DNA from: Spirochaetota bacterium
GTDB lineage: Bacteria > Spirochaetota > Spirochaetia > Treponematales > Rectinemataceae
Reading direction: 5' to 3'
Length of the DNA: 32,621 nucleotides
Assembly (NCBI GenBank): GCA_008080685.1
Contig: VKGY01000003.1
Coordinates: forward strand, 16,037 to 48,657
Shown here: one piece after another, positions 1 through 32,621 of the stretch
How the letters are laid out: each line of letters begins with the position of its first letter
Position numbering within the stretch: position 1 is the first letter of the stretch
Program-made: the position numbers and the translations under genes
The notes under the pieces: model-generated
The model's input: only the letters and a program-made list of their open reading frames with translations
The model's database searches: none
Told to the model about the DNA's origin: nothing

Positions 1-2
1 CA

Positions 3-641
3 TCGTTCGAGGATCAGAAAGTGCTCATCGTCGAACGCTTCGACAGGAGGCTGGCCATCGGCGGCTCGTGGTGGATCCGCCTTCCCCAGGAAGACTTCTG
101 CCAGGCGACAGGCACTTCTCCCGGCGCGAAGTATGAGTCCGACGGGGGACCTGGAATCGACGATATTATGAAGATTCTCCTGGGGTCGCGCGATTCGTTC
201 GCCGACCGGAAGACCTTCCTCAAGGCGCAAGTCCTTTTCTGGATGCTCGCCGCCCCTGATGGACATGCCAAGAATTTCAGCCTCTTTATCGAACCAAAAG
301 GCCGATACTCCCTAACCCCCCTTTACGATGTGATCTCGGCCCATCCAGTCTTGGGGCACGGTAAGGGGCGTATCGCGCCCGAGAGACTGCGCATGGCTAT
401 GGCTGTTGTGGGCAAAAACCGCCACTACGAATGGTCGAGAATCGAAGCCCGGCATTGGATTTCCACAGCCGCCTCCTGCGGCGCCCAATCAGAGGTGCGG
501 AAGGTATTCTCCGAGCTTATTGAGGGAATTCCGAAGGCGATTGAGGCCGTGTCGGCCATGCTTCCCAAAGGATTCCCCGCGTCGATCGCCGATTCAATTT
601 TCCGAGGCGTTGAGGCGACCGCGGCCCGCTTGAAATCATGA
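3..641 (+). CDS. hipA: HipA-family serine/threonine kinase, C-terminal part (5' end outside window)
   Basis: The frame is open to the left edge, so this is the 3' part of a larger gene; the first full codon is at base 3. The product matches the HipA C-terminal kinase domain. It shows VERFDR, then IRLPQEDFCQATG, then KYESDGGPGI, the catalytic-loop motif APDGHAKNFS (Asp and Asn of the DxxxxN kinase loop) and the metal-binding LTPLYDVIS. HipA kinases of type II toxin-antitoxin modules phosphorylate targets such as glutamyl-tRNA synthetase and are neutralised by a HipB-like repressor, which would lie to the left and cannot be seen. The visible catalytic residues are intact. The stop codon overlaps the next ATG by 4 bp (ATGA), which suggests translational coupling to the metallopeptidase gene. 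Function is inferred from family membership. Confidence 0.9.
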   Translation, partial: SFEDQKVLIVERFDRRLAIGGSWWIRLPQEDFCQATGTSPGAKYESDGGPGIDDIMKILLGSRDSFADRKTFLKAQVLFWMLAAPDGHAKNFSLFIEPKGRYSLTPLYDVISAHPVLGHGKGRIAPERLRMAMAVVGKNRHYEWSRIEARHWISTAASCGAQSEVRKVFSELIEGIPKAIEAVSAMLPKGFPASIADSIFRGVEATAARLKS

Positions 642-1369
642 AGAGTGTTAAATCGTCTTTCATCGAAGTCGCGGGACTCCATATCGAAGTGGTCAAAAAA
701 GCCATATTGCATCTCCATATCGCGGTGTACCCCCCCGACGGAAGGGTGCGCGTCGCCGTCCCGCTTTGGGTGAAAGATGAGGCGATACGTCTCGCGGTGC
801 TGGATCGTCTCGCGTGGATACGACGTCATCAGGAAAAGTTGGCCGTCCAGCCTCGCCAATCAGAGCGCGAGATGGTGAATGGAGAAACGCATTGGTTCCA
901 GGGAAGAAAGTATAGGTTGGAGATCCGGGAATCGTCGGGACGCGAAGCCCTTAATCTCAAGGGGTTGGCGACGATGGAGCTGGCCGTACGTCCAGGATCC
1001 GATGCCGGGCATAAGCGTGAGATCCTTGACCGCTGGTATCGGAAGCAACTGAAATTAGAGCTCGCCCCACTGGTCGCAAAATGGGAACCTATCCTCGGGG
1101 TGAAGACAACTTCCTGGGGCGTTCGGAAAATGAGAACCAGATGGGGAAGCTGCAATCCTACGGCCGGGCGGTTATGGTTCAACCTGGAACTTGCCAAGAA
1201 ACCGCCTGAGTGCCTTGAGTATGTCGTTGTCCACGAACTGGTCCACTTGCTTGAACGACATCATAACGCTCATTTCAAGGACCTCATGAACCAGTTCCTG
1301 CCGCAATGGCCGCGAATCCGCGACGAACTCAATGCTGCTCCACTAGGGCATGAAACGTGGGAATTCTAG
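638..1369 (+). CDS. YgjP/WLM-like zinc metallopeptidase (M48-related, former DUF45)
   Basis: This 243-aa protein has the size of the family. The C-terminal half carries WGVRKMRTRWGSC, the typical YgjP signature, and the zinc motif HELVHLLERHH with probable ligands His199, His203 and His209 and catalytic Glu200. The N-terminal 100 residues form the usual beta-rich region. There is no signal peptide, so it should be cytoplasmic. Members are often found in restriction-modification and toxin-antitoxin neighbourhoods, but their substrate is not established. The ATG overlaps the hipA stop codon (ATGA), so the two genes are probably one operon. A role in controlling the HipA module, for example by proteolysis, is only a guess from position. 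Confidence 0.88.
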   Translation: MKSVKSSFIEVAGLHIEVVKKAILHLHIAVYPPDGRVRVAVPLWVKDEAIRLAVLDRLAWIRRHQEKLAVQPRQSEREMVNGETHWFQGRKYRLEIRESSGREALNLKGLATMELAVRPGSDAGHKREILDRWYRKQLKLELAPLVAKWEPILGVKTTSWGVRKMRTRWGSCNPTAGRLWFNLELAKKPPECLEYVVVHELVHLLERHHNAHFKDLMNQFLPQWPRIRDELNAAPLGHETWEF

Positions 1370-1430
1370 ATAAAATTAATGACATGATAACAAGAGCGCC
1401 AGAAACATTATCGAAAATCAACAAAATCCC

Positions 1431-1472
1431 TTTACCATGATTCCAAAATACCATACACTTTGGCATCATGGT
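1431..1472 (+). promoter_or_regulatory. Leaderless-type promoter embedded in a palindrome, AAA_14 ATPase gene 1
   Basis: The arms ACCATGATTCCAAA (1434-1447) and TTTGGCATCATGGT (1459-1472) are complementary at 13 of 14 positions and separated by 11 bases. The right arm contains the ATG of the ATPase gene (1468-1470). A candidate -35 TTTACC (1431-1436) and -10 TACACT (1454-1459) are 17 bp apart, which would place the transcription start on or next to the ATG. No Shine-Dalgarno sequence is present. The arrangement suggests leaderless transcription under a dimeric repressor. The palindrome is seen directly; promoter function is inferred. Confidence 0.5.
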
Positions 1473-2619
1473 ACAAAGAGAACTAGAAGCCGTTCCTCGT
1501 TCGTTCTTTCTCTTCGGTCCCCGTCAGACAGGGAAAAGCACCTGGTTGAACCGCCTTGCGCTAGAAAACACGTGGTTCATAAATTTGTTGGACAGTGAGA
1601 CCTATTTCCGATATCTGCGGGATCCCGGGCAGTTTGGACGGGAGGCGCAGGCCCGGATGCGGCAAGGCGTCGAGTGGGTGATTTTAGACGAGGTGCAGAG
1701 GATTCCCGACCTCCTGAACGAGGTTCAGAACCTACTGGATTCAACTCCCTTGCGATTTATCCTGAGCGGTTCGAGCGCGAGAAAACTGAGGCGTGGTGGT
1801 GCCAATCTCCTGGGCGGCAGGGCTCTTCTCCGGTATTTGCATCCATTTACGGTCAAGGAACTCGGCCTGGACTTCGACCTTGAGAGGGCATTGCGGTTCG
1901 GCACCCTGCCACCCCTTCAGGGGCTTGATATCTCAGAGGCCAGGGACATTCTGCGAAGCTATGTGGAAATCTACCTTCGCGAGGAAATCCAGGCCGAGGG
2001 GCTGGTTCGGAACCTAGGCGGCTTCACCCGATTCCTGGACCTCGCCGCAGCCTACGCGGGAAGCATTCTCAATTATAGTTCCCTCGGCAAGGAGGCGGGA
2101 TTGCCGGTCAAGACTGTGCAGTCGTACTTTGAGGTGCTCGAGGACACGCTCATAGGATTCCGGCTGGATGCGTGGACCCGCAGCCCGCTGAAGCGGCTGG
2201 TGGCGCATCCGAAATTCTACATTTTCGACAATGGTGTCACGAACGCCCTTGCGCGCCGACTCGCGGAGCCTCTCGATCCGGTATCGAGGGGAGGCTTGTT
2301 CGAGCAATTCCTCATTCAGGAGACCCGCCGCCGGTTTGATTACGCCCGTGCCGATGCGCGGTTGTTCTACTGGAGGACCAACAATGGAGCGGAAGTCGAC
2401 CTCGTAATCGAGGTGAATGGTCGGATCGTCTTTGCCGTGGAATTCAAGAGCCGGCCATGGGTCAGCGGCGCCGATCTTTCCGGGCTGCGCTCGTTCCGGG
2501 AGGACTGGCCGGAGGTACCCTGCCTGCTCGTCTGCACCGCACCGGAATCCTTCAACCTTGACTTTGCGGAGGTCCTTCCGTGGCGGGAATACCTGGAGCG
2601 GATTGAAAAACATGGGTAA
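1468..2619 (+). CDS. AAA_14-type ATPase with C-terminal DUF4143 domain (copy 1)
   Basis: The 383-aa protein has Walker A GPRQTGKST at residues 17-25, Walker B WVILDEVQRIPDL near residue 70, a sensor-like LSGSSARKLRRG and the GGRALLRYLHPF segment. These are typical of this STAND/ORC-like ATPase family. The C-terminal DUF4143 part contains YWRTNNGAEVDLVIE followed by VEFKS, a pattern like a PD-(D/E)XK nuclease core. The biochemical role of the family is unknown; members are highly multiplied in some anaerobes. A paralogue at 14419-15564 lies on the other side of the minus-strand defence operon. The start ATG has no ribosome-binding site and lies in a palindrome. The gene is convergent with the helicase gene at 2757-4850. 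Confidence 0.9.
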   Translation: MVQRELEAVPRSFFLFGPRQTGKSTWLNRLALENTWFINLLDSETYFRYLRDPGQFGREAQARMRQGVEWVILDEVQRIPDLLNEVQNLLDSTPLRFILSGSSARKLRRGGANLLGGRALLRYLHPFTVKELGLDFDLERALRFGTLPPLQGLDISEARDILRSYVEIYLREEIQAEGLVRNLGGFTRFLDLAAAYAGSILNYSSLGKEAGLPVKTVQSYFEVLEDTLIGFRLDAWTRSPLKRLVAHPKFYIFDNGVTNALARRLAEPLDPVSRGGLFEQFLIQETRRRFDYARADARLFYWRTNNGAEVDLVIEVNGRIVFAVEFKSRPWVSGADLSGLRSFREDWPEVPCLLVCTAPESFNLDFAEVLPWREYLERIEKHG

Positions 2620-2682
2620 GCTAGGTTCGGGGGCTCTCTCGCCGCGAAAAATTGTGCGAGGGAACTTCAGTCTGAGACAATT

Positions 2683-2719
2683 CGACAGGATCCCAGGAAA
2701 GCAAGAATCGACAGGATCC
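2683..2719 (+). repeat. Two direct copies of CGACAGGATCC in the 2620-2756 intergenic gap
   Basis: Between the convergent ATPase and helicase genes the string CGACAGGATCC occurs at 2683-2693 and again at 2709-2719. It belongs to a family of CAGGAT-type repeats found in at least five other intergenic places in this window. No gene and no convincing terminator was seen in the rest of this gap. Confidence 0.6.
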
Positions 2720-2756
2720 TTATGGAAAAGGCATCGTAAGAATTAGTACCTATCGT

Positions 2757-4850
2757 TTATGATGAAATCAATAAATCATCCAGGAACTCAGATTTTGGTT
2801 CTACACTTGATATAAGCAGAAAATCTCGAGCACGCGTGCACGCCACATAGAGAAGGTGACGTTCGGTGTCATAAACTTCATGTAAGTCGGATTCATCACT
2901 CACTTGTTCAATCCGTTCCTGCAAGGGAATAACTTCATCATCGCAAGCCATGACTACTACCGCGCGGAACTCGAGGCCCTTGGCTAGGTTCATGGTACCG
3001 ATCGATGTGTATCCACCCATTGTTGCGACGTGTTCATCAAGGATTTTATAGGGCAATTCTGATTTATCTGCAGCTGATCGCGCGCGGTCCACTTGAGCCG
3101 TTGATCTGACGAAAATGCCCATTTCATGAGGACGAAGGCCTTCGGCTTGTCGTTGCGAGAGCCATTCGCCGACGGCCTCGGTTTCTTCACTTTCACTTTT
3201 GAGCGTGATGATTGTCGGAGGGGGTCCATTGAAAACAGAGACTGTATCGTGTCTATCCTCCCGATTGCCGTCGATATCGGTGAGTACAGGATCGAGAAGG
3301 CGGTCAGCTTGGGAACGGATTTGATGGGAAGTACGATAATTGACACGTAAAGTCTTGGAGCGGCCACGAATGTCGACGCCGAGTGATTTCCAGGAAAAAG
3401 GTTGTTGGAATATTCGCTGTCCTTGATCTCCGGCGAAAAAGAGGGTGTTTGGTCTGCCTTTGCCCAAGGCTGCGAGAAATTTTATGTGGGCAATACCAAT
3501 ATCCTGCGCTTCATCAACCACGATATAGTCAAACGGCGCATTTTTTAAGAGAGGGATCGTTTCCGCAAGGCGCGTGAATAGTACAGCCCAGGTTATCTGA
3601 CCTCGGGTTCTCAACCCCTCGCGCACCCTCTCGAAAACTGACCATGCAATAGTTCGCTGGGCTTCCGATATTCGCGTCTTTCTCCCCAAACGGGCGACTT
3701 GTCTGTAGGAATCCCAATCGCGAACTTGCCATGCGTCAACAATCTGCTCCCATTCATCGAGTAGAAAATGCAAACTGAATTTTTGCCCTACCAGCGCCTC
3801 GGAAGCCTCCTTCAGCAAGGTTTTCAATGTTTCCTTATTTACAATCGAGAACTTTCCACAATTCGAGTGAAAAAGACGAGATCCGATGGCGTCAAGAGAA
3901 TAAACATCAATTCTTTCTGCCAGCGATGGTGTGGTGCCGATCAATCGGCGCAGTTTTGTTTTTAACGAGTTGGCCAGCGGATCGGAGAATGTTGTTAAAA
4001 GCACGCGGGATTCGGGATATTTTCTTGCCAAGTAGACAGCCCGATGCAACGCAACGATTGTTTTACCGGTTCCTGCAGAGCCTGATACCCTCGCAGGACC
4101 GGCATAATCGCGTTCAACTATCTGACGCTGTTCGGGATGAAGGAATACAGTCCATTTCTCCCAAGGGTATTCGAGCGCGCGCTGCAATTCTTCCATGTTG
4201 GACATAACGCGGAAACGGCGCTGCGCATCGGGGTGTTCGAAGGGATTGGCTGGAACAATTATAGGTTCCTGAGCGCGAGGTTTCCCTCCCGTGGCCAGTT
4301 CGAGCAGAGCCTCGGAGGCTTCCGCAGGCAGGTGATCCGTTAAAGCCAGTAGAGTCTCTTCCGTTGCCTGTTTGACATCGGCAAGCCATTCTATTGGAAT
4401 TCCGTAGCTTAAGAGGGTTTCCTCGGGTATCTGTGCGAAAAGGGGAGGTCTTACGGTCGGTAAACGGTATTCTTGTTCAGCCTCATGTTTGGAGTGCAAT
4501 GGGACAGGAACATCCTTCGCTATCTCGCGGATCTCGACCAATTGGGCTGCGCCTGTCTTCGGGTGCTTCTCAAGCTTGCGGCGTTCAGCCCAGCTATACG
4601 CCTTGTCATGATGATCGACATAGCAAAGCAAAAGGCTTGATTCACTTTTATGAACAATAATCCGAATGTCAGAGTTCACTCTCACCGACCAAAAATTCTT
4701 GTCTTTTGAATTATCAATTTTGTGAAAGCTCATCCCAGGATAAGCCGGATTGAGTTGCAGGTCAAAAGCAGTAGTCTTGACAGCTTTTTGTTCATCGCCG
4801 GAAAGTCTGGCGAGACTGTCGGTAAAAGTATCGGCGATGAGGAAAGTCAT
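2757..4850 (-). CDS. UvrD/Rep-type superfamily 1 helicase with RelE/ParE-like N-terminal domain
   Basis: This 697-aa protein has two parts. Residues 1-90 resemble a RelE/ParE-type toxin fold: FHKIDNSKDKNFWSVRVN, then RIIVHK, then LLLCYVDHHDKAYSWAERR. From about residue 235 it is a superfamily 1 helicase. It shows the Q-motif-like LHPEQRQIV, Walker A GSAGTGKT (257-264), motif II VVDEAQD (to 450), motif III LFFAGDQGQRIF, motif IV NYRTSHQIR, motif V MNLAKGLEFRAVVV and motif VI LLYVACTRARDF. All core motifs look intact, so an active ATP-driven DNA translocase is expected. The two helicase halves are short compared with UvrD. It is the last gene of the minus-strand operon, 12 bp after the second DUF488 gene, with a weak ribosome-binding site. 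Whether the RelE-like part cleaves RNA or only binds nucleic acid or ribosomes is unknown. Confidence 0.9.
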   Translation of the reverse strand: MTFLIADTFTDSLARLSGDEQKAVKTTAFDLQLNPAYPGMSFHKIDNSKDKNFWSVRVNSDIRIIVHKSESSLLLCYVDHHDKAYSWAERRKLEKHPKTGAAQLVEIREIAKDVPVPLHSKHEAEQEYRLPTVRPPLFAQIPEETLLSYGIPIEWLADVKQATEETLLALTDHLPAEASEALLELATGGKPRAQEPIIVPANPFEHPDAQRRFRVMSNMEELQRALEYPWEKWTVFLHPEQRQIVERDYAGPARVSGSAGTGKTIVALHRAVYLARKYPESRVLLTTFSDPLANSLKTKLRRLIGTTPSLAERIDVYSLDAIGSRLFHSNCGKFSIVNKETLKTLLKEASEALVGQKFSLHFLLDEWEQIVDAWQVRDWDSYRQVARLGRKTRISEAQRTIAWSVFERVREGLRTRGQITWAVLFTRLAETIPLLKNAPFDYIVVDEAQDIGIAHIKFLAALGKGRPNTLFFAGDQGQRIFQQPFSWKSLGVDIRGRSKTLRVNYRTSHQIRSQADRLLDPVLTDIDGNREDRHDTVSVFNGPPPTIITLKSESEETEAVGEWLSQRQAEGLRPHEMGIFVRSTAQVDRARSAADKSELPYKILDEHVATMGGYTSIGTMNLAKGLEFRAVVVMACDDEVIPLQERIEQVSDESDLHEVYDTERHLLYVACTRARDFLLISSVEPKSEFLDDLLISS

Positions 4851-4862
4851 GATTGCCGACCG

Positions 4863-5294
4863 TTATAAATGAATGATTTCAACATTGCCCCATTTACTTC
4901 TAAGGTATTCTGCCACAAGCCGCCTATGGCAATGGGTTGGCTTATCCTCGCTGCACAGGAGGCAGCCGCTATCCAAAATTTCTTTGCTCAGGTGCTCTAT
5001 CTGGCGCGCTTTCATGAGATTTATAAATTTATTTTCGTATTCCGACCACGAACCTCCATTTTTCTTATATCCATCAAGTATATCCTGCGTCGGGGCTAGC
5101 TGTGGCATGTGCAAATATTCAATTCCGCAAATTGTTTTTCCAAAATATTTTAAGTCATCACGCTTGGCGAATCCTGCAAGTTGTGAAACATTGTTGAGTC
5201 GAATATCAATAATGGCCTTTGTTCCTGACTTCTTCAATCTCTCGAAGAAATTCTCAGCGCTTGTCTTTGTAAACCCAATAGTGTACAGCTTCAT
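4863..5294 (-). CDS. DUF488 family protein, short form (copy 2)
   Basis: This 143-aa protein begins KLYTIGFTKTSAENFFERL and has the DUF488 pattern TIGF at the N-terminus, a central IIDIRLNN (Asp-Ile-Arg) and the C-terminal cysteine motif CSEDKPTHCHR. The family is biochemically uncharacterised. The conserved Asp-Arg and Cys-His-Arg residues suggest an enzyme, but I do not assign a reaction. Its start overlaps the stop codon of the preceding DUF488 gene by 4 bp, so the two paralogues are translationally coupled and may work as a pair. It lacks the longer C-terminal extension of copy 1. Confidence 0.85.
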   Translation of the reverse strand: MKLYTIGFTKTSAENFFERLKKSGTKAIIDIRLNNVSQLAGFAKRDDLKYFGKTICGIEYLHMPQLAPTQDILDGYKKNGGSWSEYENKFINLMKARQIEHLSKEILDSGCLLCSEDKPTHCHRRLVAEYLRSKWGNVEIIHL

Positions 5295-5932
5295 TCTGTT
5301 GCTCCCGTGATAGGCAATCCATCATTTATGGGCCACGTGCCTCCATATAGTTCTTCTGCGACAAAGGCTATACGTTCTGATTGTCGAGAATACGCCTCCT
5401 CGATAATCTCCTCGTTTGTACGAAACATATCGTCAAGCTTCAAGTCAAATGTATCGAGAAGACGTTTTGTAGTTTCTTCATACGCCTCAATCGTACCATC
5501 TGCTAATATATGAGAAATCCTAGAACCCCTTTTTACTAGTTCATGAGCGACAAGAATATTTCTATGGCATTCAAGTGGATCCTTTTCCGAGCACATTAGA
5601 GCAACTTTATACTTCAATGCTCCCTCTTCTGCTCTTACAAGCCCTGACTTAAATAGTTTAGTCTTGGCGAGAAGGCCGAATTGAACCTTTCCATTCATAT
5701 AGCATGAAGGATCTTGGCTCCTTGCCCCTAATTCATTCCCAAGGTAGACATAAAGAATTCCTTGTTGCTTTAAACTCTCTTGCAACTGGCTTTTATTGAA
5801 TTGGGGATACAATTTGCTATACGGTGCTGATCGTACATCTGCAACCACTTGTATTTTATTGAGTTTTAATAGATCGACGAATTTTTCTATCGAGTGATTG
5901 GAATGTCCAATAGTAAAAATTTCTCTCTTCAT
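5291..5932 (-). CDS. DUF488 family protein, long form (copy 1)
   Basis: I start the protein at the ATG at 5932 (KREIFTIGHSNHSIEKF), which has an AAGGA four bases upstream; a GTG at 5944 is the alternative. The DUF488 features are TIGHSNHS, VADVRSAPYSK and the cysteine motif CSEKDPLECHR. A C-terminal extension of about 60 residues follows (ADGTIEAYEETTKRLLD onward), rich in charged helices and absent from copy 2. The first 77 bp overlap the 3' end of the upstream OB-fold gene, an unusually long overlap. The family has no established reaction. Recurrence of two different DUF488 genes in one defence operon suggests a heteromeric or two-step activity; this is inference. Confidence 0.85.
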   Translation of the reverse strand: MKREIFTIGHSNHSIEKFVDLLKLNKIQVVADVRSAPYSKLYPQFNKSQLQESLKQQGILYVYLGNELGARSQDPSCYMNGKVQFGLLAKTKLFKSGLVRAEEGALKYKVALMCSEKDPLECHRNILVAHELVKRGSRISHILADGTIEAYEETTKRLLDTFDLKLDDMFRTNEEIIEEAYSRQSERIAFVAEELYGGTWPINDGLPITGATE

Positions 5933-6632
5933 TGTATCCTTCACGTCGATCGGGCGTAATTATCGATGCAGCAAGGCGGAAGGCGTACCCGTTCCAAACT
6001 TCCGCGATACTGATGCACAATAAAGCGTCAGGTATAGAATAATACTGTTCTGACTTTGCAAGGTACATTTCTTCAATTTCCGGATCAGTCACTGATAGTT
6101 CATATTCCAAGTCGTGATATTGGAATTTTGCGCGAACACGTTTTCTGGATGGCCTTCCCTCAAATCCAGGTTCTGACAAAACATGAAGTTTCAACTGGTT
6201 CGGAATGATTAGCTTGAGAGAGCTTTGCATTAAATGCGCTTGAGATTCTGGTATTTTGTCATTGTGGCCATGGAGAGTGTTTTCGCCGCGAGTCCAGAAA
6301 TTTTGATCATATTGATCGACGAGGGATTGGATTTGTTTCCAATTAACTCTTCCTCTTCTCACCCAATAATATTCTTCATCAATTCGATAGTTTTCCGTCT
6401 GATGGTAGTGGGGCTCAGGGTGCTTGAGTGGTATGTCAATAATGTCAAATATTTGTGCCCTCCTGCCGTTTTCATACCTTCTCTCTTCTTCGGATATTTC
6501 TTTGGAACTTCGACTGCTCACGGGTCTTATCCATTGTCCTAGTTTTGAGCCGCTGTACTCTTTCCCTGCGATGCAACGACCAGATGGAGGCTTTCTAGAA
6601 TTAGCCAGACAAACAATGGTCTTTATATGCAT
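5856..6632 (-). CDS. Dual-OB-domain-like putative nucleic-acid-binding protein
   Basis: The 258-aa protein starts HIKTIVCLANSRKPPSGRC, followed by IAGKE and WIRPVS, a beginning I recognise from proteins annotated as dual OB domain-containing. The rest is beta-strand rich, with two similar halves in size (about 1-120 and 130-230), and the second ends with WNGYAFRLAASII. No catalytic motif was seen. OB folds normally bind single-stranded nucleic acid or nucleotides, so a substrate-recognition role for the operon is possible. The ATG at 6632 has a GAGGGGG sequence upstream and lies 9 bp after the mod stop. The last 26 codons overlap the DUF488 copy 1 reading frame. Family naming is from memory of the N-terminal signature, so moderately sure. 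Confidence 0.7.
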   Translation of the reverse strand: MHIKTIVCLANSRKPPSGRCIAGKEYSGSKLGQWIRPVSSRSSKEISEEERRYENGRRAQIFDIIDIPLKHPEPHYHQTENYRIDEEYYWVRRGRVNWKQIQSLVDQYDQNFWTRGENTLHGHNDKIPESQAHLMQSSLKLIIPNQLKLHVLSEPGFEGRPSRKRVRAKFQYHDLEYELSVTDPEIEEMYLAKSEQYYSIPDALLCISIAEVWNGYAFRLAASIITPDRREGYNEERNFYYWTFQSLDRKIRRSIKTQ

Positions 6633-6641
6633 GAATCCCCC

Positions 6642-9419
6642 TCATACCTTGAACACTTTCATGACCTCATCCCCCAAGTGATTTATCACCTTCACCGCGA
6701 TGCGGCCGGTTTTTGGCTTATCAAAGGAGCGCGAAATGTCGCCATGGAGAGTGGACCACGCATCTTCGTCGATTTCGGCCTTGAGCGTGGTTTTTAGGGA
6801 GCTATAGGGATCGTTGGCACCGAGGAAGTAGGCTTGGCGGACGAAGAAGCTTTCTTCATTGTAGTCGGAATCGATGAACCAACAGGCTATTCCGTCGGCG
6901 CTGTCAGAGATGACTTCGCCGGTTTGGGGCTTGAAAACATCGACACCGTTCACTTTCACCTTGATCTTGCCATTGGGCTCGTCGATGAGGTCGATGTCTG
7001 GTTCTCCGAAAATAACGAAAAGGTTGCCTTTGCCCGTATTCTTGAGATCATCTGCCATGTGGAGGTCGGCGTTCATGCGCGCCTTGAGGACGGGTATGCG
7101 CCCAAGCTTATTGAACTCGGTGCTGTGGGCTTCATAATTGAAGGCACAGGCGATGAGCACATCAAAGCCAGCGTCCCCCGCCTCCCGCGCAGCAGCGACG
7201 AGGTCGGCTCTCTGGACGGTACCGAATTCCGGGCCTATGAAAATTGCTGCTCTTTTTTCTATATCACCTTCAAGATAATGTCCTTCCGCGCAGACCATGT
7301 CGCCAGGCCAAGGATATAGCGCGGTGAATGAAATCTTGTCTTCCTTATGGGCTTGCTGGACTCCGGCGATTTTTAGGTTTTCCAGGATCATTTGGGGGAA
7401 AGTCTGGGCAGTGCCATAATTGAAATTTTTTTCGTTTGAAATGTCGATGAGGTCACCATCTTCATCAACGCCAAGCGTGCGATGTGGACTTAAGGATTCA
7501 ACGGTGAATGGCCCGGCCACGCGAACTTTTTTCTTATCATCGTAGGGTTTGTCGTAGAGATATTCATACTCTGCCTTGGCGGCTATGGATGCATCAATAT
7601 CCTTCTGTCTGGTTATTCGGGCTCGCCACCACTCAGCATGTACCGTTTTTATTGATTCAGGCCACGATGCATCCGCCTCTCGCGGAATTTCCCATTCTTC
7701 CCAACGCATGGCGAGAGTTGTATTCAACTTTTCTCGCAGGGGTTCAAGGATCGCTTGCCATTTTTCCCAAATAACATCGATTTCTGCGTTATTGGCGATC
7801 GACTTAAGAGTGATGTGGGGCACCCGTTCATACACAAAACCATGGCGGATGTTGCCATGAACGGCTTGCGAACGTGGCGCGTCACCAGTAATTTCAGCTT
7901 CCTTGAGCTGCCCCTCGCGAGAATCAGCTAGCAAATAGAATGGGTATCGTGCTCCCATTATTCTCGCTCTGGCGAGCGCGAGCGCCACACGCGATGTATC
8001 GATCGTGATCCATCTGCGTCCCCATTGTTCCGCGACATAGGCTGTAGTGCCTGAACCGCAGGTTGGATCGAGGACAAGATCCCCAGGATCGGAGGACATG
8101 AGAATGCAGCGTTGAACGATTTTTATATTTGTCTGGACAATATAGATCTTGTCTGTCATAAAACTACTCACGGCATCTGTCCACAGATTCGGAATTGGCG
8201 ATGCTGGGAAGTCATCAACATATCTGACATACCCTAACCTCGAAGATGTTGCTTCGATACGATTACTCATGTAAAGACGTGTCATCCCTTCGGTTTTTGT
8301 TTTAAATGATCCACCAGGAACAATATATTCTTTGCCATTAAATACATAGCTTTTTGCTCCTGCAGCGCCTTCACCGCTCCGAGTAAGATCACTAAGCGAG
8401 TAAAGCCTTTGATCGGAATTCAACTCCCCGGATTTTTCATTTGAGGACGCAGGCCGCCTATTAAATAATGCGGTTTCGATGCGATTATAGTTTGAAGGGA
8501 TGAATGAGTCGAAGCCTTTTACAGAGAATGCAGGGCGAGACTTAATCCTTTCTAAATTCTTGGCGTACCAAAGAATATAATCAACTACATTATCGATCAC
8601 CTCGGCTCTAGCTCCAGAGGTCTTCTGTACTAATATCATGCTTACAGCATTCTGTTCTCCAAACACTTCATCCATTAGAGCTCGAACTCTGTGTACATTT
8701 TCGTCACCAATTTGCATGAATATCGATCCGGATTCAGTAAGAAGATCCCGTGCAACAGTGAGTCGATCGCGGAGATAGGTCAGGTAGGAGTGGATGCCGT
8801 CGCGCCAGGTGTCGCGAAAGGCTTTTACCTGCTCAGGTTCGCGGGTTATGTGGCCTGCATTCCCATCTTTTACATCGCGGCTTGTGGTGGACCACTGGAA
8901 ATTGGAGTTGAACTTGATGCCGTAGGGCGGGTCCATATAGATGCATTGGACTTGCCCGCGTAAGCCCTCGCGTTCGGCGAGCGATGCCATTACCTGGAGG
9001 GAATCTCCAAGTATCATGCGGTTGGTCCAGTTTTGGTCGTGCTGGTAGAATTCTGTCTTATCCGCATCTTGTGGAATTCCGTTGAAGTCCGAGAAAAGGT
9101 CGAATTCTCCTTGTGGATCGACTGTTGTTCGCCCTTCCTTAGTTCTATGAATCAAATCTTCAATGAGTACCTTTGGGTGCACTTTCTCTTGGATATATAG
9201 GGGCGGGGCTGGTACGACGAGATCGCTCCAGTCTTGCTCATCCTTTCCTCGCCAGACGAGTTGGGGGTCCAGATCGGTATTGCGAGGATACTTGAGAATT
9301 TTCGGCTTAATCTCTTCCTTTTGGATCATAGGTTGATACTCGGCGGTGGGGATATTTCTTCGCTTGTCTACATCATGGCGAATAATCTCTACAGACTTTT
9401 CCTTGTTTACTTTAGCCAC
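6642..9419 (-). CDS. Type III-like Mod: site-specific DNA methyltransferase (beta class)
   Basis: This 925-aa protein has the catalytic motif DPPYGIKF (163-170) ahead of the SAM-binding motif DPTCGSGTT (451-459), the beta-class order seen in type III Mod enzymes, which methylate adenine N6. Between them lies a variable region of about 280 residues that should contain the target-recognition domain. The C-terminal 350 residues are an extension found in large Mod proteins of this kind. The start is GTG at 9419 with a strong GAGGAG six bases upstream. It is translated between the AlbA_2 gene and the OB gene. Together with the Res-like protein at 11208-14276 it should form a restriction-modification pair. 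The middle of the gene (about 8150-8750) is visibly more AT-rich than its two ends. Confidence 0.92.
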   Translation of the reverse strand: MAKVNKEKSVEIIRHDVDKRRNIPTAEYQPMIQKEEIKPKILKYPRNTDLDPQLVWRGKDEQDWSDLVVPAPPLYIQEKVHPKVLIEDLIHRTKEGRTTVDPQGEFDLFSDFNGIPQDADKTEFYQHDQNWTNRMILGDSLQVMASLAEREGLRGQVQCIYMDPPYGIKFNSNFQWSTTSRDVKDGNAGHITREPEQVKAFRDTWRDGIHSYLTYLRDRLTVARDLLTESGSIFMQIGDENVHRVRALMDEVFGEQNAVSMILVQKTSGARAEVIDNVVDYILWYAKNLERIKSRPAFSVKGFDSFIPSNYNRIETALFNRRPASSNEKSGELNSDQRLYSLSDLTRSGEGAAGAKSYVFNGKEYIVPGGSFKTKTEGMTRLYMSNRIEATSSRLGYVRYVDDFPASPIPNLWTDAVSSFMTDKIYIVQTNIKIVQRCILMSSDPGDLVLDPTCGSGTTAYVAEQWGRRWITIDTSRVALALARARIMGARYPFYLLADSREGQLKEAEITGDAPRSQAVHGNIRHGFVYERVPHITLKSIANNAEIDVIWEKWQAILEPLREKLNTTLAMRWEEWEIPREADASWPESIKTVHAEWWRARITRQKDIDASIAAKAEYEYLYDKPYDDKKKVRVAGPFTVESLSPHRTLGVDEDGDLIDISNEKNFNYGTAQTFPQMILENLKIAGVQQAHKEDKISFTALYPWPGDMVCAEGHYLEGDIEKRAAIFIGPEFGTVQRADLVAAAREAGDAGFDVLIACAFNYEAHSTEFNKLGRIPVLKARMNADLHMADDLKNTGKGNLFVIFGEPDIDLIDEPNGKIKVKVNGVDVFKPQTGEVISDSADGIACWFIDSDYNEESFFVRQAYFLGANDPYSSLKTTLKAEIDEDAWSTLHGDISRSFDKPKTGRIAVKVINHLGDEVMKVFKV

Positions 9420-9441
9420 TACAGGCTCCTCGGATCATTGG

Positions 9442-9570
9442 TTGCGAAAAAAATTGTATTAAAAATTGCGTAATTTACATTAAAAAATAGTAAATAAAGC
9501 TTATTCATATAAAGATATAACAATGAAGAATTGCGTAAAATTGCGAAGAATTGCGTAAAATTGCGTAAAA
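9442..9570 (-). repeat. Decamer tandem repeats (TTTTACGCAA) before mod
   Basis: On the minus strand the decamer TTTTACGCAA occurs at 9570-9561, 9560-9551 and 9540-9531, with a variant TTCTTCGCAA at 9550-9541, so four units are exactly in phase. A fifth degenerate unit (TTCTTCATTG) follows at 9530-9521. Two more isolated CGCAA cores lie at 9466-9470 and 9442-9446. The 10-bp period is one DNA helical turn. The array occupies the only real gap inside the operon, between the AlbA_2 stop and the mod start. It may be an operator for repeated binding on one DNA face, or a slippage-prone tract controlling mod expression. Confidence 0.85.
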
Positions 9571-9573
9571 CTA

Positions 9574-11205
9574 TCATTTTACGTCTTTACTGTTAATGTG
9601 CCATCTGGCGGCATTGGTTATACCACGAACTAAGATATGGCCTTCTGTCTCTAAATCTAATAAAAGCGAACGTACGTGATGACGATCAAGTGTTGGAAGT
9701 ACTTGTAGGAGTTCAATCATTTTTGCGCCACTAGGTTCGCTTGATTGAATATGCTTGAGGAGGAGCGCTTTATTGGTCTCTCTATCAAGCCCCTTTTTGC
9801 GTGTATGTATACCTTGTTGCCCAACTGCAGCATAAAGCTTCCTGGAAAGTATCCATGGCCGGCCTTTCAATACGGGCGACCTTTCAAGCAGTCCTAATTC
9901 AAATAGCTTCTTTGTTGAGGCTGAAAATTTGGGTGAGACTGGCCGACCCGAAAATGCTTGCTGGATAACAATGAAATCAGCAGTAGAGAAGCTTACCAAA
10001 TGTTTATTGCCGATTTTTTCCAGCACTCTTAAGAAATTCGGTTCTTTAATAGTTCCGTTCAATGTAATCCAAAAATGATCTTGATCTGTGTGAGCGAAGT
10101 CCGGTTCGCCCTTGCTCTCTCTTATACAAGACTCGAAAATTCGATTCATTCCTTGTCCTGACCGCTCGACAAGGCCGCAACGAGCGAAAGAATCTGCTAA
10201 TCGCCTGTTTCGAGGTAGTTGTTCCCATAAGATGTTTTCCAAAGTGATCCCAGGCATTAACCCGCCTGGATTTACTATTTCTATTCGTTCAGGGAATTGT
10301 CTTATAAAGATCGAAGCTCCCGAGCGATAATCGCGGTGGCTCACTGCATTGAGGATTGCTTCTCGTATAGCTAACTCATTAAAAGTCTTTATATCCAAAA
10401 TAAATAATCCGTCTTGGTAATGCTGGCTCGTGTTTCGCAAATCGATAGTTTCCCATAAGCGATCGTAGAATAAAAAAAACCCTTCTCTATACTCAACACG
10501 TTGTTGGGCAGGCCCAGAAGCATCATTGGGACGGTACTCGAAAATTACTTCGGCTTGGTTTAGGTAATGGCCTAATGCTGCATGAGTTCCAAACAGTATG
10601 AGAGCTGCATTCGTCAGCTTGTTTTTAACCATAAGTTCTGCATCGGCCAATAATTGTTTGTGATTTATTGTTAAAATTGCCTTGTTATTAGTTTTTTTTG
10701 CCCATCTAGAGCGAAATTTTTCGATCGCTTCAATGTTAAGGTCCTCAAAAGAAGCACCCGGGCATACTTCTGCCGTGAAGTCAGGACCGCTTTCATCGAA
10801 GATCCGTTTGATCATATCAGCTGACATTGCTGTCAAAGCTTGACCGGCGCGCATTAGATATCGACCATTCAGGTGGAGGGGCATTCCAATGGGTCTAGAC
10901 GGGATATGGAAAACTAATACACGACCTTCCGGGCAATATATTTCTTCCACATTTATTCTGAGGTGAACTTGAGCGATTAGTTGCTCTTTTATTTTTGCCA
11001 GATCGTCCATATAAGCACGAGTGCCAACTACTTTTCTGGGTTTTTTGTCTGTTACTCCGAGAATAAGCATACCACCCCGCTCATTCGCGAGAGCGATCGA
11101 ATACTCGATTAGCTTATCGGTATCAAAAGAGGACTCCGCTCTTTTGAATTCAATATGTTCATCTTCATTTTTCTGGAGGATAGCAATGATATCCTTAGCT
11201 TGCAT
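9574..11205 (-). CDS. Schlafen-AlbA_2 domain protein with C-terminal HATPase-like and winged-helix parts
   Basis: This 543-aa protein begins with the AlbA_2 (Schlafen core) pattern EDEHIEFKRAESS, ALANERGGMLILGVTDK. The second half carries EAILNAVSHRDYRSGASIF, VNPGGLMPGI and LVERSGQGMNRIFE, the HATPase_c_4-like signature of proteins often called putative transcriptional regulator or RecG-like. The C-terminal 100 residues look like a winged helix (TNKALLLKHIQSSEPSG, MIELLQVLPTLDRHHVRSLL). Eukaryotic and prokaryotic Schlafen-type domains can cut RNA, but activity cannot be judged here. The gene starts two bases after the res stop, with AAAAGGAAC as ribosome-binding site. It sits between res and mod, where simple type III systems have nothing. 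It is AT-richer than res. Confidence 0.88.
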   Translation of the reverse strand: MQAKDIIAILQKNEDEHIEFKRAESSFDTDKLIEYSIALANERGGMLILGVTDKKPRKVVGTRAYMDDLAKIKEQLIAQVHLRINVEEIYCPEGRVLVFHIPSRPIGMPLHLNGRYLMRAGQALTAMSADMIKRIFDESGPDFTAEVCPGASFEDLNIEAIEKFRSRWAKKTNNKAILTINHKQLLADAELMVKNKLTNAALILFGTHAALGHYLNQAEVIFEYRPNDASGPAQQRVEYREGFFLFYDRLWETIDLRNTSQHYQDGLFILDIKTFNELAIREAILNAVSHRDYRSGASIFIRQFPERIEIVNPGGLMPGITLENILWEQLPRNRRLADSFARCGLVERSGQGMNRIFESCIRESKGEPDFAHTDQDHFWITLNGTIKEPNFLRVLEKIGNKHLVSFSTADFIVIQQAFSGRPVSPKFSASTKKLFELGLLERSPVLKGRPWILSRKLYAAVGQQGIHTRKKGLDRETNKALLLKHIQSSEPSGAKMIELLQVLPTLDRHHVRSLLLDLETEGHILVRGITNAARWHINSKDVK

Positions 11206-11207
11206 GC

Positions 11208-14200
11208 CTAGTTCCTTTTCCCACTGCTGATCGACATTTCAATAATATTCGCGAACTCTGTCTCAACGCGCTCCTTAAAGTCCGATTCGATCTGGTATAC
11301 CTCGGTGAACTCTGCGAAAGCCCAACGGCCATAACCGCCCAGGTTGTTTACGCCTGGGATCCAGTAGGTATCCATCGTTGCTTTTTTTTCCTTGGCGTCC
11401 TCGCGGCGGTAGCCCTTTATCTCCACGATGAGGTGGAGGGGATCATCAAAGCCATGCCCATCGTCCACGAGTACGATGAAATCGGGAAGGTAGCGGCGGG
11501 TTTCAGATCCATACCGATAGGGTACTTCAAATCCCAAATTGTGGTTCTTTACATAGGCCAAGACCTTGGGATGGGATTCGGCCACCCTGCAGAATTCCCC
11601 TTCCCACTCCGAATCAAGGATAATCCAGTTTATATGACAATGTCTTGAGCTTGTCTCCCAGCGGTTACTCCTGGAGGTGTTGAAGCGCACGAATTTTGTT
11701 GAACCTGAGGGGTTATAAGGATCAAGGAGGGCTTTGACAGGCCGCTCTTTGATGAATTTCTGTGTGATTGCCGCAGTTATCTTGTTGCAAGCCATATCGG
11801 CGAGTTCAAGATACATAAGTTGGGCCGGATAGGTTTCGCCTACACACACTAGGTAGCTGTCTAGCCATTCCTTGACAATTCGCTTGAGTTGGCCAAATAG
11901 GAAGAGTTTTGGTTCTTCGCCAGGATCCCTGAATTTCGTGTAGAGGAGACGATGTGTCAGTTGGAAGACCAGGGTTGAAGGGCGCATGTCGGCCAGGTGC
12001 TCAAGATTCATATCAACGCCTTCGCCGATTATTCCAGAATTGCGTGTGATAGACGGTCCGACGAGATCCGGGCTCAATCTAAGTATCGAATCCTCATTAA
12101 ATGCTGCGGATAGGCGCTCTTCCGGAAGTTCCACCCGATAGCCTTCTACGCGAGGGAAGCGGATTTCTAGGGCATCTCGGTCGGGACGAACAGCCTTAAC
12201 CAGTATAGTTTGACGTGGGGGCTGAGGTGGAGCAACGACTGGCTTGGCAGTGAAGTCGAAGGGAATTCCGAAGACATCGGCATACTCTACGTTGAAAAGC
12301 CCTTCATCGTTGAGTTCATAGGACTGGCGCCTAAGTGCGCGGCCTATAACCTGCTCGCAGAGGAGTTGAGTACCAAAAGCCCGGATGCCAAGGACATGAG
12401 TCACCGTGTTGGCGTCCCAGCCTTCTGTGAGCATCGATACTGAGACTACGCAGCGGATATTTCCGCCCAACTGACCTGGTTTCCCTACCGTGTTCATGAC
12501 TTCACGCAAGAGGTCCTGGTCGGAAAAACTGTCGGCTGCGCGGAGATCGCCTGTACGTTCGATGATTTCGCGGCGGAACCGGTCGATCTCATCTTTAGCG
12601 ATCTTGCGGAAACCTTCATCCAGGACGTCGCCCGCTTCTAGCTGTTCACTGTCAATGAGAATGGTGTTCGGGCGGGGGAGTGGGTTCCCGGTAGTTTCAT
12701 CAAAATTCCTGAAAAGAGCGAGGCGGCCATTTTCCAAGGTGCTTGTTCCATCATCATTAGCCCTTTGGAATCCCGAAATGTAATCAAACACTAGCTTTGA
12801 GATGGATGTGTTTTGGCAGACAAAAATAAAGCAGGGAGGAACATCGATCCCCTTTTCCTCCCAAAGCTTGAATGTTTTTTCATAGTGTCCATAGAGGGAT
12901 TGGATGGCAGTCTGAAGCCGGGTTGGCAACTTGAGTGGATCTAAATCGCCGCTCTGCCCACGCCCCTTTTTGGGCATGTCGTGTCGAATATTGTCCCAGA
13001 GCTTCCGGAACATTGGCATTTCATCGCCTGGAATATTCTCGGCTATGGGTACACGGGGGAGTTTGACGATTCCGCACTCTATAGCGTCCATGAGGGAGAA
13101 GTCGCTCATAGTCCATGGGAAAAGGGTTCCTTCCGCGTAGCCAGAGCCTTGGAGGAAAAAGGGAGTGGCGGAGAGGTCGAACACCTTGTTGATACCTAGT
13201 TTCTTGCCCACTATTTCAAGGCCGGAAATCCATAGGCGGGCAGCCTCATTGTTTTTTTCAGCCTCTTTTTTCTCATCACCTTTGAGTTTTTCTTCATTTC
13301 CATTTATGGGCTTTTCTCGATAGCAATGGTGGGCTTCGTCATTGATTACTAGGATGTTCCCCAATCCCATGAGGTCGGGCATGACACGCTGGAGCATCTG
13401 GCCTTCTGTCTCGAGGGTATTCAACTCCTCTCCACGGCGCCCCTTGAGTAGAGCACGCCCGCCGGCCGAGAGGTCGACCCGCTCCCTTCGCTTGAAGGCA
13501 TGGTAATTGGTGATGACGATCTTGGCGCGTTTTATATCCTCAAGCATGTCATTGGGAATGAGTTCGCGGCTAGCATAGTAGCTGTCGGGATCGTTGGGCT
13601 TTAAGAGGCGCAAGCGATCTTTGATGGTAAGTCCAGGTGTACAAATGAGAAACCCGCGAGAAAAATTCTTGCTCCCTAGTCTTCGGACGGCGTTCACTGT
13701 CTGCCATGCGATGATCATAGCCATAACAGCGGTTTTTCCCGATCCGGTGGCCATCTTGAAGGCGATCCGTAAAAGTCCGGGATTGGCATCCTTGCTTGCC
13801 CTTGAAAGTAGGTCAAGGATCTGTTTACCCTGCCGATTCTGCGGGGCGACTTCGGTGAGCCAAATTGCGGTTTCTGCCGCTTCAATCTGGCAGAAAAATG
13901 GACGGATGCCGACAAATCGATGATTACGCCAATGTTTAAGGAGGCGCGCTGTTTCTGACGTCACCTGCCAGTTAGCCTCCGGGAGGGCGCGCCATTCAGC
14001 AACGTATCCGCGGACTTCATTGATAACCGATGTTGGATCATACTGCTGCTCTTTGGTTGAAAGACCCCTTCCCTCATCGAAGATGATTTCCTGCTGTGCT
14101 GCTGCATCCTTGTGCTTTTTGGGTTTGGGAATCGGCGTGAAGAAATCCGCTCTCCGACGCTTCTCAAGGATGCGCTGGGTTGGCTGACCTTCGCTATCCA

Positions 14201-14276
14201 GTTCCCAATGCTTTTGGGGACACGCATACGGTGAATTCAATATGGGATGATCGAAGAATGGGTTGGTAAGGCTAAT
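11208..14276 (-). CDS. Res-like DEAD/DEAH helicase with C-terminal PD-(D/E)XK nuclease (type III-like restriction subunit)
   Basis: Counting from the TTG at 14240, Walker A is ATGSGKT (165-171) and the DEAH-type box is VINDEAHH (298-305). They are followed by SATPFFLQGSGYAEG, SVSMLTEGWDANTVTHV and CEQVIGRALRR, the superfamily 2 motifs of Res subunits. Near the C-terminus, RYLPDFIVLVDD followed by LIVEIKGYRRED fits a PD-(D/E)XK nuclease. It resembles the large restriction proteins named after BPTD_3080. I place the start upstream of the TTG because the frame is open and encodes NPFFDHPILNSPY, which I know as the usual beginning of this family. The only start with a good ribosome-binding site (AAAGAGG, six bases away) is an ATT at 14276. 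TTG at 14240 is the conventional alternative. First gene of the minus-strand operon. Confidence 0.92.
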   Translation of the reverse strand: MSLTNPFFDHPILNSPYACPQKHWELDSEGQPTQRILEKRRRADFFTPIPKPKKHKDAAAQQEIIFDEGRGLSTKEQQYDPTSVINEVRGYVAEWRALPEANWQVTSETARLLKHWRNHRFVGIRPFFCQIEAAETAIWLTEVAPQNRQGKQILDLLSRASKDANPGLLRIAFKMATGSGKTAVMAMIIAWQTVNAVRRLGSKNFSRGFLICTPGLTIKDRLRLLKPNDPDSYYASRELIPNDMLEDIKRAKIVITNYHAFKRRERVDLSAGGRALLKGRRGEELNTLETEGQMLQRVMPDLMGLGNILVINDEAHHCYREKPINGNEEKLKGDEKKEAEKNNEAARLWISGLEIVGKKLGINKVFDLSATPFFLQGSGYAEGTLFPWTMSDFSLMDAIECGIVKLPRVPIAENIPGDEMPMFRKLWDNIRHDMPKKGRGQSGDLDPLKLPTRLQTAIQSLYGHYEKTFKLWEEKGIDVPPCFIFVCQNTSISKLVFDYISGFQRANDDGTSTLENGRLALFRNFDETTGNPLPRPNTILIDSEQLEAGDVLDEGFRKIAKDEIDRFRREIIERTGDLRAADSFSDQDLLREVMNTVGKPGQLGGNIRCVVSVSMLTEGWDANTVTHVLGIRAFGTQLLCEQVIGRALRRQSYELNDEGLFNVEYADVFGIPFDFTAKPVVAPPQPPRQTILVKAVRPDRDALEIRFPRVEGYRVELPEERLSAAFNEDSILRLSPDLVGPSITRNSGIIGEGVDMNLEHLADMRPSTLVFQLTHRLLYTKFRDPGEEPKLFLFGQLKRIVKEWLDSYLVCVGETYPAQLMYLELADMACNKITAAITQKFIKERPVKALLDPYNPSGSTKFVRFNTSRSNRWETSSRHCHINWIILDSEWEGEFCRVAESHPKVLAYVKNHNLGFEVPYRYGSETRRYLPDFIVLVDDGHGFDDPLHLIVEIKGYRREDAKEKKATMDTYWIPGVNNLGGYGRWAFAEFTEVYQIESDFKERVETEFANIIEMSISSGKRN

Positions 14277-14358
14277 AGCGTAACCTCTTTCTTATTGTTT
14301 CTATCAATTCATCATCATAATCTCCGATCTGCGTGTAGGCAAGGAAAAATTCAATCAT
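14272..14358 (-). other. Short reading frame (28 aa from ATG) overlapping the res start
   Basis: On the minus strand an ATG at 14358 opens MIEFFLAYTQIGDYDDELIE and ends TIRKRLRY before a TAG at 14272-14274. The same frame is open further upstream, through and beyond the ATPase promoter, as LSIYKVAIHAAAP. There is no ribosome-binding site before the ATG. The TAG overlaps the proposed ATT start of res. It may be the C-terminal remnant of a gene displaced when the ATPase gene arrived, or chance coding. I do not recognise a family. Confidence 0.3.
14314..14342 (-). promoter_or_regulatory. Candidate sigma-70 promoter of the minus-strand defence operon
   Basis: Read on the minus strand, TTGCCT (14342-14337) and TATGAT (14319-14314) are separated by exactly 17 bp. 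Transcription would begin near 14307, giving a leader of about 30 bases that contains the AAAGAGG ribosome-binding site before the proposed res start. The match is good but untested. Confidence 0.45.
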
Positions 14359-14381
14359 CGGAGCTGCGGCGTGGATTGCTA

Positions 14382-14418
14382 CCTTGTAAATTGAAAGTCT
14401 GTGTTTTAAAATACAAGG
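14382..14418 (+). promoter_or_regulatory. Leaderless-type promoter embedded in an inverted repeat, AAA_14 ATPase gene 2
   Basis: CCTTGTA (14382-14388) and TACAAGG (14412-14418) are perfect inverted arms; the right arm directly abuts the ATG at 14419. A -35 TTGTAA (14384-14389) overlaps the left arm, and a -10 TAAAAT (14407-14412) lies 17 bp downstream and touches the right arm. Transcription would start at the ATG itself. The geometry is nearly identical to that of the first ATPase gene although the sequences differ. Confidence 0.55.
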
Positions 14419-15564
14419 ATGATTGACCGAACCTTGGTTCCTTTGATTGTCCAGGCCATGGCGAAGAATCCGGTGGTAGCCTTGGTGGGTTCTCGGCAGG
14501 TTGGCAAGACAACTCTCGCCAAGGTCATCGCCTCCATGGACAGCCGTTCGCTGTATCTCGACCTCGAGATTCCTTCCGATGTGAACAAGTTCAGGGATGC
14601 GGAGCTATACCTCAAGGAGCAACAGGATCGGCTTGTGATCATCGATGAGGTGCAGCGTATGCCGGAATTGTTTTCCTTGCTACGCGCCTTGGTGGATCGG
14701 GACCGGCGGCCCGGCCGCTTTCTACTCCTTGGGTCCTCTTCTCCCGGCCTGATGCGAGGCAGTTCCGAAAGCCTGGCTGGGCGGATCCGCTATTTTGAGC
14801 TTCCTCCGTTTTGCATGGAGGAGGTGGGAGTGGAAGAATTCCGATCCCTTTGGCTGCGGGGCGGCTATCCGCCGAGTTTTCTTGCTGAAGGTGAGGCCGA
14901 AAGCATGGACTGGCGCCGATCCTTCATCGCCACATACTTGGAGCGGGACATCCCGCAGTTGGGCCTCCGGGTGCCCGCAAGCCAGCTCAGGCGGTTTTGG
15001 ATAATGCTGGCCCATCTGCATGGCCAACTGTGGAACGCAAGCCGCATCGCCGCCAGCATGGAGCTTTCGGCGCCGACCATCCAACGCTACCTCGACATAC
15101 TTGAAGACACCTTCATCATCCGACAGCTTCGGCCTTACCTGGCCAACGTGGGGAAGCGGCTCATCAAGTCTCCGAAAGTCTATGTGCGCGATTCCGGCAT
15201 GGTCCATGCTCTTTTAGGCATTGAGACTGCCGAGGATCTGGCTGCCCATCCCGGGATGGGTGCATCGTGGGAAGGTTTTGTCATCGCCCAGGTTCTTGCG
15301 GCTATGCCCGAAGGGTGGCAGGCGTACTACTACAGGACTAGCGCCGGCGCGGAAATCGATCTGGTCCTGGTGGATCAAAGGCAGAGGGTGACTGCGGTGG
15401 AAATCAAGTATGTATCGGCGCCCCAGCCTCCGAAAGGTTTTTTGATTGCCTGTGGCGATCTTGGCTGCGAACGGCGCTTCATCATCTATCCCGGCGGGGA
15501 ACGATACCCCTTGTCCGGAGGTTGTACCGCTCTTCCTATCAAGGAAGCAGTCGAGCTTTTCTGA
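14419..15564 (+). CDS. AAA_14-type ATPase with C-terminal DUF4143 domain (copy 2)
   Basis: This 381-aa protein shows Walker A GSRQVGKTT (24-32), Walker B LVIIDEVQRMPEL (about 71-83), the sensor-like LLGSSSPGLMRGSSESLAGR and the DUF4143 C-terminus with YYYRTSAGAEIDLVLV and VEIKY. It is a distant paralogue of the protein at 1468-2619 rather than a recent duplicate; identity is confined to motifs. It is divergently arranged to res, with about 140 bp between the two starts. Initiation is probably leaderless, since no ribosome-binding site precedes the ATG other than the GG of the palindrome arm. The function of the family is unknown; it contains an NTPase and a nuclease-like fold. Confidence 0.9.
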   Translation: MIDRTLVPLIVQAMAKNPVVALVGSRQVGKTTLAKVIASMDSRSLYLDLEIPSDVNKFRDAELYLKEQQDRLVIIDEVQRMPELFSLLRALVDRDRRPGRFLLLGSSSPGLMRGSSESLAGRIRYFELPPFCMEEVGVEEFRSLWLRGGYPPSFLAEGEAESMDWRRSFIATYLERDIPQLGLRVPASQLRRFWIMLAHLHGQLWNASRIAASMELSAPTIQRYLDILEDTFIIRQLRPYLANVGKRLIKSPKVYVRDSGMVHALLGIETAEDLAAHPGMGASWEGFVIAQVLAAMPEGWQAYYYRTSAGAEIDLVLVDQRQRVTAVEIKYVSAPQPPKGFLIACGDLGCERRFIIYPGGERYPLSGGCTALPIKEAVELF

Positions 15565-15596
15565 CCTGGCATTGCGACGCTGCGGCGCTGCGGCGC

Positions 15597-15610
15597 GGAG
15601 CTACGGCTCC
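15597..15610. terminator. Weak hairpin between convergent genes
   Basis: GGAGC (15597-15601) and GCTCC (15606-15610) form a short stem with a TACG loop in the 51-bp gap between the second ATPase gene and the DUF2269 gene. There is no U-tract, so a terminator role is uncertain. Confidence 0.25.
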
Positions 15611-15615
15611 CAATC

Positions 15616-16233
15616 TCACCCGAACAAGGCCCCCAGGGCGGGGATGTCCGGCTTGTAGACCATGAGGGCGAAGACGATGGCCAGGGGGGCGACGCCGGCG
15701 AGGCTGATCCACCAGCGCAGCTTGAGGAGGCGGAGGAGTTCGTCCGGGAGGGCCTGGTCCTCGGGCCTAAGGCCGGCCATGAGGCGCTTGACCTTGTACT
15801 GGGTGGGGATGTCGCTGACCACCCAGAAGAGGCCGGAGAGCATGAAGAGGACGAAGCCTAAGGACAGCCAACCGATTTGCCACAGGTCGCCCATGATGAA
15901 GGCGAGCATGAGGCCTGAAACCAGGGAGAGGATTATAAGGGGCGAGGAGAGGCGGGCGTCAAGCCAGGCGACGGTGTTGTAGGTGTGGAGGATCACGTCC
16001 TTGCGGCCCGAGGCGAGGCTGCGATTTTCCCAGGCCATGCCCACGACGGCATTGGCGAAGAAGAGGGTGGCGGCGGCGATGTGGACGAAGAGGGCGTGGC
16101 CGCCCAGGGCGGGCTGGTTGAGAAGGGCGATGAATTGGCTCTTGAAAAACACGGCGAAGGCTATCATTCCCGCCATTAGGGCCAGGAAGGAGAGCATGAT
16201 GGGCTTGGTCTTCATTAGGGACAATAGGATCAT
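15616..16233 (-). CDS. DUF2269-like integral membrane protein
   Basis: This protein of about 205 aa has four to five hydrophobic segments: IMLSFLALMAGMIAFAVFF, a His-containing GHALFVHIAAATLFFANAVV, PLIILSLVSGLMLAF, SLGFVLFMLSGLFWV and WISLAGVAPLAIVFALMVY. The HALFVHIAAATLFF segment and the WLDARL loop fit the DUF2269 family of predicted membrane proteins, whose function is unknown. The start is uncertain: ATG at 16233 and ATG at 16215 (KTKPIMLSFL) both lack a clear ribosome-binding site. It is a single-gene unit, divergent from the dehydrogenase operon. Confidence 0.75.
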   Translation of the reverse strand: MILLSLMKTKPIMLSFLALMAGMIAFAVFFKSQFIALLNQPALGGHALFVHIAAATLFFANAVVGMAWENRSLASGRKDVILHTYNTVAWLDARLSSPLIILSLVSGLMLAFIMGDLWQIGWLSLGFVLFMLSGLFWVVSDIPTQYKVKRLMAGLRPEDQALPDELLRLLKLRWWISLAGVAPLAIVFALMVYKPDIPALGALFG

Positions 16234-16292
16234 ATCCGCGGGTAGGGCACAAGGGCGACGCGGACGAAGGCTCAGCCGTGCCGGCCCGCGCC

Positions 16293-16334
16293 TTCCGAAT
16301 TGCCCGCGGGCAGGAGCGCTGATATAATTCGGAA
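16293..16334 (+). promoter_or_regulatory. Promoter with nested palindromes ahead of the dehydrogenase operon
   Basis: A -35 TTGCCC (16300-16305) and a perfect -10 TATAAT (16323-16328) are 17 bp apart. The 9-bp arms TTCCGAATT (16293-16301) and AATTCGGAA (16326-16334) flank the promoter and overlap both elements. Inside, TGCCCGCGGGCA (16301-16312) is a perfect 12-bp palindrome. Such placement is typical of a repressor operator. An AAGGAG follows at 16344-16349. Confidence 0.65.
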
Positions 16335-16415
16335 GCTCGATATAAGGAGTCTTGCATCATAAACCCGGCGATCAGGCGGTATTGGCCGCAATATACATGG
16401 TCGAACATTTCCGCG

Positions 16416-17321
16416 ATGCTCAAGAACATGAAAAAGGAGCTCCTCCGCTGCCCGGATTCCTTTGCGGGCAAGCTGGTGGCCATCACGGGAGCCACTTCAG
16501 GCATAGGACTGCACGCAGCGCGGAAGTACGCCGCCATGGGAGCCCGGCTTGTCCTTATCAACCGAAACAGGGAAAAAGCCGAGCGGGTGCGCAAGGAGTT
16601 GGCCGATTCCTTCGGCGCCCAGGCGGAGTGCATCTCCGCCGACCTGTCGGTCCTTGGGGATATGCAGAGGGCGGCAAGCCGACTTCTCGAAATGGAACAG
16701 CCCATCGACGTCATGATCCACAACGCGGGGGTCCATCTCACCCAGCGCCAGGAAACCCAGGACGGACTTGAGACGAACTTCGCCCTGCACTACCTCGCTC
16801 CCTTTGTCATCACGCGCATGCTCATGCCCAAGCTTGGCCGGGACAGGACGGGGAGGATCATCTTCGTCGGCTCCGAGGGCTACCGCTTCGCGATGTGGGG
16901 CCTGGATATGGATGACCTGCAGTGGGAGCGGAACAAGTATTCGGGGCTCAAGGCCTACGGGGCGGGAAAGCTCGCCCAGATTCTGTCCATGCACCTTTTC
17001 GCCAAAGAGCTGGCGCCTTTGGGAGTGGCCATCAACGCCATGCATCCGGGCATGGTGAGGACGGAGTCGGGCAAGGACAACGGCAGGGCCTACAAGTGGT
17101 ACAAGAAGAACTTCATCGACAAAAGGTCAGCCGCTCCCGACCTTTCCTCCGAGGCTCTCTACTATCTCGGGGCTTCGAAGGACCTGGAAGGGAAGAGCGA
17201 CTTGTTTTTCCACCTGACGACAGAGGAAGAGCTGGCTCCGCCGGCCAGGGATATGGAAGCGGCCAAGGCTCTATGGGCGAGGACCATGGAGGTATTGGAC
17301 CGGAAGGGGGTTAGGCTTTGA
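16416..17321 (+). CDS. Short-chain dehydrogenase/reductase
   Basis: This 301-aa classical SDR has the cofactor motif TGATSGIG (24-31), the NAG motif in HNAGVHL, catalytic Ser153 (FVGSEGY), Tyr181 and Lys185 (YGAGK). The arginine after the second strand (INRNREKAERV) favours NADP(H). It resembles retinol-dehydrogenase-like SDRs. The start is problematic: ATG at 16416 and ATG at 16428 have no ribosome-binding site, while a strong AAGGAG at 16344-16349 sits six bases before an in-frame ATC at 16356, from which the frame is open. The gene overlaps the next one by 4 bp (TTGA). The substrate is unknown, but coupling to a CrtI-like oxidoreductase points to lipid or isoprenoid chemistry. Confidence 0.9.
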   Translation: MLKNMKKELLRCPDSFAGKLVAITGATSGIGLHAARKYAAMGARLVLINRNREKAERVRKELADSFGAQAECISADLSVLGDMQRAASRLLEMEQPIDVMIHNAGVHLTQRQETQDGLETNFALHYLAPFVITRMLMPKLGRDRTGRIIFVGSEGYRFAMWGLDMDDLQWERNKYSGLKAYGAGKLAQILSMHLFAKELAPLGVAINAMHPGMVRTESGKDNGRAYKWYKKNFIDKRSAAPDLSSEALYYLGASKDLEGKSDLFFHLTTEEELAPPARDMEAAKALWARTMEVLDRKGVRL

Positions 17322-18904
17322 CGCACAAGGATTTTATCGTGGTGGGCGGCGGCATCGCGGGGCTTACGGCGGCCTTGAGCCTGGCCCACAAGGGCAAGGA
17401 TGTCCTCCTTATCGAAAAGAACGATCATTGCGGCGGGCTTATGAATTCCTTCCTGCGGGAGGGCTTCCGCTTCGAGGGTGGGGCCAGGGCCTTGGTGAAC
17501 GCAGGGCTTGTGAAGCCCATGATCAAGGAATTCGGCCTGGGCGTCGAGATCCTGCCCAATCCGATCTCCTTGGGCGTCGAGGATAGGTTGATGCGCATAG
17601 AGGGGGAGGAGAGCCTTTACACCTATGCCGATATGCTGAAAAAGCTCTATCCCGGGAGCGAGGGGGATGTGGACAGGATCGTCGCGGCAATCCACGACAT
17701 CATCGAAAACATGAAGGTCCTCTACGGGGTGGACAGTCCACTGTTCGCCAAAAAGAAAAAGAATTTCCTCGTCCTTGTGCCCGCCATGGCGGCGTGGATG
17801 CTGAAGTTCCTGAGGACTATGTATCGCATATCGAAGATGGACACGCCCTTCGAGGAGCATCTGGACGCCCTTTCCTCCAATCAGTCTTTGAAGGACATGA
17901 TCGGCCAGCATTTTTTCCGGAAGACTCCGGTCTTCTTCGCCTTAAGCTATTTCGCCCTCTACAATGACTACATCTATCCCAAGGGGGGCGTGGGGGCTTT
18001 TATCGAGAGCCTGGTCCAGGCGATCCGGTCTCGGGGCGGCCAGGTTCTCCTGGGCACGGAGGTTGTGCGCTTGGACGCGGGGGCCAAGGAGTTGGCTGAC
18101 GCATCGGGCCAGGTCTACCATTACGGAAATCTGGTCTGGGCCGGCGACCTTAAGGCCTTGTACACGTTGAGCGATCCATCCGGATTGGGGGAAAAGGAAA
18201 GGGCTGGTTTCGCGCAACGCAAGGAGAAGGTTCTGGCGCGAAAGGGAGCGGAGTCGGTGTTCTCGGTGTTCCTGGGCGTCGACCTTCCGCCTGATTATTT
18301 CGGCAAAATAGCCAGCGGGCACCTGTTCTACACGCCGGACAGGAAGGGCCTTGGGCAGGTCCACGACGGGGAGCTGAAAAGCCTGCTCGGGCGTTGGGAT
18401 TCGGTCAAGGACGAGGAGCTCGACGACTGGCTCAAGCGGTTCTGCCGCTACAACACCTTCGAGATTTCCATTCCCGCCCTGCGGGATCCGGATGCGGCCC
18501 CGGCGGGAAAGACGGGGGTTATCATCAGCGCCTTGTTCGACTTCGAGCTTACCAAGAGGATCAAGGAGTCCGGCCGGTACGAGGAGTTCAAGCGGCGCGT
18601 GGAGGACGAATTCATCGCCGCCCTTTCCTCAAGCATCTACCCGGGGCTCAAGGACAAGGTCCTCTTCCAATTCTCCGCCTCGCCCCTGTCCATTTACGAG
18701 AAGGCGGGCAGTTCCGAGGGCTCCATCGTGGGCTGGTCCTTCGAGCAGGACATCCCTGTGGTGACGAGCATGTTCCGCATGGCGGATTCCGTGAAGACCG
18801 CCCTTCCCGACGTCTACGCCGCGGGCAAGTGGGTCTACAGCCCTGCGGGCGGCCCCACGGCCGTCATGACCGGCCGCATCGCCGCTAAGAAGTGCCTGGG
18901 TTGA
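17318..18904 (+). CDS. FAD-dependent phytoene-desaturase/retinol-saturase-like oxidoreductase
   Basis: This 528-aa protein begins with the dinucleotide-binding motif VVGGGIAGL, followed by LIEKNDHCGG. It ends with the family signature VYAAGKWVYSPAGGPTAVMT, in which the AGxW and GGxxxA elements bind FAD. It falls into the CrtI/carotenoid isomerase/retinol saturase superfamily. The start is a TTG at 17318 within TTGA, overlapping the SDR stop and preceded by a G-rich ribosome-binding site, so the two enzymes should be made together. No other carotenoid genes (crtB, crtE) are nearby, so the substrate may be another polyprenoid or lipid. A 37-bp piece of this gene recurs as a relic at 19443-19480. 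Confidence 0.88.
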   Translation: MTHKDFIVVGGGIAGLTAALSLAHKGKDVLLIEKNDHCGGLMNSFLREGFRFEGGARALVNAGLVKPMIKEFGLGVEILPNPISLGVEDRLMRIEGEESLYTYADMLKKLYPGSEGDVDRIVAAIHDIIENMKVLYGVDSPLFAKKKKNFLVLVPAMAAWMLKFLRTMYRISKMDTPFEEHLDALSSNQSLKDMIGQHFFRKTPVFFALSYFALYNDYIYPKGGVGAFIESLVQAIRSRGGQVLLGTEVVRLDAGAKELADASGQVYHYGNLVWAGDLKALYTLSDPSGLGEKERAGFAQRKEKVLARKGAESVFSVFLGVDLPPDYFGKIASGHLFYTPDRKGLGQVHDGELKSLLGRWDSVKDEELDDWLKRFCRYNTFEISIPALRDPDAAPAGKTGVIISALFDFELTKRIKESGRYEEFKRRVEDEFIAALSSSIYPGLKDKVLFQFSASPLSIYEKAGSSEGSIVGWSFEQDIPVVTSMFRMADSVKTALPDVYAAGKWVYSPAGGPTAVMTGRIAAKKCLG

Positions 18905-18910
18905 GGCTAT

Positions 18911-18951
18911 AGGACAGGACTATAAGACAGGAAAACAGGATCGACGGGATC
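18911..18951 (+). repeat. Dispersed CAGGAT-type repeat after the FAD oxidoreductase gene
   Basis: The stretch contains GACAGGA, GACAGGA, ACAGGATCGACGGGAT in quick succession just downstream of the stop codon. It belongs to the same family as the repeats near 2700, 19375, 20345, 29810 and 30630. Confidence 0.55.
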
Positions 18952-19067
18952 AACGGGAAATAGGGCGGTGCGAATGCGCCTAATACAAATCATTGCAAAT
19001 AATCCCCAAGTAGCGGTTTCGGCATCACATCCTATTTCCAAACAATCGTGATCAAGGCTAGTACCAG

Positions 19068-19098
19068 CTGTCAGGAATACATACTATGATCCTGACAG
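19068..19098. promoter_or_regulatory. Perfect inverted repeat upstream of the DUF6088-like fragment
   Basis: CTGTCAGGA (19068-19076) and TCCTGACAG (19090-19098) are perfect 9-bp arms with a 13-bp centre. They lie 25 bp before the start of a truncated winged-helix protein gene, a position suited to an operator. A TATGAT (19085-19090) in the centre could be a -10 box. Confidence 0.45.
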
Positions 19099-19123
19099 AC
19101 TGATTGTTAATAGAGGTATCTAA

Positions 19124-19306
19124 TTGATTGCTGATAAATTTCTTTCAAGGATTTACAGCATGAAGAGGGGTTGGTGTTTTACCCCAAAGGATTTCCTCGA
19201 CCTGGGATCCCAGCCGGCTATCTGGCAGGCCCTGTCCCGTCTGGAGAAAAAGGGCATTATAGTCCTGGAATCACGTATCAATACTAGAGCTCTCTCAGAA
19301 AGGTAG
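19124..19306 (+). pseudogene. Truncated DUF6088/AbiEi-like winged-helix protein
   Basis: From a TTG with AGAGG seven bases upstream, the frame encodes MIADKFLSRI, RGWCFTPKDFLDLGSQ and IWQALSRLEKKGII. This is the N-terminal winged helix typical of DUF6088 proteins related to AbiEi-type antitoxins. Intact members continue with a RRLARGLYDYP-like segment and 100 or more further residues. Here the similarity stops after KKGII, and 14 unrelated residues lead to a stop. It is therefore a remnant of an antitoxin-like gene. No toxin partner remains next to it. Confidence 0.65.
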
Positions 19307-19371
19307 GTGACCACTCCATCTTTCAGCGTTTTAAAGCGTAAGGCATCGTTCTGTCAAAATTCGACAAGAGT

Positions 19372-19404
19372 TCAGGATAATCAGGATTCCAGGATGGAGC
19401 GCAG
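19372..19404 (+). repeat. Degenerate CAGGAT-type repeat
   Basis: TTCAGGATAATCAGGATTCCAGGAT repeats the CAGGAT core three times in the 189-bp gap after the DUF6088 remnant. Apart from this and the relic described next, that gap shows nothing else. Confidence 0.5.
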
Positions 19405-19442
19405 TATTGGCAAGGGCCTAACAGCGGGCACAGGTCAATGAT

Positions 19443-19480
19443 GGGGTTTATCATCAGCGCCTTGTACGACTTCGAGTTTA
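19443..19480 (+). pseudogene. Relic copy of a 37-bp segment of the FAD oxidoreductase gene
   Basis: Bases 19443-19480 repeat 18515-18551 (GGGGTT-ATCATCAGCGCC, then CTTGTTCGACTTCGAGCTTA) with one inserted base and about three substitutions. The segment corresponds to VIISALFDFEL of the oxidoreductase. The rest of the gene is not recognisable nearby, so this is a leftover of a deleted or scrambled duplicate. Confidence 0.6.
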
Positions 19481-19495
19481 TTCGTTGGGGGAAAA

Positions 19496-19642
19496 TTATC
19501 CTCGGCTGCCGCGAAAACCGAAGACAAGCATGATCAATCCGAATACGGACAAGGCAAATGATTTCGAGGCGTTCAGTCCATAGACGAAGGAAATTACCCC
19601 CACGGCAAGCAAGACGAAACCAACGATAGTTTTCACACTCAT
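19496..19642 (-). CDS. Small two-helix membrane protein, DUF3185-like
   Basis: This 48-aa protein has an ATG at 19642 and a clear AAAGGAG six bases upstream. Its first hydrophobic helix, TIVGFVLLAVGVISFVYG, is followed by LNASKSFAL and a second helix, VFGLIMLVFGF. The GLNASKSF turn matches the pattern of short DUF3185 membrane proteins, although the usual stretch between the helices is shorter here. Function unknown. It lies downstream of the lipoprotein gene on the same strand with a 24-bp gap, so the two are probably co-transcribed. Confidence 0.65.
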   Translation of the reverse strand: MSVKTIVGFVLLAVGVISFVYGLNASKSFALSVFGLIMLVFGFRGSRG

Positions 19643-19666
19643 ATTCGACTCCTTTTTGTCCGCATG

Positions 19667-20089
19667 TCAGCGAACCTCCACCGTGTAGTAGTCCACCATA
19701 TCCCGGGATTGCACGCAGAAAACGAGGAACACCTGGTCGGCCTGAATCGGCCGCAGTTTCCAGTTTCCGCTCTTACCCGCCTCCCTATATACCTGCTGGG
19801 ATGAGTAAATATATTTCCTCGCAGAGCCGAAGGGCGGGATGACCATGGAGGCCATGGGCCTCGAATAATCTTCGTATCGCTGCCCCTGGACAAAGGGAGA
19901 AAAGGATCCGTTGTTGTCTTTCCCATGGTCATCCCAGCCCGGTTGGGCTGATATGGTCACAAGATTGGTTTTCCGCTCCGATTCCCCCAGGAGCATGACG
20001 CCGGTGAGGCGCAGCTGGGGCATGAGGACGGTGCAGGATGCGAAAATTGCGCTGAATGCCAAGGCAAGGATTGGAATATGTCGTTTCAT
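19667..20089 (-). CDS. Small lipoprotein of unknown function
   Basis: I start the protein at the ATG at 20089 (KRHIPILALAFSAIFASC), because it gives a proper lipoprotein signal peptide and has GGAG six bases upstream; longer versions up to 20257 lack these. The lipobox is AFASC-like (IFASC, cysteine at residue 17), followed by TVLMPQLRLTGVMLL. The mature part of about 123 residues is beta-rich (NLVTISAQPGW, MVIPPFGSARKYIYSSQQVY, VFLVFCVQSRDMVDYYTVEV). I do not recognise a family. It should be anchored in a membrane facing the periplasm or surface. Confidence 0.65.
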   Translation of the reverse strand: MKRHIPILALAFSAIFASCTVLMPQLRLTGVMLLGESERKTNLVTISAQPGWDDHGKDNNGSFSPFVQGQRYEDYSRPMASMVIPPFGSARKYIYSSQQVYREAGKSGNWKLRPIQADQVFLVFCVQSRDMVDYYTVEVR

Positions 20090-20426
20090 CATGGGCTCCA
20101 TGTTCCCGATTATATTTCTTTGGCCGCGTCGGCACTGTGCGATGACACACATAGCGCCCGGTTGCAGAGCTGTTCCCGATCCCGGCGAAAAGCAGCCGCG
20201 GGCAAAGTATGTATGATGCCCCACAGACCACGGCAATCCTTGCGTATAGCTTTTCAACTAAGAGGGATGTCGTGCTGGGCCGCTTGGGTAGGATATGTTT
20301 GGGCGGAGTACGTTTGGGCGGAGGAGTGAGAAAAATCCTGTAGATCTTGTCTATCCTGTTATCCTGTCAGTATTTGCGTTAACAGGACGGGGCTTGCCGA
20401 CGGCCAGGGGGATGGAGGAGGGGATC
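20090..20426. other. Intergenic stretch with repeats, no gene seen
   Basis: This 337-bp stretch lies between the lipoprotein start and the truncated AraC gene end. It contains a 15-bp tandem duplication (GTTTGGGCGGAGTAC at 20297-20311 and GTTTGGGCGGAGGAG at 20312-20326). A CAGGAT-family repeat in reverse orientation (ATCCTGTAGATCTTGTCTAT, then CCTGTTATCCTGTC) lies at about 20336-20370. Open frames here lack ribosome-binding sites and recognisable motifs. Confidence 0.5.
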
Positions 20427-21182
20427 TCAATCCTCGCAGATCTCGATGATGGGCAGTGAGGTGGAGACGAGCATCTTGGCCGTGTATTCCAGGCGGATGT
20501 CGTTCACGAGCTTGGACGGCGTCTTGTGGAGATATTTTTTACACGTTCTGGCCAAGTGCTCCGGACTCTTGCCGGACAGCCGGTAGAGGGCGGGAAGACC
20601 CTTGGTGAAGTTTTCCTTCTTAAGCATCTCAAGGCTCAGCCAGCGGAGCCACTGGGGGATGTTGCCCGAGACCTTGGCCAGGGGCTTGGGAGGGAAGTGC
20701 TTGGTCATCATGTTGAAAAGGGTTATGTGGTAGGCCGTGTCCGACTTTTCCTTCAGGATCTTCTTGTAGATGATCAGCTGCTCAAGCTCATGGATGAGGG
20801 CGTGGAAATCGTCGTAGTCCAGGACAATAGAGGGAGGCCTGGGGGCATCCACCAGCCGGGCCTTCTCGAAGCCCTCGCCCAGGAAGCCGAAGAGGGTGGA
20901 GATGATGGCCTCGGGGATGATGATGTTGATGATGCGGAAATTGTCTGACACATTGTCGTAGTAGTGGACGTCCGCGGGGCGCACGAAACAGAGGTAGCCC
21001 GCGGAGATGGACTCGCTGGCCCCGTTCACCCTATGCTCCGCGTTGCCCTGGTCCACCAGGAAAATCTCGTAGTAGTCGTGGCAATGGCAGGTCTTGAGCT
21101 GCTTCCTGTCCGTTATATAGGAAGCGTAGTTCCTGTCCGGCGAACCCAGGAAGAGGGAGGATTGAAGCTTGATTACGTTCAT
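20427..21182 (-). CDS. AraC-family regulator lacking the second helix-turn-helix
   Basis: The chosen ATG at 21182 (NVIKLQSSLFLGSPDRNY) has GAGG five bases upstream. Residues about 30-110 form a cupin-like sensing domain (TCHCHDYYEIFLVDQGNAEH, FVRPADVHYY). The C-terminal part has the first helix-turn-helix (LPALYRLSGKSPEHLARTCKKY) and RLEYTAKMLVSTSLPIIEIC, but ends at CED. Normal members continue with about 30 residues containing GFxNLSYFxRxFK, the second helix-turn-helix. The lost part is not found in other frames downstream, where repeat sequence begins. It is divergent from the glycyl radical enzyme operon and was probably its sugar-responsive regulator. It may now be inactive or act with altered DNA binding. 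Confidence 0.85.
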   Translation of the reverse strand: MNVIKLQSSLFLGSPDRNYASYITDRKQLKTCHCHDYYEIFLVDQGNAEHRVNGASESISAGYLCFVRPADVHYYDNVSDNFRIINIIIPEAIISTLFGFLGEGFEKARLVDAPRPPSIVLDYDDFHALIHELEQLIIYKKILKEKSDTAYHITLFNMMTKHFPPKPLAKVSGNIPQWLRWLSLEMLKKENFTKGLPALYRLSGKSPEHLARTCKKYLHKTPSKLVNDIRLEYTAKMLVSTSLPIIEICED

Positions 21183-21201
21183 GATGTCCTCATGTGAGAT
21201 T

Positions 21202-21231
21202 ATTGTACCACAGAATATCAATATATGGCAA
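21202..21231 (-). promoter_or_regulatory. Candidate promoter of the AraC-type gene
   Basis: On the minus strand TTGCCA (21231-21226) and TACAAT (21207-21202) are 18 bp apart, about 20 bp before the chosen ATG. The match is good. Confidence 0.45.
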
Positions 21232-21274
21232 AAATAATGTCATTGCAGGACAAGATGGGATTTTAGGATCATCG

Positions 21275-21314
21275 TATACTTCTGTTGAAATCTGGGACAG
21301 TCCCACGTTTTCAA
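21275..21314 (+). promoter_or_regulatory. Candidate -10 box and palindromic operator ahead of the glycyl radical enzyme gene
   Basis: A TATACT at 21275-21280 has no recognisable -35, as expected of an activator-dependent promoter. Just downstream lies the palindrome GGGACaGTCCC (21294-21304). It is enclosed by the arms TTGAAA (21285-21290) and TTTCAA (21309-21314). The element ends two bases before the AGGAG ribosome-binding site (21316-21320). It may be a repressor site or an RNA hairpin. Confidence 0.45.
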
Positions 21315-21326
21315 TAGGAGAACCCC

Positions 21327-23618
21327 GTGAACCGCTGGAAAGTAAAAAACCCCCGCAAGGACCTGAGCTTCGAAATCGCCTTCACCAAGGCCTTCAGGGA
21401 GGCGAAGCGGAACCACAGCCACCCTGCGCGGATCGAGCTTGAGTGCCTCAAGGCCCAGTATCCGGCCATCCTCATGCCCATAGAGGACGAGGACGTCCTG
21501 GCGGGGCGGATCCAGTTCGGCCTCATCGGCTACGGCATCCAGGGACAGACCGGCGGCACGGGCTACTACATAGACGAACCCCGGGTGACCGAAGCCCTGG
21601 AGTTCCAGGCGGGAAACGCCAAGTACCGCGAGGACCTCCACGACCTCCTCACCTTCTGGAAAGCCCGTAACACCTACGAAATAGTATTCAGGAACACCCC
21701 GGAGGACATACGGGCGGTCATCCCCACGGAGCAGTGGAAGACCCAGCCCGTTCCCGCCTCCCCCATAATCCGCATGGCCGGGGCCTACATAGACTTCGAC
21801 AAGCTGGTGAGGATAGGAATTCCGGGCTTAGAAAAGGAAATCCGGGACGAACTGGAGGCCGCGCGGGCAGCGCCTAGCGCGCGGGCAGCGCCGGCTGCGC
21901 CCGGCGAAGGTAAGGACCCCGTCATCTACGAGTGCATGCTGGGAAGCCTTGAGGTCCTCAAGGACTGCTGCAGGCACTACATCCCCGAGGCGCAGGAGAA
22001 GGCCAGGACGGCGGCTTCCGAAGGGCGCCGGAAGGAAATGGCGGACCTTGCGGAAGCCCTGGGCAAGATCGTCGACCATGCGCCCACGACCATGCTGGAA
22101 GGCCTCCAGCTCTGCTGGCTCTACGCCATGATGTGCCCCCTCATAGAGTTCGGCCGGCTGGACGAGTACATAGGCGACCTCTACGTCCGCGACCTGGACT
22201 CAGGCAAGATCGGAGAGGCCCAGGCCCTCAAGATGGTCCAGAGCTACTTCCGCCTCATAGACAGCCTGGACTGCGAGACCGACGGACGGGTCATCGTGGG
22301 CGGCTATGGACGCCGGAACCCGGAAAACGCCGACCGCTTCTGCCTCGTGGCCTGCGAAGCCTGCAGGACGGTGAGGGAAATACTCCCCCAGTTTACCTTG
22401 CGCTTCACCTCCTCCACCCCCAAGGCAGTGTGGGAAAGCGCCATGCGCTGCATAGGCGAGGGAAGGACCTTCCCCCTTTTGTACAACGACGAAGTCCTGG
22501 TGCCGGGCCTTATGAAGGCCTTCGACGTGGACAGGGCCAGGGCCGAGACCTACATGCCCCTGGGCTGCGGGGAAATCGAATTCGACCACTACAGCTTCGG
22601 CTCGCCCAACGGCTCCATAGGAACCTTGAAGATCCTGGAGCTCGCCCTCCGCTGCGGCCTCGATCCAGTCTCGGACCGCTATCTCTCCTTCAAGACCAAG
22701 GGCCTCGGGGACTGCGCCACCTACGAAGAGTTCGTGGAAGTCTACAAGTCCCACCTAAGGCGCTTCATTGAAGCCCAGGCCAAGTATGAGGTGTACCTCT
22801 ACGACGCCATCGGCAAGATCCATCCCTTCATGATGGTGACTATGCTCTACGACGGCGCCATACAAAAGGGAAAGGGCATCTTCGCGGGAGGCTGCGAGTA
22901 CCTGGCGGGGACTGTGGAGCTCTACGGCAACGTGGACGCGGCCAACAGCCTGGCGGCGATCAAAAAGCTGGTCTTCGAAGATAAGAAGCTTACGCCCGAC
23001 CAGCTGGTCACCGCCCTGGACAATAACTTCGTGGGCTATGAAAAAGAGCGGAAAATGATGATGGACGTTCCCAAGTACGGCAACGACGAAGCCTACGTGG
23101 ACGACATCATGGCCGACCTGCACAACTACCTCTGCGAAACCATCAAGGAACAGGGTCCCAAGGTGGGCTTGAAGAGCTACCTCTGCGTAAACATCAACAA
23201 CGCCCAGAACACCACCCTGGGTCGCTGGGTGGGAGCCACCCCGGACGGCAGGAAGGCCGGAACCCCCATGTCCAACGCCAACAGCCCCGCCTCCGGCACG
23301 GACAAGCGCGGCCTTACCGCCATGCTCAACTCCATAGTCAAGCTTTCCCACGACAACCACGCGGGCATGGTGCAGAACATGCGCTTCACCAAGGACACCT
23401 GGGACAATCCCAAGACCAGGCTGTTGATCGAGGATTACTTCAGCCGGGGCGGAGCCCACGCCATGATCACTGTGGTGGGAAAGCAGGACCTGGCCAACGC
23501 CATGGAGCGGCCTGAGGAATACAGGGATCTCATCGTGAGGATAGGGGGCTTAAGCGCCCGGTACGTCCTCCTCAAGAAGGACGTGCAGCAGGAGATCTAC
23601 AACCGTGTCAGCTACTGA
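21327..23618 (+). CDS. Glycyl radical enzyme, pyruvate formate-lyase family, substrate unknown
   Basis: This 763-aa protein has the expected family length. The glycyl radical loop near the C-terminus is VRIGGLSARYV, a variant of RVxGY with the radical on Gly741. The active-site loop is MPLGCGEIEF: Cys414 would form the thiyl radical and Glu416 the general base, as in the GCVE loop of glycyl radical dehydratases and lyases, but with Gly415 in the middle. True pyruvate formate-lyase has two adjacent cysteines, so that reaction is excluded. Residues about 178-192 are a low-complexity Ala-Pro insertion encoded by an 18-bp tandem duplication (21861-21896). The start is GTG with AGGAG six bases upstream. 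The next gene encodes its activase. The sugar importer and glycosidase suggest a carbohydrate-derived substrate. Confidence 0.92.
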   Translation: MNRWKVKNPRKDLSFEIAFTKAFREAKRNHSHPARIELECLKAQYPAILMPIEDEDVLAGRIQFGLIGYGIQGQTGGTGYYIDEPRVTEALEFQAGNAKYREDLHDLLTFWKARNTYEIVFRNTPEDIRAVIPTEQWKTQPVPASPIIRMAGAYIDFDKLVRIGIPGLEKEIRDELEAARAAPSARAAPAAPGEGKDPVIYECMLGSLEVLKDCCRHYIPEAQEKARTAASEGRRKEMADLAEALGKIVDHAPTTMLEGLQLCWLYAMMCPLIEFGRLDEYIGDLYVRDLDSGKIGEAQALKMVQSYFRLIDSLDCETDGRVIVGGYGRRNPENADRFCLVACEACRTVREILPQFTLRFTSSTPKAVWESAMRCIGEGRTFPLLYNDEVLVPGLMKAFDVDRARAETYMPLGCGEIEFDHYSFGSPNGSIGTLKILELALRCGLDPVSDRYLSFKTKGLGDCATYEEFVEVYKSHLRRFIEAQAKYEVYLYDAIGKIHPFMMVTMLYDGAIQKGKGIFAGGCEYLAGTVELYGNVDAANSLAAIKKLVFEDKKLTPDQLVTALDNNFVGYEKERKMMMDVPKYGNDEAYVDDIMADLHNYLCETIKEQGPKVGLKSYLCVNINNAQNTTLGRWVGATPDGRKAGTPMSNANSPASGTDKRGLTAMLNSIVKLSHDNHAGMVQNMRFTKDTWDNPKTRLLIEDYFSRGGAHAMITVVGKQDLANAMERPEEYRDLIVRIGGLSARYVLLKKDVQQEIYNRVSY

Positions 23619-24549
23619 GGCGAAGGCTTGGATCTTTGACATCCAAAGCTTTTCGCTCAAGGACGGCCCGGGGATACGGACTACCGTATTCTTCAAGGGC
23701 TGCGCCTTGCGCTGCCAGTGGTGCCACAATCCCGAGTCCCATGTTGCCAAGCCCCAGCTCCTGTACAGAGCGAACCTTTGCGTGGGTTGCATGCGCTGCG
23801 TGGACGCCTGCAGGCACGGAGCCCAGCAGAAAGTCTTGGTGGGTTCGGCCTTCGTCCATGTCCTTGACCGGGAAAAGTGCGTGGATTGCGGCGAATGCGT
23901 GGAGTCCTGCTGCTACGGCGCCTTGGAGATGGCGGGCCAAGAATACACGCCCTCCACCCTCATGGAGGAAATCAAGAAGGACCTGCGGTATTTCAGCCTA
24001 GGGGAGAAGGCCGGCGAAGGGAGGGGAGGCTTGACCTTCTCGGGCGGGGAACCCCTCCTCTATCCGGATTTCATCGCGGAATTTTGCGCCCTCGCCCCGG
24101 AGATCCACACTGCGGTGGAAACCTCGGGCTTTGCGGACCGAAAGGCCTTTGAAAAAGTCCTGGACTCCATCGACCTCTTTCTTTTCGATTTCAAGATCGC
24201 GGATTCCAAGGAGCACGAAGCCTGGTGCGGGGCGGGCAACTCCCTTATCGTGTCGAACCTGGACTTCCTCCACGAAAGGGGCAAGGAAATAGTCCTGAGG
24301 CTGCCCCTTATCCCCGGCGTGAACGACACGGAACGCCACGCCCGGGCAGTGGCCCAGATCCTTGAGCGCCATCCCGGGATCAAGAGGGCGGAAATCCTGC
24401 CCTACCATACCTACGGCCTTGGAAAGCAAGAAGAATTGGGCATGCCCCCATATCCGGGGGTGCCTACCCAGGCCGCGATTCCCAGCCATGTCCAGGCCTG
24501 GGCGGAAGAACTCCGCCGACTCGCCGGGACCGAGGTGGCATGCTTGTGA
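23605..24549 (+). CDS. Glycyl radical enzyme activating enzyme (radical SAM)
   Basis: This 314-aa protein carries the radical SAM motif CALRCQWC (Cys33, Cys37, Cys40) after FDIQSFSLKDGPGIRT, the canonical beginning of activases. Two ferredoxin-like clusters follow, CVGCMRCVDAC (Cys59-69) and CVDCGECVESC (Cys92-102), then the SAM-binding TFSGGEPLLYPDF. The extra clusters are typical of activases for dehydratase- and lyase-type glycyl radical enzymes and absent from PflA. It uses S-adenosylmethionine and a reduced iron-sulphur cluster to generate the glycyl radical in the upstream enzyme. The GTG start overlaps the upstream gene by 14 bp, giving translational coupling. Confidence 0.93.
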   Translation: MSATEAKAWIFDIQSFSLKDGPGIRTTVFFKGCALRCQWCHNPESHVAKPQLLYRANLCVGCMRCVDACRHGAQQKVLVGSAFVHVLDREKCVDCGECVESCCYGALEMAGQEYTPSTLMEEIKKDLRYFSLGEKAGEGRGGLTFSGGEPLLYPDFIAEFCALAPEIHTAVETSGFADRKAFEKVLDSIDLFLFDFKIADSKEHEAWCGAGNSLIVSNLDFLHERGKEIVLRLPLIPGVNDTERHARAVAQILERHPGIKRAEILPYHTYGLGKQEELGMPPYPGVPTQAAIPSHVQAWAEELRRLAGTEVACL

Positions 24550-24555
24550 TTATTT

Positions 24556-24580
24556 CACCTAAATAGCAATATTTAAGGTG
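24556..24580 (+). promoter_or_regulatory. Intercistronic hairpin between activase and binding-protein genes
   Basis: CACCTAAATA (24556-24565) pairs with TATTTAAGGTG (24570-24580) around a GCAA loop with one bulged A. It lies just after the activase stop and before the AAGGAG of the binding-protein gene. Such stems often allow differential transcript levels in importer operons. It has no U-tract typical of a terminator. Confidence 0.4.
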
Positions 24581-24599
24581 TAATAAAAAGGAGAGCGAT

Positions 24600-25835
24600 A
24601 TGAAGAGGACAACGAAAGCGGTGTTGTTTATCCTGGCGATGGCGGTATTCGCCACCAGCCTCGGCTACGCCCAGCCGAAGACAAACCTGTTGGTTTCCGT
24701 TTGGGCGGGACCCCACGCGGACCTGCAGAAGCGGGTGGTGGCGGAGTACAAGAAGGACCAAATCACCATCGATGACGTGGACTACGGCAATCTCAAGCCC
24801 AAGCAGCTCACGTCCTTCCAGGCTGCCATGGGCAGCGGAAACTACGATGTGGTGTGGGTCAACAGCCAGTGGATGAAGGAGTATACCGACGCCGGGTATC
24901 TCCTGCCCCTGGACGACTTCATCAAGTCCGCCGGCATCGACATGGGCATCTATGCCAAGGGCCTTTTGGACGGCTGTATCTTCAACGGAAAGACCTACGG
25001 ATTCCCGACCTTCGCCCAGACCCTGATCATCGCCTACGACAGCGAAGCCTTCGCGAAGGAAGGCTTGAAGGCTCCGACCAACGCCGAGGAACTGGTGGCG
25101 GTGGCCAAGCATTTCAAGCAGAAGGGAAGCGGCATCGCCCTCCCCGCCAGGCAGGGAACCGCGGCGGTGACCATTTTCTCCCAGCTTCTCTTCTCCGACG
25201 GCGGCGACTACTTCGACAAGAACGGCAAGTTCGACATAACCAGCAAGGAAGCGGTCTACGCCGCCACGATTTATGACCAGCTGGTGCAGTACGCCGTCCC
25301 CGGAGTCCTGGCTTGGCACCACGACCAGACCGCCGAAGCGGTGCGGATGAAGAACGCCCCCATCGGTATCATCATGAGCGGCCTGGCCAACCAGAACGCC
25401 GATCCCGACCGCTCCCTGATCACCAAGACGGTGAAGTACGCCCCCCTGGCGGGAAAGAGCGGCAGGGCCGCGGCGACCAACTCCTTCTGGGTCTGGGCTG
25501 TGGCCAAGAACGCCAAGAATCCCAAGGCGGCCTTTGATTTCGCCGCCTGGATGGCCGGCCCTGTGGCGGAGAAAAAGCAGACCCTGGCGGATCAGCAGGT
25601 GAGCGCCATCAATTCCCTGACCAAGGATCCCGAAATCCTGGCCAAGGCACCCTTCCTCCCGGTGGTCATGGAGCAACTGGCCAACGGCAAGATCGATCCT
25701 CCCCTTGCCAGCTTCGCCAAATTCAAGGCAGCCTTGGTGGTGTCTCTCTCGGAGATAGCCACTACGGACGCGAAGCCGGCGGAAGTGCTCGCCAAGCTCC
25801 AGCAGTCCATGGCTGGCGTCGACTTCACCAAATAA
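24600..25835 (+). CDS. ABC transporter sugar-binding protein (family 1)
   Basis: This 411-aa protein has a signal peptide (KRTTKAVLFILAMAVFATSL, cleavage probably after GYA at residues 22-24) and no lipobox cysteine. The mature protein has the family 1 solute-binding pattern: a substrate-contacting NYDVVWVNSQWMKEYTDAGY, LLPLDDF, and GKTYGFPTFAQTLIIAYDSE. It should be soluble in the periplasm or loosely attached. A strong AAGGAG lies six bases before the ATG. It delivers sugar to the two permeases that follow. Specificity cannot be read from the sequence, but a galactoside or other glycoside is suggested by the glycosidase in the operon. Confidence 0.93.
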   Translation: MKRTTKAVLFILAMAVFATSLGYAQPKTNLLVSVWAGPHADLQKRVVAEYKKDQITIDDVDYGNLKPKQLTSFQAAMGSGNYDVVWVNSQWMKEYTDAGYLLPLDDFIKSAGIDMGIYAKGLLDGCIFNGKTYGFPTFAQTLIIAYDSEAFAKEGLKAPTNAEELVAVAKHFKQKGSGIALPARQGTAAVTIFSQLLFSDGGDYFDKNGKFDITSKEAVYAATIYDQLVQYAVPGVLAWHHDQTAEAVRMKNAPIGIIMSGLANQNADPDRSLITKTVKYAPLAGKSGRAAATNSFWVWAVAKNAKNPKAAFDFAAWMAGPVAEKKQTLADQQVSAINSLTKDPEILAKAPFLPVVMEQLANGKIDPPLASFAKFKAALVVSLSEIATTDAKPAEVLAKLQQSMAGVDFTK

Positions 25836-25853
25836 CGCAGTGGCGGGAAGGCT

Positions 25854-26768
25854 GTGAAAAAGAACAAGACTTTCGAATTGTCCATGGAGCGGGGGGATCT
25901 CCTCCCCCTCCTTCTCATGCTGCCCACCTTGCTTGTGGTCTTTTCGGTGATGGTGGTGCCCCTGCTCTATGGATTCACCTTGAGTCTTTTCGACGTGGGA
26001 TTCGGAAAGAGAATCTCCTCCCAGGCCTTCCTGGGCTTTTCCAACTACATCAAGTTCTTCGGCGACACAACGGCGCTGAAGGCGGTGTTCAACACGGTTT
26101 CCTTCTCCTTAGGCGCCATCCTGGGCGACCTGGTCCTTGGGACCCTCTGCGCGGTATTTCTGCTCAAGGTCCCAAGGTTCCTTTCCTCCACCCTTAGGCC
26201 CATCGTCACCATCCCCCTCTTGATTTCTCCGGTGGTGGTGGGGCTGACCTGGCGGTACATCTACGATCCCCGGGGCATACTCTACTGGATCCTGGGCCTT
26301 GTGGGCTTGGGCATAGAGGATTTCCCCGGGGTCACCTCGGCGTCCACGGCCCTTTTGTCCACGGTCATAACCCATTGGTGGCAGGTGACTCCCTTCGTGA
26401 TCATCGTGGTCACCGCGGGGCTCCTGGCCATACCGGAGGAGCTGTACGAGGCGGCGAGGATCGACGGAGCCGGCGCCTTCACGACCTTTTTCAAGATCAC
26501 CCTGCCCCAGCTGACGAAGGTATACACAGTGATCCTCCTCATAAGCGGCGTGGACACCATCAAGGTCTTCGACATCATCTACGCCCTGACGGGGGGAGGG
26601 CCAAACAACTCCTCCATCTCATTGAGCATCTACGCCTACAGCCAGGCCTTCGAACAGTCGGACTTAAGCTATTCCATGGCCATTTCCTTCACCACCATGG
26701 CCATCACCTTCCTCATCTTCGGCATTCCCTTCATCCGGCACAACCTGGCCAAGGAAGGAAGGGGCTAG
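25854..26768 (+). CDS. Sugar ABC transporter permease (MalF/UgpA type)
   Basis: This 304-aa protein has six hydrophobic segments (LLPLLLMLPTLLVVFSVMVV first) and the cytoplasmic EAA loop EELYEAARIDGAGAFTTFFK, which contacts the ATPase. The start is GTG at 25854, 18 bp after the binding-protein gene. It forms the membrane channel together with the next gene product. No ATPase gene is present in the cluster, so a shared MsmK-like subunit encoded elsewhere is expected. Confidence 0.93.
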   Translation: MKKNKTFELSMERGDLLPLLLMLPTLLVVFSVMVVPLLYGFTLSLFDVGFGKRISSQAFLGFSNYIKFFGDTTALKAVFNTVSFSLGAILGDLVLGTLCAVFLLKVPRFLSSTLRPIVTIPLLISPVVVGLTWRYIYDPRGILYWILGLVGLGIEDFPGVTSASTALLSTVITHWWQVTPFVIIVVTAGLLAIPEELYEAARIDGAGAFTTFFKITLPQLTKVYTVILLISGVDTIKVFDIIYALTGGGPNNSSISLSIYAYSQAFEQSDLSYSMAISFTTMAITFLIFGIPFIRHNLAKEGRG

Positions 26769-26773
26769 GCGGC

Positions 26774-27613
26774 ATGGAAATTAACTACAAAGTCAAGAGA
26801 AACCTGGCCCGGCTGGGCATAGCCCTTTTCCTGGCCCTCTTCGTCCTGTGGACGGTGATCCCCGTCTACATAGTGGTAAGCAACTCCTTCCGCAGGACCA
26901 TTGAAATGAAGCATATGCCCCCAAAGCTGATCTTCACCCCCATCCTGGGACACTATGAAAAGCTCCTGACCCTGGACCGCTTCGGCGTCTACTTCCTCAA
27001 CTCCTCGATAATCTCGGTATCCGTGACCTCCCTGACCATCCTCCTGGGATCCATGGCGGCCTACGGCCTTAAGCTTTTCCGCTCCCGTATAGGCAAGCGG
27101 ATTTCCTCAGTCCTTCTTCTTGGCAAGATGGTGCCTTCCATAACCATCCTGATACCCCTTTTCGTCCTCATGAACCGGGCCCGCCTTACCGGAACCTACG
27201 CGGCACCCATCCTGGCCTTGAGTTGCCTTTCCCTGCCCTTCGTAACCTGGCTCATGACGGGATTCATCGCCGACATTCCCCAGGAGCTCATTGAGTCGGC
27301 GAGCCTTGAGGGCTGCGCGAGGATGAGGATATTCAGGATCATCATCCTGCCCCTGCTCAAACCCGCCATCGCCTCGGCGGCCATCCTGGTGATGCAGGCT
27401 TCATGGAACGAGCTTCTCTTCTCCCTCCAGCTCACGAACCTGAGCACCTATCCGCTGACCGTGGGGGTGGCGCGCTACGTGGGGGCGGTATCCGTGGATT
27501 GGGGAAAGTGCAGCGCGGCCGCTACGATAACCATGGTGCCCATTATCCTTGTGGGCTTTTTCATGCAGAAGTACCTGGTGAGCGGCATGACTGCCGGCGC
27601 TGTGAAAGGCTGA
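26774..27613 (+). CDS. Sugar ABC transporter permease (MalG/UgpE type)
   Basis: The ATG at 26774 starts MEINYKVKRNLARLGIALF and gives 279 aa, the usual size; the open frame extends further upstream only because it overlaps the preceding gene. The membrane segments include IALFLALFVLWTVIPVYIVV and a C-terminal ITMVPIILVGFFMQKYLVSG. The EAA loop is QELIESASLEGCARMRIFR, although the usual Ala-Ala-x-x-Asp-Gly is altered to SASLEG. It pairs with the MalF-type permease. Confidence 0.92.
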   Translation: MEINYKVKRNLARLGIALFLALFVLWTVIPVYIVVSNSFRRTIEMKHMPPKLIFTPILGHYEKLLTLDRFGVYFLNSSIISVSVTSLTILLGSMAAYGLKLFRSRIGKRISSVLLLGKMVPSITILIPLFVLMNRARLTGTYAAPILALSCLSLPFVTWLMTGFIADIPQELIESASLEGCARMRIFRIIILPLLKPAIASAAILVMQASWNELLFSLQLTNLSTYPLTVGVARYVGAVSVDWGKCSAAATITMVPIILVGFFMQKYLVSGMTAGAVKG

Positions 27614-27633
27614 TCAAAGGCCAGGGGGTTTTT

Positions 27634-29766
27634 ATGTTCTACGGCGCCCAATATTTCAGGTCTCCCTTCCCCCGGCGCGAGCGCTGGGAGAGCGATCTGG
27701 CCAACATGCGCGAACTTGGCTTCAACCATATCAAGCTCTGGGCGGTGTGGAACTGCATCGAGAAGGAGAGGGGCAAATTCGACTTCGAGGACTTGGACGC
27801 CTTGGTCGACCTGGCGGAAAAAAATGACCTGGGGACGGTGATCAATTTCATCCCCGAGGGGGCTCCGTATTGGAGTTTCGACGGGGATAGGGAAAACCTG
27901 TACAGGACTGCGGACGGCCTGGCGGTGGAGTATGGAGGGCCAGCGAACATTCCCAGCTCGGGCTGGCCGGGCAGGTGCGCGGACGATCCTGATTTTTCCG
28001 CGCTTTCGGCAGCCTTTATCGAGGCTACGGCCCGGCATTTCGCGCACCGGAAGGGGATCGTGGCCTTCGATGTGTGGAACGAGCCCCATCTTGAGCCGAT
28101 GTACGATTTCAGGTCCAACATGCTGTGCTACTGCAAGCATTCCAAGAGAGAGTTCCTCCGGTGGCTCAAGGCGAAGTATGGATCGCTGGGCGCGTTGGGC
28201 GACGCATGGTATAGGCACTACTCGGATTGGTCCGAGGTCGAGCCCCCTGTGCGGTTCGGAACCTGGGCGGACATGCTGGACTGGCGCAAGTTCTGGCTGG
28301 ACAACATGGGCCGTTGGCTTGGGCAGAGGGTGGAAGCCTGCAAGCGTGGAGCGCCCAACGTCAAGGTCCAGACCCACGTGGCGTACAGCGGCATCCTGGG
28401 CAACAAGATCTCCGGTGGCTTGGGCAACGAGTTGGGAGACGAGTTCGTCTTGGCGCGGAAGGTGGATTACTTTGGCCTTTCCAGCTTTCCCAAGTGGCTC
28501 ATGGGGGAGGAGCACTATTATAGGCATTTCCTCCACAACGAGATGGTGGCCGAGGCCTCGGGGGATGTTCCTTTTTACCAGGTGGAGCTCCAGGGCGGGG
28601 CGGGAAAGCCCGGTCTTTTGGGGGGCGAGGTCCCCAGCGCCGCGGACGTGAGGGTGTGGAATTACAACACTGTGACGGCGGGCGGTAAGGGTTCTGTGTA
28701 CTGGCAGTACGCGCCGGAGCCTTCGGGAATCGAGTCCCCGGGCTTCGGGCTCACGGGCTTCAAGGGGGAGAACACTCCCCGGAGCCTGAGCGCGGGGCGT
28801 TGTGCGATGGAGCTGTCCTCGCCGGTGCTCGACACGGCGCGAAGGGCTAAAGCGCTCAACGCGGTATACGTTTCCAGGAAATCCGATCTTCTGTGCTTCG
28901 CCAGCGAGAAGCGGGAGGAGATGTACGCGGGCAGCCTTTCCGGGGTTTTCAAGGCGGCCTACGACCGGTGCATCCCGATCCGCTTCTTCCACGAGGACAA
29001 TCTGGATTCCCTGGGTTCCAGCGGGATACGGGTCTTGTACCTTCCCATGCCCTTGGTCCTTGGGGATTCGGAAGTCGCGGCCTTGGAGGAATTCGTGGCG
29101 CGCGGGGGCACCCTCGTGAGCGAGGCCTGTCCGGGACTGTACGACGAGGCGGGTCTCCTTGAGCAGTCGGGGGCGGCGCTTCTGAGGCTTTTCGGGCTCG
29201 GGCACGTGGAGGTCCAGGGTATCAAGGATTGGGGCGAGGTGGGGGCGTCCTTGGAGTCCGACGCGACCTTCAACCCCGGCGCGGTGGACGGCGGATTCTT
29301 CACGGGAAGGTTCTATAGGCAGATTGTAGCGCCTAACGCGGATTCGCGCGTCCTCGCGCGATTCTCCGACGGGGAGGCCGCGGCTATTGAGCGCCCGATG
29401 GGCAAGGGGCGGGCGATCTGGATCGGAACCTATCCTTCCTACCACTACGAGCAGAGCGGGGACCGGGCTACGGGAGATTTTCTCGCGGGTTTTTTTGACA
29501 AAAACGGCTATTCCGAAGTTCGCGAGCTACGGGTTTCCGCAGCGGACGCGGCGGGATTTTGCGCGGCAGGCTTTTGCACGGCTGGGCCATCCCAGGCGCC
29601 GATTTTCCGTCTCCTCGAAACTGACAGCGAGTACATTCTGGCTTGCGTGAACCACGGTAGGAACCCTGCGGACATTTCGGTCCTCCTCAAGGGCGCGAGC
29701 GAGCCTGCCACCGTCCACCTGGACGCCGCGGATGGAAAGGTAGTCATAGTACCAAAAGTCAATTGA
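27634..29766 (+). CDS. GH42-like glycoside hydrolase (beta-galactosidase type)
   Basis: The ATG at 27634 (FYGAQYFRSPFPRRERW) has AGGGGG five bases upstream and gives 710 aa. The N-terminal TIM barrel shows FNHIKLWAVWNCIEKERGKF and FDVWNEPH, where Glu150 is the probable acid/base. Glu318 in FYQVELQGG is the candidate nucleophile. SVYWQYAPEPSGIESPGFGL follows. Residues about 400-560 (AVYVSRKSDLLCFASEK, SSGIRVLYLPMPLVL, LEEFVARGGTLVSEA) match the beta-galactosidase trimerisation domain. There is no signal peptide, so it acts in the cytoplasm on imported glycosides. GH42 is the best family fit; specificity is unproven. It is the last gene of the operon. Confidence 0.88.
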   Translation: MFYGAQYFRSPFPRRERWESDLANMRELGFNHIKLWAVWNCIEKERGKFDFEDLDALVDLAEKNDLGTVINFIPEGAPYWSFDGDRENLYRTADGLAVEYGGPANIPSSGWPGRCADDPDFSALSAAFIEATARHFAHRKGIVAFDVWNEPHLEPMYDFRSNMLCYCKHSKREFLRWLKAKYGSLGALGDAWYRHYSDWSEVEPPVRFGTWADMLDWRKFWLDNMGRWLGQRVEACKRGAPNVKVQTHVAYSGILGNKISGGLGNELGDEFVLARKVDYFGLSSFPKWLMGEEHYYRHFLHNEMVAEASGDVPFYQVELQGGAGKPGLLGGEVPSAADVRVWNYNTVTAGGKGSVYWQYAPEPSGIESPGFGLTGFKGENTPRSLSAGRCAMELSSPVLDTARRAKALNAVYVSRKSDLLCFASEKREEMYAGSLSGVFKAAYDRCIPIRFFHEDNLDSLGSSGIRVLYLPMPLVLGDSEVAALEEFVARGGTLVSEACPGLYDEAGLLEQSGAALLRLFGLGHVEVQGIKDWGEVGASLESDATFNPGAVDGGFFTGRFYRQIVAPNADSRVLARFSDGEAAAIERPMGKGRAIWIGTYPSYHYEQSGDRATGDFLAGFFDKNGYSEVRELRVSAADAAGFCAAGFCTAGPSQAPIFRLLETDSEYILACVNHGRNPADISVLLKGASEPATVHLDAADGKVVIVPKVN

Positions 29767-29804
29767 TGTCATTTGATGGGGTCTGACCCCTTGAATTGAC
29801 TTTT
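29754..29804 (+). terminator. Nested inverted repeat at the glycosidase 3' end
   Basis: The arms AAAAGTCAATT (29754-29764) and AATTGACTTTT (29794-29804) are perfect over 11 bp and enclose a second perfect palindrome, GGGGTCTGACCCC (29778-29790). The left arm overlaps the stop codon of the glycosidase. The right arm ends in TTTT, so the structure could terminate transcription. It also looks like a mobile REP-type element, since GGGGTCTGACCCC-like palindromes are widespread in bacterial intergenic regions. Confidence 0.6.
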
Positions 29805-29833
29805 GACAGGAGGACAGGATGGGCAGGATTGAC
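29804..29833 (+). repeat. CAGGAT-type repeat after the glycosidase gene
   Basis: GACAGG, GGACAGGAT, GGGCAGGATTGAC follow each other directly after the nested palindrome. Same family as the other intergenic CAGGAT repeats in the window. Confidence 0.55.
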
Positions 29834-29873
29834 TAGAAAAAGAGTGAAGCCACCGGTCAAGGGAAAGTTTGTT

Positions 29874-30296
29874 TTAATAATCCTCACTACTAAATGGATT
29901 TAATAATTTTATTCCTCGATAATTTTGTCCGGGATTTAAGTCTTCCGAAAGGACGTATTCACAGTTTGCCTTTTCAGCAGCAGCGATAATCAAAGAGTCC
30001 CAAAATGAAAGCTGTGATATGACACTGATATCGATAGCTTGCTCGATCAAATCCAAATCAGTATTCACAATTTCCATGTTGTGAAAATTATGAATGATGC
30101 TTTTCACTACTATGGGATCGGACTTTAGCTTATTAACCGCCACGACATAAAACTCATTTATCACTTGCGTTGAAATCACGGGTTGATGAGATTCCACAAC
30201 CTTTTTAAGAATCCTTCTCGCTAGATCTTTTTTTTCAACATCCTTCTGATCCAGTGTGTAGACCAAGATATTGGTATCTATAAAAATTTTAGACAC
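29874..30296 (-). CDS. VapC-like PIN-domain toxin
   Basis: This 140-aa PIN-domain protein has the acidic residues of the active site in order: Asp7 (FIDTNILVY), Glu48 (TQVINEFY), Asp100 (SFWDSLIIAAA) and Asp119 (VLSEDL). PIN toxins of VapBC modules are magnesium-dependent ribonucleases that cut tRNA or rRNA. The GTG start lies inside the end of the antitoxin gene (8-bp overlap) with AGAGGA upstream, so translation is coupled. All catalytic residues are present, so the toxin should be active. The pair is much more AT-rich than the flanking genes, which suggests horizontal arrival. Confidence 0.9.
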   Translation of the reverse strand: MSKIFIDTNILVYTLDQKDVEKKDLARRILKKVVESHQPVISTQVINEFYVVAVNKLKSDPIVVKSIIHNFHNMEIVNTDLDLIEQAIDISVISQLSFWDSLIIAAAEKANCEYVLSEDLNPGQNYRGIKLLNPFSSEDY

Positions 30297-30513
30297 GATA
30301 AAGTTCCTCTCTCGTCCACATTACATTCTCCGTGGAAGCATGGAGCGTATCCATTAAAGAAAACGTATCATCAAGCCATGAGTCTTTTGTGGAGAGGACA
30401 GCTTGCTCCACCAATCTTCTAACAAGAACATTAAAAGAGATATTATGCCTACGGGCATATTCTCTTCCGGCCCTAAGCACCTTTTCGTCCATTGAAAGTG
30501 TAATGTTCTTCAT
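30289..30513 (-). CDS. VapB-like ribbon-helix-helix antitoxin
   Basis: This 74-aa protein begins MKNITLSMDEKVLRAGREYA, a ribbon strand followed by helix, then SFNVLVRRLVEQAV, typical of a ribbon-helix-helix DNA-binding dimer. The C-terminal part (LMDTLHASTENVMWTREELYR) would bind and cover the PIN toxin. The gene precedes and overlaps the toxin gene, the usual order. GAGGT precedes the ATG by six bases. The product probably autorepresses the promoter immediately upstream. Confidence 0.85.
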   Translation of the reverse strand: MKNITLSMDEKVLRAGREYARRHNISFNVLVRRLVEQAVLSTKDSWLDDTFSLMDTLHASTENVMWTREELYRV

Positions 30514-30530
30514 TTGATTACCTCATACAC

Positions 30531-30559
30531 AGTATATGTGCACACATAAAAAATGTCAA
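30531..30559 (-). promoter_or_regulatory. Near-consensus promoter and operator of the vapBC pair
   Basis: On the minus strand a perfect -35 TTGACA (30559-30554) and a -10 TATACT (30536-30531) are separated by 17 bp. The spacer holds TGTGCACA (30537-30544), and TATGTG/CACATA arms overlap the -10 (30535-30548). This is a fitting operator for a ribbon-helix-helix antitoxin. Confidence 0.75.
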
Positions 30560-30621
30560 GATTTGCTAAATATTACTTTGTCTTCCCCCATTGCGGGGTA
30601 TTGTTCGAGAAAAAGCCGCAG

Positions 30622-30657
30622 AATCCTGCGCATCCTGCCGATCCTGTATCCTGTCGG
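30622..30657 (-). repeat. CAGGAT-type repeat, four cores, between vapBC and the exporter gene
   Basis: On the plus strand ATCCTG occurs four times within 36 bases (AATCCTGCGCATCCTGCCG, ATCCTGTATCCTGTCGG), which is the reverse orientation of the CAGGAT repeats elsewhere. It is the densest copy in the window. Confidence 0.6.
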
Positions 30658-30662
30658 CTTCC

Positions 30663-31979
30663 TCAATCCTTGTTAAAAAGAGAATTGGATCGGTAGTACA
30701 GGAAAACCGACAATCCAAGCAAGGCCATGGCCACGCCAATGATGCGCATCCAAGGACCGACGCCAAGGAGTTCGGAAGCAGGCCCGGCGACGGCCATGCC
30801 CAGGGGTATTCCCGCCCCGATCAGACTGGTGAGAAGGGAGAGGACCTTGCCAAGATGCTCCCTTGGGATGGTCCGCTGCACGAGGGCTATGTACGGCACG
30901 CTGCCCCACATGCCCGAGGCCCCGAGAAGAAAAACGGGAACGCAGTACAGGCTGAAGGCCTGGGACGGCAGGGAGCCGGCGATGAAGGAAAAGATACCTA
31001 GGAAAAGGGTGGAAAGGGCGATCGCGGCGAAAGGTTTGACACCCTTCCCGAAAACCCCGATGAAGACGGCGGAGACAAGCATGCCGGTGGAAAAAAGACT
31101 TCTTGCCAGCCCCGTCTGCCATGCGGTGCCGAGGAAGTGTTCCTTTACCATCAAGGGAATGAGGCTTCCCAGGGGCATGAATAGGAAACTTGTGAGAAGG
31201 ACCGGAAGGGAGGCCGCCACCACGCCCTTGTTCGCGGCTATGAGCCTGAAGGCGTACCTCATGTCTTCCAAAAGGGAACGGAAGGAAAGGGAACGGCCGG
31301 ACTGGGGTACCGATCCGAAACGCAAGCCCGAAAGAGCCCAGACAGCCAGCGCCGCACCAAGGATATCTGCGGCAAGGACCAAAGGCATGGGGAAGGTTTC
31401 GGTGAGGAAGGCGCCAATCATCGGTCCCGCCATGGCCGACAGCTGGTTTACCGCCTGGCCTAAACCGCCGGCTCTGGTCAATTCCGATTCGGGGACCAGG
31501 CCGGGGAGGGCGGCTTGCATGGCCGGCTTATGGAAGGTTTCGCCCAGGGCGCGGAGGAAAAGGGCTATATACACCACCGGCAGGGACTGCCAGCCCATGG
31601 CGAAGCAGAGTGCCAAGGCAGCGCTGGCGAGCGCCACGGTTCCGTCAGCGAAGATCATGAGCTTCTTCTTGTCGAACCGGTCGACCCAAACGCCGGCAAA
31701 AGGACCTATGACGATTTGAGGCGCCAAGCCTGCGATGCTCGCGAGGCCGAGAGCTACTGCCGATCCGGTCCGGACAGTGATCCACCAGATCAAGGAGAAC
31801 TACACGGCGCTGGAGCTGAGCAAGGAAACGGCCTGCCCTGCGTAGAGGCGGAGGAATTTTTTTCGCCATCCCGGATTCTCCGGCTGACGCGCATTCTTAT
31901 CCCCCTCCGGGGAGACAGTAGCGGATGCCCGGGCACCATCGTCCCGGTCACCATCGTCCAGTCCCAAGATCCTCACCAT
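30663..31979 (-). pseudogene. MFS exporter with an in-frame TAG near its N-terminus
   Basis: The 376-aa downstream part starts after a TAG at 31802-31800 and contains most of a 12-helix major facilitator of the EntS/macrolide-efflux type: LAPQIVIGPFAGVWVDRFDK (helix 2 and motif A-like loop), FLRALGETFHKPAMQAALPG, LIPLMVKEHFLG, LGASGMWGSVPYIALVQ. Directly upstream in the same frame is GWRKKFLRLYAGQAVSLLSS, which is the missing first helix, then SAV, the TAG, and FSLIWW. A single change of CAG to TAG explains the break. I set the start at the in-frame ATG at 31979. A TTG at 31793 could restart translation but would omit helix 1. Probably inactive unless the stop is suppressed. Confidence 0.75.
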
Positions 31980-32621
31980 GCCGGACGAACCGTCCACCTC
32001 GACGAACTGGCCGTCCTTAAGCAGCTCTGTGGCGCCGCTTATCCCTGAGACGCAGGGCAGGCCGTATTCCCTTGCCACGATAGCGGCATGCTGAAGGACG
32101 CCCCCTATTTCCAGGACCACCGCCGACACATGGAGGAAAAGGGACGTCCATCCCGGATCAGCCGCCCGTGCCACAAGGATGTCCCCAGGCTCCAGCCTTT
32201 TTTATCGGGGAAGCGCAGAATCTTGACCCTCCCGCGGGCCAGGCCTGGGGAAATCGGCACGCCCGGCAGCTCCCCAGGAGCGCCGCGGCGCGCAGGGGGA
32301 TAGAAGATCCGGCCCCTGGAGTCTATGAGCTGGACGATGCGCCCTGACCTGTCCGTAGCCTCCGCATGATCCATGCGCGCATCTCCCGCGGCGCGCAGGT
32401 TGAAATCCAGGTCCCCCGCGGCCCTGTCCACGTCCTCGATGGATACGCGGAAGATATCCTCCGGTGCGTCCAGCCTCCCTTGTGCCACAAGACCTACGGC
32501 GCGCGCCAAGGCGGCTTTCCTGAACTCGGCCACCGCCCGGACAATGTAGTGCTTGGGCATTTCCCTGAACCCGCCGTAGCGCACCCAGGTTTCATAGGCT
32601 CGTTGGAATTTCATTTCCTTC
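31962..32621 (-). pseudogene. PEP-utilising phosphotransferase C-terminus (partial, frameshifted)
   Basis: The frame is open to the right edge, so the gene continues outside. Right of 32204 the product (YGGFREMPKHYIVRAVAEFR, LVAQGRLDAPEDIFRVSIED, LPGVPISPGLARGRVKILRF) and left of it (LEPGDILVARAADPGWTSLF, HAAIVAREYGLPCVSGI) together match the end of PEP synthase or rifampicin phosphotransferase-like enzymes, including the phosphohistidine His in the swivelling domain. The two halves are in different frames. The break lies at a run of six A on the minus strand (32203-32198); one more A would restore DKKRLEPGD. The end reads through without a stop into the MFS frame. Confidence 0.75.

Follow-up and report, generated by a model that had tools for sequence, protein, structure and literature searches.

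Operon layout

The window, as we call the whole stretch of 32,621 nucleotides analysed here, carries between positions 2757 and 14276 seven genes that, as an earlier note on this DNA had stated, all lie on one strand, which is the minus strand. They are given below in the direction of reading, together with a variable zone inside one of them.

11208..14276, minus strand: Res (core gene 1), BPTD_3080-family helicase-nuclease (NF046055, 1342 bits)
9574..11205, minus strand: slot-1 cargo, protein with SLFN_AlbA_2 and HATPase_c_4 (RecG C-terminal-like) domains (PF04326, 7.8e-16; PF13749, 1e-18)
6642..9419, minus strand: Mod (core gene 2), type III-like N6/N4 DNA methyltransferase (PF01555; PADLOC MTase_III PDLC03632, 1415 bits)
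8154..8654, minus strand: exchange zone inside Mod, putative target-recognition domain, about residues 256-422 (DNA homology break against the relative G012; 42.3% GC)
5856..6632, minus strand: slot-2 gene A, DuOB (dual OB domain), PDC-M45A (PF22557, 2.7e-67; PDLC04653, 2.3e-85)
5291..5944, minus strand: slot-2 gene B, DUF488 with CSE...CHR motif, PDC-M45B (PF04343, 1.2e-22; PDLC04657, 1.8e-82)
4863..5294, minus strand: slot-2 gene C, DUF488 with CSE...CHR motif, PDC-M45C (PF04343, 1.9e-24; PDLC04658, 7.4e-73)
2757..4850, minus strand: ArmD-like RelE-UvrD helicase (core gene 3) (PF00580/PF13361; RelE fold by structure)

The junctions were also as previously described, with gaps of 2 bp (Res/Schlafen-type gene), 154 bp (Schlafen-type gene/Mod) and 9 bp (Mod/DuOB), overlaps of 77 bp (DuOB/DUF488) and 4 bp (DUF488/DUF488), and a gap of 12 bp (DUF488/helicase). 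The 77-bp overlap applies with the ATG at 5932 as start codon and becomes 89 bp with the GTG at 5944. GC contents agreed with the statement that the genes in the middle of the operon are richer in AT than res and the ends of mod: values were 51.3% for Res, 49.2% and 50.9% for the two ends of Mod and 49.1% for the helicase gene, against 42.5% for the Schlafen-type gene, 41.7% for DuOB, 39.8% and 41.0% for the two DUF488 genes and 42.3% for the middle of Mod. Promoter and terminator counts were no different from those in shuffled sequence.

An ATT codon preceded by AAAGAGG forms the upper end of the operon (14276), and the first standard start codon of Res is the TTG at 14240. In relatives the Res gene begins at the same position, the codon being ATG, GTG or TTG in 103 of 108, and the Res of G012, a genome of the same family as that of the window, likewise appears to begin at ATT behind AAAGAGG. 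The shared starting point makes the rare ATT plausible, and Res probably starts there; such a codon might limit how much nuclease is made.

Res, Mod and the RelE-UvrD helicase

Res contains TGSGKT at residue 165, DEAH at 301, SATP at 357 and PD...EIK at 919-942, and its nuclease residues D920, E940 and K942 were invariant in the Res alignment (A2). Together with the matches to ResIII (6.3e-9) and NF046055, these motifs identify an SF2 helicase with a C-terminal PD-(D/E)XK nuclease; the RE_endonuc match was sub-threshold. Mod has DPPY at 163 ahead of DPTCGSGT at 451, and this beta order, with PF01555 and the MTase_III score, places it among the beta-class N6/N4 methyltransferases. The two proteins carry the motifs expected of a system that methylates self and cuts unmethylated DNA.

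In type III restriction-modification, cleavage needs two inversely oriented unmethylated sites, and the complex is Res1Mod2. The pair in the window resembles EcoP1I and EcoP15I: its Mod has the beta order and a variable zone in the centre, and its Res is a helicase with a C-terminal PD-(D/E)XK domain. It differs in having a third core gene and cargo slots, and in a Res that matches the general type III models weakly (PADLOC E 5e-5). Judged by its sequence, the operon belongs to a type III-like system whose third gene is ArmD-like.

This third gene encodes an SF1 helicase of UvrD type with Walker A K263 and Walker B D446, and a RelE domain at residues 1-110. The first 110 residues gave no Pfam match above cut-off (PF05015 HigB-like, 2e-4), and a sequence search of the PDB with the RelE profile was suggestive at most. 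The predicted model of this part (pLDDT 90) matched the RelE, YoeB and YafQ toxins in the PDB with probability 1.00 and a target TM-score of up to 0.77, and on the strength of this structural match the earlier label of a RelE-helicase fusion is right.

The protein has the make-up of ArmD in ARMADA type II, a UvrD helicase with an N-terminal RelE domain, and K263 and D446 align with K266 and D454 of ArmD, so that both Walker residues are kept. ArmD deletion abolished ARMADA II defence, as did the Walker A change K266A, and D454N reduced it (PMC12458937). The window helicase is a homologue of ArmD, its closest tested relative, and is about 32% identical to the E. coli protein. In both systems a RelE-UvrD third gene is paired with a DNA methyltransferase and an SF2 helicase; the partners differ, being here a type III-like Mod and a BPTD_3080 Res nuclease, and none of the seven genes matched ArmA (BrxHII-like), ArmB (PglX-like) or ArmC (YprA-like). 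This links a type of helicase that is essential in ARMADA with a type III-like system of wide distribution. Yet another combination of partners, the third, was seen in Qipengyuania (L163:11191-19757), where an ArmD-like RelE-UvrD gene adjoins those of a DUF4011 protein and a TM0106-type nuclease.

A conserved three-gene core

With the Res alignment as query, a scan in which each species was represented by one genome returned at least 80 loci, which are nearest relatives and not an even sample, lie in many cases on MAG contigs and had their ORFs called simply; a scan of IMG/VR with the same alignment gave 34 loci. Among the matches listed, 51 genome loci extended 6 kb or more past Res, and in all of them Mod followed on the same strand; 39 extended 5.5 kb or more past Mod, and in 32 of these a RelE-UvrD gene lay downstream of Mod on the same strand. 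In the remaining 7 of these 39 listed loci the helicase was undetected, and in some it may sit beyond the fetched stretch. The complete Res-Mod-helicase core occurred in at least 48 of the sampled loci, which span at least 11 phyla. The RelE-helicase, which the earlier note had listed among five genes outside canonical type III systems, is part of the core. Plasmid loci of Pseudomonas hold Res, Mod and RelE-UvrD together with no genes between them, and plasmid cores of Gemmobacter, Sphingomonas and Rhizobium have other genes at the same two places. Pairwise divergence was correlated between Res and UvrD with r = 0.91 and between Res and Mod with 0.78, the lower value being explained by the variable zone of Mod. 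By order, conservation and co-divergence, Res, Mod and RelE/UvrD form a conserved core.

Two slots and their cargo

The slots have fixed places. Slot 1 separates Res from Mod and measures 0-4.1 kb, and slot 2 separates Mod from the helicase gene and measures 0-5.4 kb; the genes in them run in the operon direction with junctions of typically -4 to +10 bp. Both slots were filled in 25 of the 48 cores among the matches listed, slot 2 only in 12, slot 1 only in 2, and both were empty in 9. Slot-1 families comprise HATPase_c_4/SLFN, Bro-N, SoFic, GmrSD, DUF4062, 23S IVP, PIN, HepT and NYN, and slot-2 families OLD-like ATPases, DUF4276, SIR2, ThsB TIR, RhuM, HerA and HEC-01; the cargo matches several PDC and HEC families. 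In slot 1, the Schlafen type of the window occurred most often (9 of the 91 loci among the matches listed). From these two exact genomic positions, defence genes without assigned function can be read in many phyla.

The anticodon nuclease PrrC inside EcoprrI provides a model for guarded cargo, in which toxic effectors, silenced by the Res/Mod complex or through its expression, would be freed when a phage blocks restriction. The placement of the slots within the operon and the many toxin-like families found there (SoFic, PIN, HepT, BrnT, SIR2, TIR) would suit such an arrangement, but several cargo types, PDC-M45 included, also occur without any Res/Mod to guard them, and the cargo is too diverse for a single protein contact. 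We consider guarding an unlikely account of the slots.

Cargo GC was below that of the core in 20 of 25 slot-1 cases and 34 of 37 slot-2 cases among the matches listed, and the Mod zone was GC-poorer than the core in all 48 listed loci. On the Res tree, label changes numbered 10 for slot 2 filled or empty (10.2 when shuffled), 8 for the Schlafen type (8.8 when shuffled) and 23 for slot 1 filled or empty (28.5 when shuffled; weak clustering, a value this low having come up in 6 of 300 shuffles). The agreement of slot contents with the Res tree was at best slightly above that of shuffled labels. Both this near-random scatter and the lower GC speak for selfish passengers, to which the slots would offer low-harm insertion places in a transcript that is already on, the position itself bringing no benefit. 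That the contents are recognised defence-type families and not random genes, and that the same two places are used across many phyla, speaks against it, and we give this explanation a low probability.

A slot-2 cassette of three genes (about 258, 182 and 145 aa) was seen in loci of different origins (L047:17493-19196, L058:18793-20442, L075:16978-18672 and L126:15896-17572). The L047 trio had no Pfam match and is a candidate for defence; the idea that these trios are distant forms of PDC-M45 was rejected at an hhalign probability below 1%.

Exchange between close relatives

The Res, Mod and UvrD proteins of G012 are 92%, 81% and 83% identical to those of the window, the last value being measured over 482 residues up to a contig end. 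In slot 1, G012 has a DUF4062/HATPase_c_4 protein, and in slot 2 an AAA/OLD-like ATPase. DNA homology between the two operons stops 31 bp before the Res stop codon and restarts 11 bp before Mod, is broken inside Mod from +763 to +1266, stops again 2 bp before the Mod stop codon and restarts exactly at the UvrD start.

The same Mod break, with slots exchanged or emptied, was found in the pairs L129/L135, L131/L132, L130/L133, L046/L047, L048/L051 and L106/L143; outside the Mod zone and slot 2, the DNA of L129 and L135 is 96-98% identical throughout the operon and on either side of it. Among the matches listed, 91 pairs had Res proteins at least 78% identical, and slot 1 differed in 62 of them and slot 2 in 88. 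The operon has three exchange zones, namely slot 1, slot 2 and the putative target-recognition zone of Mod. The AT-rich modules that the earlier note saw as additions correspond to exchangeable cargo, the Schlafen-type gene and the DuOB/DUF488 trio. The value of embedding can be tested on natural operons that are matched in all but their cargo and the specificity zone of Mod.

The PDC-M45 cassette

The slot-2 trio of the window matched M45A, M45B and M45C together, in that order and strongly (2.3e-85, 1.8e-82 and 7.4e-73), and on these profile matches it is an additional member of PDC-M45. No experiment on PDC-M45, which is a computational candidate, was found in the literature searched. The DuOB alignment was too divergent for a genome scan, and a scan of viral contigs with DuOB gave no matches. 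Neither DuOB nor DUF488 had a meaningful match in PDB sequence searches. Folded alone, DuOB gave an unusable model (pLDDT 33), and its fold is therefore stated as Pfam's alone. The CSE...CHR motif is retained in both DUF488 proteins across relatives.

DuOB/DUF488 genes beside the Mod-Res pair, the co-occurrence suggested earlier as a check, were seen at the window alone and at none of about 90 other Res loci among the matches listed; for these genes, this is the outcome that the earlier note had named as refuting its reading. PDC-M45 cassettes without Res/Mod were found at seven plasmid loci and four loci of the same phylum, where DuOB occurs in 6 of 393 genomes; the four same-phylum DuOB stretches read outside the window contained neither Res nor Mod. 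The other copies found are free-standing, whereas that of the window lies inside an operon, with mod on one side and the helicase gene on the other. In the plasmid copies, the genes after DuOB are two DUF488 or, as a further difference, DUF488 and DUF4326, and the cassettes have CBASS or type III CRISPR genes as neighbours or are carried by small plasmids. The DuOB, DUF488 and DUF4326 form was seen on Acinetobacter and enterobacterial plasmids (L006, L007, L008, L009), and one same-phylum contig (L173, G174, about 7800-12900) carries the DuOB-DUF488-DUF488 cassette twice in tandem, and in the first copy the DuOB gene is broken.

A published family analysis reportedly suggests a nucleic-acid or DNA-end activity for PDC-M45, and Burroughs and Aravind are said to have treated the DUF488/DUF4326 clade in 2023. 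From these families, the role of PDC-M45 is likely that of a DNA-end or nucleic-acid modifying defence.

These occurrences bear on the proposal of the earlier note that tight coupling reflects one seven-gene machine, in which Mod marks self and the OB, DUF488, helicase and Schlafen proteins jointly sense or destroy invading nucleic acid. The shared strand, the overlaps and the short gaps favour it. The nearest relative, however, has replaced its cargo while keeping a core that is 81-92% identical, DuOB is missing from all other Res loci among the matches listed, DuOB/DUF488 stand alone elsewhere, and at least 9 loci have a bare three-gene core. The one-machine reading is largely contradicted by these comparative data, and we regard it as very improbable. 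What stands of the composite operon is a set of defence genes tightly coupled around a type III-like Mod-Res pair, without the union of the five extra genes into one machine.

Proposed reading of the operon

We favour, with a probability of roughly 0.8, a restriction core that depends on modification, has an ArmD-like motor and carries, in its two slots, independent and exchangeable second-line defences. The three-gene core would be made and inherited as a unit. Mod would methylate host sites, and Res would translocate on unmethylated invading DNA and cut it with the PD-(D/E)XK domain; the UvrD motor would act on DNA ends or stalled intermediates, and the RelE domain may have mRNA at ribosomes as its target, possibly cutting it. 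The cargo may be swapped by homologous recombination through the conserved core genes that flank each slot. In the window, DuOB would bind nucleic acid on which the two Cys-containing DUF488 enzymes act. The cargo shares the reading direction and junctions of the operon but probably not its mechanism. Against this favoured reading, the tight junctions would also suit functional coupling, and slot-1 occupancy is partly clustered on the Res tree.

No description of the Res-Mod-ArmD core or of the two-slot layout was found in the literature searched, and priority is uncertain since key preprints lay outside that search. That the core is an undescribed defence platform, with dedicated slots whose contents are second-line effectors tied to the state of the core, is a doubtful extension of the favoured reading; if true, phages that block restriction would face a different weapon in each strain. 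Guilt-by-embedding defence candidates were reportedly the subject of a 2024 preprint by Payne et al., which PMC12988326 cites. That defence genes can be embedded in defence systems is an established idea, and the PDC candidates of PADLOC were derived from guilt-by-embedding (PMC12988326). The present case is like such candidates in that defence genes lie within another defence system, and it adds two exact slots, a third exchange zone inside Mod and matched swaps in near-identical operons.

Surroundings of the operon

Two genes for DUF4143 AAA ATPases (PADLOC PDC-S01) flank the operon on the opposite, plus strand (window 1468-2619 and 14419-15564). Their protein identity of 33%, without a DNA repeat, led us to reject a duplication bracketing the operon. 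A second Schlafen/HATPase-like stretch, 24% identical, lies a few kb past the window on the same contig (L184:12122-13783, G000 contig 189). Further along the window, on the plus strand at 21327-23618, a glycyl radical enzyme (PFL-like) is encoded near sugar ABC transporter genes and an AraC-type regulator, a group that represents ordinary metabolism.

Follow-up and report, generated by a model that had tools for sequence, protein, structure and literature searches.

In the 32,621-nt stretch of spirochaetal DNA analysed here (the window), the gap between the AlbA_2 and mod genes of a type III restriction-modification (R-M) operon contains an array of helically phased 10-bp repeats. In our judgement, the AlbA_2-HATPase_c_4-winged-helix protein, whose gene directly precedes the array, probably binds it cooperatively as its cognate DNA site, and the array would then probably act as an operator at the AlbA_2/mod junction. 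The array most likely represents a landing strip of the preceding protein, because relatives of this protein from many bacteria carry their own, differently spelled and helix-spaced repeats past their genes.

The operon is read from the minus strand in the order res, AlbA_2-HATPase_c_4, gap with the array, mod, DuOB, two DUF488 genes and a UvrD-like helicase gene. The res gene (11208-14240) encodes a type III-like restriction helicase/nuclease and ends 2 nt before the AlbA_2 gene (9574-11205). The 543-aa product of the latter, the proposed array binder, consists of a Schlafen-type AlbA_2 domain, a HATPase_c_4 domain and tandem winged helices according to Pfam, a structural model and a fold search. 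The first gene past the array is mod (6642-9419), the type III methyltransferase gene also in the PADLOC models, with a GTG start and AGGAG at 9426-9430. It is followed by the DuOB (dual OB) gene (5856-6632), two DUF488 genes (4863-5294 and 5291-5944, the listed start of the second falling within the DuOB frame) and the UvrD-like helicase gene at the operon end (2757-4850). The DuOB and DUF488 genes match the PADLOC candidate group PDC-M45; a literature search on DuOB together with DUF488 gave no match. With 154 nt, the AlbA_2-mod junction is indeed the only gap of this defence operon, as the initial annotation had claimed; all other genes overlap or are at most 12 nt apart. Genes of the DUF4143/AAA_14 type flank the operon on both sides on the opposite strand (window 1468-2619 and 14419-15564). 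Moreover, a second AlbA_2-HATPase_c_4 gene is situated on the same contig about 2.3 kb left of the window start (L064/L071, C189 12128-13786), which is followed by GCAGGCCTGC-rich repeats whose ungapped score is not high.

The proximal part of the array comprises four in-phase 10-bp units on the minus strand (9531-9570) that start 4 nt past the AlbA_2 stop codon. On the operon strand, the AlbA_2 stop is followed by TAG, TTTTACGCAA (9570-9561), TTTTACGCAA (9560-9551), the variant third unit TTCTTCGCAA (9550-9541) and again TTTTACGCAA (9540-9531), to which a degenerate or partial fifth unit TTCTTCATTG is attached (9521-9530). An AT-rich stretch then separates these units from two distal copies of the same orientation, AATTACGCAA (9466-9475), 95 bp or about nine helical turns from the first unit, and TTTTTCGCAA (9442-9451), directly ahead of the mod ribosome-binding site. 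Four in-phase units, one of them variant, and degenerate outliers had initially been described from the letters, and the coordinates given there proved to be exact. The array received TRF scores of 82 and 70, the two top scores of the window, with the next best at 57. A search for the tandem pattern TTNNNCGCAATTNNNCGCAA returned only the array in the 2.54 Mb genome (three overlapping matches), while the reversed control gave none. The ungapped tandem score in the 150 nt past the AlbA_2 stop was 20 at period 10, which was equalled in none of 200 dinucleotide shuffles. Single TTTTACGCAA units with at most one mismatch occur four times in the window, and since as many were found in 7 of 100 shuffles, they are not unusual. 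The above-chance property of the array is the tandem phasing and not the single units.

Similar arrays are frequent behind relatives of the AlbA_2 gene. Among 67 distinct relatives, selected by protein similarity alone from a sample that leans on one phylum plus 14 named loci, plasmid records and two viral contigs, 19 have a strong array, defined as a tandem score of 12 or more within 150 nt past the stop, compared to 0 of 66 upstream flanks. The other genes of the same loci reached this score in 5 of 154 cases, all five being the same arrays viewed from opposing frames. An unbiased scan of periods 4-40 over 160 nt gave best periods of 10 (nine loci), 11 (eight), 12 (one), 20 (two) and 31 (one), i.e., 10 or 11 bp in 17 of the 21 flanks that reached the threshold of 12. 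The strong score was missed by 48 of the 67 relatives, many of which have two-copy, 11-bp spaced sites. Among the 11 nearest counted relatives with about 44% identity or more (L002, L003, L004, L022, L023, L024, L026, L027, L028, L029 and L034), a strong array was present in nine; L026 has a shifted gene end, and its repeats further down were left uncounted. Seven loci with a short flank or frame (L018, L045, L053, L063, L076, L078 and L088) were left out of the 67, hence the clear TTTAGATTTA array of L045 stands outside the count of 19. The viral contigs yielded no relative when scanned with the window-type alignment and one relative each with the other two AlbA_2 types, and blastn of E. coli genomes with a type I relative gave no match.

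The letters of the unit vary from relative to relative, for example TTGCTTTTAA in L023, ACTTGCAACA in L024, TTGCTCCTAA in L028, TTGCACCGTAA in L034, TATGAGAACT in L005-L007, AAAAGAGATTT in L047, AACAGAGATTT in L049 and TTTAGACAAG in L056, and some relatives (L004) also have inverted copies. Looking near other copies of the operon, as the initial annotation had recommended, did reveal such an array: in L022 (69% identical and preceded by the end of a res gene), ATTACGCAATA repeats occupy the corresponding position. In L003 (63% identical) and L004 (46%) mod is not adjacent, yet 10- or 11-bp repeats with other letters occur directly past the stop. Upstream of the gene, copies of the respective unit gave no notable match within 400 nt at 17 of the 19 strong loci; L028 and L049 have a unit match there that was equalled in 0 of 100 shuffles each. 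Just ahead of the solo AlbA_2 genes of L028 (L028:4456-4998) and L004, matching frames encode related proteins of 181-182 aa, and the one tested had no match in Pfam. The family-wide recurrence of arrays at the same place with different units and their co-divergence with the protein, described below, also bear on the view that the window array is a functionless chance or low-complexity repeat. This view can point to the AT-richness of the gap and to single TTTTACGCAA units not being rare, but it is already largely refuted by the survey, and we find it scarcely credible.

The comparison of homologous res-mod operons points in the same direction. Repeats in the gap were found in all three operons whose res and mod flank an AlbA_2 gene (window, L100/L013 and L080/L109), those of L013/L100 being weak as a tandem (score 6-7) and judged by eye. 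These three operons contain three AlbA_2 types and three different units; the res and mod of the L013 operon are 89% and 80% identical to those of the window, while its AlbA_2 protein is of a different type. The comparison at a mod identity of at least 60% and with the res side retained also included four operons without AlbA_2 (L101-L104); their mod proteins are 61-65% identical to that of the window, and none has repeats before mod. In more distant operons with 36-42% identical mod (L105, L106 and L107), the search for AlbA_2 gave no hit and the tandem scores ahead of mod were 5-7; the partial mod matches L108, L110, L111 and L112 were left out of this comparison. In L102 and L104 res extends up to or into mod, whereas the res-mod slot is occupied by an NYN gene in L101 (3019-3672) and an MNT-HepT pair in L103 (780-1410). 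The slot, filled by AlbA_2 genes of three types, by NYN, by MNT-HepT or by nothing, looks like an exchange site for RNase-type genes, and the gene with its array looks like a cassette seated between res and mod. Both comparisons indicate that the array belongs to the AlbA_2 gene before it and not to mod. The initial annotation had described the array as preceding mod; as a property of mod it was rejected, since it follows AlbA_2 without mod and is missing from res-mod operons without AlbA_2.

Slippage of the short tandem copies had also been proposed in the initial annotation as a source of phase variation, i.e., the array would toggle mod expression. Copy numbers do differ between species that share the same or nearly the same unit, with 7.4, 6.5 and 2.7 copies in L047, L049 and L050 and 3.6, 2.2 and 4.5 copies in L005, L006 and L007. 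However, known phase-variable mod genes have repeats in the mod frame or promoter and copy-number variants within a population, while the window array is not in the mod frame; it is non-coding, lies outside every reading frame and is tied to AlbA_2 rather than to mod. The one variant unit in the window implies that slippage is limited. Furthermore, 34 of 35 plasmid records that fully cover a two-copy type have no indel, the exception being 1 nt in Actibacterium, which is a weak test. We found no support for phase variation and regard it as highly improbable.

The unit sequence tracks the C-terminal winged helices rather than the remaining protein. In 48 close pairs, whose proteins share 55% identity or more when the last 150 residues are left aside, the similarity of the units correlated with identity in the last 150 residues at 0.61 and with identity in the rest at 0.15. 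The partial Spearman coefficient of unit versus last 150 residues given the rest was 0.63, the reverse partial was -0.26, and the value of 0.63 was reached by 1 of 5000 within-group label permutations; for groups A and B alone, the partial coefficient was 0.46. The unit was kept in all 13 pairs in which the C-terminus is conserved like the rest (difference of at most 0.02), and in only 2 of 19 pairs in which it is less conserved by at least 0.10. Across all pairs of 18 loci the coefficients were 0.40 for the C-terminus and 0.39 for the rest, which is no difference, hence the contrast is confined to close pairs. Since the pairs are not independent but share ancestry, and the units were set by hand, we consider this co-divergence as strong but not proof. 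Two plasmid loci, L090 and L091, illustrate the pattern: their proteins share 81% identity in the last 150 residues and 97% in the remainder, their DNA is 86-97% identical per 100 nt over most of the gene, 82, 78, 65 and 72% over the winged-helix region and the repeats, and 98-100% in the next gene, and both repeat copies are altered alike. The sharply divergent block of L090/L091, made up of the final 350 nt of the gene plus the gap, lies between near-identical flanks, which looks like the exchange of a recognition module. The earlier suggestion that a 10-bp phase puts every site on the same DNA face, suitable for cooperative protein binding, gains support from the periods of 10 or 11 bp among the relatives and from the co-variation of unit and winged helices.

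Alternatively, the repeats could be recognised as RNA in the 3' untranslated part of the mRNA, for example by being cut by the AlbA_2 domain in a feedback on the transcript, somewhat like the repeat RNAs of the ToxIN type. The array starts right past the stop and would be co-transcribed with the gene if transcription continues, and AlbA_2 domains are able to act on RNA (excerpts of PMC5862951). However, the period is fixed at 10-11 nt as in the DNA helical repeat, the unit tracks the winged helices and not the AlbA_2 half, and inverted copies exist in relatives such as L004. ToxIN-like type III toxin-antitoxin systems have a structured repeat RNA beside the toxin, while the RNA of the window gap folds no better than its shuffles (z +1.15) and matched no family in an Rfam search. 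A role as RNA element was rejected on the basis of the period, the lack of excess fold and the missing Rfam match, and we consider it very unlikely.

AlbA_2 domains can act on RNA, and in the present protein such a domain shares one chain with HATPase_c_4 (Pfam E-values of 7.8e-16 and 1e-18) and, in the structural model, with C-terminal winged helices. The AlphaFold2 model, with a mean pLDDT of 75.9 for the whole protein and 82.5 for the C-terminal part, contains two winged helices, which span residues about 389-453 and 475-537; this region (residues about 389-537, window 9595-10041, minus strand) co-varies with the repeat unit. A Foldseek search retrieved the DIP2311 protein from Corynebacterium diphtheriae (PDB 3LMM), a structural-genomics entry for which no function was found and the closest solved fold, across nearly the whole protein (E 2.7e-26, 19% identity), the Schlafen N-domains of SLFN11/SLFN13 for the front part, and many winged-helix proteins with weak E-values for the C-terminal part. 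The acidic residues E14, E19 and D53 are invariant in 6 relatives and nearly so in 15, and they are spaced like the SLFN13 active-site residues, which were taken for comparison from excerpts of PMC5862951, the correspondence being by motif alone. The Schlafen domain may be an active RNase.

The present data establish that the array is phased, that it is tied to this protein family, that it is missing where the gene is missing and that it co-diverges with the winged helices; from these observations we infer physical binding, cooperativity and transcriptional control of mod. Several copies of the protein would bind the units of 10 or 11 bp on one face of the DNA via their C-terminal winged helices and assemble into a cooperative nucleoprotein complex. 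This complex would most likely form an operator governing transcription across the AlbA_2/mod junction, so that the protein level might set the output of mod, DuOB, DUF488 and UvrD, and the distal copies just ahead of mod would represent the second half of a two-cluster operator. It is plausible that the array separates the expression of res and AlbA_2 from that of mod, as had been proposed initially. Between the clusters of the window, the scan for sigma-70-like promoters gave one site, at the AlbA_2 gene end, versus 1.2 in shuffles, i.e., no promoter above chance.

Shorter relatives (L030-L033, L035, L080, L082-L084, L093 and L094) have pairs of about 8-bp sites spaced by 11 bp. Often a locus contains two such pairs some 70-100 bp from each other, the first past the stop and the second ahead of the following gene. 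L030-L032 and L035 have a single proximal site and a distal pair, and L036 and L037 have a single repeat on each side. The next gene is hsdR in L033 and L065 (Pfam) and in L036 and L037 (annotation), and mod in L080. Judged by the arrangement of its sites, the window array has the same two-cluster plan as these loci. An inverted repeat, CTAGTG...CACTAG, is common to the spacers between the site pairs of L083 and L084. In another subfamily (L009, L054, L057 and L061), direct and inverted TTAACTCG-type sites cover the own presumed promoter right after the preceding gene, which is as expected of an operator. A Staphylococcus aureus plasmid (L040) also has a long AATC-based repeat run with about 11-bp spacing ahead of its AlbA_2 gene. 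The operator reading draws support from the location of sites ahead of hsdR, mod or res, from their grouping into two clusters and from the arrays on the promoter side.

The strong arrays are not generally followed by R-M genes. A recognisable same-direction R-M gene is missing after 13 of the 19, mostly judged by eye: in six of these the closest frame is encoded on the opposite strand, six others are followed by a gene on the same strand without resemblance to R-M, and in one case the contig ends. The six positive cases were identified by Pfam or close similarity (four) or by reading (L006 and L049). Hence, control of R-M genes cannot be the general reason for the array, and a docking role is kept as the main rival: the array would tether the Schlafen-type protein, a suspected RNase, to the locus that encodes it, in the form of an inert or poised filament, and phage attack would release the protein through loss of DNA or of binding. 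Such a role would suit arrays that are kept, and are often most perfect, at solo genes or beside unrelated or convergent genes, it would make sense of the SLFN13-like acidic residues, and the res-mod slot is elsewhere filled by other RNase-type genes (NYN and MNT-HepT). However, repeats in the own promoter of a subfamily and paired clusters right before hsdR or mod in many R-M operons fit an operator better, and the few sites may be insufficient to hold every protein copy; we therefore regard docking as possible but rather unlikely. An extended version, which we offer as a speculation and hold for still somewhat more doubtful, would give each Schlafen-ATPase-winged-helix defence gene a private 3' docking array that would take the place of an antitoxin protein or RNA in holding the nuclease poised. 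The winged helices and the array would then form an exchangeable recognition module, DNA itself would be the sensor or antitoxin, and the control of neighbouring genes a by-product.

The proposed operator can be compared to several known systems. As in R-M loci with controller (C) proteins, where a regulator encoded inside the locus binds operators beside the R-M gene under its control (excerpts of PMC12707154), the AlbA_2 gene sits between res and mod. However, C proteins are small, cI-like and have operators in their own promoter, while here a 543-aa Schlafen/ATPase/winged-helix protein has its repeats after the gene. RptR from E. coli defence islands represses a type I R-M island and binds three short direct repeats, two of which are needed for full repression; it is a small protein, and its 9-bp units are arranged around a TAGCTA palindrome upstream of its own gene (excerpts of PMC12255303). 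The TTTTACGCAA units differ from these TAGCTA-centred upstream repeats by their 10-bp length and their position inside the operon, and the excerpted text of the RptR paper contains no mention of Schlafen, AlbA or HATPase (PMC12255303). In the ParR-parC centromeres of R1 and pB171, direct repeats of 10 or 11 bp are bound to form a solenoid, their units vary between plasmid families, and in R1 ten repeats flank a promoter according to a reference title (excerpts of PMC9426499). ParR-parC involves a ribbon-helix-helix protein and the actin-like ParM in plasmid segregation, and the operon has no such part; Pfam searches found neither a ParM-like actin nor a ribbon-helix-helix ParR among the operon proteins searched. 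RptR and the C proteins can hence be regarded as analogues in role, and ParR-parC as an analogue in geometry.

Proteins with the same Schlafen-HATPase-winged-helix domain order have been described as widespread with BREX and BREX-related systems and as a backup effector there; this domain order at BREX loci is thus already in print, while repeats are unmentioned in these passages (excerpts of PMC12839542). Among the open-licence PMC papers listed, a literature search found no account of such arrays with AlbA_2, COG2865, HATPase_c_4 or Schlafen genes. The present analysis links a common, poorly understood defence protein to a concrete DNA target that appears legible from the sequence right past its stop codon. 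Such Schlafen/ATPase/winged-helix proteins accompany type I and type III R-M systems in the loci studied here and BREX systems in the published work, and the loci supply natural swaps and natural deletions for tests. The arrays may explain how nuclease-like proteins are restrained or how the surrounding R-M genes are controlled.
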